Assembly (NCBI GenBank): GCA_028690155.1
Contig: JAQVBU010000014.1
Coordinates: 1 to 51,776, forward strand
Source: Alphaproteobacteria bacterium
Lineage (GTDB): Bacteria > Pseudomonadota > Alphaproteobacteria > UBA9219
Length of the DNA stretch: 51,776 nt
Reading direction: 5' to 3'
Shown: in pieces, positions 1 to 51,776 of the stretch
Layout of the letters: each line of letters starts with the position of its first letter
Numbering within the stretch: the stretch's first letter is position 1
Program-made: the position numbers and the translations under genes
The notes under the pieces: model-generated
The model's database searches: none
Told to the model about the DNA's origin: nothing
What the model saw: the letters and a program-made list of their open reading frames with translations, nothing else

Positions 1-1365
<1,365 letters not shown>

Positions 1366-1749
1366 CTTATCAGAAGCCAGACTTTTTCTTGGACTCGATT
1401 TTCCTGCAGACAAGGGCAGGGATGGTCAAGTCAAATCTGCGCCGTTGCGGCTGACACCTTAACTCCATCCGAGAGAACGTCTTCGGGACGTAAAAAGATG
1501 GAACAACGACTTTCTTCCGACATGTCTTACCTTGTGGAATTCTCCTGTTTTGAACCTCGGTGATCCAAAACAAAACACAAGATAAGACGCTTTCGTTTTA
1601 CCGATCAATCTTGCCCTATGAAAGTCAAGACTGACCGATGTCTTATCATCAAAAATTATTCACAATGTCCAAGAACATCCACGACACGAATGCCGCGGAA
1701 ACTATTTTCCTCTCGAAGAAACAACGGATGAGTAGGGCCACTTCTGAAG
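1366..1749 (-). other. 16S-23S internal spacer, tRNA-Ala to 23S part
   Basis: This 384-base stretch separates tRNA-Ala from the 23S 5' end. It must carry the 23S upstream processing stem and probably antitermination signals. I see AT-rich segments and no convincing gene, extra tRNA or promoter. Confidence 0.7.
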
Positions 1750-1825
1750 TGGTGGAGCTGATCGGGATCGAACCGACGACCTATAGCTTGCAAAGCTATC
1801 GCTCTCCCAACTGAGCTACAGCCCC
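1750..1825 (-). tRNA. tRNA-Ala (anticodon TGC), CCA encoded
   Basis: The minus strand begins GGGGCTGTAGCTCAG and folds into a full cloverleaf of 76 nt. The acceptor stem GGGGCTG pairs with CAGCTCC through a wobble, and the anticodon loop holds TGC. The 3' CCA is genome-encoded (1750-1752). A tRNA-Ala(TGC) in the 16S-23S spacer is typical of proteobacterial rrn operons. Confidence 0.97.
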
Positions 1826-1839
1826 GCTCCAAAGAGTGG

Positions 1840-1916
1840 TGGTGGGCCTGGTAAGATTTGAACTTACGACCTCACGCTTATCAAGCGCGCGCTCTAACCA
1901 GCTGAGCTACAAGCCC
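1840..1916 (-). tRNA. tRNA-Ile (anticodon GAT), CCA encoded
   Basis: The minus strand begins GGGCTTGTAGCTCAGCTGG and forms a 77-nt cloverleaf with anticodon GAT and an encoded CCA at 1840-1842. It lies 14 bases from tRNA-Ala, in the usual order 16S-Ile-Ala-23S. A partial copy of its 5' half lies just upstream at 1982-2013. Confidence 0.97.
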
Positions 1917-1981
1917 GAACCTTCGCGAAAAAGCGCGCCCCCGATCTTTAAGAGAACGCTTCGGCTTCGCCTCCGCTTGGC

Positions 1982-2013
1982 CGCGCGCTCTAACCAGCTG
2001 AGCGTCAATCCCG
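1982..2013 (-). repeat. partial copy of the tRNA-Ile 5' half in the rrn spacer
   Basis: Bases 1982-2003 are identical over 22 nt to 1886-1907 of tRNA-Ile (D-arm and start of the anticodon stem). The flanking bases to 2013 (GCGGGATTGAC on the minus strand) resemble a degraded acceptor stem. No anticodon loop, T-arm or 3' half follows, so it is not a functional tRNA. It is most simply a remnant of a tandem tRNA duplication, or an imperfect spacer rearrangement between rrn copies. Confidence 0.75.
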
Positions 2014-2177
2014 CTTAATAGCCAATCGCAGCTATTGTTGTTTCCTGAGAAGGGATACGCCGACGGCGAACCGGTTGATGTCGTACGATGACGAACATCA
2101 GCGTGATATCGAATATCTAAGCTTGATCGTGAAGTTAAGAGAAACCGAAATTTCTCCTGGGTTCTTCAAACGATCAA

Positions 2178-3675
<1,498 letters not shown>

Positions 3676-4060
3676 AAATCTGGTTCATTCAGGGCAGGTA
3701 TTTCACTGCCCAAACCACTTGGCATTGCTCTTGTTACATTTCCTTGACTTTAGGGTTCTCGTCACTTCACAGACCGAAGTCTGCTTTGTGCTTTTTTGTC
3801 TTTGACAGACAAATACATAGAACTTGTCAACAAGGATGCTCCAAACAGCAATCCGTAACCATTTTAACCGTTGCCGGTTAGAAAGGTGTTGGATACCACC
3901 GACCAGAAACTCATACCCGAAGATATAGCTTCCCATCGCGGCGCGCCGTCTGCGCATCCCTTCTCATCCATCTTTACAATTTCCAAGAACAAGATCGATT
4001 TTTCGATCCGAAGCTTGTTAAAATCGGCGAAACAAAAACCATGCGATAAAACAGCTTTCA
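3676..4060 (-). other. rRNA operon leader
   Basis: This stretch between the rrn promoter and the 16S 5' end has no supported gene. It holds a perfect small hairpin at 3770-3783 (CAGAC-CGAA-GTCTG) and should contain the 16S upstream processing stem and antitermination signals. Open frames here have no protein-like character. Confidence 0.65.
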
Positions 4061-4066
4061 GACTGT

Positions 4067-4095
4067 TATATCGCCTGATGTTGCGCTTGTGTCAA
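4067..4095 (-). promoter_or_regulatory. rrn promoter (TTGACA-17-GATATA)
   Basis: On the minus strand a perfect -35 box TTGACA (4090-4095) is followed after 17 bp by GATATA (4067-4072). Position and strength suit a stable-RNA promoter driving 16S; transcription should start near 4060. Confidence 0.8.
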
Positions 4096-4221
4096 CAAAA
4101 CCTCTTTCGGAAGTCATATGAATGACCGCCGACGGAGGGGAACTTACTGATTCCATGCCCTCTGACGCAAGGGGAAAATTTAAAAATCGCTAACTATTTT
4201 TGCTTGACTTCCTTTTAAAAT

Positions 4222-4245
4222 GAGAGAACCCGAACGGGTCTTCTC
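4222..4245 (-). terminator. probable terminator after rlmI
   Basis: On the minus strand an 11-bp imperfect stem (GAGAAGACCCG / CGGGTTCTCTC, 2-base loop) is followed by ATTTT. It lies 160 bases after the rlmI stop and before the rrn promoter. A second perfect hairpin, ATCGCTTTT-N2-AAAAGCGAT, lies at 4248-4267. The rest of 4096-4406 shows no gene. Confidence 0.55.
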
Positions 4246-4406
4246 CCATCGCTTTTGGAAAAGCGATAAAAAACAATGTCTTATTGGGGGTTTGAGGGCG
4301 CTTTTGTTTTTCTTTTTTCTTGGGATTCGTGACGAAAAATTCGTTTAAAAGCTAAAAAAATCCTTTGTTGGTTTTTCGAGCAAGGAAACACACAAGAATG
4401 TGATCG

Positions 4407-5594
4407 TTAATCCAACACGAAAAGTAGACCTTTCAAATACGCGCTTTGCGTCAGATACGGATGCGTCGGATGGTCGGGCGCGGCAAAGCAGGTGTGCAGA
4501 ATGCGGCTGGTTCTTTTGGCGTCGTTCAGACCGGCGGCCACGCTTTCGGTGAAGGTTTGCAGATCCATGTTGTGTGAACACGAGGCGATAAAAAGAAAGC
4601 CTTGCGCCCGAGTGACTGCCGCTGCTTTTTTCGCAAGCTTGCGATAACCGCGAGCGCCGCTGGCTATATCTTTGCGCGTTTTGACAAAGGGTGGAGGATC
4701 GGCAATCACCACGTCGAACTTTTCACGCGCGGCAATGCGTCGGTCAAGCTCTTCAAAAACATCGGCACGAACAAACGAACACGGTTTGTCGAGCTTGTTT
4801 GTTGTTGCCGCCTTTTTCGCAAGCTCTAATGCAAGCTCGGATGAATCGACGCCTACGACATTGCGTGCACCGGCCTTGGCGGCGGCAAGAGCAAAACCGC
4901 CCGCATGCGTGTAAAGGTCCAGAACGCTGTTGGCGTCTTTTGCATAGGTTGCGAGTAGGGCATGGTTGTCGCGTTGATCAAAATACCATCCTGTCTTTTG
5001 TCCACCGCGCACATCGGCGACATAGGTCAAACCGTTTTCTAAAACGGGGATTGTTTCGGGAGGTTCTTGGCCTTCAATGACAATCTCGGTCGGCAAGCCC
5101 TCAAGTTTTCGAGCAAAGGTATCGTTGCGCAAAATGATACTTTTGGGGTGAAGCAGAGAGGTCAAAACGGTTTTGAGAGCGGGCCACAAAAGATCCATAC
5201 CGGCGGTGTTGCGTTGGATACAAAGAATGTCATCGAAGCGATCGATGATTAAACCGGGCAGACCGTCGGCTTCGGCGTGCACGAGACGATAGAAGGGAAC
5301 ATCAAGCAATCGTTCACGTAATGCCAACGCGTTTTGAAGACGCGTCTCGATCCACGCTTCGTCGATAGCGGCAACGATGTTTGGTGTAAAAATTCGCCCA
5401 GCGATCAACGTGTGCGGATTAAAACTTCCCATACCGAGAATTTTTCGATCATGCGTTTCGAACGATACAATGCCGCCTCGCGGCAGTTTTTTTGTCGCTT
5501 CGTCCATGACGATTTCGTTCGAGTAAATCCACGGATGGCCTCTTTGAATGCGCACGTGTTTTTGCGGTTGAAGGCGGACGGAAGGAACGGACAT
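4407..5594 (-). CDS. rlmI: 23S rRNA (cytosine) methyltransferase, RlmI family
   Basis: A 395-residue SAM-dependent methyltransferase of the RlmI/YccW type, which makes m5C1962 in 23S rRNA. An N-terminal PUA-like RNA-binding region (about 1-75, with GHPWIYSNEI) is followed by an EEHEE-like linker with LPGLIIDRF. The Rossmann methylase core contains KTGWYFDQRDN, the SAM-binding VLDLYTHAGGFALAAAKAG and the ADPPPFV motif IV. Length matches the family. The ATG at 5594 has a good AGGAG eight bases upstream. It is transcribed alone, divergent from the deaminase-like gene. Close relatives with other target sites exist, so the exact base modified is inferred. Confidence 0.9.
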   Translation of the reverse strand: MSVPSVRLQPQKHVRIQRGHPWIYSNEIVMDEATKKLPRGGIVSFETHDRKILGMGSFNPHTLIAGRIFTPNIVAAIDEAWIETRLQNALALRERLLDVPFYRLVHAEADGLPGLIIDRFDDILCIQRNTAGMDLLWPALKTVLTSLLHPKSIILRNDTFARKLEGLPTEIVIEGQEPPETIPVLENGLTYVADVRGGQKTGWYFDQRDNHALLATYAKDANSVLDLYTHAGGFALAAAKAGARNVVGVDSSELALELAKKAATTNKLDKPCSFVRADVFEELDRRIAAREKFDVVIADPPPFVKTRKDIASGARGYRKLAKKAAAVTRAQGFLFIASCSHNMDLQTFTESVAAGLNDAKRTSRILHTCFAAPDHPTHPYLTQSAYLKGLLFVLD

Positions 5595-5756
5595 GAAAAA
5601 ACTCCTGAAAAACCCAGAGGATAGGCTGTAACATAATGAACATTAACGAAATATTCTTTATCTTTTGGTAAGAAGAGAAAAAACGGAAAAATAAAACGCC
5701 GGGTCTGGATGTTGCGCGCCCGAAGCGGCGGAGAGATTTCTTAAGGACATTTTTTT

Positions 5757-6983
5757 ATGCTCGAAGCTTGCCAGGATCTTCTTCGGAAAGCGAACGAAAC
5801 CGCCGTCAAAAACGTTTTGTTGGGGAAGGGCGGTCCCTTTGGCGCAATCCTCGCGTTATGCGACGAGGGGTCGAACGCCTACGAGTGTATCGGTGAGCCG
5901 GGGGCCAACGCGGTTTTGGAAACGGGCGTGGCCACGACGCATGCCGAAGATCGCGTTCTTCAGCCTCATTACATCGAGGTGCTCAAGAATGTCTTGATCC
6001 GCTGGCTGGATGACGGCCTTGCGCCAAGACTCGTTCTCGTTTCATCCGGACAGAGCTGCCCGGCCTGCCACGCCAAAGCCGAGATCGTCGCGCGGCATCT
6101 TACTGAAGGACGGCTTTTCAAGGGACAAGAAGAGCTCTTCGGCAGTGTGCAAGAGATTCTAGGAAAGAACATGATCGTTCTTTACGGAACATCCTACCAA
6201 GAAACGGCGCGCGTGGCGGGGTTCAACGATTTGCCTTACGTTGCGGATCTCATGCGTTTTGCGGCGGAACCTGACGGTCCCAGCATGGTCGCTTATGAAA
6301 CGCGCGATCTTTACGACATTCCCAAAGCCGTGACCGATATTTTCCGGGATGCGCCGCGAAAAGTTTCCATTCTCGTGAGGGGGGGCGAAGTTCTCGCCGT
6401 AGGGGAGGATCAACGCACGGATATCGATCTCTTTTCGACCTCCGAGGTGACGGCGATCCGCACCGCGTGTATCAAGCAGAAACAGGCGGGGCTGGAGGCT
6501 CCGTGGCTTTTGGGCGACCCCAACACCCGAAATCCCGATAAAGAGCGCAAGGCCATCCTTTATACGGGAAGCGACATAGGCCCTCTGATGCGGGCCGAGC
6601 TTCAGTGGTCGGCCGTGAACGGCCTTGTGCATGTGACGGGGCTGCCCTACGAGCTTCCCAAGACGTGCCTGCGGGAAATTCCCTCCATGACGAACGACGC
6701 GTTTCTTCGCGCCATGGCCAGAGGCTACAATCATGACAAAAGCCGCCTGAGCGTGCTTCAAAGCACGAGAACGTACAACAAGAATCCTTTCTTCGTGTGG
6801 ACGTTAAAGCAAGAAAACATGCCCGCCGTCACATACAACGGCGCGGCTTGCGACGATGCGTTGCAAGGATACATGGAAAAAGCGGCGTTTGTGTTCAGGG
6901 GAGAAGCGCTGGACGAAAACTCCGCCAAAGCAGACCGACGGTCGGGTCCGACTACTTTCTATTTGGACCCTTCCCCAACTTAG
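5757..6983 (+). CDS. two-domain cytidine/guanine-deaminase-like protein, second domain degenerate
   Basis: A 408-residue protein whose first half has the cytidine-deaminase fold. GGPFGA (25-30) is typical of guanine deaminases and TadA relatives. The zinc ligands are H62 in THAED, with catalytic E64, and the C101-C104 pair in SCPACHAK. The second half (about 175-400) repeats a deaminase-like strand-helix pattern (VRGGEVLAVG, then SEVTAIR) but has no HxE/CxxC set, so it looks like an inactive duplicated domain. The ATG follows AAGGA. Its 3' end overlaps gpt, convergent, by 32 bp. A purine substrate (guanine to xanthine) is a guess from the GGPFGA motif and the xanthine salvage neighbour. Confidence 0.75.
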   Translation: MLEACQDLLRKANETAVKNVLLGKGGPFGAILALCDEGSNAYECIGEPGANAVLETGVATTHAEDRVLQPHYIEVLKNVLIRWLDDGLAPRLVLVSSGQSCPACHAKAEIVARHLTEGRLFKGQEELFGSVQEILGKNMIVLYGTSYQETARVAGFNDLPYVADLMRFAAEPDGPSMVAYETRDLYDIPKAVTDIFRDAPRKVSILVRGGEVLAVGEDQRTDIDLFSTSEVTAIRTACIKQKQAGLEAPWLLGDPNTRNPDKERKAILYTGSDIGPLMRAELQWSAVNGLVHVTGLPYELPKTCLREIPSMTNDAFLRAMARGYNHDKSRLSVLQSTRTYNKNPFFVWTLKQENMPAVTYNGAACDDALQGYMEKAAFVFRGEALDENSAKADRRSGPTTFYLDPSPT

Positions 6984-7470
6984 CGATCGGCTGCGTAAAC
7001 TGAAGCTCGATGTCCCACGGGAAGTAGATCCACGTGTCTTGGCTGACTTCGGTGACGAACGTATCGATCAGGGGTTTGCTCAACGGCTTGGCGTAAATCG
7101 TCGCGAAATGTGCATTAGGCAGGCGTTTGCGCAGCATGGCGATGGTTCGGCCCGTATCGACGAGGTCGTCGATGACCAACCAACCTTCGCCTTCGCCGAC
7201 GGAGGGCGCGACGTCTTTGACAATCTGCAACTCGTCTTTTAGCGACGGGTTGCTGTCGTCGTCGCCATAGCCGATGACGGAAACCGTCTCGACGATGCGG
7301 ATGTCAAGCTCGCGCGCGACAATCGCGGCCGGAACAAGCCCACCGCGCGTAACGGCGATGATGCCTTTCCAGTTTTCCATCTCATGAAGTTTCCAGGCCA
7401 AGGCTTTGGCGTTGCGATGAAGTTCTTCCCAGCTTACGGGAAAGTATTTTTGCGGAGATACAGGAGACAT
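6952..7470 (-). CDS. gpt: xanthine phosphoribosyltransferase
   Basis: A 172-residue type I phosphoribosyltransferase that converts xanthine (and guanine) plus PRPP to XMP (GMP) in purine salvage. The PRPP-binding loop is WLVIDDLVDTGRT (about 115-127). TRGGLVPA near residue 61 is the conserved PRTase segment, and a C-terminal YFPWDIE matches XGPRT enzymes. Length is slightly above E. coli Gpt (152). The ATG is preceded by GGGG and a T-run rather than a classical ribosome site. It ends inside the 3' end of the convergent deaminase-like gene. Confidence 0.9.
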   Translation of the reverse strand: MSPVSPQKYFPVSWEELHRNAKALAWKLHEMENWKGIIAVTRGGLVPAAIVARELDIRIVETVSVIGYGDDDSNPSLKDELQIVKDVAPSVGEGEGWLVIDDLVDTGRTIAMLRKRLPNAHFATIYAKPLSKPLIDTFVTEVSQDTWIYFPWDIELQFTQPIAKLGKGPNRK

Positions 7471-7539
7471 AACAAAAAAACCCCAGTTTAAGATTTCGGG
7501 GGACCATAAGCGAAAGGGCCGCGTCTGTCGAATCCGATT

Positions 7540-8448
7540 TTAGCTTAAAAAGCCTTGAATTTCAGGGATCCCCGCGACCCATTCGGGCAGCAATCGGCTG
7601 AAAGCCTTAACCAAACGTTCGGTCCATAACGTTTCGGGGGGAAGGTCTTGTTCCCGGATCGAGGTGACGAAGTGCTCCTTGGGGGAAAGGCGCGTGACAT
7701 CCTGCCTCGCTTCGGCAAGAAGATTGGCCTTTTCAAGGAAGGCGGGGGGACGCAGGGCATTCCTTTCGACAATCGCCGCGGCCAGAACGCCCAGCTCGTC
7801 CGGCTTCAAGCGCAGCAGATGCGAGGGATGGTCGGCGGGAAGCGCCAACCGACGCGTCGCTTCGCGGTTGGCATGGTCGATTTCGGCCGACGTATCGAAA
7901 GAGCAGGGAACCGAATAGGTGACGCCCATATAGGTGACGTATTCCATACTGTTGGCAAAACTTCCTACGGCAAGCATATCGGCCATAGCCGAGGCGACGC
8001 GGGTCGATGTTGTGGATTGCGCGATCCATAAGGCCGCTTCGGCGTCGATCCGTGCGCGGTTTTGATAAAGGCCGTAAAGTTCGGCCAATGGCGAAGGCAG
8101 ATCGGATTGGGCGGTCAGAAAATCGCGGCTTACGTAATTTTCCGTCCCGCGATGATTGCGGCGGAAATAGTCGATCTCGGCGGACGTGAGGGGCAGCGAA
8201 GCCCGGGCGTCGTGAAAATCCTCAATCGAATAGCCGCAGATATGCGTGACGGCATTCCAATCTTCGATGTTGGGTTCCTTGACGATTGATACGTCGCTTT
8301 TCCCGTGGCGCAGGGGAAAAGAAAAAAAGTCCAAGGAAAGATCCGCGCGTGTCAGACGGGCAAGCCAATCAAGAAGCAGAGGATTGCGTGACGATTCCGT
8401 GTCGCTTTTTGATCCGGCATCGTTGGCGGCGGACAGAGGATCACTCAT
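7540..8448 (-). CDS. hypothetical protein, 302 aa
   Basis: I do not recognise this protein. It is soluble by appearance, with no signal peptide or membrane segment. A polar Ser-rich N-terminus of about 22 residues is followed by an acidic/aromatic mixed region and a largely helical C-terminal half. No catalytic or metal-binding motif stands out and Cys is rare. Codon use resembles its neighbours, so it is likely a native gene. The start ATG at 8448 has GAGG about ten bases upstream. It lies 69 bp before gpt on the same strand; the gap holds a C4/G4 stem followed by T7 that could terminate this gene. Confidence 0.75.
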   Translation of the reverse strand: MSDPLSAANDAGSKSDTESSRNPLLLDWLARLTRADLSLDFFSFPLRHGKSDVSIVKEPNIEDWNAVTHICGYSIEDFHDARASLPLTSAEIDYFRRNHRGTENYVSRDFLTAQSDLPSPLAELYGLYQNRARIDAEAALWIAQSTTSTRVASAMADMLAVGSFANSMEYVTYMGVTYSVPCSFDTSAEIDHANREATRRLALPADHPSHLLRLKPDELGVLAAAIVERNALRPPAFLEKANLLAEARQDVTRLSPKEHFVTSIREQDLPPETLWTERLVKAFSRLLPEWVAGIPEIQGFLS

Positions 8449-8870
8449 GCGACGCCTCGCGAGCAGAGGGCTCTCTTGGCGAGTCGATCCCGGCGAATAT
8501 TAAAATTTGGTTTCAACAAGCGTGCTCCAAGGAGGGGGTTTCTAACGACGTGATTCCGACAGAACAGAGCAAGAAACAAAGGCAAACAAAGCAAATGACA
8601 AGATTTCATAACGACAAGATTTAGCCGATGGCAGACTCGCCGTTAAGAAGAAATTTACGATGATGAATCAAAATTAAGTTTATCTTGTTCTATGTGCTGT
8701 CCGAGTCACACATTGTTTCGCAACGGCAATGGTTCGCACTTCTTCAATTCATGATGCGTGCGGCGAGTTTTTTTGAGTCTTTTCCGTGTGTTCCGACTCT
8801 GTCTTGTTGTGAAAGGAGACAAAGACTTTGCCGAGCTCGCTCGGTGAGCATAATTTTGCGTTCAGGAATC
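8449..8870. other. intergenic, no gene seen
   Basis: This 422-base gap lies between two minus-strand genes. A small perfect hairpin (CCGAG-CTCG-CTCGG, 8831-8844) lies 26 bases beyond the stop of the exported paralogue and may end its transcript, but it has no T-run. The rest is AT-rich and probably carries the promoter of the 7540-8448 gene; no convincing -35/-10 pair was found. Confidence 0.5.
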
Positions 8871-9584
8871 TTAGTCTTTAATGCAGGTCGTATAATAGAA
8901 GAATCCGAAGCGGGAATCGCCGTCGGCGCCGACGGTGTTCAAAAAAGCGTCGCTTCCAATCGAGGCGGTAGCAGAGCTATAACCGGATGGACAGGTAAAA
9001 GGGGCGGCTTCTCCGGGCCACCATGTGGCGTTGGCAGATGCGATCAATTTGCCGTTGCATGGAAACGTGCTGACTACTTTATTATCCTTGTCTTTGTTTA
9101 TTGTCCCGTCGCTAAGAGAAAACCATGTAACAAGGCCACACAAAGTGCCCGCCGAAGCCTCGCTGCCGACCAATCTCCATGTGAGGACCTTTCCATCGCT
9201 GCTTCCGCAATAAAGAGGGGCGCCGGTTGTTCCATTGTACGCCTGCGCGCCCAAGGACGAGCAATTGTCTCCCTCAGCAGCTGGAGCGAGATGGAGCGTT
9301 CCGTTAACGTCCAGTGTGGCCTGAGGCACCGCATTGGGCGGAGCACTTCCGATGATAACGGGCCCGGTTGCCCCGCCGCAATCGGAGCCGCCGCCGCAGA
9401 CGGTTATGGCCCGTTGGCCGCTCGCGCCGATCGGCAGATCCGCGCCTTGCACGCTGTCGATGGCGAGTTTGTCGGCGGCCCGAGCTTCGGAAAGAGGGGC
9501 GCTCGTAAGCGCAAGAAGAACCGCCAGAAACGTTCCGGCGGTAACAAGGCCCTTTATTGTAGCTGAATGACGTTTGCGATCCAT
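8871..9584 (-). CDS. exported Cys-containing paralogue B (constant N-terminus, variable C-terminus)
   Basis: A 237-residue protein with a clear Sec signal peptide (MDRKRHS, hydrophobic GTFLAVLLALTSAP, cleavage likely after ARA). The mature part has a Gly/Cys-rich segment (CGGGSDCGG), a TLDVNGTLHL stretch, then C-S-S-L-G-A-Q-A-Y-N-G-T-T-G-A-P-L-Y-C, a pattern seen in shufflon-type pilus tips and phage tail fibres. The C-terminal part holds Cys pairs and ends YYTTCIKD. The ATG at 9584 was chosen because it follows GGGGAG and starts the signal peptide. The first ~140 residues are almost identical to the gene upstream (9722-10420); the rest is far less alike. Function unknown; a surface adhesin or pilin-like tip is an inference. 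Confidence 0.75.
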   Translation of the reverse strand: MDRKRHSATIKGLVTAGTFLAVLLALTSAPLSEARAADKLAIDSVQGADLPIGASGQRAITVCGGGSDCGGATGPVIIGSAPPNAVPQATLDVNGTLHLAPAAEGDNCSSLGAQAYNGTTGAPLYCGSSDGKVLTWRLVGSEASAGTLCGLVTWFSLSDGTINKDKDNKVVSTFPCNGKLIASANATWWPGEAAPFTCPSGYSSATASIGSDAFLNTVGADGDSRFGFFYYTTCIKD

Positions 9585-9650
9585 GTCTTCACTCCCCCAT
9601 TTCCTTAAGGGGAGGATGCCGAAGGGCCTGTGGCAAGTCAATAAAGATTA
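9198..9650 (-). repeat. tandem duplication unit, copy B
   Basis: About 453 bp matches 10034-10486 at roughly 90-95% by eye. It covers about 65 bp of upstream DNA, the ribosome site, the signal peptide and the constant domain of the paralogue. A long nearly unbroken match (about 9411-9560) covers the signal-peptide region. Similarity drops sharply below 9198. Confidence 0.8.
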
Positions 9651-9721
9651 ACGCTAGCTTTTTGCTCCAATGATGCGATTGGCAAACAAACCATGCCTCG
9701 TCCTGACGGGACGCTGAAGAG

Positions 9722-10420
9722 CTAGTCTTTGAGACATGTCGTATAGTAGAGCGCCCCTATTGTTGCATAGGTCGCACCAGTTCCAACTGGACGGCTGGCG
9801 GGGCTATAACCAGGTGGACAGCTCGCTATAGAAGGAGTGGCATCACCTACCCACCACCACCATGTGGCGTTAGCTGGGATGATGTCTTGTCCATTGCATG
9901 GAAGCGTGCTGAGGCATGTGCAGTAAGGGGAATGATTGAGTGCTTTAGTTGGGTCTGCTGACCAGAAGGCGAGGCCGCACAAAGTGCCACGGGTGGCGCC
10001 GCTGCTCGATTTCCATGTCAGGGCTTCTCCGTTGCTGCCGCCGCAATAAAGAGGGGCGCCGGTTGTTCCATTGTACGCCTGCGCGCCCAAGGACGAGCAA
10101 CTGTGACCCTCAGCAGCCGGAGCGAGATGGAGCGTTCCGTTAACGTCCAGTGTGGCTTGAGGCACCGCGTTGGGCGGACTGGTTCCGATGATAACGGGCC
10201 CGGTTACGCCGCCGCAATCGGGGCCGCCGCCGCAAATGGTCATGGCCCGTTGGCCGCTCGCGCCGATCGGCAGATCCGCGCCTTGCACGCTGTCGATGGC
10301 GAGTTTGTCGGCGGCCCGAGCTTCGGAAAGAGGGGCGCTCGTAAGCGCAAGAAAAACCGCCAGAAACGTTCCGGCGGTAACAAGGCCCTTTATTGGGACT
10401 GAATGACGTTTGCGATCCAT
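9722..10420 (-). CDS. exported Cys-containing paralogue A (constant N-terminus, variable C-terminus)
   Basis: A 232-residue tandem paralogue of the gene at 8871-9584. The signal peptide and constant region (residues 1 to about 140) are nearly identical, including CGGGPDCGG and the C-x17-C motif ending in GAPLYC. The C-terminal ~90 residues share only the framework (GTLCGL, LPCNG, ANATWW, CPPGYS, YYTTCLKD), with a Trp run and extra Cys residues. The ATG at 10420 follows a GGGAGG-like site. Both genes lie downstream of the P-loop kinase on the same strand. The constant/variable layout suggests diversification of a surface protein. No recombinase is adjacent. Confidence 0.75.
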   Translation of the reverse strand: MDRKRHSVPIKGLVTAGTFLAVFLALTSAPLSEARAADKLAIDSVQGADLPIGASGQRAMTICGGGPDCGGVTGPVIIGTSPPNAVPQATLDVNGTLHLAPAAEGHSCSSLGAQAYNGTTGAPLYCGGSNGEALTWKSSSGATRGTLCGLAFWSADPTKALNHSPYCTCLSTLPCNGQDIIPANATWWWWVGDATPSIASCPPGYSPASRPVGTGATYATIGALYYTTCLKD

Positions 10421-10486
10421 GTCTTCCTCCCACATTTTCTTAAGGGGAGGATGCCGAGGAGGATCGGTCAAGTCAATAAGGAAGAT
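10034..10486 (-). repeat. tandem duplication unit, copy A
   Basis: The partner of 9198-9650. The match extends upstream of the start codon through the shared 'TTAAGGGGAGGATGCCGA' segment, so the duplication included the promoter-proximal region. Confidence 0.8.
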
Positions 10487-10503
10487 GCGCGCCGGATTTC
10501 GAT

Positions 10504-11175
10504 TCAACAGGATTCGCAACGCGCCTTCTGAAACTTTTCCGCAAGTTTTTGTGCCTCGTTGGCGAAGAAAGAAAGATCGTCTCGATGGGTGTCGTTGTCG
10601 ATGACGGCGTAGACGTCGGCAAGCCTTTTGTATCGGTCGAGCAGGGCTTCGATTATGGTTAGTCGTTCGTCCACATAAGAAAGGGGGGTGTGGCGGCCTT
10701 CTTTGCGTTGGCGGGCGAGGATTCTTTCCTTGGCGATCTTCGAGGGCGTTCGGACATAAACGAAAACGATGCTGTATCCGGCGCCTTTGGCAAAACGTAG
10801 AAGATCGACATGTTTCGGAAACGATGCCGAGTGATCGAAAAGGATGTCGGCTTTTTTGGCAATGAGCTCGCGCACGAGCCAATATCCGGCGGCGCGGGCG
10901 GGAAGCTCGTAACGGGCGAAAGCTTCTTCCTTGTTAGCCATGGTCCGGTAAGAGGGAATGGCTTCCATAATGGCGTCGAACGCGAGCAGCGTTATGGGGT
11001 CGAGCCTGCGGGCCAGTGCGCGCGCAAACGACGATTTCCCCGCGCCCGGTACGCCCGCCGTGTGAATCAACACGGGCGCGTCTTTGGCGGCGGCCTTGCG
11101 GCGCACCGCCTCGACGACCGAAAGAATTTCGGGGTCTATTTCGCGTTCGTTCGGCGTCTCGATCGGAAACGTCAT
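10504..11175 (-). CDS. Zeta-toxin-like P-loop kinase
   Basis: A 223-residue P-loop protein with Walker A GVPGAGKS (41-48). An Asp in LLAFDAIM sits where Zeta toxins and related small-molecule kinases place the catalytic base. FDHSASF and VFVYVRTP are the next strands, followed by an Arg-rich lid (KERILARQRKEGRH). This is the Zeta toxin / AAA_33 kinase group. The ATG at 11175 gives a start 8 bp after the glyA stop, suggesting translational coupling; a longer start at 11220 would overlap glyA. No antitoxin-like small gene is next to it, so a metabolic or RNA-end kinase role is as likely as a toxin. Confidence 0.7.
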   Translation of the reverse strand: MTFPIETPNEREIDPEILSVVEAVRRKAAAKDAPVLIHTAGVPGAGKSSFARALARRLDPITLLAFDAIMEAIPSYRTMANKEEAFARYELPARAAGYWLVRELIAKKADILFDHSASFPKHVDLLRFAKGAGYSIVFVYVRTPSKIAKERILARQRKEGRHTPLSYVDERLTIIEALLDRYKRLADVYAVIDNDTHRDDLSFFANEAQKLAEKFQKARCESC

Positions 11176-11183
11176 TCGGCTTT

Positions 11184-12464
11184 TTACGACTCGATTCCCG
11201 GCACCGGGAAGCGCATGCACAAAGCGCGGGTTTCCTCACGTAGCTTGGTCAGCAAGGCCTCGTCATCGGGCGCGCGCAAAACCTGAAGCATGACGTTCGC
11301 CAGTTGCTTCATCTCCGGCTCCTTCATGCCGCGCGCTGTGGCCGCCGGCGTGCCGAAACGGATGCCGCTGGGCTTCATCGGCGGGTTGGGGTCGTCGGGG
11401 ATCACGTTCTTGTTCAAGGTGATGCCCACACGATCCAAGGCCTTTTCGGCGATGTCTCCCGTGATGCCGAAGCCCGCCGCCACGTTGATGACAATCAAGT
11501 GATTTTCGGTGCCGCCTGTAATCAGCGGCGTGTCGCTTTCCAGAAGTCCGTGCGCGAAGGCTCGGGCGTTGGTAAGCACCTGTTTGGCATAGGCCTTGTG
11601 GGCGTTTGTCTGCACCAGCTTCAGCGTCACGGCCAACGCCGCAATCTGATGCATATGGGGCCCGCCTTGCATGCCCGGAAAGACGGATTTGTCGATCGCT
11701 TTGGCAAATTTTTCTTTGCATAAGATAATGCCGCCGCGCGGGCCCCGAAGCGATTTGTGCGTGGTTGATGTTACGACATCGAAGCCGTAGTCCAACGGGT
11801 TCTTCAACGCGCCGCCCGCGATCAGACCGCCCAGATGGCTGACGTCGGCCATAAGCAAGGCGCCCACTTCGTCGGCGATTTTGCGGAAACCGGCATAGTC
11901 GTATTCGCGCGGATAAGACGAATGGCCGCAGATGATGAGCTTTGGCTTGTTTTCCAAGGCTGCTTGGCGAACTTTGTTGAGGTCGATGAGGCCGCTTGGA
12001 ATTTCAGTCTTGTAACGGACGAACTTAAAGATCTTGGACATGTTCGTCACAGGGTGGCCATGCGAGAGGTGACCGCCATGGGTCAGATCCATGCCCATGA
12101 TCGTGTCGCCGGGATTCAAAAGGGCGAAGTAAACCGCTTCGTTCATCGGGCAGCCCGAAAGGGGCTGAACATTGGCATGCTCGGCGCGGAAGACGACTTT
12201 GGCGCGTTCGCGGGCCAGCGTTTCAATGGTGTCCGTATTTTCTTGTCCGCCGTAATAGCGACGTCCGGGATAGCCTTCGGAATATTTGTTGTTAAACACC
12301 GAGCCGAGTAGGGCGTACACTTCGGGGAAGCAGTAGTTTTCCGACGGGATCAGTTCAATCCCTTCGCTTTGGCGGCGCTCCTCGTTCATCAGGGCGTTGA
12401 AAATGTCGAGATCGGTTTTTTGAAGACGGTCAAGAGCGGCTTGGGAATAGGTGAAATTTGTCAT
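11184..12464 (-). CDS. glyA: serine hydroxymethyltransferase
   Basis: A 426-residue PLP enzyme that interconverts serine and glycine while charging tetrahydrofolate with a one-carbon unit in the cytosol. SGCPMNEAVY, the THGGHLSHG loop, ADVSHLGGLIAGG and the PLP lysine in VVTSTTHKSLRGPRGG are all in order. SGIRFGTPAATARGM lies near the C-terminus. Length is normal. The start ATG at 12464 has AAGGAG nine bases upstream. It leads a minus-strand group with the P-loop kinase and is divergent from xseB. Confidence 0.97.
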   Translation of the reverse strand: MTNFTYSQAALDRLQKTDLDIFNALMNEERRQSEGIELIPSENYCFPEVYALLGSVFNNKYSEGYPGRRYYGGQENTDTIETLARERAKVVFRAEHANVQPLSGCPMNEAVYFALLNPGDTIMGMDLTHGGHLSHGHPVTNMSKIFKFVRYKTEIPSGLIDLNKVRQAALENKPKLIICGHSSYPREYDYAGFRKIADEVGALLMADVSHLGGLIAGGALKNPLDYGFDVVTSTTHKSLRGPRGGIILCKEKFAKAIDKSVFPGMQGGPHMHQIAALAVTLKLVQTNAHKAYAKQVLTNARAFAHGLLESDTPLITGGTENHLIVINVAAGFGITGDIAEKALDRVGITLNKNVIPDDPNPPMKPSGIRFGTPAATARGMKEPEMKQLANVMLQVLRAPDDEALLTKLREETRALCMRFPVPGIES

Positions 12465-12671
12465 GCCGGAAGGCTCCTTTGCTGGAAGAAAGAGCTAAAA
12501 TGTCTCCTTACGCTACCATAGATTCTCACCCCCTTTAAGAGGGGATTTTTCGTATTTTCAGGCCGCGATGGGAGACCCGCGCCTAGGCCAAAAACGAGAA
12601 TTGCGCTCTTAATCAAAAAGCTAGAGCGGGAACCTTGCTTTTTAAAAAGGGAGTCCCTAAAGTCCTCGCCC

Positions 12672-12926
12672 ATGAAGGAAACAACACCCCCTCTTCCAGC
12701 CGATATTGCGGCGTTAAGTTTTGAGGACGCGTTGGCCGAGCTCGAGGCCCTCGTCAAAAAACTTGATGACGGCAAGGCCAAACTCGATGACGCGATCAAG
12801 GCCTATGAACGCGGGGCGTTGCTTAAGCGTCACTGCGCGGCCAAACTTCGCGAAGCTCAGGCCAAGATCGATTTGATTACGGTCGGCGACGATGGCTCCA
12901 TTTCGACAAAACCTTTTCAATCGTAA
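12672..12926 (+). CDS. xseB: exodeoxyribonuclease VII small subunit
   Basis: An 84-residue helical protein with the XseB signature LSFEDALAELEALVKKLDDG followed by LDDAIKAYERGALLKRHC. It partners XseA to form the nuclease that degrades single-stranded DNA from both ends; xseA is not in this window. It lies 20 bp ahead of ispA on the same strand, an xseB-ispA pairing that is widespread in proteobacteria. A C-rich/G-rich small stem followed by ATTTTT lies upstream at about 12529-12549. Confidence 0.93.
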   Translation: MKETTPPLPADIAALSFEDALAELEALVKKLDDGKAKLDDAIKAYERGALLKRHCAAKLREAQAKIDLITVGDDGSISTKPFQS

Positions 12927-12946
12927 CCATCAACCCCCTTTGTTCC

Positions 12947-13846
12947 ATGCCTTCAGTACCCACCGCTCTTGCTCTTGCTTTGTCCGAGACCGCCCATGCT
13001 GTTGAAGGCGTTTTGGATCGGCTCTTGCCCAAGTCCGAGTTCCCTGAAAACAAATTGTTCGAGGCGATGCGTTACGCGACGCTGAACGGCGGGAAAAGAT
13101 TGAGACCCTTTTTGCTTATGAGCTCAGCGCGTATTTTTGGCGTCAGCGACGCGTGCGCGTTACGCGCGGCGGCGGCGGTTGAGTGTGTGCACTGTTATTC
13201 CTTGGTGCACGATGATCTTCCCGCCATGGACAATTCCGATCTTCGTCGCGGCATTCCCACGGCGCATAAGAAATTCGATGAAGCCACGGCTGTTTTAGCG
13301 GGCGACGCGCTTTTGACGGTGGCGTTTGAGATTCTGTCGGATCCGCGTACGCATGAGGATCCTCAAGTGCGGTGCCGTTTGGTGTCAGCCTTGGCAAAGG
13401 CGTCGGGAATGAACGGTATGGTCGGCGGCCAGATGTTGGATCTGATCGCCGAGACGACCCAACTTGACATCGGCGCCATCACGCGCCTGCAACGCATGAA
13501 GACGGGCGAGTTGATCGCCGTTTCGACCGAGGCGGGCGCTATTCTCGGCAAAGCGTCGGCCCAGCACACCAACGCGCTCCGTGCCTACGCGCACGATTTG
13601 GGCCTTGCCTTCCAGATTGTGGACGATCTTCTAGACGCCGAAGGCACGGAGGAAGAAACCGGCAAGCCGGTAGGCCGTGACGCCGAGGCGGGCAAGGCAA
13701 CGTTTGTGACCATTCTGGGCGCCGAGCGCGCGCGCAGCCAAGCCGTTCTTCTTTCCGAGCAAGCCGTTAATCATTTGTCGGTATTCGAGGGGCGCGCCAA
13801 GCAGCTTGAAGACGTGGCGCGTTTTGTGGTCGATCGCAAAAAATGA
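12947..13846 (+). CDS. ispA: (2E,6E)-farnesyl diphosphate synthase
   Basis: A 299-residue all-helical prenyltransferase that condenses IPP with DMAPP and GPP to give FPP for quinone and undecaprenyl synthesis. NGGKRLRPFLL is the IPP-binding segment, the first Asp-rich motif lies in VHDDLPAMDNSDLRRG and the second in FQIVDDLLD. GGQMLDL lies between them. Length is typical of bacterial short-chain synthases. It is co-directional with xseB and with the response regulator 9 bp downstream. Confidence 0.95.
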   Translation: MPSVPTALALALSETAHAVEGVLDRLLPKSEFPENKLFEAMRYATLNGGKRLRPFLLMSSARIFGVSDACALRAAAAVECVHCYSLVHDDLPAMDNSDLRRGIPTAHKKFDEATAVLAGDALLTVAFEILSDPRTHEDPQVRCRLVSALAKASGMNGMVGGQMLDLIAETTQLDIGAITRLQRMKTGELIAVSTEAGAILGKASAQHTNALRAYAHDLGLAFQIVDDLLDAEGTEEETGKPVGRDAEAGKATFVTILGAERARSQAVLLSEQAVNHLSVFEGRAKQLEDVARFVVDRKK

Positions 13847-13855
13847 GAGGGGGCC

Positions 13856-14563
13856 GTGATTCGTTCGCTTGCGCCGCATATCCTTGTTGTCGATGACGAC
13901 ACGCGTTTGCGCCGTTTGCTTGAACGGTATCTTAGCGAGCAGGGCTTTGTGGTCGCCACGGCGCGTAGTGCCAAGGATGCCCGGGCCAAGCTCGAAAGCC
14001 TTGCCTTTGATTTGATCGTTTTGGACGTCATGATGCCCGGTGAGACGGGGGTTGAATTGACGCGCGCGTTGAGGCACTCGGATCCCGATAAACAGGCCTT
14101 GCCGATTTTGCTTCTGACCGCCAAAGGCGAAACGGACGACCGGATCGAGGGGCTGGAGTCGGGGGCGGACGATTATCTGATGAAACCGTTCGAACCGCGC
14201 GAGCTTCTTTTGCGGATCAACGCAATTTTGCGCCGCGCGCCGAAACCTCAAGAAGCCGAGAAGAAAGAGGTTCGTTTTGGGGCATGGGTGTATAACCCGG
14301 ATCGGGACGAATTGCGGTCCGAAACCGAAGTTCAGGTTTTAACCGGTATGGAAGCGGCCTTGATGCGCGCTTTGGCAAAAATGCCGGGGAAAACTCTGTC
14401 GCGCGAAGAATTGGTCGAGCAAAGCGCGGCCGGCCAAGCCATCAACGATCGCACCATCGACGTGCAGGTTACGCGTCTTCGCCGCAAGATCGAAGTAGAC
14501 GCCAAAAATCCTCGCTATCTCGTCACGGTTCGCGGCGAGGGCTATTGCTTACGTCCCGATTAG
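13856..14563 (+). CDS. OmpR-family response regulator (orphan)
   Basis: A 235-residue two-domain regulator. The receiver (about 8-125) has the acidic pair in VVDDDTR, the phospho-acceptor Asp in LIVLDVMMPG, the Thr in LLLTAKG and the Lys in LMKPFEP. The C-terminal winged helix ends with the OmpR recognition region TIDVQVTRLRRKIE and VRGEGYCL. The GTG start at 13856 has GAGAGGGGG just upstream. No histidine kinase lies nearby, so its partner is elsewhere. It resembles the PetR/CtrA-era alphaproteobacterial OmpR regulators, but no target can be given. Confidence 0.9.
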   Translation: MIRSLAPHILVVDDDTRLRRLLERYLSEQGFVVATARSAKDARAKLESLAFDLIVLDVMMPGETGVELTRALRHSDPDKQALPILLLTAKGETDDRIEGLESGADDYLMKPFEPRELLLRINAILRRAPKPQEAEKKEVRFGAWVYNPDRDELRSETEVQVLTGMEAALMRALAKMPGKTLSREELVEQSAAGQAINDRTIDVQVTRLRRKIEVDAKNPRYLVTVRGEGYCLRPD

Positions 14564-14647
14564 GCACGGTGGCCGTGCAGCCATTTGTTTATCTTTCTGT
14601 CCGCAAACTGCCGTGACCATGCGGCCCTGTCGCCGGGAAGGATAGCG

Positions 14648-15550
14648 TCAGGTAACGAAGGCCATCCCTTCCTTGCTGTGGAAGAAGCCGTTGGCAAACG
14701 GGATGGTGCCGGTGACTTTTTTCAGTTTGGCCAGGGCTTCTTTGGGATCGAGTTTTCCGTCCAGCGCGTCGCGATAGATTTTTGCGACGTCGATCATGTC
14801 CACGTTTTGCGGCGACAGGCGGAAGTGGGAGACGCCCATTTTCTTCAACGCATCGAGCTCGTTCAGCAAAACGCCGTAGTCGTGGGACAGCGTTTGCGAG
14901 CCGCTGACAGTCAAAAGGGGCTTGCCGTCCAATGTGTCGGTGGCCAAGCCGTCGGGATCTTGGGAGCAAACGATTTGGCAGGAATCCTTTCTCAGCCCGT
15001 GGGCGCGGGCATGATAGCAGCGCATGGCGACCGAAAGAGGCTGGCGTCCGAAGACGAAGACTTCCGTCTCGGCCTTCTTCGTTTTGGCCAGCGTGGCAAT
15101 GGCCGTGCCGGGAAGCTCGATCGGCATCACAATCCGCTTTGCGCCGCCGCGGATCACGAAGTCCCGCGCGCTTTCGTTAAAGACGTTGATAAAGGGGCCG
15201 ATAACGTGAGGTTTGTTCTGAACCACGTGCAGGCAGGCGACATCGTTTGCCTCGACCGTAAAGCCTTCCTGAACGCGTCGTTCGATGCTTTCGCGCTGGC
15301 GTTCGGAGGTGACCATCGCCAACGTCGAGACGACAACGTCTTTGCCCCCCCGTTGAAGGCGTTCGACAATCTGAGGAAAGAGATCCTTCATCAATTTTTC
15401 GCGTTTTCCGCACACGACTTCGCCTACGTACACGCAATCAATCGCGGCTTCGTCGGCGATGCGGGCATAGAAATCGCGGCGCTTGTCTTCGTCCCAGTTG
15501 AAGAACAGCGGGCCCATGGTCAGCTTGGCGCGGGTCGTTTTTTTTGTCAT
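14648..15550 (-). CDS. ubiV: UbiV, O2-independent ubiquinone biosynthesis protein (U32 family)
   Basis: A 300-residue U32-family protein. With UbiU it forms an iron-sulfur heterodimer that hydroxylates ubiquinone precursors without O2, using prephenate as oxygen donor in the systems studied. The four expected [4Fe-4S] cysteines are present: C47 in YVGEVVCGKR, and C178, C191 and C195 with the same 13/4 spacing as E. coli UbiV. RLSPQN near the C-terminus is family-typical. It overlaps ubiU by 4 bp (ATGA), showing coupling in a ubiT-ubiU-ubiV operon. Confidence 0.93.
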   Translation of the reverse strand: MTKKTTRAKLTMGPLFFNWDEDKRRDFYARIADEAAIDCVYVGEVVCGKREKLMKDLFPQIVERLQRGGKDVVVSTLAMVTSERQRESIERRVQEGFTVEANDVACLHVVQNKPHVIGPFINVFNESARDFVIRGGAKRIVMPIELPGTAIATLAKTKKAETEVFVFGRQPLSVAMRCYHARAHGLRKDSCQIVCSQDPDGLATDTLDGKPLLTVSGSQTLSHDYGVLLNELDALKKMGVSHFRLSPQNVDMIDVAKIYRDALDGKLDPKEALAKLKKVTGTIPFANGFFHSKEGMAFVT

Positions 15551-16542
15551 CGCCAGCCCTTTCGATACGCGCCGAACGTCTCGCGGCCGCCTTCGGCCAT
15601 GTCTTTCAGATCGTTTTCCTTCAGCGCGCCTTCGCCTTTGGCCAGCTTGTCGAGCGCTTTGCGGAACGTGCCCACGACCTCGGCGACATAGGCGCGGCTG
15701 CGCTGGCGCCCCTCGATTTTCAGGGCGGTTACGCCCGCGGCTTTCAAATCGGCCAAAATATCGATGGCGTTCAATCCGACGGGCTCTTCGAATAAATAAA
15801 GCGCCTTACCGTTGACAAGATAGCGCCCCTTGCACGGCGTGGGGTAGGCGGCCGGTTCGCCTTTTTTGAAGGTATTCAACGTGACGCAGCCAAGACATGA
15901 CTTGGTGCATCCGCCTTCTTCCTTGTACGAGACGAACTGCGCTGGCGAGCACATGCCCTCGGTCGTCGGCGACATGCCCGTGATGTACGAGGATAAGAAG
16001 CATCGTCCCTCCGACATGGGGCCGACGCTGCCGAAAGCGAAGACTTCGGTCTCGATCTTCGTTTCTTTCACAAGAGCCGCGATTTCCTCGACCGACAACA
16101 CGCGCGGCAGAACCACGCGTTTGACGTCGAAGTGTTCCTGAAAAAACTTGATCGACAGCGCGTTCGAGGCGGACGCCTGAACCGACAAATGCCGCCTCAG
16201 GGACGGATGCCGCTTGGTCGCGTAATCCAGCACGCCCAGATCGGCCAGAATGACGGCGTCGGCCTTGGCCTCGGCGGCGTTATCGACGGCTTCGTGCCAC
16301 GGCGCCTCATTGCCCGCGCGCGGAAAGGTGTTGATGGCGACCAGAACCTTGCAGCCGTGATCGTGCGCATAGGCCACGCCTTCGATCAGTTCGTCTTGAT
16401 CAAAGTTCAGACCCGGATAATTCCGCGCGTTGGTGCCATTTCGGAAGCCGCAATAAACGGTGTCGGCCCCAGCCTCGACGGCGGCGCGAAGAGCGGCGGG
16501 GGTGCCCGCCGGGCAGACAAGTTCGAGATACGATACGCTCAT
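15547..16542 (-). CDS. ubiU: UbiU, O2-independent ubiquinone biosynthesis protein (U32 family)
   Basis: A 331-residue U32-family partner of UbiV. Recognisable segments are ELVCPAGTPAALRAAVEAGAD, GLNF, VSVQAS-like SVQASASNAL, VVLPRVLS, EGRCFLSSYITG, MCSPAQF, PCKGRYLV and KIEGRQRS. From memory of E. coli UbiU, its cluster ligands are C169, C176, C193 and C232; the last three match C181, C198 and C237 here, but the first position is Gly (FGSVGPMSEGRC). An insertion with three extra Cys (C212, C216, C219) lies nearby and could supply a ligand. It overlaps ubiT and ubiV by 4 bp each. Confidence 0.92.
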   Translation of the reverse strand: MSVSYLELVCPAGTPAALRAAVEAGADTVYCGFRNGTNARNYPGLNFDQDELIEGVAYAHDHGCKVLVAINTFPRAGNEAPWHEAVDNAAEAKADAVILADLGVLDYATKRHPSLRRHLSVQASASNALSIKFFQEHFDVKRVVLPRVLSVEEIAALVKETKIETEVFAFGSVGPMSEGRCFLSSYITGMSPTTEGMCSPAQFVSYKEEGGCTKSCLGCVTLNTFKKGEPAAYPTPCKGRYLVNGKALYLFEEPVGLNAIDILADLKAAGVTALKIEGRQRSRAYVAEVVGTFRKALDKLAKGEGALKENDLKDMAEGGRETFGAYRKGWR

Positions 16543-17087
16543 CGGGCAAAAGCCCTTTCTTTCTCGCGCTGATCGATCCGGTGGCGCAGGTGTTGCGCCA
16601 CGGCGTCGATCAGTAAAACGGCCTCGCGGATCGGCCCAGCATAGGGTCCGAACATCGAGGCGGCATCGTTCAGGACGTTAATCTCTTCCCGATCCAGCGT
16701 GTTGCGTAAGGCGACAATCACGGCCGTGTTGCCGGTAATCTCTAAATCGCGCGAGAAAAACACCGTATCGCCGTCCGTACGGCCTTCCAGCATGTCCAGC
16801 AGCACCGACAGCTTGCCTTTGATCGCGGCGTCGGAAGCGGCCGGCGGCGCGTCCAGCACGGTTAGAGCGGCGTCGTTGCCGCCGAAAGTGAGAAGGAAAC
16901 GATGCTGGGTATCGGTGGGTTCGACGACTACGACCGCCGGATCGAGGCGACGCAAGTTGGCGAAGAGTTTGGAATGCTTCTGCCTCATTCGGCGCAACAA
17001 GGCGTTGAGCGCATGTTGAAGCGCGGTGCCGGGAAGGGCATTCAACGTCGTGCGGGCGAAAGACGGCGACAGGGAAGGATTCGGCAT
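16539..17087 (-). CDS. ubiT: UbiT, SCP2-domain accessory protein for anaerobic ubiquinone synthesis
   Basis: A 182-residue protein with an SCP2-like lipid-binding domain. The hallmark segments are DAAIKGKLSVLLDMLEGRTDGDTVFFSRDLEITGN in pattern, with GDTVFFSRDLEITG being the most diagnostic. UbiT is thought to bind isoprenoid quinone intermediates and is required with UbiU and UbiV for ubiquinone synthesis without oxygen. It is first in the ubiTUV operon; a 91-bp gap separates it from feoB upstream. A TTGAT half-site is seen in that gap, but no full FNR box. Confidence 0.9.
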   Translation of the reverse strand: MPNPSLSPSFARTTLNALPGTALQHALNALLRRMRQKHSKLFANLRRLDPAVVVVEPTDTQHRFLLTFGGNDAALTVLDAPPAASDAAIKGKLSVLLDMLEGRTDGDTVFFSRDLEITGNTAVIVALRNTLDREEINVLNDAASMFGPYAGPIREAVLLIDAVAQHLRHRIDQREKERAFAR

Positions 17088-17178
17088 CGTTTAAATCCAA
17101 CAAAATCAATATCTCTTCGGGTACTCCACGAATCGCTCAAACGCAATCCGAAGGACGTAACATCCTTTAGGCGCTGTA

Positions 17179-19071
17179 TTATCCGCCCGCGCCGCATAAA
17201 AGCGCGGCACGGTAGGTTACAAAAGCGGCCAGATAGGCAAGAATAAACATATACGAGAAGGAAAAAGCCATCCACGCCCACGATCCGGTCTCTTTTTTAA
17301 TGGTTACAAGCGTCGAAAGGCATTGGGGCGCGAACACAAACCAAGCCAGAAGGGCAAGCGCGGTGGCCAAGCTCCAATGCTGCGTCAGAATGGAGCCAAG
17401 CGAGGCTTCCTTGCCTTCGTTTTCAAGCGAATACACCGTGCCGAATGCAGCGACCGTCACTTCGCGGGCGGCCATGCCGGGGATGAGCGCAATATTGATT
17501 TGCCAGTTAAAGCCGACAGGCTCAAAAATGGGTTCCATCGCTCTGCCGATGGCGGCGGCGGCGCTGTAATGAATGGCAGGCTCTTGGGCATCTTTCGGGG
17601 CCTGCGGAAACGACGACAGAGCCCACACAACCATCATGATTGCCGCAATGATCGTTCCGGCGCGTTGCAAAAAGACCGTGCCGCGTTGAACGATCCCCAA
17701 AAAGAGGCTTCGAAGATTGGGAATTTTATAGTCTGGAAGCTCCAGCAGAAACGGTTCGGACGGAGCGCTTCTCCAGAAAATCCGGCGCAGCCCAAACGAT
17801 ACGACAATAGCGCCCACGATGCCCAGCGCATAAAGGCCGAACATGACAAGACCTTGAAGTTGGAAACCGCCCCATACAGCGGTAGCGGGAACGAACGCGC
17901 CGATGATCAGCGTATAGACAGGAATGCGCGCTGAGCAGGCCATCAGCGGTGTGATCAGAACGGTGGTCAGCCGATCGCGCCGATTGTCGATGACTCGCGC
18001 GGCCATGATGGCCGGAATGGCGCAGGCAAAACCGGACAGAAGGGGAATGAACGCGCGACCGTGAAGGCCTGCGCAGCCCATGAGTTTGTCCATCAAAAAG
18101 GCGGCGCGAGCCATATAGCCCGAGTCTTCTAAAAGAAGAATAAAGAAAAACAGGATCAGGATTTGCGGCAGGAAAGCGACGACCGCGCCGACTCCGTTGA
18201 TCAGCCCGTCCCGGACGAAGCTTTGGAAAAGCCCTTGGGGAAGAGCGAGGCTCGCTTGCGCGCCCAAGAAGTCGAAGGCCGCATGAATGGCGTTCATAGG
18301 CGGTTCGGACCAGGAAAAGACGGCCTGGAACATGACGAACAGGACGCCCAAAAGAAGGACCAAGCCCCAAAAGGGGTGCAGCAAAACGGAATCGATCTTG
18401 GCCGTAATCGTGTCGGGGTTGGGAGGGGGTGTGGTCGTTTGCGTGATAAGCCTGTCGGCTTCATATTGCAAAACGCTTAGAGCGCTTCGATCCGGGGCGG
18501 TCCATAGCGTCGATGTTGGGGGGCGGGGCGCAAGGACGGAAAGCTCTTTGTCCAACAACGTCAAAAGATCCTGTGTGCCGCCGCGCCGTACGGCGACGGT
18601 TGAGACAACAGGAATGCCCAATTCTTTCGAAAGCCGAGCCATGTCGATTTTAATTCCGCGGTGTTTAGCGATATCGAGCATGTTGAGAACAAGAACAAGC
18701 GGGATGTCGATGGAACGCAATTCAAGAACAAGTCTCAGCGCAAGCCGTAAATTTGTCGCATCGGCGACGCATAGGATCAAATCGGGTTTTGGTTCACCCG
18801 GAAGGTGTCCCAAGACAATATCGCGCGTGATTTTTTCGTCAGGGCTACGCGCGCGCAACGAATAGGTGCCGGGCAGATCCATGACGCGAACCGCGCGGCC
18901 TTGCGGTAAAAGAAGGGCCCCGTCTTTGTGCTCGACGGTGACGCCGGGATAGTTGGCGACTTTTTGCTTGCTGCCAGTCAGGGCGTTGAAGAGCGCGGTT
19001 TTGCCACAATTAGGGTTTCCAACGAGCGCAACACAAGGAGGAAGAAGAGGGGCTTTTTGCGAAGGCATCAT
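17179..19071 (-). CDS. feoB: ferrous iron transporter FeoB
   Basis: A 630-residue inner-membrane Fe(II) transporter with an N-terminal G domain. G1 is GNPNCGKTALFNAL, G3 is DLPGTYSL and G4 is LNMLD. The C-terminal part has about eight or more hydrophobic segments with the conserved Gate region (GCAGLHGRAFIPLLSGFAC in pattern) and MAAREV. It is shorter than E. coli FeoB (773) but within the family range. The ATG at 19071 was chosen because it overlaps the feoA stop as ATGA; a GTG at 19083 is the longer alternative. It is co-transcribed with feoA. Confidence 0.95.
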   Translation of the reverse strand: MMPSQKAPLLPPCVALVGNPNCGKTALFNALTGSKQKVANYPGVTVEHKDGALLLPQGRAVRVMDLPGTYSLRARSPDEKITRDIVLGHLPGEPKPDLILCVADATNLRLALRLVLELRSIDIPLVLVLNMLDIAKHRGIKIDMARLSKELGIPVVSTVAVRRGGTQDLLTLLDKELSVLAPRPPTSTLWTAPDRSALSVLQYEADRLITQTTTPPPNPDTITAKIDSVLLHPFWGLVLLLGVLFVMFQAVFSWSEPPMNAIHAAFDFLGAQASLALPQGLFQSFVRDGLINGVGAVVAFLPQILILFFFILLLEDSGYMARAAFLMDKLMGCAGLHGRAFIPLLSGFACAIPAIMAARVIDNRRDRLTTVLITPLMACSARIPVYTLIIGAFVPATAVWGGFQLQGLVMFGLYALGIVGAIVVSFGLRRIFWRSAPSEPFLLELPDYKIPNLRSLFLGIVQRGTVFLQRAGTIIAAIMMVVWALSSFPQAPKDAQEPAIHYSAAAAIGRAMEPIFEPVGFNWQINIALIPGMAAREVTVAAFGTVYSLENEGKEASLGSILTQHWSLATALALLAWFVFAPQCLSTLVTIKKETGSWAWMAFSFSYMFILAYLAAFVTYRAALLCGAGG

Positions 19072-19403
19072 GATAGGGAACACCCCAGCGGGTCGTCGCA
19101 GAAAGGCAAAACCAACACGGCCTTCGCTTCGCGGCGTCGCAGGGCGATTGTTGTCTCGTTGACTTTTACTGCGATCGGATCGCGGCAGAACAACCCTTCG
19201 TGCAGGATTTCGACAACCGATCCTTCGACGAAGCCCATCTCCATCAGGCGGTGTTCAATTTCGCTCGAGGCCAAGCTCGCGCCTGTGCATGCCGCCGCGT
19301 CCAAGGACTCCACGATCCCTCGAAAGCCCTTCTTGGCGGTACCGAGGGGGAGGGGAATACGACACGACGCTTTGTTGCACGGACTGTTATCGTTTGAAGC
19401 CAT
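19068..19403 (-). CDS. feoA: FeoA-domain protein
   Basis: A 111-residue SH3-like FeoA protein, a cytosolic partner of FeoB. The core is LASSEIEHRLMEMGFVEGS, then VEILHEG and a final VNETTIALRRREA. A Cys-containing N-terminal extension of about 25 residues is longer than usual (E. coli FeoA has 75). It ends in a 4-bp overlap with feoB and begins 24 bp after gap, so it may be read through from the tkt-gap transcript. Confidence 0.92.
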   Translation of the reverse strand: MASNDNSPCNKASCRIPLPLGTAKKGFRGIVESLDAAACTGASLASSEIEHRLMEMGFVEGSVVEILHEGLFCRDPIAVKVNETTIALRRREAKAVLVLPFCDDPLGCSLS

Positions 19404-19427
19404 AATATATGCCTAACCCCTCAAAGA

Positions 19428-20438
19428 TCAGGCTTTGGCGTTCATCATGGCGACGGCCGTATCCATCATGCGGTTCGAAAAGCCCCATTCGTTGTCGTAC
19501 CAGCTCATGACGCGAACGAAGGTGCCGTCGATGACTTTGGTGCCTTCCATCGAAAAAATGGATGAGCGGGGATCATGATTGAAATCGATCGAGACCAGAG
19601 GTTCGTCATAAAAGCCGAGGATGCCGTTAAGCGGTCCGTTGGCGGCCGTTTTTATCGCTTCGTTGATTTCTTCGACGGTCGTGGCGCGCTTGGCGACGAA
19701 TTTTAGATCGACCAGCGAAACGTTCGGCGTCGGCACGCGAATGGCCACGCCGTCCAGCTTGCCTTTCAGGGCGGGCAGAACCTTGCCCACGGCCTTAGCC
19801 GCGCCAGTCGATGTGGGGATCATGCTCAGCGCGGCCGCGCGGGCGCGATGCAGATCCTTGTGCATCGTATCGACCGTGCGTTGATCGCCGGTGTACGCAT
19901 GAATCGTGGTCATAAAGCCGTGCTCGATTCCGACGAGGTTGTTCAGAACGAAGGCCACCGGCGCCAGACAGTTCGTGGTGCACGACGCGTTCGAAACGAT
20001 CGCGTGATGGGCGCGAAGCTCGTTATGATTCACGCCATAGACGACCGTAATGTCTTCATCCGTGGCAGGGGCCGAGATCAGGACTTTGCGCGTTCCCGCG
20101 TCGAGGTGTTTAAGCGCGTCTTCACGTTTGGTAAAGCGGCCCGAGCATTCCATCACAACATCGACGCCCAGATTGCCCCAGCCGAGTTTGGTGGGATCGG
20201 TGTTTTGAAAACCCTTGATGCGTTGGCCGTTGACGACAAGATCGGAGCCTTCAACCGAAACGTTTCCGTCGAAGCGGCCGTGGACCGAGTCGTATTTCAA
20301 AAGATGCGCGTTGGTTTCGGGGGGCGCCAGATCGTTAATGGCGACAATTTCAATATCGTTGCGTTTGGATTCAAATGCGGCGCGCAGGATAAGACGGCCG
20401 ATTCGACCGAACCCGTTGATCGAGACGCGAACAGCCAT
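19428..20438 (-). CDS. gap: type I glyceraldehyde-3-phosphate dehydrogenase
   Basis: A 336-residue NAD-linked enzyme of glycolysis and gluconeogenesis. The Rossmann start is INGFGRIGR, the catalytic Cys lies in [21 protein letters not shown] and the phosphate-binding [13 protein letters not shown] follow, and [12 protein letters not shown] is near the C-terminus. Length is normal. The ATG at 20438 has AGGAGG nine bases upstream. It lies 65 bp downstream of tkt on the same strand, a tkt-gap order common in Alphaproteobacteria. Confidence 0.97.
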
Positions 20439-20503
20439 GGCAGATCCTCCTTTTTGAAATGACTAAAAGAGGTTCTAAAAGAGAGAACCCCTTCCTGCAA
20501 CGC

Positions 20504-22483
20504 CTATTTTTTTAGCAAGGCGAGGCTTTTTTCGACGATGTGGACCGTCGTGATTCCGAAATGCTCGAAAAGCTTGTTGGCCGGAGCTGAAAGGCCAAAG
20601 CCGCTCATGCCGATAAAGTCGCCATGGTCGCCGATAAACCGGTCCCAGCTTTGACGAAGGCCCGCCTCGACGGCAAGGCGGGGCGCCGAGCCGAGAACGT
20701 GCGCGCGATAGTCGAGAGGCTGTTCGTCGAACAACGCGAAGCACGGCATGGACACGACGGCGGCGCTGATCCCCTTTTCGGCCAGCCGATCCCGCGCCTC
20801 GATGGCGAGAGAAACTTCCGAGCCGGAGGCCAGAAGGGTCAGGTCGCGGATCTCGTTTTCTCCGGCCACGATATACCCGCCGCGCGCCGAAAGATTTTGT
20901 CCTTCGTCGCCGCGCACGGTCGGAAGGCCTTGACGCGAGAGCGCCAGAAGGGTCGGGCGCGTGCGTTGCTGCAGGGCAAGTTCCCAGCACTCAAGAGTCT
21001 CGATGCCGTCGCAGGGCCGCATGACCAAAAGGTTTGGGATCGCACGCAACGCGCTTAAATGCTCAACCGGCTGATGGGTGGGGCCGTCTTCGCCGAGGCC
21101 GATGCTGTCGTGTGTCATGACGAACACGACCCGCTGTTTCATCAACGCGGCCAAGCGAATGGCCGGGCGGCAGTAGTCGGCGAATTGAAGGAACGTGCCG
21201 CCATAAGGAATGAAGCCGCCGTGAAGAGCCAAGCCGTTCATGGTCGCGGCCATGGCGTGTTCGCGAATGCCGTAACGGATATAGCGACCGCCGTACGATC
21301 CCGGCCCGACATCGGCAATTCCTTTGACTTGGGTGTTGTTCGACGGTGTCAGATCCGCGCTTCCGCCGACAAGCTCCGGAATAGCAGGGACAAGAGCGTC
21401 CAGCGCCAGACTGGACGACTTGCGCGTCGCGTCTTTCGGTTTTTCGGCGGCGATTTTCTTTTTGACGGGGGCGAGGACGTCGGCGCTGAGCTTGGCCACG
21501 TCGCCGGTCAGGGCGCGGTCGAAAGCGTCGCGTTGGGGGTGCGTCTCGTGGCGGTTTTGCCACCCGCGCATGGTCTCATGGCTTCGGGCGCCGATGGTGC
21601 GCCATGCCGATAAAATATCATCAGGAACGACAAAAGGCTCGTGGGGCCAGCCGAGTTTCTCGCGGGCGGCGGCGACTTCGCCGGCGCCCAGAGGCGAGCC
21701 ATGGCAGCCGCTTGTGCCCTGTTTTTGAGGCGCGCCGAACCCGATAACGGTGCGGCAGGCAATAAGGGACGGTTTGTCCGTTTGCTCCAACGCGGCCTGT
21801 GTTGCGGCTTCGATGGCGGCAGGATCGTGTCCGTCGATGGACTGAACGTGCCATCCGTATGCGCGGAAACGGGCCGGAACGTCCTCGGAAAAGGACAGGG
21901 AGGTCGGCCCGTCGATCGACACTTTGTTATCGTCATAGAAAACGATCAGGCGGCCCAGTTTAAGATGACCGGCCAGTGATGCGGCTTCATGGCTTATGCC
22001 TTCCATCATGTCGCCGTCCGAAGCGATGACGAAGGTGCGATGATCGACAAGGTCGTTGCCGAAACGGGCGTTCAGCATGCGTTCGGCCAAAGCGAAGCCG
22101 GTTGCATGCGCGATGCCTTGGCCCAGAGGCCCGGTGGTCATTTCGACACCGAGTTCGGGATCGACTTCGGGATGGCCGGGGGTCAGGCTGCCGAGTTGGC
22201 GGAAATTTTTGATCTGATCGAGCGTGATCTTTTCGAATCCGCAAAGATAGGTCAAAGCATAAAGAAGCATGGAGGCATGACCGGCGGAGAGAATAAATCG
22301 GTCACGGTCGGGCCATGTGGGATTTTGGGGGTCAAAACGTAGAAATTTCGACCACAAGACGGTGGCGATATCGGCCAGTCCCATAGGCGCGCCCGGATGT
22401 CCTGAATTGGCTTTTTCGACGGCGTCCATAGCGAGCGCACGGATGGCATTGCTTAAGTCTTTATGCGAGGGAGAAGAAGACAT
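20504..22483 (-). CDS. tkt: transketolase
   Basis: A 659-residue thiamine-diphosphate enzyme of the pentose phosphate pathway that moves two-carbon units between sugar phosphates. NSGHPGAPMG, GHPEVD, TTGPLGQG, the TPP-binding region GDGDMMEG-like SDGDMMEGISHEA, and the pyrimidine domain with YIRYGIREHAM, THDSIGLGEDGPTHQP and EAG near the end are all present. The start ATG at 22483 aligns with typical transketolases; ATG 22492 is possible. It heads the minus-strand series tkt-gap-feoA-feoB-ubiTUV. Confidence 0.97.
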   Translation of the reverse strand: MSSSPSHKDLSNAIRALAMDAVEKANSGHPGAPMGLADIATVLWSKFLRFDPQNPTWPDRDRFILSAGHASMLLYALTYLCGFEKITLDQIKNFRQLGSLTPGHPEVDPELGVEMTTGPLGQGIAHATGFALAERMLNARFGNDLVDHRTFVIASDGDMMEGISHEAASLAGHLKLGRLIVFYDDNKVSIDGPTSLSFSEDVPARFRAYGWHVQSIDGHDPAAIEAATQAALEQTDKPSLIACRTVIGFGAPQKQGTSGCHGSPLGAGEVAAAREKLGWPHEPFVVPDDILSAWRTIGARSHETMRGWQNRHETHPQRDAFDRALTGDVAKLSADVLAPVKKKIAAEKPKDATRKSSSLALDALVPAIPELVGGSADLTPSNNTQVKGIADVGPGSYGGRYIRYGIREHAMAATMNGLALHGGFIPYGGTFLQFADYCRPAIRLAALMKQRVVFVMTHDSIGLGEDGPTHQPVEHLSALRAIPNLLVMRPCDGIETLECWELALQQRTRPTLLALSRQGLPTVRGDEGQNLSARGGYIVAGENEIRDLTLLASGSEVSLAIEARDRLAEKGISAAVVSMPCFALFDEQPLDYRAHVLGSAPRLAVEAGLRQSWDRFIGDHGDFIGMSGFGLSAPANKLFEHFGITTVHIVEKSLALLKK

Positions 22484-22631
22484 CAGAATCATACCCAAAA
22501 AGGAAAAAGATTGCGCGGAAAATGCCCCATTTTCTTAGGCGATGCAACAAAGGAAACCGAGGATCGGGTAACCACCTGAAAGCCGACGTTGTTTTGAGCG
22601 ATGGTGTTAATAAATTATTGTAAGGCAAAGG

Positions 22632-22660
22632 TTGCGTTTTAGTTTTTAGGCTTTTATATT
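22632..22660 (+). promoter_or_regulatory. promoter of tRNA-Pro (TTGCGT-17-TATATT)
   Basis: A -35-like TTGCGT (22632-22637) and TATATT (22655-22660) are spaced by 17 bp, followed by a GC-rich discriminator (TCGGGCCC) typical of stable-RNA promoters, just upstream of the tRNA. Confidence 0.65.
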
Positions 22661-22674
22661 TCGGGCCCTTCGGT

Positions 22675-22751
22675 CGGGGCATAGCGCAGCCTGGTAGCGC
22701 ATCAGTCTGGGGGACTGGGGGTCGTGGGTTCGAATCCCGCTGCCCCGACCA
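22675..22751 (+). tRNA. tRNA-Pro (anticodon GGG), CCA encoded
   Basis: A 77-nt cloverleaf starting CGGGGCATAGCGCAGCC. The acceptor CGGGGCA pairs with TGCCCCG, the loop CTGGGGG gives anticodon GGG, and the T-arm is GGTTCGAATCC. CCA is encoded at 22749-22751. Integrase debris and AT-rich DNA directly downstream suggest it served as an integration site. Confidence 0.96.
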
Positions 22752-22911
22752 TTTAAATCAAAAACTTAAAGCTCATTTTCTTAACGCCTCACACCGAGTT
22801 GGGCAGTTTTCATAAAGGTGGTTGGGCACTTCCGTTATTTTTCATTTGGTCTTTCTGCATTCATCGTCGACAATAATCCGCTCTATCATGCAAATTTGAG
22901 CGGCTTCTAAA

Positions 22912-23454
22912 ATGATTAGTTGGGCTTTCTTGACGCTGTTTACCATCCTTTCAGTTGTATACTCACCGTGGTTTCTGATTGGCTCTACGATCTTTGCCGT
23001 CTGGAAAATACACCAATGGTACATTCACAACGGAAGGCCATGGAGGAAAGTACATTTCACGATGATGCGCTGTTATGCAGCCGCAGCAGGAATGGAGAGT
23101 AACGCCGCTAAAAAAGAAGGTAGGGAATTTGATATCCATAATGCCCTCAAACTTCTACTAAAAATAGTTAACCCAACAACAAAGTTTGACCACGAAAGCA
23201 TCATTCAAAAGGAATACGCACACAGCAAACATTTTTATGATCGTCCTCTTGTTGAAGCTCATTTGCTCAAGAAAAAGGGTGTAAAAAAAGACAAAATTCA
23301 CGAATTTCTTGATATGATAGAAAGAGCAATAATAACAACTGATCGAGGTTATCTCGTGAGACTGGTTATTGCGTCGGTTATTGAAGAACAATTTTCTCCA
23401 GAAGATCGGGGAGAATACATGTTTGAAGTTCTTGTAACGCGCCGAGCATTCTAG
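22912..23454 (+). CDS. hypothetical membrane-anchored protein in the tRNA-Pro island
   Basis: An unrecognised 180-residue protein. Residues 1-33 form one long or two short hydrophobic segments (FLTLFTILSVVY, FLIGSTIFAVW); the rest is charged and Lys-rich, with no motif I know. Codon use is AT-rich, unlike genes on either side. No good ribosome site precedes the ATG. It lies between tRNA-Pro and an integrase fragment, so it is probably cargo of a decayed integrative element. It could be an unexpressed relic. Confidence 0.55.
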   Translation: MISWAFLTLFTILSVVYSPWFLIGSTIFAVWKIHQWYIHNGRPWRKVHFTMMRCYAAAAGMESNAAKKEGREFDIHNALKLLLKIVNPTTKFDHESIIQKEYAHSKHFYDRPLVEAHLLKKKGVKKDKIHEFLDMIERAIITTDRGYLVRLVIASVIEEQFSPEDRGEYMFEVLVTRRAF

Positions 23455-23459
23455 TTTTC

Positions 23460-23668
23460 TTATACCCCTCCCTCCATCTTCCCCATTGCCGCCTTCGCCA
23501 AAACCTTCTGATTAGCCTGTCTTGCATAGTACGTCGCCATATCATCGGTACGGTGTCCGGTGATAGCTTTGATTTGTTCGGTCGTACATCCGACTTCGGC
23601 CAAACGAACGGCGGCAGTTTTTCTCAGCCCGTGAAAAACGAGATCGTCAGCACCAATTTGGACTAAAA
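23460..23668 (-). pseudogene. tyrosine recombinase (integrase), C-terminal fragment
   Basis: Reading the minus strand in the frame that stops at 23460-23462 gives about 65 residues of a phage-type integrase catalytic end. FHGLRKTAAVRLAE carries the HxLR motif, ITGHRTDDMATYYARQ carries the conserved His and the nucleophilic Tyr region, and the tail is AKAAMGKMEGGV. There is no start codon and the N-terminal catalytic Arg and DNA-binding parts are missing. Upstream the frame runs into the end of fic, so the 5' part was lost when fic DNA was joined. It marks a former element at tRNA-Pro. Confidence 0.85.
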
Positions 23669-24901
23669 TTAACCGATCTTTTCCGGGAATAGTCCGGGCA
23701 TCCAGCGAGAGGCTAATTCAGCCGGAAACGCAAGGTGCAATGGCGAGCGGGGGCCCTCGGAAGTCACCACGCCGCGCTTTAAAAGAGCGGTTATGACGCG
23801 GCTTGCCTGGCGTTCTCCTATGCCAAGAATTGTCTGGACGTTCCCCCGTGGAATCTCTCCTCGATACAGCAGTGCGTCGAAGATATTGTTTGATCTGACC
23901 GGGAGCGTTCCGAGGCGAATTTCCTCTTCCGCCCATATGTCAATACGGGTGCGCAGGCGATCGGGTTGAACCAGACTTTCCATGAAAGACACTTGGTCAA
24001 TACAGGCCGTCAGGAAGAAACGCGAGAACTCGACCAAGGCTTCTTCGCTTAATGTGCCTCGTCCATCGAGATCATTCCGGCGAGACACGTCACAATTGTT
24101 CAGAAGCCTTTTATATTGATCCACATTGCGGGCCAGTCCTCTGGCAATAGACCAGACAGAACGCGTGTCGAGGGTCTTCAAAAGTACGGCGTGCGACATC
24201 AAGCGCGCCACCCGTCCGTTGCCGTCAAGGAAAGGATGGATCCACGTCAATCTGTGATGCATGGCCGCGGCGGCGATAACGGTTTCGGCCGTTCCAAGCT
24301 TTTCATAAACGTCGGAAAATCGGTTCAGAAAACGCGGAATAGCCCCAGGGCTTACGGGAATATGAAGCCCGACTTGAACGTCATTTTTCCTGAATTGTCC
24401 CGGGATAACGGGCAGTTTTTCTTTCGTATGACTGTTTTTGATCCACCGGAGCTCTTCCGGGACCTGTTCGTAGAAGCGGCGATGAATGTCGCAAATTGCC
24501 TCAACACTGGCCGGATGAGCGTCGAGACCGCCGTCATCGATCCATTTTTGAACGGAGATATGGGCGCTTGCTTCAAGCTGAAGATCCCTTTTCTTCTTGT
24601 CCCGGCTGTAGTCCTTTTTCAGAGCTCTTTCTATGTCGATGGGGTGCGTATCATGCCCTTCGATGAGATTGCTGTAATAACAGTTCATTGAACGAACGAG
24701 TTCGGCCAAAGACACAAGCATCTGGCTCGGAATGCTTCGGCAAAAGCCCGCCGATTTTTTTCCTAATTCAAGAGCGAGATCGTTCAACTCACTCCGGGCA
24801 GGATTGCTCTCGCTGACGAGCAGGGGCTCCATCAAGCCAAGAGATTCGCCCCGATCTACAGCGCCTGAAATGTCTTGTTTGATGTCTGGTTTCTTCTTCA
24901 T
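23669..24901 (-). CDS. Fic-domain AMP transferase with N-terminal inhibitory motif
   Basis: A 410-residue Fic protein. The catalytic motif is HPFLDGNGRVAR (222-233) with His222. Upstream SNLIEG (77-82) fits the inhibitory helix consensus (S/T)xxxE(G/N), so this is a self-inhibited class II Fic protein. A winged-helix-like C-terminal region (about 330-400, GEIPRGNVQTILGIGERQASRVI) is common in this subgroup. Such enzymes usually transfer AMP to a protein hydroxyl; the target is unknown. The promoter region upstream is very AT-rich. It abuts the integrase scrap and is probably acquired. Confidence 0.9.
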   Translation of the reverse strand: MKKKPDIKQDISGAVDRGESLGLMEPLLVSESNPARSELNDLALELGKKSAGFCRSIPSQMLVSLAELVRSMNCYYSNLIEGHDTHPIDIERALKKDYSRDKKKRDLQLEASAHISVQKWIDDGGLDAHPASVEAICDIHRRFYEQVPEELRWIKNSHTKEKLPVIPGQFRKNDVQVGLHIPVSPGAIPRFLNRFSDVYEKLGTAETVIAAAAMHHRLTWIHPFLDGNGRVARLMSHAVLLKTLDTRSVWSIARGLARNVDQYKRLLNNCDVSRRNDLDGRGTLSEEALVEFSRFFLTACIDQVSFMESLVQPDRLRTRIDIWAEEEIRLGTLPVRSNNIFDALLYRGEIPRGNVQTILGIGERQASRVITALLKRGVVTSEGPRSPLHLAFPAELASRWMPGLFPEKIG

Positions 24902-24978
24902 AAGAACTATTATATAACAAATAGTTATTATTTAGTAAATACAGGTTTTTGTATAAAAATGTCTGGTGTTACGACGGG

Positions 24979-26415
24979 TTAGACCGTGAAAGCGTGGGCT
25001 CGCACGAAGGCCCTGATTGCCTCGAGATTGTTGCCCACCGGATGCTTGCAGACGTTGGGCCTTGTCGGCAGATCGCGCAGACCAAGAGGCAGTTGGGGCG
25101 TGATGCCCGTCCAGTCCCTCACAACATGGGGAAACTTGGCCGGACTTGCCGTTGCAAGGCTGACGATCTGTTCGTCTTTCCCAAGCGGTTCGCCTGTGTT
25201 GAATTTGCCTTCTTTGACGATACGCCACGCTGTGGCCATCCCGGTCGCGGTGTGGGGATCAATCAGGTAATTGTAGTTTTCGTAAGTTTTCTTAATCGTC
25301 TGGCCGGTCAGCGCCTCATCGGCGCGGCCTGAGGCAAAGCCGTTCCGAATGAACGCCCAAGCGCCCTTCTCGACGGTGAAGCTGCCGTTTTTCTTCAAGG
25401 CCTGCATGTGTTTTGTGAGCGTGTCCCTGTCCCCGCCCAAGGATTCGAACAACAAGCGTTCGAAATTGCTGCTGATTTGGATGTCCATGCTGGGGCTGGA
25501 CGTCGGCGTGACGCGAGCCGTTGTCATGGCCCCCGTTTCGACGAAGCGGTGAAGAATGTCGTTGCTGTTCGTCGCGATCACGATCTTGTGAATGGGCAGT
25601 CCCATCGCGCGGGCGTAATGGCCCGCCAGAGCGTCGCCGAAGTTTCCCGTCGGGACGACGAAGGAAATGTTGTTTTCGAAAACGCCGCGCTGCAAGGCCG
25701 CATAAAAGTAGTACGGTATTTGCCCAACAATGCGCGCCAGATTGATCGAATTCGCTGCGCCGAGCCGGTATTCCTTGCTGAACGCCGGATCGTTGAAGCA
25801 GGTTTTGACCATGCTTTGGCAGTCGTCGAATGTGCTTTGCTCGACGGCCAGCGCATAGACATCTTCGGCCTGCACGGTCGTCATGAACGGCTCTTGTATG
25901 TTGGAGATTCGTCCGTCTGGGTAAAGGACGAAGACCGCGATGTGGTCGCAGTCCTTGAAGGCCCATATGGCGGCGGCGCCCGTATCGCCCGAGGTCGCGA
26001 GAAGGACGTTCATGAAATTATTGGACCGTTGAAGCGAATGATCGATGAGCCGCGCCACAGGCTGCAACGCGTAGTCTTTAAAGGCAAGCGTCGGTCCATG
26101 GTGCAGTTCCTGCACGGAAAGATTCTCGGTCAGGGTTTTAAGAGGAGCCCGCTCTTCGTCGGAAAAATTCCGGTAGCTTTCCTTGATGAGGTACTGAAGC
26201 TTTTTGTCGAAGATAAAGCCCTGATCGAGAAAAGGGCGCATGACCCGAAAGGCCACGTCTTCATAAGAAAGTCCGCGCATTGCGCGAATGTCGTTTTCGC
26301 TGAAATGAGGAAATTCTTTGGGCAGGAAAAGACCGCCTTTCGGATCGAGCGTTCCCGTAAGAACTTCTTCGAAATTTTTTCTGACGGTTTCGTCTCTTGT
26401 GCCTATGAATTCCAT
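24979..26415 (-). CDS. thrC: threonine synthase
   Basis: A 478-residue PLP enzyme converting O-phosphohomoserine to threonine. The PLP lysine lies in LAFKDYALQPVARL, the phosphate-binding loop is ATSGDTGAAA, and VPTGNFGDALAG is the second conserved segment. Length matches the long (E. coli/yeast) class. The ATG has only a weak ribosome site. No other threonine genes are adjacent. It is divergent from the GT87-like gene. Confidence 0.95.
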   Translation of the reverse strand: MEFIGTRDETVRKNFEEVLTGTLDPKGGLFLPKEFPHFSENDIRAMRGLSYEDVAFRVMRPFLDQGFIFDKKLQYLIKESYRNFSDEERAPLKTLTENLSVQELHHGPTLAFKDYALQPVARLIDHSLQRSNNFMNVLLATSGDTGAAAIWAFKDCDHIAVFVLYPDGRISNIQEPFMTTVQAEDVYALAVEQSTFDDCQSMVKTCFNDPAFSKEYRLGAANSINLARIVGQIPYYFYAALQRGVFENNISFVVPTGNFGDALAGHYARAMGLPIHKIVIATNSNDILHRFVETGAMTTARVTPTSSPSMDIQISSNFERLLFESLGGDRDTLTKHMQALKKNGSFTVEKGAWAFIRNGFASGRADEALTGQTIKKTYENYNYLIDPHTATGMATAWRIVKEGKFNTGEPLGKDEQIVSLATASPAKFPHVVRDWTGITPQLPLGLRDLPTRPNVCKHPVGNNLEAIRAFVRAHAFTV

Positions 26416-26735
26416 ATTATGGTCGCTTTCTTATGCTTGAAAAAATGAAGGGGCTAAGCCGTGTCTAAAAAATTCAACCCCACTTATCAAAGGCCGTATG
26501 CGGTTACAAGACGAAAGCATAACCCGTTTTCATTGCCTTTTGAATAAAAACGCTTTTACAGGATTCATCGTTAACGCTCTTCCACCTTTCCGCGGCCATG
26601 ACGCCGAGTCCTTTTGTATAATCGGGCTTTCATGATTTTCCTTGCGACGAAACAGGAAACGAGACTATGCACCCTTGATGCGTATTTTGTTGTTTGGTGC
26701 GGCGTTAAGCAAGACCGTCGCGCGGGGAGATTCTT
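26416..26735. other. divergent intergenic region, thrC / GT87
   Basis: This 320-base gap has AT-rich parts and a TATAAT at about 26615-26620 on the plus strand with no clear -35 box. It should hold promoters for both genes. I see no riboswitch-like or leader-peptide structure. Confidence 0.4.
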
Positions 26736-27995
26736 ATGGCTCTGATGGCGGCATTGTGCGATGGCCGGTGGCTTCATCCTCGGCGGCTTTTGGCTTATTC
26801 CAAAATTTTTCTGCTTGTTGCTTCCGTTCTGGGCGTCGCCTGGATCGCAGGGCTTCATCAGGTTTTCTTGCCGGGCGAGGGGGCTTTGGTCACCGATTTC
26901 GTCAATGTTTATGCGGCGGGGCAGGCGGCTCACGAAGGAAATCCTGCGGATGCCTACAATTGGGATTCTCAAAGAAAAAGGGAAGATGCTGTTCGCCTCG
27001 ACGCCAGTCGAGAGAAGCCTATCACGAAAGATACGGGCGTTATCCCGTGGCTCTATCCTCCGGTGTTTTTGTCCGTCGGGTGGGCGGCTGCTTTTTTCCC
27101 CTACTTTCTTGCGTTGGGCCTTTATTCGCTGATCGGTCTTATCGGTTTCTTTTGGGCCATGAAGCCCCTTTTGCCGCCTTATAAGGAAGCATGGTGGGCT
27201 TTGGCGGCTTTTCCCGGTGTTTTCATCAATCTTTTTTCCGGGCAGAACGGGTTTATTACAACGGCGCTTCTTGCGGCGGGGTTGGCTTTGCTTGAACGTT
27301 CGCCCGTGGCCGCGGGCTTGGCTTTGGGCGCGTTGTGCTACAAGCCGCACTTCTTTTTGCTTATTCCCTTGGTGCTTTTGGTTGGCCGCTACGGCAAGGC
27401 ATTGGCCGCGACGATTGTCAGTGCGGCCTTGTATTGCGGCTTGGTGTGGTTTGCCTTCGGCTCCGATGCGTGGCTCGCTTTTTTTCACGGGGTGTCGACA
27501 ACGCGTTCGGCCGTTTTAGAGCTGGGGACCGACCGTTGGCTCGGCATTCAGCACAGCGTGTTTTCGATGGTGCGGGTTCTTGGGGGAGGCTTGTCGTGGG
27601 CCTATGCCTCGCAGATGCTGGTCAGCGCGGCCGCCATGCTCGTTGTTGTGCATCTATGGTGGAATCGACGGTCTTCCTTTGAGGTGCGCGGCGCGGCATT
27701 GGCCGGCGCTGTTTTGCTGATAAGTCCGTATTTTTTTGCTCCCGATCAGGTTCTTTTGGCCATTCCTTTGGCCTTGTTGGCGCGGGCGGGTTTGCGTGAA
27801 GGGTTCCTTCCTTTCGAAAAAACGTATCTTTTTGCGCTGGCCCTTCTTCCCCTGTTGGTTCAAAGCACCTTTGCGCACGGCGCGTTGCCCGTGGCGCCGC
27901 TGATGCTCGGCGTTCTTTTGCTTTTCTGCTGGGTGCGGGGAAAGAAGGAATGGCGCGCCCGGAGGAATTCGAATCCCCAGCCTTCTGATTCGTAG
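26736..27995 (+). CDS. GT87-like integral membrane glycosyltransferase
   Basis: A 419-residue protein with about ten hydrophobic segments. An early DFVNVYAAGQAAHEG (periplasmic Asp expected to be catalytic in GT-C enzymes) and WLYPPVFL match the GT87/DUF2029 polyprenyl-phosphate-mannose-dependent transferases. Inside, SGQNGF and LLERSPVAAGLALGALCYKPH are also family-like. The last ~14 residues (RRNSNPQPSDS) are the antisense reading of tRNA-Arg, so the true C-terminus either includes this odd tail or the gene was cut by the tRNA. The GT2 gene downstream may supply its lipid-linked sugar donor. Confidence 0.8.
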   Translation: MALMAALCDGRWLHPRRLLAYSKIFLLVASVLGVAWIAGLHQVFLPGEGALVTDFVNVYAAGQAAHEGNPADAYNWDSQRKREDAVRLDASREKPITKDTGVIPWLYPPVFLSVGWAAAFFPYFLALGLYSLIGLIGFFWAMKPLLPPYKEAWWALAAFPGVFINLFSGQNGFITTALLAAGLALLERSPVAAGLALGALCYKPHFFLLIPLVLLVGRYGKALAATIVSAALYCGLVWFAFGSDAWLAFFHGVSTTRSAVLELGTDRWLGIQHSVFSMVRVLGGGLSWAYASQMLVSAAAMLVVVHLWWNRRSSFEVRGAALAGAVLLISPYFFAPDQVLLAIPLALLARAGLREGFLPFEKTYLFALALLPLLVQSTFAHGALPVAPLMLGVLLLFCWVRGKKEWRARRNSNPQPSDS

Positions 27996-28027
27996 TCAGA
28001 TGCTCTATCCAGTTGAGCTACGGGCGC
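27951..28027 (-). tRNA. tRNA-Arg (anticodon ACG), CCA encoded
   Basis: The minus strand begins GCGCCCGTAGCTCAACTGG and makes a 77-nt cloverleaf. The anticodon loop CTACGAA gives ACG, and CCA is encoded at 27951-27953. Its 3' 45 nt overlap, antisense, the end of the GT87-like gene. A short hairpin (CGAGCC-TTT-GGCTCG, 28034-28048) lies just upstream. Confidence 0.95.
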
Positions 28028-28182
28028 AGACCGCGAGCCTTTGGCTCGTGTGGCGAAGGTGCGCAAACTAACCAAAAAACTGAGAGAATGCAAAAACTTT
28101 ATGTGAAAAATATTGCCTCTGGCTTTTAACCCCTTTTTCCGTCAAAACAAGAAGATTGTGACGACTAAGGAGCGCCGGGGCT

Positions 28183-28944
28183 ATGTCCGAGAACGAACTG
28201 GAATTATCCGTTGTTATCCCCCTTTTTAATGAGGCGGGAAACGTTTTGCCTCTCGTTGATGAGATCGCGGCGACCTTGGAAGCATACACCCCCGTTGGCC
28301 AAGCGTACGAAATTCTGTGTGTCGATGACGGAAGCGACGATGCAACCGCCAAGGAGGTCACACAGTCCCAACAAAAGAATGCGCATGTTCGCCTTATTAA
28401 ACATGCCGTGCGCATGGGGATGAGTTCGGCTATTCGCAACGGCGTTCGACGGGCAAGGGCGCGGTGGATTTTAACCATAGACGGCGATCGCCAGAATGAT
28501 CCTGCCGATGCGCCTAAGCTTTTGGATCTTGCGTGGATGAACGGGAAAGACCGCAAGGTGTTGGTCGCAGGCGTTCGTGTAAACAGGCAGGATACATGGG
28601 GGAAGCGTCTAGCCTCCAAAATTGCCAATAAAATTCGCCGCGCTTTTTTGAAAGATAATTGCCCCGACACAGGGTGCAGTTTAAAAGTTTTCCCGCGTGA
28701 TTCTTATCTGGAATTACCATTTTTCAATGGGTTGCACCGTTTTATGCCGGCGTTGCTTAAGCTTTATGGCCACGCCTGCATCTTTTCGTCTGTGAACGAC
28801 AGACCGCGTATGTGCGGGGTGTCTAAGTCGGACTTTATCGGTCGTATGATACGCAGTACGTTGGATTTGTTGGGCGTTATCTGGCTGGTCCGCCACACGC
28901 CGGGCGTTGATCGAGGCGAGGAGGTTCCGGCGCAAAAAGCGTAA
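28183..28944 (+). CDS. family 2 glycosyltransferase (polyprenyl-phosphate sugar synthase-like)
   Basis: A 253-residue GT2 enzyme. LSVVIPLFNEAGNV opens the GT-A fold, CVDDGSDDAT binds the nucleotide, and the DxD-like metal site lies in TIDGDRQNDPAD. NCPDTGCSLKVFPRD, RFMPALL and RMCGVSKSDF resemble DPM1/ArnC-type synthases, which attach a sugar to a polyprenyl phosphate. There are no C-terminal membrane helices, so it is a soluble or peripheral enzyme. It may make the donor for the GT87-like enzyme just upstream; this pairing is an inference. Confidence 0.87.
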   Translation: MSENELELSVVIPLFNEAGNVLPLVDEIAATLEAYTPVGQAYEILCVDDGSDDATAKEVTQSQQKNAHVRLIKHAVRMGMSSAIRNGVRRARARWILTIDGDRQNDPADAPKLLDLAWMNGKDRKVLVAGVRVNRQDTWGKRLASKIANKIRRAFLKDNCPDTGCSLKVFPRDSYLELPFFNGLHRFMPALLKLYGHACIFSSVNDRPRMCGVSKSDFIGRMIRSTLDLLGVIWLVRHTPGVDRGEEVPAQKA

Positions 28945-29074
28945 ATCGGCTATCAAGACGCTTTTCCTTGACTTTCGGGCGCGATTCCTCCATTAACCCC
29001 CCTTCGCGGCTCCTCCTTGATAGGGCGGATATTTCGCCGGGGAGTCGTGTTCATAAATTGTAGGGACTAAGATC

Positions 29075-29386
29075 ATGTTCGCAGTCGTAAAAACGGGCGG
29101 CAAGCAGTATAAGGTTGCTGAAGGAGACGTCGTCCAAGTTGAGAAGCTTCCGGGCGAGGCGCAGGCCAAGGTCGATTTGGCCGAGGTGCTTATGCTTTGT
29201 GACAACGGCAAGACGACCGTTGGGGCGCCGTTCGTGAAAGGCGCTTTGGTATCGGCCGAGATTGTGGCGCAAAAGCGTGGCGGAAAGCTGATCGTTTTTA
29301 AAAAGAAGCGTCGTCAGAACTATCGCCGTCGTAATAATCACCGGCAGGAATTTACGGTTTTGAAAATCACGGGCATCAAGGCCTAA
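29075..29386 (+). CDS. rplU: 50S ribosomal protein L21
   Basis: A 103-residue L21. [18 protein letters not shown] at the start and [15 protein letters not shown]-type basic tail are diagnostic. It is the first gene of the rplU-rpmA-obgE group; an AGGGA lies before the ATG. A TTGACT at about 28968 may belong to its promoter, but the -10 match is weak. Confidence 0.97.
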
Positions 29387-29404
29387 GGGTTAAGGAGAAG
29401 ACAA

Positions 29405-29662
29405 ATGGCTCATAAGAAAGCAGGCGGATCGTCCCGCAACGGACGCGACAGCGAAGGCCGCCGTTTGGGTGTCAAGCTCTATGGCGGGCAGGAAGCGATT
29501 GGCGGCAATATTATTGTTCGCCAGCGCGGCACCAAGATTCATCCGGGCGACAACGTTGCGATGGGTAAAGATCACACACTTTTTGCCAAGGTGGCAGGCG
29601 TCGTGAAGTTTCTTGAGAAGCGCGGCCGCAAGTATGTTTCGGTCGTGACGGAGAGAGCGTAA
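29405..29662 (+). CDS. rpmA: 50S ribosomal protein L27
   Basis: An 85-residue L27 starting [20 protein letters not shown], the conserved N-terminus that reaches the peptidyl transferase centre, with [10 protein letters not shown] and [10 protein letters not shown]-like [10 protein letters not shown] following. It lies 18 bp after rplU with AAGGAG upstream. No N-terminal cleavage extension of the Firmicute type is present. Confidence 0.97.
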
Positions 29663-29689
29663 CTTTTGCCGTTTTCGGACGGGACGTTT

Positions 29690-30744
<1,055 letters not shown>

Positions 30745-30756
30745 TTTCTTGAAAAG

Positions 30757-30785
30757 AAAAGGTTTTCTCAAAAGAAAAACCTTTT
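30757..30785 (+). terminator. probable terminator after obgE
   Basis: A perfect 10-bp inverted repeat (AAAAGGTTTT / AAAACCTTTT) with a 9-base loop starts 13 bases after the obgE stop. The T-run forms part of the stem, so efficiency is uncertain. Confidence 0.6.
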
Positions 30786-30795
30786 AAAAAGCGGG

Positions 30796-30824
30796 TTGCT
30801 CTTGAGGCGGGTTATGTTTATCAT
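30796..30824 (+). promoter_or_regulatory. probable rne promoter (TTGCTC-17-TATCAT)
   Basis: TTGCTC (30796-30801) and TATCAT (30819-30824) are spaced by 17 bp right after the obgE terminator. Transcription from here would give rne a 5' leader of about 240 nt. Confidence 0.55.
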
Positions 30825-30877
30825 GCCTTCGCTTTCGGTCACGTCGATACGCGATGGTCGTGCGATTTGAAAAAGAG

Positions 30878-30898
30878 AGATAATCCATGGGGTTATCT
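30878..30898 (+). promoter_or_regulatory. hairpin in the rne 5' leader
   Basis: AGATAATCC-ATG-GGGTTATCT forms a 9-bp stem with a 3-base loop in the long leader of rne. E. coli rne is autoregulated through leader hairpins cut by RNase E; a like role here is an inference. The rest of 30831-31072 has no gene. Confidence 0.45.
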
Positions 30899-31072
30899 TT
30901 GTTCCCGGACGCCTCAAAGCCGTGTTAAAGCCTTTGTGTGCGGGCGTGATAACGAGAGCGGAAGGCTTCTAAGGAATAGAAGTCTTGGACAATTGTAACA
31001 ACCAATTTGCCGATTCTGGCGCCAAAGGATTTCAATCCCATTCTTTCGGCGACGTATCGGCGGGAGAAAAAA

Positions 31073-33574
31073 ATGACCAAACGTATGCTAGTGGATGCGA
31101 CGCATCCGGAGGAAACGCGTGTAGCTATTGTCAGTGATCGTCGACTTGAAGATTTTGATTTTGAAAGCGCCAGCAAAAAACAATTAAAAGGAAATATTTA
31201 CTTAGCCAAGGTTGTTCGTATCGAACCGTCTTTGCAGGCGGCTTTTGTTGAATATGGCGGCAATCGGCATGGGTTCCTTCCCTTTAGCGAAATTCACCCG
31301 GATTATTTTCGGATTCCTGTAGCGGATCGCCCTCACGATGAGGAGTCTGCGGAAGACGATGAGATCGAGACCTCTGAAGAGGGGGAAGACGGCATCGAAA
31401 GCGTTGCCGAGGAGATGGTCTCTTCTTCGTCCGAAGGCAGCACGGATACCGTTAAGGAAGAAGAACTCGATGCTTCTGAGGAAGAGCAAGCTCTGCCCGA
31501 GGAGCCTTCAGAGGTTGTTTCGGCAGAGAAAGCTGAATCGTTCGTTCCGACTGAGGCGGCTCACGATGTGTCGGCTTTAGGCACGGCGCCGGATGCCGAG
31601 TTAGGCCTGATTACCGATTTTGGCAACGCGGCGATCGAACCCGTTTTCACGCCGGCGCCTGTCGAAACGGTTGGCGGTAAAGGCGGTGAGGAAGAATTGG
31701 ACGAACGTCCGCGTCGTCCGCGTATGCCGCGCTACAAAATTCAGGAAGTGATTAAGCGTCGCCAGATCATGCTGATTCAGGTGGTCAAGGAAGAGCGTGG
31801 CAACAAGGGCGCGGCGTTGACGACCTATCTGTCGTTGGCCGGGCGGTACTGTGTCTTGATGCCGAACACCGACCGTGGCGGTGGGGTCAGCCGTAAAATT
31901 ACAAGCCATCAGGATCGGCGCCGGATGAAAGAGATCTTGGATCAGCTTGAAACCCCCGAAGGCATGGCGGTCATTTTGCGCACGGCGGGCATGGAGCGAG
32001 AGCCTGCCGAGATTCAGCGCGATTTGGAACATCTTTTGCGTTTGTGGAATACGATCCGCGAACAGACGCTTGTGTCGACGGCTCCGGCCTTGATCTACGA
32101 AGAGGCCAATTTGATCAAGCGTTCGATCCGCGACCTTTACGCGGCGGATGTCGAGGAAATTCTGGTGGCCGGACAGAAGGGATACGATCTGGCCCACGAT
32201 TTCATGCATTCCATCATGCCGGAAGCTCAGGACAAGGTAAAGCTGTACACCGATCCGGTTCCGTTGTTCTTCCGCTATAATGTCGAAAAACAAATCGACC
32301 AATTATATAATCCCATCGTTCAATTGAAATCGGGCGGGTACATCGTCATCAATCCGACCGAAGCTTTGGTTTCGATCGATGTAAACTCGGGACGCGCCAC
32401 GCGCGAACGGCATATCGAAGAAACGGCGCTTAAGACCAATCTCGAAGCGGCCGATGAGATCGCCCGCCAACTTCGCCTTCGTGATTTGGCCGGGCTTGTG
32501 GTGATCGATTTTATCGACATGGAAGACGGGCGCAACAACGCCGCCGTCGAACGTCGGATGAAGGAAGCCATGCGTTCGGATCGGGCCCGATTGCAGATCG
32601 GACGCCTGTCGTTGTTCGGTTTGATGGAGCTCTCGCGCCAGCGTTTGCATCCAAGCCTGACGGAAATGAATTTCGAGCGGTGTCCGCATTGCGCCGGCGT
32701 GGGCTTGGTGCGTACGGTGGACTCGGCGGCCATTTCGGTCCTCCGCCAGATTGAAGAAGACGCGCTTCGCCAGCCGGGCGGAACCATGGTGATTCAGGTG
32801 GCGTCGCGTGTGGCGCTTTACATTTTAAATCAGAAGCGCGCCGATCTTCGCGACATTGAAATCCGTTATAACCTTCAGGTTTATTTGCGCAGTGACGATT
32901 CCTTGGTGCCTCCGGAATGCACGATCGAACGGGCCAAGTCTTCGGCGGACGGCGATATGCCGGCCGTTGATACGGATCAGGTTCTGGCCGAAACGGCAGA
33001 AGAAATCGCTCAAGACGAATCCTTGAATCTTCCCTCGACGCGTCCGGCTTCTGAAAGCGGAAACGTACGCCGCAGCCGTCGCCGTTCGAATCGCGGACGG
33101 CGTCCACGGAATGCCCCTCAGGGGGAGCCGAACGGAAACCTTCAGGAAGGCGGAGACGCTTTGCCCGAGGATAATATAGGCAATATTGCCGAGACGGTCC
33201 CGCAAGAGGGTGTTGGAGAAGGTTCCGATTCGGGATCGTTAGAGGCACGGCGCTCAAGCAATCGTCGTCGTGGTCGTCGCGGAGGCCGTAATCGCCGTGG
33301 ACGGTCGACGGGCCAGAGCTCTCCAGACTATGGGAGCCATGCTGGTGGCGAAGCTTTTGTCGCCGCGCCGTCGTCGGTACCGACCAGTATTCACGAGCTT
33401 GACACAACGCCGCGCGATCCCCGCGATGAGGCCACCCAAAAGGCCTCTTCGTCGGAACCGGCTGTTGTCAAACCGGCAGACTTTGCGCCGCCGCCGTCGC
33501 CTTATGAGGTGACGAACCCTGTGTCGGATTCGGACAAGCCCAAAGGCGGTTGGTGGCGCAAGATTACGGGGTAA
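31073..33574 (+). CDS. rne: ribonuclease E
   Basis: An 833-residue RNase E/G family endonuclease, the core of RNA decay and rRNA/tRNA processing. An N-terminal S1 domain (GNIYLAKVVRIEPSLQAAFVE, then GFLPFSEIHPDYF) is interrupted by an acidic insertion of about 110 residues, as in other alphaproteobacterial enzymes. The catalytic Mg2+ Asp residues lie in SIDVNSG and VVIDFIDME, and the Zn-link is CPHCAG. The C-terminal tail is disordered with Arg-rich blocks (RRSRRRSNRGRR, RRRGRRGGRNRRGR) for RNA and protein binding. The ATG at 31073 follows GGGAGA. Confidence 0.95.
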   Translation: MTKRMLVDATHPEETRVAIVSDRRLEDFDFESASKKQLKGNIYLAKVVRIEPSLQAAFVEYGGNRHGFLPFSEIHPDYFRIPVADRPHDEESAEDDEIETSEEGEDGIESVAEEMVSSSSEGSTDTVKEEELDASEEEQALPEEPSEVVSAEKAESFVPTEAAHDVSALGTAPDAELGLITDFGNAAIEPVFTPAPVETVGGKGGEEELDERPRRPRMPRYKIQEVIKRRQIMLIQVVKEERGNKGAALTTYLSLAGRYCVLMPNTDRGGGVSRKITSHQDRRRMKEILDQLETPEGMAVILRTAGMEREPAEIQRDLEHLLRLWNTIREQTLVSTAPALIYEEANLIKRSIRDLYAADVEEILVAGQKGYDLAHDFMHSIMPEAQDKVKLYTDPVPLFFRYNVEKQIDQLYNPIVQLKSGGYIVINPTEALVSIDVNSGRATRERHIEETALKTNLEAADEIARQLRLRDLAGLVVIDFIDMEDGRNNAAVERRMKEAMRSDRARLQIGRLSLFGLMELSRQRLHPSLTEMNFERCPHCAGVGLVRTVDSAAISVLRQIEEDALRQPGGTMVIQVASRVALYILNQKRADLRDIEIRYNLQVYLRSDDSLVPPECTIERAKSSADGDMPAVDTDQVLAETAEEIAQDESLNLPSTRPASESGNVRRSRRRSNRGRRPRNAPQGEPNGNLQEGGDALPEDNIGNIAETVPQEGVGEGSDSGSLEARRSSNRRRGRRGGRNRRGRSTGQSSPDYGSHAGGEAFVAAPSSVPTSIHELDTTPRDPRDEATQKASSSEPAVVKPADFAPPPSPYEVTNPVSDSDKPKGGWWRKITG

Positions 33575-33601
33575 TAAGTTCTTGTTTGGAGTCTTTAACA
33601 G

Positions 33602-33645
33602 AACCAAGCCGTTCACTTTCTGACAAAGTGGACGGCTTTGGTTTT
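33602..33645 (+). terminator. strong terminator after rne
   Basis: An 18-bp near-perfect stem (AACCAAGCCGTTCACTTT / AAAGTGGACGGCTTTGGTT with one bulge and a wobble) has a 5-base loop and is followed by TTTT. It lies 27 bases after the rne stop and overlaps a false upstream start for uup. Confidence 0.85.
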
Positions 33646-33694
33646 GGGCGGTAACGGCCCTTGTCAGACCGTTATCGGGAGAGGAGTTTTTAGG

Positions 33695-35524
33695 GTGGCT
33701 GGAACGCTGCTTTTATCGGTGCAGGAAGGTGTCGTCAGGTTCGGCGACAAGACATTGTTCGACGGGTTGATGTTTAACATCCGGGCGGGCGAGAAGGTGT
33801 GCCTGATCGGCAAAAACGGGGCCGGCAAGACCACCTTGATGAACATCGTCACCGGCGCGCGCGAGCTGGACGAGGGGACGCGTTGGATTCTTCAAGGGAC
33901 GACGATCGGCTATCTTCAACAAGACGTGACGCCCAAGGAAGGGCAGACCGTGCGCGACTTTGTGTTCGAAGCGTTGAACAACCAGGACGGAAGCCACGAT
34001 TACAAGATCGAATGCGTGGTCGAGCCGTTAAGCCTCGATCCGGCGGCGTTGATGACGTCGCTCTCGGGCGGGCAGTTGCGGCGTGCGGCTTTGGCGCGGG
34101 CCTTGGTGGAAGAGCCGGATATTTTGCTGCTGGACGAGCCGACGAACCACATGGATCTTGACGCGATCGAGTGGTTGGAGATTTATCTGAAAAATTATCG
34201 CGGCGCCATGGTGTGCGTCAGCCATGACAAGACGTTTTTGGGCAATGTGTCCGAGGAGGTCTTTTGGCTGGATCGGGGCCGTTTGCGCGTTTGTCCGCGC
34301 GGGTTTTCATTCTTCGACGAATGGGCGACGATGATCCTCGAACAAGAGGCGCGCGAGCTTCATAACCGCCAGAAGAACCTCGAGATGGAGCTGGAATGGG
34401 CCAGCCGCGGGGTGAAGGCTCGGCGCAAGCGCAACGTTCGGCGGTTGTCCGTCATTGCGGCGGAACGGGACGCTCTGAAACGCGACAAGAACGCTTTGAA
34501 CCGCATGTTGGCCAAGATCGCCTTTACGCCCGGCGAGGCGGACGAGGCGTCGTCGCGCATTGCGGTGGATTTCCATAACGTGTCGTTAGGCTTTGCGGAC
34601 GAGGGCGGCGAGAAGACGATTTTGTCGCATTTTAACGTGCGTATCCTGCGCGGCGACCGGATTGGGGTTATCGGAAAGAACGGTTCGGGCAAGACCAGCT
34701 TTTTGCGCGCGTTGGTGGGCGAGTTGAAACCCTCAACCGGCAAGATCAAGGTCGCCAAGGATCTGGAGTTTTCGTACTTCGATCAGAAACGCCGCGATCT
34801 TTTGACGCCCAAGGCGACGTTGCACAACATTCTGTGCCCTCACGGCGGCGACCACATCGACGTGATGGGCAAGATGCGGCACGTGTGCGGGTATCTGAAG
34901 GACTTTCTGTTCGATCCGCGCATGGTCCAGCATCCGGTCAGCGTTCTCTCGGGCGGGCAGAAAAACCGCCTGATGCTGGCTAAAATTATGGCTAACCCCG
35001 GAAGCCTTCTGATTTTGGACGAGCCGACGAATGACTTGGATATGGACACGCTGGACATATTGGAAGACATGCTGGCGGCGTACAAGGGAACCTTGATTGT
35101 CGTAAGCCATGATCGCGATTTTCTGGATCAGACGGTGACCAAGGTTCTGGCCTTCGAGGGCGACGGCAAGATTGACGCCGTGATCGGCGGGTACAAAGAC
35201 TATCTCGCCAAGCGCAAAGGGGCGGATGCGCCGCGCAAGGTCGAAGCTGCGGAAAAACCGAAACCTCAGCCTTCTGCGCCGGCGGAGATAAAGGTAAAAC
35301 AAGGTTTGACGTATATCGAGACGTACGAACTTGAAAATCTGCCGTCCAAGATCGACAATCTGGAAAAAGAAATCACGGATATCGAGGCGCAACTGGACGA
35401 TCACGATCTCTACGCGCGCGATGCGGCGTTGTTCGACACTTTATCCCGTAGGCTTGGCTACGCGAGGGCCGAGCTGGCCGAGGCCGAAGATCGCTGGCTC
35501 GATCTTGCCGCGCGGCAGGATTAG
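33695..35524 (+). CDS. uup: ABC-F ATPase, Uup type
   Basis: A 609-residue ABC-F protein with two ATPase cassettes and no membrane domain. Walker A motifs are GKNGAGKTT and GKNGSGKTS, and signature motifs LSGGQLRRAALARAL and LSGGQKNRLMLAKIM. Walker B segments are LLLDEPTNHMDLD and LILDEPTNDLDMD. The linker is Arg/Lys-rich (ASRGVKARRKRNVRRL) and the C-terminal ~80 residues form the coiled coil typical of Uup, implicated in ribosome and branched-DNA handling. The GTG at 33695 was chosen because GGAGAGGAG sits just upstream and the residues before it lie in the rne terminator. It converges on smc, 5 bp away. Confidence 0.93.
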   Translation: MAGTLLLSVQEGVVRFGDKTLFDGLMFNIRAGEKVCLIGKNGAGKTTLMNIVTGARELDEGTRWILQGTTIGYLQQDVTPKEGQTVRDFVFEALNNQDGSHDYKIECVVEPLSLDPAALMTSLSGGQLRRAALARALVEEPDILLLDEPTNHMDLDAIEWLEIYLKNYRGAMVCVSHDKTFLGNVSEEVFWLDRGRLRVCPRGFSFFDEWATMILEQEARELHNRQKNLEMELEWASRGVKARRKRNVRRLSVIAAERDALKRDKNALNRMLAKIAFTPGEADEASSRIAVDFHNVSLGFADEGGEKTILSHFNVRILRGDRIGVIGKNGSGKTSFLRALVGELKPSTGKIKVAKDLEFSYFDQKRRDLLTPKATLHNILCPHGGDHIDVMGKMRHVCGYLKDFLFDPRMVQHPVSVLSGGQKNRLMLAKIMANPGSLLILDEPTNDLDMDTLDILEDMLAAYKGTLIVVSHDRDFLDQTVTKVLAFEGDGKIDAVIGGYKDYLAKRKGADAPRKVEAAEKPKPQPSAPAEIKVKQGLTYIETYELENLPSKIDNLEKEITDIEAQLDDHDLYARDAALFDTLSRRLGYARAELAEAEDRWLDLAARQD

Positions 35525-35529
35525 GGAGC

Positions 35530-38500
35530 CTACGCCGCCTGAACGTCGCGTAGGGCGGCTTCGGCTTTCTCGCCATCGCGGATCGCGACGGCGGCGTCCA
35601 GATCGACCGAAACAAGTTGGGATACGCCTTTTTCGCTCATGGTGACGCCATACAGGCGGTCCATCTTGGCCATGGTGACGCGTTGGTGCGTAATCACGAG
35701 GAAGCGCGCTCCGGTTTCGCGGGAGATACGCGCCACCAGCTCGCAGAAGCGGCTGATGTTGCTTTCGTCCAGCGCCGCTTCAGCTTCGTCGAGCACGCAG
35801 ATCGGCGAAGGATGCGTTTGGAACACGGCAAACAGTAATGCCAGCGCCGTCAAGGTTCGCTCGCCGCCCGACAGAAGGGACAGCGCTTGCATCTTTTTGC
35901 CCGGAGGGCTGGCAAAGATTTCAAGCCCGGCGTTCATCGGATCGTTCCCGTCGAGAAGTTCCAGATACGCGCGGCCGCCGTTGAATAGGCTTTTGAACAA
36001 CGCCTGAAAGTGTTCGTTGACGGAGGTAAAGGCCGTTTGCAACCGGTCGCGCGCTTCGGCGTTCAGTTGCGCAATGCCTTGACGAAGCTTGGCGATGGCG
36101 GCGACCAGATCGTCTTTTTCTTTCTGAAGGGTGTCGATCTGATTCTGCATGGCTTCGGCTTCCGTTTCCGCGCGCAGGTTGACAGGCCCCATATTGTCCC
36201 GTTCGCGCACGTAACGCGCCAGCGTTTGTTCAAGATCCATCGCATCCGGAAGAGGTTCTCCTTCCTTGACTTCGGCCACGGTCGGCAAATCGTCGGGTCC
36301 GCAGGCCAATTTTTCCGTCATGCGTTCGCGCAGGATTTTGATGTGCTCCTCTGCCGCTTGGACGGCGCCTTCGGATCGGACGCGTTGTTCGCGCGCTTCG
36401 GTCAGGGCTTCTTCGTCTTTTTTCAGTTTCTGTTCGATGTCGCCGAGCGTGCCTTCGGTCGCGATCAGAACGTCGGCGGCTTGTTGGCGCCGGGCGTCGG
36501 CGTCGGAAAGCTTGGTCAGGATCTCGGCGCGAGAGGCGTCAAGCTCGGCGGGGCGCGCCCGAAGGTCCTGCAACCGGGCTTCGATGTCGCCGATCCGGGA
36601 GGAAAGCTGCCCAATCTGTTGGGCTGCGCTGCTGAGGCGCTCTTGCCAAGCCTTGATGTCGCTGTCCACGGCGGCGGCGCGCGAGACGTTCATATCGCGT
36701 TCGCGAACCAAGCGGTCGCGTTCGCTTTGACGAAGCGCCTGTTGATTGCGGATTTCGGCTCGCTGGGCACGCCTTTCATCAACGCTTTTTTGAAGACGCC
36801 CAAGCTCCGGAAGCATTTTCAGTTCGGCATCGACGTCAACGGCGCGCGTTTGTAATGACGTGATGTCGGCGTTCAATTGGTGCAGCGCGTCGTCCAGCGC
36901 TTCCAGTTTTGACGTAATGGCGGTCGATTCTTTTTCTTGGCGCGCATAAACCTGCCGCGCGTCGTTCAGCGCGGCAAAGGCGGCTTTCAAGGCGTCACGC
37001 GCCGTTCGATCTTCTTCTTGGCGTTGGGCCAGAAACGTTGTTGCTTCGTCAAGCGTTTCTTTTGCCTTCCGAGTCTCGGCTTCAGCTTCGACGATCATGT
37101 CTTCCAAGGCCGCGGCCCTGTTTTTTTGCTGAAGGCGCCGGGCGGTTTCCGTTTTGGCTTTTGGCGTCAGGGTAAAACCGTCCCAGCGCCAAGCCCATCC
37201 GTCCCGGCTGACGAGGGTTTGACCGGGGCGCAGCGTCTTGGCCGCAACGTCACCTGAGGCCGCGTCGCCAACGAGACCAATTTGAGAAAGACACCGCGCA
37301 AGTTCTTGGGGGGCTTGGACAAAAGAGGCTAAAGGTTCGACGCCTTCCGGAAGGGAATGGCCTTCGCTTAAAGGGTCCATCGCGCGCCAATAGGTGGCGG
37401 CTTCGGGGTTAAGGGCCGCTGTCAACGCTTCGCCCACGGCGATGGCCAAGGCGTTTTCCAACCCTGGGGTCACCGTAATCAGATCAAGAACGCGTTCGCT
37501 GTGGTTGTTATCGTCGTGCGTTTCAAGCAGGGAGAAAAGTGCATCGCGTTCGGCGCGAAGCTTGGTGGCATGGGCCTCCGTTTTTTGGGCCATATCGCGC
37601 GCTTGGACTTGCAGTTCCTGCGCCTCGCGATAGAAAGCCTCGGCGGCATGCGCCTGTTGCTGGCGTTTGGCGAGTTCGGTTTCCGTTGCGTCAACCATGG
37701 CCGAAGCGAGGGCGAGATCGGGCCGTGTCGCGGCTTCGGCGGCTAAGCCGACGCGCTGTGTGTCCATCAGGGATCGACGCTCGGCCAAATGTTCTTGCTG
37801 CGAAAGAAGGGAAGCCTTTTCTTTCTCTAAGGAATGTTGGCGCGCTTCGGCCGAGGCAAGATCCTGCATCAACTGGCTCAAAGCCGCATCCAAGGCTTCA
37901 ACCTCTTTTGTCACGGCATCCAAGGCTTCGGACGCCACGGGTAGTTCGGCGTCGATTTCCGCTTGCGCCGTTGAAAGGCGACCCGCTTCGTCGCGAAGAC
38001 GGACAAGGGCCGCTTCGCCGTCTTGGCTGCGCGCCTGTTCGCGTTCCCGGTCGCCTTGAGCTTGCTCAAGCCGTTTTTCCTGTTCTTCCGTTTCAGAAAC
38101 AAGGCGCTTGGTTTCGGAGTCAAGTTGTTCGCGCACAAGGGTCAGCTTTTGGACCACCGCCGCCGCTGCCGCCTCAGCTTGGCGCAGGGCGGGCAATTGA
38201 GCCGCGACATCCGTGCGCTCGGCGCTTCCTTGGGTCACAACGGCGAGCAAAGCGGCGACATTTTTTTCCGCTTCTTGGGCGGCAAGCTTTGTTTTTTCGG
38301 ATGTTTTTCCCGCTTCAATCCAGCGAAGATGCAAAAGTGCCGCCTCGGTACGGCGAATATGGTTTGCTAAATTCCGATAGCGCGAAGCTTGGCGTACCTG
38401 TGTTTTCAAGCTGCGAAGTTGCGTGTCGTAGCTTTGCAGCACGTCGTCGGCGCGGGTCAGATTTTGTTCGGCCCCCTTCAATTTTAGTTCAGCTTCGTGC

Positions 38501-39030
38501 CGCCGAGCCTGAAGCCCGGATGTGCCTGCCGCTTCCTCTAAAATCTGGCGGCGATCCTGAGGCTTGGCGCGGATCAAGGCGTCGATTTGGCCTTGACCGA
38601 CAAGGTTTGTCGAGTGGGAGCCGGTGGATTGATCGGCAAACAGCAATTGAACATCGCGGCGGCGGACAAGTTTGCCGTTCACACGATAGGCCGATCCGTT
38701 GCCGCGTTCAATTTGCCGAGTGACGAGAAGGGTGTCGTCATCGTTGAATTCAGCTGATGCCGTGCGGTTCGTGTTGTCGAGTTCCAACGAGACCTCGGCC
38801 ATGTTGCGGGCCGGACGCATGGCCGTGCCTCCAAAGATCACATCGTCCATTTCGCCGCCGCGTAAATTCTTGGGCGAATTTTCGCCCATGACCCAGCGGA
38901 GCGATTCAACGAGATTCGATTTTCCGCAGCCATTGGGGCCGACAATACCCGTCATTCCAGTCCCGATATGAAGGTCGGTCTGTTCAACAAAAGACTTAAA
39001 GCCCTGAAGGCGTAAACGGGTAAAATTCAC
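35530..39030 (-). CDS. smc: chromosome partition protein SMC
   Basis: A 1166-residue SMC ATPase that condenses and segregates the chromosome with ScpA and ScpB. The N-terminal head has Walker A GPNGCGKSN. Two long coiled coils (about 165-500 and 670-980) flank a hinge near residues 510-640. The C-terminal head has signature LLSGGERTLTALALLF and Walker B VLDEAEAALDESN. Length is standard. Its stop is 5 bp from the convergent uup stop, so no terminator fits between. The DsbA-like gene lies directly upstream on the same strand. Confidence 0.97.
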   Translation of the reverse strand: MNFTRLRLQGFKSFVEQTDLHIGTGMTGIVGPNGCGKSNLVESLRWVMGENSPKNLRGGEMDDVIFGGTAMRPARNMAEVSLELDNTNRTASAEFNDDDTLLVTRQIERGNGSAYRVNGKLVRRRDVQLLFADQSTGSHSTNLVGQGQIDALIRAKPQDRRQILEEAAGTSGLQARRHEAELKLKGAEQNLTRADDVLQSYDTQLRSLKTQVRQASRYRNLANHIRRTEAALLHLRWIEAGKTSEKTKLAAQEAEKNVAALLAVVTQGSAERTDVAAQLPALRQAEAAAAAVVQKLTLVREQLDSETKRLVSETEEQEKRLEQAQGDREREQARSQDGEAALVRLRDEAGRLSTAQAEIDAELPVASEALDAVTKEVEALDAALSQLMQDLASAEARQHSLEKEKASLLSQQEHLAERRSLMDTQRVGLAAEAATRPDLALASAMVDATETELAKRQQQAHAAEAFYREAQELQVQARDMAQKTEAHATKLRAERDALFSLLETHDDNNHSERVLDLITVTPGLENALAIAVGEALTAALNPEAATYWRAMDPLSEGHSLPEGVEPLASFVQAPQELARCLSQIGLVGDAASGDVAAKTLRPGQTLVSRDGWAWRWDGFTLTPKAKTETARRLQQKNRAAALEDMIVEAEAETRKAKETLDEATTFLAQRQEEDRTARDALKAAFAALNDARQVYARQEKESTAITSKLEALDDALHQLNADITSLQTRAVDVDAELKMLPELGRLQKSVDERRAQRAEIRNQQALRQSERDRLVRERDMNVSRAAAVDSDIKAWQERLSSAAQQIGQLSSRIGDIEARLQDLRARPAELDASRAEILTKLSDADARRQQAADVLIATEGTLGDIEQKLKKDEEALTEAREQRVRSEGAVQAAEEHIKILRERMTEKLACGPDDLPTVAEVKEGEPLPDAMDLEQTLARYVRERDNMGPVNLRAETEAEAMQNQIDTLQKEKDDLVAAIAKLRQGIAQLNAEARDRLQTAFTSVNEHFQALFKSLFNGGRAYLELLDGNDPMNAGLEIFASPPGKKMQALSLLSGGERTLTALALLFAVFQTHPSPICVLDEAEAALDESNISRFCELVARISRETGARFLVITHQRVTMAKMDRLYGVTMSEKGVSQLVSVDLDAAVAIRDGEKAEAALRDVQAA

Positions 39031-39048
39031 GATAATCCTCTACTAAAA

Positions 39049-39669
39049 TTACTTTTTCTTGGTGGTCAACAATCGGTCAAAAATGGCCGCAAAAGCTTCG
39101 ACATCCTGCGCGCCGCTGATAATCTCGACCCCATCGTTGACAACGAACGTCGGCGTTGCCCGAACATCATATTGGGCCGTTGCGCGCGTGCGTTCCGCAA
39201 TGATGGCATCCTGAATCTTTGTATCGTTGGCGCAAGCTTTGGCCTTATCCACCGCAAGGCCTCCGAGGGCGGCATACTGGTAGAGCTTGCGCTCGGCCGT
39301 CCGGTCGTTCAAGAGACCTTGAAGCAAGGAACTATAAAGCGTTTTAATGAAAGGAAAAAATTCATCTTTTGGCATGCACTCGGCCACGGCGGCTGCCTTT
39401 AGGCTGAAGCCGTCCAAAGGATAGTTATGCAGAACGAAGCGCACTTTGCCTGTTTTGACATAACGTTCTTCAAGCAGGGGAAGCGTTTTAAGAAAAAAAT
39501 GGGCACAGTGTGAACAGGTTATCGACGCGAATTCATCGACTTGAATAGGAGCGGACGCTTCGCCTATCCCATGTTCAGGTAACACCATAGGTGCAGAAGG
39601 TGCCGCCAAAGCTGTCGGGCCGGTAAAAACCAAAAAAGCCAAAAAAAGCATCCTGATAGGAAAAGTCAT
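39049..39669 (-). CDS. DsbA-family periplasmic thiol oxidoreductase
   Basis: A 206-residue exported thioredoxin-fold protein. A signal peptide (RMLFLAFLVFTGPTALA) is followed by EFASITCSHCAHF with the CSHC redox motif, an inserted helical domain, and the cis-Pro loop VRATPTFVVND. It resembles the BdbD/DsbA-like proteins often found next to smc in Alphaproteobacteria. The ATG at 39669 was chosen for its GGGGGT ribosome site; an ATG at 39699 sits at the predicted transcription start. The gene lies 18 bp before smc and is probably co-transcribed. Confidence 0.9.
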   Translation of the reverse strand: MTFPIRMLFLAFLVFTGPTALAAPSAPMVLPEHGIGEASAPIQVDEFASITCSHCAHFFLKTLPLLEERYVKTGKVRFVLHNYPLDGFSLKAAAVAECMPKDEFFPFIKTLYSSLLQGLLNDRTAERKLYQYAALGGLAVDKAKACANDTKIQDAIIAERTRATAQYDVRATPTFVVNDGVEIISGAQDVEAFAAIFDRLLTTKKK

Positions 39670-39704
39670 CAAGACCCCCAACGATCGAATCGCAACCATG
39701 CATA

Positions 39705-39734
39705 ATTATAGAGGATGGGAAAGCGTTAACTCAA
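39705..39734 (-). promoter_or_regulatory. promoter of the dsbA-like/smc unit (TTGAGT-18-TATAAT)
   Basis: On the minus strand TTGAGT (39729-39734) and a perfect TATAAT (39705-39710) are spaced by 18 bp. Transcription should start near 39698. The rest of 39735-40028 shows only a short inverted repeat, CACGC-AAT-GCGTG (39779-39791), before the receiver gene. Confidence 0.65.
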
Positions 39735-40028
39735 GATTAACCGTTTTTTAGAGCCTTTTTCAAGGCAATGAAAGAATTCACGCAATGCGTGCACTAAACA
39801 ATGTTTGAAGGCGTTTGTTGATTCGGGGCGATTTGCCGAGAGGAATCCCTTAAAAATAAAAGACGTTCCTTGTCGCGAAAAGAACGGGACTCTTAACTAT
39901 ACGGCAATGATTTTATGGCACATTCCACGACGATTGGCGGATGAGCTTGCGCCCACCTTGGCTTTTCTCGAAGTCAGGTGTTGTTGTTCGCCTACCGTTA
40001 GAGTTTTAGCCGCTTGAGGAGGGAGACC

Positions 40029-40466
40029 GTGAGCCAGTTATCAAACCTCAGAGTGCTTATTGCCGACGATCATTTTCTGATACGGCAATTTGTTCTTAAC
40101 ACACTCAAGGATTCCAAAATTGAGAATGTGGAAACGGCGGTTGATGGAAACGAAGCCATTGATTTTGTTCAGAAGGCGAAGCAGGGAGGCGTGCCCTACG
40201 ATATTGTTTTCCTTGACTGGAACATGCCAACCATTTCCGGGCTGGAGGTTTTGAGTTATTTCCGCGCCAAGTCCGAGTACGCCGATACGGCCTTTGTCAT
40301 GCTCACGGCCGAGTCCGAGCAACAGAATATTATGAAGGCGATCAAGGCCGGAGCGACGTCTTATATCGTCAAGCCCGTCTCTCCGGCCGATTTAGGCAAG
40401 AAGCTTTTTGAGATCAACGAATGGCTTAAGCGTAAGCGGCAAGCGTCCGATGGGCTTTTTGGTTAG
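40029..40466 (+). CDS. CheY-like single-domain response regulator
   Basis: A 145-residue receiver with no output domain. The acidic pair is D13-D14 in LIADDHF, the phospho-acceptor D63 in FLDWNMP, T93 in VMLTAES and K115 in IVKPVSP. The GTG at 40029 is preceded by a strong AGGAGGGA. It is followed after 8 bp by a CheX-like gene and then by a membrane CheA-like kinase, so it is probably the phosphorylation target of that kinase. WNMP and the short tail are as in chemotaxis-type CheY proteins. Confidence 0.9.
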   Translation: MSQLSNLRVLIADDHFLIRQFVLNTLKDSKIENVETAVDGNEAIDFVQKAKQGGVPYDIVFLDWNMPTISGLEVLSYFRAKSEYADTAFVMLTAESEQQNIMKAIKAGATSYIVKPVSPADLGKKLFEINEWLKRKRQASDGLFG

Positions 40467-40474
40467 GGGGGGTG

Positions 40475-40975
40475 ATGCAGGAATACAAAAAGATTTCCCT
40501 TGATGAAGCCTTTTCAAAAGATATTGGTGTGGCAATTGTTCGCTCAATGCGCGAAACCTTTGGGGTCGAGGTTCTTATCGGCACAACGGAGTGCGGTGCG
40601 GGGATCGTTTCGCTTTCTGGAGACATTTCGGGGATCATTGGACTTGTTCAAGAGCATTTGGACGGCACGCTGATTTTGAGCATGGCCTATGAAACGCTTA
40701 AGGATCTTTTGCCTCGTGTTTTAGGAAAAGAGACGGTCGTGACGCAGGAGATGGCTATCGATGCGGTCGGTGAATTGACGAATATGCTTTTCGGCCAGGT
40801 TAAGAACGATCTCAATCAAAGGATGCATCAGATAAAATTGGGGATCCCTTGTGTCGTGACCGGCAAGGGGCATTTCGTCTGCCAGTTTCATCGCGGCCGA
40901 TATATGATTGTTCCTTTTTATCTCGATGGCGCTTTGTTTCAGGTTTACGTGGCGTTGCACGACTCCCGCGATTAA
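40475..40975 (+). CDS. CheX-like phosphatase
   Basis: A 166-residue protein of the CheC/CheX/FliY fold. The core is AIDAVGELTNMLFGQVKNDL, in which E100, N103 and G107 match the ExxN phosphatase motif that dephosphorylates CheY~P. Only one copy of the motif is present, as in CheX, which acts as a dimer. No CheD is nearby. The ATG at 40475 follows AGGGGGG; a GTG sits one codon earlier. It probably resets the adjacent receiver. Confidence 0.85.
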   Translation: MQEYKKISLDEAFSKDIGVAIVRSMRETFGVEVLIGTTECGAGIVSLSGDISGIIGLVQEHLDGTLILSMAYETLKDLLPRVLGKETVVTQEMAIDAVGELTNMLFGQVKNDLNQRMHQIKLGIPCVVTGKGHFVCQFHRGRYMIVPFYLDGALFQVYVALHDSRD

Positions 40976-41014
40976 GGGTTGGGCTTGCGCCCGGGGGATA
41001 GAACGAAAGACGTT

Positions 41015-42754
41015 ATGGTGGCTAGCGCAGACGACACATTGCTTCCCTCAAAGGACGGATTGACGAACGCCGCTTCGCCTTCGGGAGAACGCGCCGTGCC
41101 CAGTGAGACCTCACAGCGTTTTGATACGCTGCATACCTCCCTTGTTGGAATGATGGCCATTGTTCTGATTCTTTTGGCGGCTGTGGCCCTGCCCATTTTC
41201 GGCTATGCGCCCGTCACGGACAAGGGAAGCTTTTTTATCATCACGGCGGCGACGTTCGGCGGCATCGGGTATCTGTGCTTTCTGAACTACGCCGTGTACA
41301 AGCTGGTGTGCGATCATGATCGACTGAACGAAGTTTTGATGGACAGCTTGGGGCAGGGGTTCTTGTCGTTCGGTCATGACGGTCTGTGCGACAGCGTGTA
41401 TTCGAATGCGTGCTTGGATTTGTTGCAGACGTCTCCCGCAGGCAAGAACATCATGGATGTTCTTCGCATTCCCGAGGAGGGGCGCGAGGATTTCAAGGGA
41501 TGGCTCGATATTCTTTTTATGCCCGACCACGCGTTGGGATTTTCGGATGTCATCAATTTTTTGCCGCAGTTTTTCCCCCATGAAAAGAAGCGCCGGATCA
41601 CGCTTATGTACCGTCCGATTTATACAAAAGGGCGGATGCTGTCGCGGGTTGTGTTGATCGCGACGGATACGACAGAGGAATTTGAAGCCCAAGAGCTGGC
41701 CAAGAGGCGGCAGGATTATGCCGATATGATTTGCCGCATCTTCCGCGAGCGCAATCAGTTTTTGGCGACGATCACGCATGTGCGCTCTTTTCTTGAAAGG
41801 GCGGCTGAGCCTGTCTCGCGGGAGAATTCGGTCAGTTTATTGCGGTTGCTTCATACGCTCAAGGCGGCCGTCAAACATTTCCATTTGGCCGATTTGGCCA
41901 GTACGGTTCACAGCTTGGAAACCGAACTGCGAAGCGACTCTATAGAATCCGAAGAGGCTTTCAGGAACGCGTTGGAGGCGGGGCGTCAGCTGATCGACAA
42001 ACAACTGAACGTCGTGCTTGATACGATCAGGGAGCTTATCGGCCAAGATTACGAAGGTCGGGGCAATACGCGTGAGATTGAGGAAAGCGCCCTTTATAAT
42101 TTTGCCCTTGTTATGAGCGTTTCCGGGGTTAATCAGGATGTTGTCGATCATTATTTGCGCTTTATCGTTGCCGTCCCTATTCAGGACTGTTTCAGGCAGT
42201 TTGAGCGGGAGCTTTTGGATTTGGCCGAGATTACAGGCAAGCAAATCAAGCCGGTCCGGTTTTCAGGCTCCAATCCACCCGTTTTGTTTAGGGAATATCA
42301 GGGGCTAATTTTTTCATTGACCCATGTGTCCCGCAACATCATCGATCATGGGATCGAACCTTCGGTCACGCGCTTAGCGCGAGGAAAAGATCCGGCAGGG
42401 CAGATTTCGGTCGAGGCCAATATCGTTCGCGATAAGGCTGAAGGAAAAGATTGGCTTTACCTGATCATTTCGGATGATGGGAATGGGATCGACGTTGCGC
42501 AGGTAAGAGAAAGGTTGGCGCTTTTGGAGCCGGAAGAGCGGTGGAGCGAGAAAGACGACCAGACCGTGATGCAAAGCATTTTTTCTTTTGGGGTTTCAAC
42601 GCGCGAGGAGGTGACGGAAACATCGGGGCGCGGCGTTGGGATGAACGTTGTGAAACGCGAGGTCGAAAACCTTAACGGGGAAATCCATGTATCGTCGGAG
42701 CTTTGTGTCGGCACACGCTTCGAAATCAAAGTTCCTTATGTTCTCTCGATTTAG
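41015..42754 (+). CDS. membrane-anchored CheA-like histidine kinase (Hpt + CheA-type ATPase, no CheW domain)
   Basis: A 579-residue kinase of unusual layout. A polar start is followed by two membrane helices (about 43-65 and 71-95), a PAS-like region (about 105-220, SLGQGFLSFG), an Hpt-like helix bundle with H280 in LLHTLKAAVKHF, and a CheA-type ATPase. The N box is HVSRNIIDHGIEP (437-449), the G1 box ISDDGNGID, and SFGVSTREEVTETSGRGVGM (G2) is almost the CheA consensus. There is no P5/CheW-like domain at the C-terminus and the usual Hpt HxxKG is HTLKA. The ATG at 41015 is my choice; a TTG at 40979 is possible. It is probably the source of phosphate for the adjacent receiver. Confidence 0.85.
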   Translation: MVASADDTLLPSKDGLTNAASPSGERAVPSETSQRFDTLHTSLVGMMAIVLILLAAVALPIFGYAPVTDKGSFFIITAATFGGIGYLCFLNYAVYKLVCDHDRLNEVLMDSLGQGFLSFGHDGLCDSVYSNACLDLLQTSPAGKNIMDVLRIPEEGREDFKGWLDILFMPDHALGFSDVINFLPQFFPHEKKRRITLMYRPIYTKGRMLSRVVLIATDTTEEFEAQELAKRRQDYADMICRIFRERNQFLATITHVRSFLERAAEPVSRENSVSLLRLLHTLKAAVKHFHLADLASTVHSLETELRSDSIESEEAFRNALEAGRQLIDKQLNVVLDTIRELIGQDYEGRGNTREIEESALYNFALVMSVSGVNQDVVDHYLRFIVAVPIQDCFRQFERELLDLAEITGKQIKPVRFSGSNPPVLFREYQGLIFSLTHVSRNIIDHGIEPSVTRLARGKDPAGQISVEANIVRDKAEGKDWLYLIISDDGNGIDVAQVRERLALLEPEERWSEKDDQTVMQSIFSFGVSTREEVTETSGRGVGMNVVKREVENLNGEIHVSSELCVGTRFEIKVPYVLSI

Positions 42755-42848
42755 GCCTTTGGCCCCCCTTTTTTTGGTTAATAGGCTTTGCTTTCTCCTT
42801 GTGTTATCAGGGAAAGCAACGCCATTGAATGAAGACAAGCTTCTGTGC

Positions 42849-42876
42849 TTGACTCTCCAGGCTTACTTCTTATATT
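42849..42876 (+). promoter_or_regulatory. promoter of rpsM (TTGACT-16-TATATT)
   Basis: TTGACT (42849-42854) and TATATT (42871-42876) are spaced by 16 bp, 113 bp before the rpsM start. It gives the alpha operon its own promoter, in line with its separation from the S10/spc genes. Confidence 0.65.
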
Positions 42877-42988
42877 AGCCCACCTTAGCCCCGGAGTTGG
42901 GGATGGGACTTTTGTCGTTGAACTCCGTTTTTGGCACGTGAAGACATGTCGGCCAAACGGTGTTTTTGTTGTTTTTTTGGAGAACAAA

Positions 42989-43369
42989 GTGGCTCGCATT
43001 GCAGGCGTCAACATTCCGGCAGCAAAACCGTTGCATATTGCGTTACGTTACATCTATGGCATTGGGCCGACCAATGCGCTGGAGGTTTGTGCGCACGTTG
43101 GTATCGATCCCACCAAGCGGGTCAATCAGCTGACGGAAGGAGAAATTCTTAAGATTCGCGAAGACATTGATAAGAACTACAAGGTCGAGGGTGATTTGCG
43201 CCGCGAAGTTTCGATCAATGTTAAGCGTTTGATGGACTTGGGTTGCTATCGCGGCCTTCGCCATCGCAAAGGGCTTCCCGTGCGCGGGCAGCGTACGCAT
43301 ACGAATGCGCGGACGCGTAAAGGGAAAGCCAAGCCGATTGCCGGCAAGAAGATCGCGACGAAGAAGTAA
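42989..43369 (+). CDS. rpsM: 30S ribosomal protein S13
   Basis: A 126-residue S13. [29 protein letters not shown] at the start in pattern, [17 protein letters not shown] and the basic tail TNARTRKGK are diagnostic. The GTG start at 42989 has TTGGAGAA upstream; the frame is open further upstream, but those residues are not S13. Usually adk and secY precede it; here a CheA-like gene does. Confidence 0.96.
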
Positions 43370-43377
43370 GAACGTAG

Positions 43378-43410
43378 GGGCCTGTGCCGCAGGCCCTTAT
43401 TTGTCTTTTC
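43378..43410 (+). terminator. terminator or attenuator between rpsM and rpsK
   Basis: A 7-bp GC stem (GGGCCTG / CAGGCCC, loop TGCCG) starts 8 bases after the rpsM stop and is followed by TTATTTGTCTTTT. It could reduce read-through into rpsK. Confidence 0.7.
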
Positions 43411-43536
43411 TGAGTTCGGGCGACGCCTGAGGGCTTGGCTTTCAGGGGTTGGGAAGAAAGCAGAAAGACTTCTGTCTCGCGGGATGAAGTGCAAGCTCCG
43501 GATTTTTAGATTCGGGGAGTAACAAAGGGAAAAAAT

Positions 43537-43956
43537 ATGGCAGCAGGAAAGTCGTCGGATAGCCGGGCAAGCAAGGGTGGCGTGACTCGGCGGCGTCGTG
43601 AGCGCAAGAACATTGTCAATGGCATTGCGCACGTTAACGCAACCTTCAATAACACCATCATTACAATTGCCGATGCGCAGGGGAACACGATTGCGTGGTC
43701 CTCGTCGGGGCTTATGGGATTCAAGGGGTCGCGCAAATCGACGCCGTACGCCGCGCAGATGGCCGCCGAAGACGCGGGGCGCAAAGCGCAGGAACACGGC
43801 GTTCGTACGCTGGAAGTCGAAGTTAAGGGGCCTGGGTCGGGTCGCGAATCAGCGTTGCGTGCATTGCAGACTGTGGGGTTCTCCGTAACCTCCATTCGCG
43901 ATGTGACGCCCATTCCTCACAATGGATGCCGTCCACGCAAGCGTCGTCGCGTGTAA
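43537..43956 (+). CDS. rpsK: 30S ribosomal protein S11
   Basis: A 139-residue S11, slightly longer than usual at the N-terminus. [33 protein letters not shown] and [18 protein letters not shown] are conserved. AAGGGA precedes the ATG. It is separated from rpsM by 167 bp with a hairpin between. Confidence 0.97.
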
Positions 43957-44002
43957 GGGGCGAAGGCATACTTAGATTGAAATAAACCGAAAGGGTCTGG
44001 CC

Positions 44003-45019
44003 GTGTTGCAGAAAAACTGGAAGTCGTTGATTCAACCGACGAAGAACGTTCAAGCTTCGGAAGGAAGCCCGAACGTGGCGACGTTGGTTATTGAACCGTT
44101 GGAGCGTGGTTTTGGCATGACGTTGGGCAATGCGCTTCGTCGCGTGTTGTTGTCGTCGTTGCAGGGGGCTGCGGTGACGTCGGTTCAGATTGAAGGCGTG
44201 TTGCATGAGTTTTCGTCGGTTCCCGGCGTTCGGGAAGATGTGACGGACATTATTTTGAACCTTAAGAGCCTTGCCTTGCGTTCTCATGCGGAAGGCGTTC
44301 GCCGGGTTCGCTTGAGGGCCGAAGGGCCGGGCGTTGTAACGGCCGGGCAGATTGAAGTCGGTTCCGACATCGAAATCATGAATCCGGAGCTTGAAATCTG
44401 CACGTTGGACAAAGACGCAAAGATTTCCATGGAAATGACGGTCGAAACGGGCCGGGGCTATATTCCGGCCTCGCAATTGCGCAAGGAGGACACCCCGATC
44501 GGCCTTTTGCCCATCGATGCTTTGTTCAGCCCTGTGCGCAAGGTCGCGTATAAGATTGATCACAGCCGTGTTGGGCAGGTTACGGACTATGACAAGCTTT
44601 TGCTGACCGTCGAAACGGACGGTTCGCTTCTTCCTGAAGACGCCGTGGCGATTTCGGCGCGCATTCTTCAAGATCAGCTTCAGTTCTTCATTAACTTCGA
44701 AGAGCCACAACATGCTACGGCGACGCCGGAAACGTCGAACGACTTGCCGTTCAACCGGAATCTGCTTCGCAAGGTGGACGAATTGGAGTTGTCGGTTCGT
44801 TCGGCAAATTGCTTGAAGAACGACAATATCGTCTATATCGGCGATCTGGTTCAAAAGAGCGAAAGCGAGATGTTGCGGACGCCGAACTTCGGCCGCAAGA
44901 GTTTGAACGAAATCAAGGAAGTGTTGGCTCAGATGGGCCTGTCGTTGGGCATGCAAATCCCCAACTGGCCGCCTGAGAACATCGAAGAGCTTGCCAAGAA
45001 GTTGGAGGAGCCCTTCTGA
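44003..45019 (+). CDS. rpoA: RNA polymerase alpha subunit
   Basis: A 338-residue alpha subunit. The N-terminal assembly domain has [28 protein letters not shown] in pattern and [16 protein letters not shown]. The C-terminal domain contacts UP elements and activators, with [42 protein letters not shown]. The GTG start at 44003 has AAAGGG upstream. Part of the rpsM-rpsK-rpoA-rplQ operon. Confidence 0.97.
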
Positions 45020-45183
45020 TCAAAAGCGGGAAAGGTTCCCGAAAAGGCGGAATGCTTGTGCGGCAAGGTTCGGCCTTTGGATCATCGGTTTTCTGCATGA
45101 GCGCTCTTGTTGAGCGAAAGCACAGAAGCCTCGTCACCGTCGCGGCACGGTTATCGTGTTGCGGCCTATAAAGGAGAAAGACT

Positions 45184-45630
45184 ATGCGTCACGGAAACGG
45201 CTATCGTAAGCTTGGTGTAACCTCGACTCACCGTAAGGCTATGTTTGCGAACATGGCGGTGGCTTTGATCGAGAACGAACAAATTACAACGACGTTGCCA
45301 AAAGCCAAGGACCTTCGTCCCGTTATCGAGAAGTTGGTGACGTTGGGCAAAAAGGGCGGTCTTTCCAACCGCCGTCGTGCCTTATCGATTCTTCGCGACG
45401 AGAAAAGCGTTCGCAAATTGTTTGATACGCTTGCCGTCCGCTATAAAGCCCGGGAGGGCGGTTATACGCGTGTTTTAAAGGCCGGATTTCGCTATGGCGA
45501 CGCGGCGGCGATGGGCATGATTGAGTTTATCGATCGCGACGTCGAGGCCAAGGGGGCCAAGCAGTATGCGTTGCTGGAAGCCAGCAAGGCCGAAGCTGTG
45601 GAAGAAAGCGTTCCCGAATCTAAGGAATAA
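45184..45630 (+). CDS. rplQ: 50S ribosomal protein L17
   Basis: A 148-residue L17 beginning [20 protein letters not shown], with [21 protein letters not shown] and [18 protein letters not shown] Glu-rich C-terminal tail ([12 protein letters not shown]) is a variable extension. GGAG precedes the ATG. It closes the alpha operon, with a lipoprotein gene 4 bp downstream. Confidence 0.97.
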
Positions 45631-45634
45631 GGCC

Positions 45635-45928
45635 ATGACAAAAAGCCTTCTCAGGATTGCGCTTGGTTTTGCGGTCGTGGGAATGCTTGAGGCCTGCGTT
45701 TCGGGAACACAACCGACCGAGTCCTACGTTGATCGTGAGGGGATAACGGTCCGTCTTGAAAGCAATCAAGAGATGTGTCTTCGTTCGTGCAACGATTCGT
45801 ACGCTCGTTGTATGGATTCGCGTGCCGCGAGCGGTACGGACATCAACGGCCGTTCTCGTTTATATGGGGCAAGCGCCGAATGTTACGATTCGTTGAAGGC
45901 GTGTTTGGCTTCCTGCAAACAGCCGTGA
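45635..45928 (+). CDS. small Cys-rich lipoprotein
   Basis: A 97-residue predicted lipoprotein. The signal peptide MTKSLLRIALGFAVVGMLEAC has a lipobox LEAC. The mature part carries two matching Cys clusters, CLRSCNDSYARC and CYDSLKACLASC, a CxxxC-x7-C style repeat suggesting disulfide-linked helical hairpins. AAGGAATAAGG precedes the ATG, 4 bp after rplQ, so it may be read from the alpha operon. I do not recognise a family and give no function. Confidence 0.8.
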   Translation: MTKSLLRIALGFAVVGMLEACVSGTQPTESYVDREGITVRLESNQEMCLRSCNDSYARCMDSRAASGTDINGRSRLYGASAECYDSLKACLASCKQP

Positions 45929-46004
45929 TTTTTTCTTTTCGAAGATCCGTTTTTTCTCTTTGACGCAGAAAGAGAAAAGGGCATTTTAACCTTAACGTGC
46001 AAAA

Positions 46005-46028
46005 ATGCGGCACTGCAGCATCTTTTTT
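46005..46028 (+). terminator. probable terminator after the lipoprotein gene
   Basis: A short stem (ATGC-GG ... CAGCAT) is followed by C and T6. A second stem, TTTTCTCTTT-N7-AAAGAGAAAA, lies just upstream near 45953-45979. Together they probably end the alpha operon before the hydrogenase genes. Confidence 0.55.
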
Positions 46029-46175
46029 GTCTTTGAAAAAGAAATTAGTCCTTTTCCTTGAAGGTTCGATCGGATAGCATCCCGCCAGGATTTTAACCGA
46101 TATTGCTTTTAGGCGATCGAACAAGGCTAGGGCACAGGTATAGTTAAAATTGAGCCCTCGCGTATGAGGTTTGAC

Positions 46176-46634
46176 ATGACGAAGGACGATGTTGCCGAGG
46201 TTATAAAAACGCATGGAACGGAGCGTACGAATCTTCTTCCCGTTCTTCAGGATGTTGCGGCGACGCACCGATTTTTGACAGAGGAAGATCTGGTTCGTGT
46301 TGCCCGCGCTTTTAAGATATCGGCGGCCGAAGTTTATAGCGTCGCCTCTTTTTATTCTCTCTTGGAAACGCAGCCTCGCGGCCGGTTTGTCATTCGCGTA
46401 TGCCGCACCATTTCGTGCAGCATGTCCGGTAAAGGCAATATTTTGACTAAACTGAAAGAGATTTTGGGCATCGACCTCGGTGAGACGACGCCGGATAAGC
46501 GATTCTCGCTTCTTGAAACGAATTGCATGGGCTGGTGCGCCGAAGGACCGTCGATGCTTATCAACGACACGGTTTACTCACATCTCACACCCGAAAAGGT
46601 CGTCGAGATCATCAAGGAGTACCGCGAACGTTGA
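46176..46634 (+). CDS. nuoE: NuoE-like [2Fe-2S] subunit of NAD-linked hydrogenase
   Basis: A 152-residue thioredoxin-fold [2Fe-2S] protein. Four Cys in VCRTISC and NCMGWC give the CxxxxC/CxxxC ligand set. EVYSVASFYSLL is the conserved helical region. In HydABC-type hydrogenases this is HydC, which relays electrons next to the NuoF-like flavoprotein. The ATG at 46176 has GAGG six bases upstream; an ATG at 46164 is also possible. Only nuoE and nuoF homologues are here, with no other complex I genes, so it belongs to the hydrogenase rather than to complex I. Confidence 0.9.
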   Translation: MTKDDVAEVIKTHGTERTNLLPVLQDVAATHRFLTEEDLVRVARAFKISAAEVYSVASFYSLLETQPRGRFVIRVCRTISCSMSGKGNILTKLKEILGIDLGETTPDKRFSLLETNCMGWCAEGPSMLINDTVYSHLTPEKVVEIIKEYRER

Positions 46635-46683
46635 GCGGCAAAGCTCTCTTCTGGAAAGAGTACTAACAAGGAAAGGCTTTTTC

Positions 46684-47901
46684 ATGTCTCAGGATGCCGA
46701 AAAAAGCACGGCGAAGCTTTCGAAGGTCGAAAAGAAACTTAATCTTCTGAAAAAGCGGGCGCATCTTATTTTTAGAAATATCGATTGCGTCAAGCTTTTT
46801 AACCGTATCCTTAAAAAGACCCCAGACGAAATTTTGGCAACGATCACCGAATCCGGGCTTCGCGGCCGCGGCGGCGCAGGGTTTCCGACAGGAATGAAGT
46901 GGAAAGCCGCGTTGGAGGCTCCGGGCGCGGTCAAGTACGTCATCTGCAACGCCGATGAAGGCGAGCCGGGGACGTTCAAGGATCGGGTGATTTTGGAACG
47001 CCAACCTGACAAAATCATTGTCGGTATGGCGACGTGCGCGTATGTGACCAAGGCTACGGAAGGCTATATCTATATGCGCGGCGAGTACAATTTCATGAGC
47101 AAGGAAATCAAGGCTTGCTGTGAAAAGTGGAACGATCTTTTTGAAAAGAAGGACTTTCCTTTCCGTGTGTCTTTGCGGTTGGGAAGCGGCGCATACATCT
47201 GCGGAGAGGAAACGGCCCTGATCGAGTCAATGTCAGGCAATCGCGGCGAACCGCGCTTGCGGCCTCCGTTCCCGGTGAGCGAAGGGTTTAACGACATGCC
47301 GACCGTGGTCAACAATGTCGAGACGCTGGCCTATGTGACCATGATTATGGACGATGGGTTGGATTTCTTCAAATCCGTCGCCAAAGACGACTCGATGGGC
47401 GGCAAGGTCTTTTCGGTTTCCGGCGATGCGGCCATTAAGGGGGTGTTTGAGCTTCCTTTGGGTATGACGGTTCAGGAGTTTGTCGATATTTTCGGCGACG
47501 GCGATACCAAGGCCGTTCAGGTTGGCGGTTTCTCGGGGCTGTGCGTGCCGAGAAAGCATTTTGCTACGACGATTATCGGCTATCGCGGCGTGCAGACTGG
47601 TGGATCGATGATCCTTTATAACAGTACGCGTTCGATGTACCTCGTGCTCAAGAATTATTTGGAGTTTTTCCAGGAAGAATCTTGCGGCCAATGCGCACCA
47701 TGCCGCATCGGATGTCAGCAGCTTCTGCTCGGCATCGAGGCGATGCGTCAGGGCACGCGGCCGTTATCGCATATCGATAAATTGCGCGAGCTTGTTAACG
47801 TGATGGGCGTGGCGTCGAAGTGCAAACTCGGGATGTCCTTGGCGAATCCCTTTAACTCGATCACAGAACATTTCTTCGAGGAAATTTGCTCGAAGTGGTG
47901 A
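46684..47901 (+). CDS. nuoF: NuoF-like FMN/NADH-binding [4Fe-4S] subunit of hydrogenase
   Basis: A 405-residue flavoprotein. The FMN site is LRGRGGAGFPTGMKW (59-73), followed by CNADEGEPGTFKDR. SGAYICGEETALIES and the N3 cluster Cys CGQCAPCRIGC (334, 337, 340) with C380 downstream complete the NuoF pattern. It lacks the N-terminal thioredoxin domain and C-terminal ferredoxin of the ~600-residue HydB proteins, so it is the short NuoF type. It should pass electrons between NAD(H) and the hydrogenase. It lies 49 bp after the NuoE-like gene and 45 bp before hydA. Confidence 0.92.
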   Translation: MSQDAEKSTAKLSKVEKKLNLLKKRAHLIFRNIDCVKLFNRILKKTPDEILATITESGLRGRGGAGFPTGMKWKAALEAPGAVKYVICNADEGEPGTFKDRVILERQPDKIIVGMATCAYVTKATEGYIYMRGEYNFMSKEIKACCEKWNDLFEKKDFPFRVSLRLGSGAYICGEETALIESMSGNRGEPRLRPPFPVSEGFNDMPTVVNNVETLAYVTMIMDDGLDFFKSVAKDDSMGGKVFSVSGDAAIKGVFELPLGMTVQEFVDIFGDGDTKAVQVGGFSGLCVPRKHFATTIIGYRGVQTGGSMILYNSTRSMYLVLKNYLEFFQEESCGQCAPCRIGCQQLLLGIEAMRQGTRPLSHIDKLRELVNVMGVASKCKLGMSLANPFNSITEHFFEEICSKW

Positions 47902-47946
47902 GGAAGCGGTTCGGAAGAGTTTAAGCGTTTTTAATGTGGAGCATCC

Positions 47947-49728
47947 ATGGAAAAAGTATCTCTTACCATTAACGGGATCAACGTCGAGGTTCGTAAGGGC
48001 TCGACCCTCCTTGAGGCCGCTAAGAAGGCCGGTATTCGCATTCCGACCCTTTGCCATCACCCCGACCTTGTTCCCGCAGGCAACTGTCGTTTGTGTGTTG
48101 TCGAGCAGAAGGGGGCTCCGTTCCTTTTGGCGTCGTGCACCACCAAGGCGGCTGACGGTATGGAGATCGAGACCAACACGCATCGCGTTCGCGAAGCGCG
48201 CCGCGTTATTTTGGAGCTTTTGTTGGCGGAACATAACGCCGATTGCATTTCCTGTCCGGCGAGCGGCAAGTGTCAGTTGCAGAGCTTGGCGCACGAGTAT
48301 TTTGTCCAGAAGACCGATTTCATGAATATTGCGGACAAGAGTCCCATTGATGATTCATCGCCGTCGATCGTCAAGGACGACAGCAAGTGCATTCGGTGTT
48401 TGCGGTGCGTGCGGACGTGTTCAGAACTGATGGGCGTTTCGGCGCTGGTCAGCGCGCACAAGGGACGCTACACGAAAGTCGAAACGCTTTTGGACAAGCC
48501 GCTTCAATACGCCGTGTGCACGATGTGCGGCCAGTGCGTATCGCGCTGTCCGACGGGCGCGTTGGTCGAGAAGAATTACGTCAACGACGTATGGCGCGCG
48601 ATCAGCGATCCCGAAAAATTCGTCGTTGTTCAGACGGCCCCTTCCGTTCGCGTCGGATTGGGCGAGATGTTGAATATGGCTCCCGGAAGCATCGTTACGG
48701 GCAAAATGGCGACGGCGTTGCGCCAGCTCGGCTTCGACGCCGTTCTGGACACGAATTTCTCAGCCGACTTGACGATTATGGAAGAAGGGCACGAGTTGCT
48801 CCAGCGGTTGACAAAAGCGCTGCGCGATAAGGAAAAGATTTCTTTTCCCATGATGACGTCGTGCTGCCCGGCGTGGGTCAAGTTCATGGAGCACGAATAC
48901 CCCGATCAGTTGGAGCACATTTCGTCCTGCAAATCGCCGCAGCAGATGCTGGGCGCGCTTATCAAGACATATTATGCCCAAAAGCGGGGCATTGATCCGT
49001 CGAAGATCGTTTCCGTCTCGATCATGCCTTGTACGGCGAAGAAATTCGAGGCCTCGCGGCTTGAGATGAAGAGCAGCGGCTATACGGACGTCGATTACGT
49101 TCTGACCACGCGCGAGCTCGGCCATATGATTCGCCAATCGGGCATTTGGTTCGACGAGTTGGAGGAGAGTACATTCGACAGCCCCATGGGCGAAGGAACC
49201 GGCGCGGCCGTGATCTTTGGCGCGTCGGGCGGTGTGATGGAAGCGGCGTTGCGTACCGTATATGAGGTCGTGACGGGCCGCGAGGTTCCGTTCGAGAACC
49301 TGAACATCACGCCTTTGCGCGGGACGGACGGCGTTCGCGCCGCCTCGATCCGGATCGATAAGCCGTTGCCGGACTGGTCTTTCCTCGAAGGCGTCGAGGT
49401 CAATGTGGCCATCGCGCACGGTTTGGCCAACGCGCGCAAGCTTATGGACGATGTCGAGAAGGGTTTGTCGCCGTATCACTTTATCGAGGTTATGGCGTGT
49501 CCGAATGGTTGTATCGGTGGCGGCGGTCAGCCCATGCCGACCTCGCCCGAGATCCGTCGCAAGCGGACGGCGGCCATTTACGAGGCGGATTCGAAGCTTC
49601 CGCGCAGGAAGTCTCATGAGAACTCGGAAGTTCTTGCCCTTTACAAGGATTTCCTGACCGAGCCGTTGGGACACCGTTCGCACGAACTTCTGCATACACA
49701 CTATACGAAACGCGACGATTTACCTTGA
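47947..49728 (+). CDS. hydA: [FeFe]-hydrogenase catalytic subunit
   Basis: A 593-residue [FeFe] hydrogenase with a modular N-terminus. The ferredoxin-type [2Fe-2S] site uses C36, C47, C50 and C64, the His-ligated [4Fe-4S] site H96, C100, C103 and C109, and two 4Fe clusters CIRCLRCVRTC (148-158) and CTMCGQCVSRC (191-201). The H-cluster motifs are intact: L1 TSCCPAW (304), L2 MPCTAKKFE (360), L3 MACPNGCIGGGGQP (516). A small-subunit-like C-terminus follows (HELLHTHY). With the NuoE- and NuoF-like genes it forms a soluble, probably NAD(H)-linked hydrogenase. Maturases HydE, HydF and HydG are not in the window. Confidence 0.97.
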   Translation: MEKVSLTINGINVEVRKGSTLLEAAKKAGIRIPTLCHHPDLVPAGNCRLCVVEQKGAPFLLASCTTKAADGMEIETNTHRVREARRVILELLLAEHNADCISCPASGKCQLQSLAHEYFVQKTDFMNIADKSPIDDSSPSIVKDDSKCIRCLRCVRTCSELMGVSALVSAHKGRYTKVETLLDKPLQYAVCTMCGQCVSRCPTGALVEKNYVNDVWRAISDPEKFVVVQTAPSVRVGLGEMLNMAPGSIVTGKMATALRQLGFDAVLDTNFSADLTIMEEGHELLQRLTKALRDKEKISFPMMTSCCPAWVKFMEHEYPDQLEHISSCKSPQQMLGALIKTYYAQKRGIDPSKIVSVSIMPCTAKKFEASRLEMKSSGYTDVDYVLTTRELGHMIRQSGIWFDELEESTFDSPMGEGTGAAVIFGASGGVMEAALRTVYEVVTGREVPFENLNITPLRGTDGVRAASIRIDKPLPDWSFLEGVEVNVAIAHGLANARKLMDDVEKGLSPYHFIEVMACPNGCIGGGGQPMPTSPEIRRKRTAAIYEADSKLPRRKSHENSEVLALYKDFLTEPLGHRSHELLHTHYTKRDDLP

Positions 49729-49815
49729 GCCGGCTTTAAAAAGTTATTAACGATGTCTTCGTACCGTGACAGGCGTGGAAGGGCTCGTTGATCAGCAAGT
49801 CGGGGGTGGTGTGCG

Positions 49816-51776
49816 ATGTGCCGCGCGATAGGGGCTCGCCTCGTTTTTTCGTTTCTTTTTGCCGCCGTGTTTTGCTTTGCCTTTTCTGAAAAGACGCGGG
49901 CAGCGGTGCTTGTTCTCAATCAAGGCGGTCAGCAGACTTTTTTTGATTGGCAAGAACGGTGGGGGCCCATCGCTTTCTCGACGGAGGACGACCCCGTCAT
50001 TCCCTCAAAGAGGCTCCAACCTAAGGCGGATATCAAATCTGTGGTCGAAGCATGCGCGCCATCGGCGGACGATCTTTCCCCAATACGGGCCTATGATATC
50101 GATTTCGATCAGGACGGGTCAGCCGATTTTGTCATCGATGCGTCCGAGTTCTTTACAGGCCGCTCGAACGGATGTGCCGTCGAACCCTGCCGGGATGGCG
50201 AAGGCTGTTATCTCAGCATCTACCGATTTTTGGGGGCGACCAATATCGTTTCTGGGCCGTCTTTCGCCTCTAAAGACGGCGAGGATGAGGAGGGCCCCGC
50301 CTTCTGTCCACAAACGGCCGAGCAGAATGTCGCATGTGAGCAGACTTGTCCGGCGACGGAAAAGAATTGCCCCAGCTTTTTTGAATACCGCACGAAACGC
50401 GTCTATAACGCCCGCGTCAAGGGCTGGACGTTTATCAGCGCGGAGGACTTCGGAAAATTTGCGGTCAAAAAGCCATACCGGATTTTGAACCGGCGTCCGG
50501 TGTTGGCCGTCACGTTGAGCGAGCCGTCGTGCTATCGGGCCGAATTGGCGGCGAACAACAATGAATGCATCAAGTATTATCAGTATAGCGGAGACCTCTT
50601 CGTCGATCTTTTCGACTATATAAGCCCGGACGAAAACGAGAATACGAGGGACGCCTTTACGTACAAGCCTTATGCCCGGAACGACGTTCATTATGCCCGA
50701 GGGACGACTGTGATGGGGGTGGGGGGCGCGCGCGGTTTTGGCCACAGGCTTGGCAGCGGCGCGACCCTTGACCTACAATTTCCCTTTTTTACGCGGATGC
50801 TTCCTGGCGGAGAGATACGACCCCCAGCCTTTGCCGTTTTCCATATCGTCAACGCATCGACGAAAGACTATTTTATCCCGGTCGGTCCTGTCGACGATGT
50901 CGCGTTCAACGTCTTTATGAACAATCCTCCCGAAGGCATCACGATTTCGTCCGACACGGCGAAGTTTCTTCGATTCACCGATTGGGTGGGCGATACCGAC
51001 TGCGACGCGTTTCAGGTTCCTTACGGACAGACAAAGGAACTCGCTGCCGAGCGTTTCTGCCAACGCGCAACGGGTACCTATGCGTCCTGTCAGGAATGTA
51101 TCGCGGCCAAAGTTCCGGGCTATGAAAACGGATGTTGGATGACAAAGCGCTGTGTCGGAACGGATTGCGTCATAAACGACAGCGCCTTTCTCGACGGTGC
51201 GGGTTTATCTTCCTATGTGGGGACGACGACACGTTTGCAGGATTGTTACGACAGATCCGAATTTTGGACGCGGTATGCCGCGTACGGCAAGGATTCGCCG
51301 CCGGATTGGTCCCTATGGTGCCAAAATCATTTTATGTCCCTTTGTAACGCAAGAGAGACTGCTACGGTAAGCCCCGTCATAAAAAGCGGGCCGCCGGTTA
51401 TTGCGTTGCCGAATGGTGGGAGCAAAAGGCTCAATGCCGTTAGAGTCGGCGATATGGTCCTCGGTTATTTAAAATTCGATGGCGATACGATAGCGGTTCG
51501 CGTGACGCAAATCATGAGAACAGGAAAGCGATCGGCGATCAGGATCAACGGCCGGATTACGTTGAGCCCGGATCAGAACGTTTTTCTGCGCAAGGGGAGG
51601 ACGGTCCGGGCGAAAGATCTTAAACCCGGCGACATTCTGATCATGGGCAACAAGCAAAGCTTAGTTGTCGATACGCTGGCGACGGTTCCGGAGAAGAGCG
51701 AAGGAATCGCCCTAAATCTCGATGGGGGTGTGGGCTATATCGTCGACGATGTGAGACTTTCGTCGAAGCGGGGTGC
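49816..51776 (+). CDS. secreted Cys-rich protein with a Hint-like C-terminal domain (open at window end)
   Basis: An open frame of 653 codons with no stop before the window edge, starting ATG 49816. A signal peptide (ARLVFSFLFAAVFCFAFSEK, cleavage near TRA-AV) is followed by a long Cys-rich extracytoplasmic region with FDQDGSADFVID, CEQTCPATEKNC and about 20 Cys. From about residue 525 a Hint (hedgehog/intein) pattern appears: VRVGDMVLGY, TQIMRTGKRSAI, TLSPDQNVFL, AKDLKPGDIL, and GYIVDDV. The expected Cys1 before the domain is absent and the TxxH His is Gln, so splicing activity looks lost. It is 87 bp after hydA. Function unknown; a surface or polymorphic-toxin-like protein is possible. Confidence 0.75.
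   Translation, partial: MCRAIGARLVFSFLFAAVFCFAFSEKTRAAVLVLNQGGQQTFFDWQERWGPIAFSTEDDPVIPSKRLQPKADIKSVVEACAPSADDLSPIRAYDIDFDQDGSADFVIDASEFFTGRSNGCAVEPCRDGEGCYLSIYRFLGATNIVSGPSFASKDGEDEEGPAFCPQTAEQNVACEQTCPATEKNCPSFFEYRTKRVYNARVKGWTFISAEDFGKFAVKKPYRILNRRPVLAVTLSEPSCYRAELAANNNECIKYYQYSGDLFVDLFDYISPDENENTRDAFTYKPYARNDVHYARGTTVMGVGGARGFGHRLGSGATLDLQFPFFTRMLPGGEIRPPAFAVFHIVNASTKDYFIPVGPVDDVAFNVFMNNPPEGITISSDTAKFLRFTDWVGDTDCDAFQVPYGQTKELAAERFCQRATGTYASCQECIAAKVPGYENGCWMTKRCVGTDCVINDSAFLDGAGLSSYVGTTTRLQDCYDRSEFWTRYAAYGKDSPPDWSLWCQNHFMSLCNARETATVSPVIKSGPPVIALPNGGSKRLNAVRVGDMVLGYLKFDGDTIAVRVTQIMRTGKRSAIRINGRITLSPDQNVFLRKGRTVRAKDLKPGDILIMGNKQSLVVDTLATVPEKSEGIALNLDGGVGYIVDDVRLSSKRG

Follow-up and report, generated by a model that had tools for sequence, protein, structure and literature searches.

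CheA is held to need receptor arrays, to which it is tied through its P5 domain and CheW. In the window, that is, the whole 51,776-nucleotide stretch of DNA analysed here, three consecutive plus-strand genes at 40029–42754 encode a receiver, a CheX-type protein and a kinase with a CheA-type ATPase. Can such parts form a signalling pathway of their own, in which no array takes part? The initial annotation proposed as much, describing a self-contained sensor kinase, receiver and CheX made from chemotaxis parts, with no P5/CheW coupling, and the P5 and neighbourhood checks described below support it. We consider it likely that the locus encodes a complete, array-independent module, in which a sensor would control phosphorylation of H280 in the kinase, the phosphoryl group would be transferred to D63 of the receiver, and CheX would remove it.

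The three genes and their products

The receiver gene runs from a GTG start at 40029 to a stop at 40466; 8 bases separate it from the CheX gene (ATG at 40475), and 39 bases separate the latter from the kinase gene (ATG at 41015). Purine-rich runs resembling ribosome-binding sites can be seen by eye 5' of the receiver and CheX starts. An alternative TTG start upstream of the kinase ATG is possible; the ATG at 41015 matches the lengths in relatives. The upstream neighbour is divergent and encodes a DsbA-like thioredoxin (Pfam Thioredoxin_4), with an SMC-family ATPase beyond it. Downstream of the kinase are rpsM, rpsK, rpoA and rplQ, open reading frames named by reading. The first of these, rpsM (S13), is the usual downstream neighbour of the module (42983–43369, plus strand); its start was placed by homology, as the blastp matches mostly begin at about residue 41–49 of the listed open reading frame. 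Between module and rpsM, an alpha-operon leader is found on the plus strand at 42917–43021 (Rfam RF00140, 44.3 bits with a gathering threshold of 38), and there is a promoter-like match at 42849, 3' of the kinase gene. These two features suggest that a separate transcription unit probably begins beyond the kinase gene.

The first gene (40029–40466, plus strand) encodes, as initially annotated, a lone receiver with D63 (codon 40215–40217). The protein has 145 residues and is of the CheY type (Pfam Response_reg, 2.9e-26), and D13, D14, D63, T93, Y112 and K115 are all present and invariant in 28 aligned rows. It thus has the DD, D, T and K residue set of CheY, but does not reach the CheY equivalog score: the best NCBIfam model is CheY PRK10610, at 94.1 bits, under the equivalog cut-off of 189.

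The second gene (40475–40975, plus strand) encodes a predicted CheX-type phosphatase of 166 residues. The CheX domain is recognised by Pfam (1.8e-15, 57.2 bits, cut-off 27), and solved CheX-type chains are matched as well, the best being 3h2d_A (2.3e-15). The ExxN motif that had been read from the sequence, E100 (codon 40772–40774) and N103 (40781–40783), is invariant in 29 aligned rows; among 11 diverse CheX copies the E..N pair is kept in 10, and the remaining one, at the distant locus L162, has D instead of E. Domain and motif are common to the window protein and the CheX family. The Thermotogales CheX equivalog of NCBIfam gives 41.9 of 280 bits for the window protein, and its cut-off is not reached. 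According to a survey of CheAs, CheX dephosphorylates CheY, and CheC/CheX are fused to CheA in Leptospirae (PMC10782961). A CheX-family protein of undetermined role, VC0377, turns up in a Vibrio cholerae motility suppressor (PMC8789113). The window CheX differs from the family in being paired with a dedicated sensor kinase, not with a chemotaxis operon.

The third gene (41015–42754, plus strand) encodes a kinase of 579 residues, for which the proposed parts were two N-terminal membrane helices, a PAS-like region, an Hpt-like histidine and a CheA-style ATPase, with no P5. Each part is borne out, the PAS-like region by fold where Pfam is silent. By hydropathy and in an AlphaFold2 model, two N-terminal helices span residues 31–62 and 70–112 (41105–41350), the second continuing as a coil; the hydrophobic runs themselves cover residues 36–69 and 72–91, and the second is weak by hydropathy. 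Runs and modelled helices together support anchoring of the kinase in the membrane. A PAS-fold sensor domain follows at residues 114–219 (41354–41671), assigned by fold, since the Pfam search of the kinase found no PAS. Its fold matches heme-PAS structures among others; C125 and C133 are each kept in 27 of 28 orthologues, and all 12 of a diverse set of family kinases have the two PAS cysteines.

The Hpt four-helix domain occupies residues 246–342 (41750–42040), with H280 (codon 41852–41854) invariant in 28 aligned sequences. The Pfam Hpt match is barely above the cut-off (1.7e-5, 25.4 bits, cut-off 24.6), and by fold, unrelated four-helix bundles score nearly as high. No HisKA match is found by Pfam in the kinase at E values up to 1. 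The protein ends with an ATPase of CheA P4 type at residues 389–579 (42179–42751; Pfam HATPase_c, 2.9e-14). Neither Pfam nor a P5 profile built here detects a P5/CheW domain in it. Pfam also finds no P3-type dimerization domain (H-kinase_dim) in the kinase, while a canonical CheA from the genus scores 50.9 bits. The hhalign alignment spans only residues 387–579, with some structure rows extending back to residue 348–355.

Conservation in the order and relation to CheA

A kinase search over 115 genomes (the own genome and 114 relatives) gives 30 loci, and in 29 of these, own included, receiver, CheX and kinase follow in this order on one strand; the other, L029, begins at a contig end. That these three genes recur in a fixed order argues against a chance arrangement. 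Counted from the search rows, 32 of the order's 34 genomes, again own included, have the kinase, although it is split over two contigs in G021, partial in G023 and G033, and interrupted by TAG in G012, where the module may thus be broken. It is missing from G020 (69% complete) and from G022 (80% complete), in which only a PAS-region match at 42% is found. Mean column identity falls from receiver (77%) to CheX (64%) to kinase (58%).

The surroundings of the module also recur. S13 lies downstream in 20 of the 30 loci, for which the flank is at most 1.5 kb, and in 9 of 13 wider loci (L043–L055); the four in which it was not seen come from G004, G007, G012 and G013. In two loci from other families of the order, secY and adk lie upstream of the module, immediately so in L047 and with an MFS gene on the opposite strand in between in L049. 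Whether homologues sit in ordinary chemotaxis operons had been raised as a check, and the loci read do not: they are mostly beside ribosomal genes.

Is the kinase then a CheA? The two share the P4 ATPase (HATPase_c, CheA type) and a P1/Hpt domain with a phosphoacceptor histidine. Unlike CheA, the window kinase is without a P5/CheW domain and without a recognised P3, it has its own membrane and PAS sensor in front, and there is no CheW or MCP in its operon. This holds for the family: all 23 family kinases compared end 0–16 residues after the P4 match, whereas in 28 CheA-type comparison kinases 76–500 residues follow, and the P5 profile matches 0 of 23 family kinases vs 40 of 41 comparison CheAs. 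Of 13,673 CheAs covered by one survey, 100% are reported to contain a CheW domain (PMC10782961). By that definition, since none is found in the window kinase, the protein is not a CheA, even though, judging from its domains, it is predicted to work like one.

Orthodox two-component systems are the other point of comparison. A membrane sensor with PAS in cis and one receiver in the operon are common to these and to the module. In the module, however, the phosphoacceptor is an Hpt domain, not HisKA, the ATPase is CheA-type, the phosphatase has a gene of its own and the receiver carries no output domain. The module is thus two-component signalling with CheA-type catalysis, and is not categorically new. 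No description of an operon of receiver, CheX and P5-less kinase was found in the open-licence literature.

The kinase could instead be what remains of an ordinary CheA after loss of P5, with the ordinary chemotaxis pathway still acting on it or receiving its output; it might, for instance, phosphorylate an ordinary CheY or be under MCP control through another adaptor. The clearly CheA-type P4 fits such an origin, as do the three MCPs left in the own genome and the CheW matches in 27 of the order's 34 genomes; given these matches, an ordinary pathway exists in most of the order, and the module receiver could there serve something else. The P4 trees, in which the program flagged long branches, speak against it. 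In the first, the 23 family kinases and 28 comparison CheAs are split by a 100/100 branch. A larger tree adds five P5-less kinases of other classes and has 41 comparison CheAs; the latter form one group (99/94), as does the window family (96/90); L162 joins the window side, and the other four added kinases join the CheA side. With four HisKA kinases as outgroup, the support is weak: the CheA branch falls to 68/2, and the root is left unsettled. Within this sample, the P4 groupings indicate that P5 loss is not scattered among CheAs. The order of membrane helices, PAS, Hpt and P4 also differs from that of a CheA minus P5, and the kinase has its own receiver and CheX, with no che operon at the loci read. 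We therefore regard descent from, and service to, an ordinary pathway as quite improbable, and retain the array-independent module as the preferred reading.

The trees also allow a bolder proposal, namely that the P5-less kinases are an old, separate offshoot of the CheA catalytic lineage, one that at no time took part in receptor arrays, possibly a CheA from before P5 and CheW. We think this unlikely. If true, such signalling would stand between chemosensory arrays and orthodox two-component systems as a third form of wiring, its sensor in cis and CheX its built-in reset. More generally, a P5-less family bears on the origin of chemosensory arrays, and surveys that treat the CheW domain as the core of CheA would miss such kinases, one annotated relative being simply an 'Hpt domain-containing protein'. 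In an array-free family, CheA chemistry, reset by CheX and coupling to a sensor are open to study in three proteins.

Paralogous and distant modules

Lower-scoring matches within the order lead to P5-less paralogous kinases at six loci (L056–L061). Receiver and CheX are both near the kinase in five of the six, the CheX matches of L057 and L060 being under the Pfam cut-off; the sixth, L058, is on a 3.3-kb contig and has a CheX fragment alone. The sensors vary. The kinases of L056, L058 and L059 have no N-terminal hydrophobic run, and those of L057, L060 and L061 have two, separated by 50 to 150 residues, a spacing that would suit an extracytoplasmic sensor. In two paralogous modules, L056 and L100, a FIST protein lies between CheX and kinase. 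At the latter locus, from an alphaproteobacterium of another family, four genes are consecutive: receiver, CheX, FIST and a kinase that lacks hydrophobic runs.

A class-wide profile search of 385 genomes, in which at most three candidates per genome were scored, gives long matches in six: five of the order and the L100 genome. A search of 398 genomes of the phylum gives long matches in three genomes outside the class. At L162, CheX, a receiver and a multi-PAS kinase, whose Hpt is under the cut-off, occur together. At L164, a kinase with 4HB_MCP, HAMP, PAS (under the cut-off), Hpt and P4 is followed 1–3 kb downstream by a CheX-domain protein and a receiver. L163 has a similar kinase; a receiver lies 2.7 kb from it, and no CheX was found there. 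Like P5-less kinases are present on plasmid records of Ideonella, Caballeronia and Burkholderia, the L164 kinase sharing up to 93% identity with Burkholderia plasmid records.

As in the window kinase, Hpt and a CheA-type P4 without a CheW domain are combined in these Burkholderiales proteins, and L164 also has the CheX-domain protein and receiver nearby. They differ in their chemoreceptor-like sensor and in a P4 that groups apart from the window clade, and in Ideonella, unlike the window module, a short MCP-annotated gene adjoins. Taken together, nearly all members of the order that were examined carry the predicted trio, as do a few more distant bacteria, and the module, as far as its genes tell, is a multi-copy family with varied sensors in more than one lineage.

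Several further observations were made at these loci. On the Ideonella dechloratans plasmid (L165), the kinase is the one annotated as above, and the MCP-annotated short gene follows it; the kinases of L164, L165 and L166 (a Caballeronia plasmid) have a CheA-type P4 and no P5 match. Inspection by eye shows a receiver-like stretch at the start of the L164 CheX-type protein, and also of a similar Caballeronia frame. At L101, a receiver and CheX pair lies beside an ordinary HisKA hybrid kinase. Another HisKA hybrid kinase (L062:7762–10080; Pfam HisKA, HATPase_c and receiver) has a PAS region 42% identical to that of the module kinase, and similar PAS-region matches occur in G021, G022 and G024; the PAS region thus seems common to CheA-type and ordinary kinases.

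Proposed mechanism, input and output

The chemical steps proposed here follow the established chemistry of the CheA P1/P4, CheY and CheX families, together with the invariance of the residues concerned. A signal would reach the PAS domain, directly or via the membrane helices, and the change in PAS would alter the coil leading into the Hpt domain. The state of the coil would set how well the P4 ATPase phosphorylates H280 in the dimer. The phosphoryl group would then pass from H280 to D63 of the partner receiver, and E100 and N103 of CheX would remove it, setting the lifetime of the signal. The receiver would act by protein binding, with the flagellar motor switch as the first candidate target.

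The ordinary chemotaxis genes of the host matter here. The own genome is 99.4% complete and has matches to MCPsignal (3), FlhA (1), FliM (1) and CheX (1), and none to CheW or CheR, in searches whose controls were each positive in 7 of 14 named genomes. A single-protein search finds no second CheA-type kinase in it. The absence of CheW, MCP and CheR noted initially thus stands for the cluster and, as to MCP, does not extend to the genome. The missing CheW and CheR could partly reflect an assembly gap, which is conceivable since a neighbour of the che cluster in one relative is also without a match in the own genome. Two of the own-genome MCPs (L067 and L068) have Cache and four-helix sensors, despite CheW, CheR and an ordinary CheA not being found; either these are orphan receptors or an assembly gap explains the missing partners.

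Single-domain receivers can act as phosphate sinks. CheX and the receiver might accordingly be a sink or timer for ordinary chemotaxis, with the kinase a minor modulator, and the reported action of CheX on CheY (PMC10782961) is in keeping with this. In the own genome, however, the module persists where CheW, CheR and another CheA-type kinase are not found, and so there would be no pathway to drain; we hold this explanation to be very improbable, and continue with a module that signals on its own account.

For the motor as its target, the lead comes from flagellar genes. Each of the 34 genomes examined in the order has FlhA. A FliM search of 12 genomes found the gene in 10, and all 10 copies keep LSQ(N/E/S)EID(S/G)LL, with the CheY-binding motif LSQxEID. 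Two near-complete genomes with no CheW match are among those that keep it. G012 (99% complete) has FlhA and FliM, with no CheW match and no MCP match. The motor may therefore still receive signals in genomes without ordinary che genes, with the module receiver as a candidate source, and a flagellar-motor output is plausible on these grounds. In E. coli FliM, the motif is at the very N-terminus; in the FliM genes examined here (L134–L143, the own being L139), LSQxEIDxLL is at position 34–71 of the open frame, behind an extension, and the starts are unsettled.

The module may also be as described and have an output other than motility, its receiver binding another target, such as one in the control of c-di-GMP, attachment, stress or respiration, and we give this somewhat less than an even chance. 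The FIST-linked sister modules hint at a gas or redox input, and the PAS fold, with its matches to heme-PAS structures and its two cysteines in 12 of 12 family kinases, points the same way. Against this, no effector gene stood out at the loci read, where the neighbours scanned are mostly housekeeping genes (secY, adk, rpsM, an MFS transporter). With FlhA in every genome of the order, co-occurrence cannot separate motility from the module.

As to the input, redox or gas is our first guess, made with low confidence by analogy, from the conserved PAS cysteines and the FIST proteins of two sister modules. FIST-containing NosP proteins are nitric-oxide sensors partnered with histidine kinases, and FIST proteins are likewise part of the L056 and L100 modules. 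The window module differs from NosP systems in having no FIST gene and a kinase that appears to be membrane bound.

Other genes in the window were noted in passing. A Fic/DOC-domain protein is encoded on the minus strand at 23672–24901, beside a threonine-synthase-like gene. An NADH-linked [FeFe]-hydrogenase operon (2Fe-2S thioredoxin-like, NuoF-like and iron-only hydrogenase genes) is found at 46164–49728, and after the hydrogenase gene comes a 209-residue open frame without a Pfam match (49859–50488). Such a hydrogenase operon in an alphaproteobacterium suggests a fermentative or anaerobic host.
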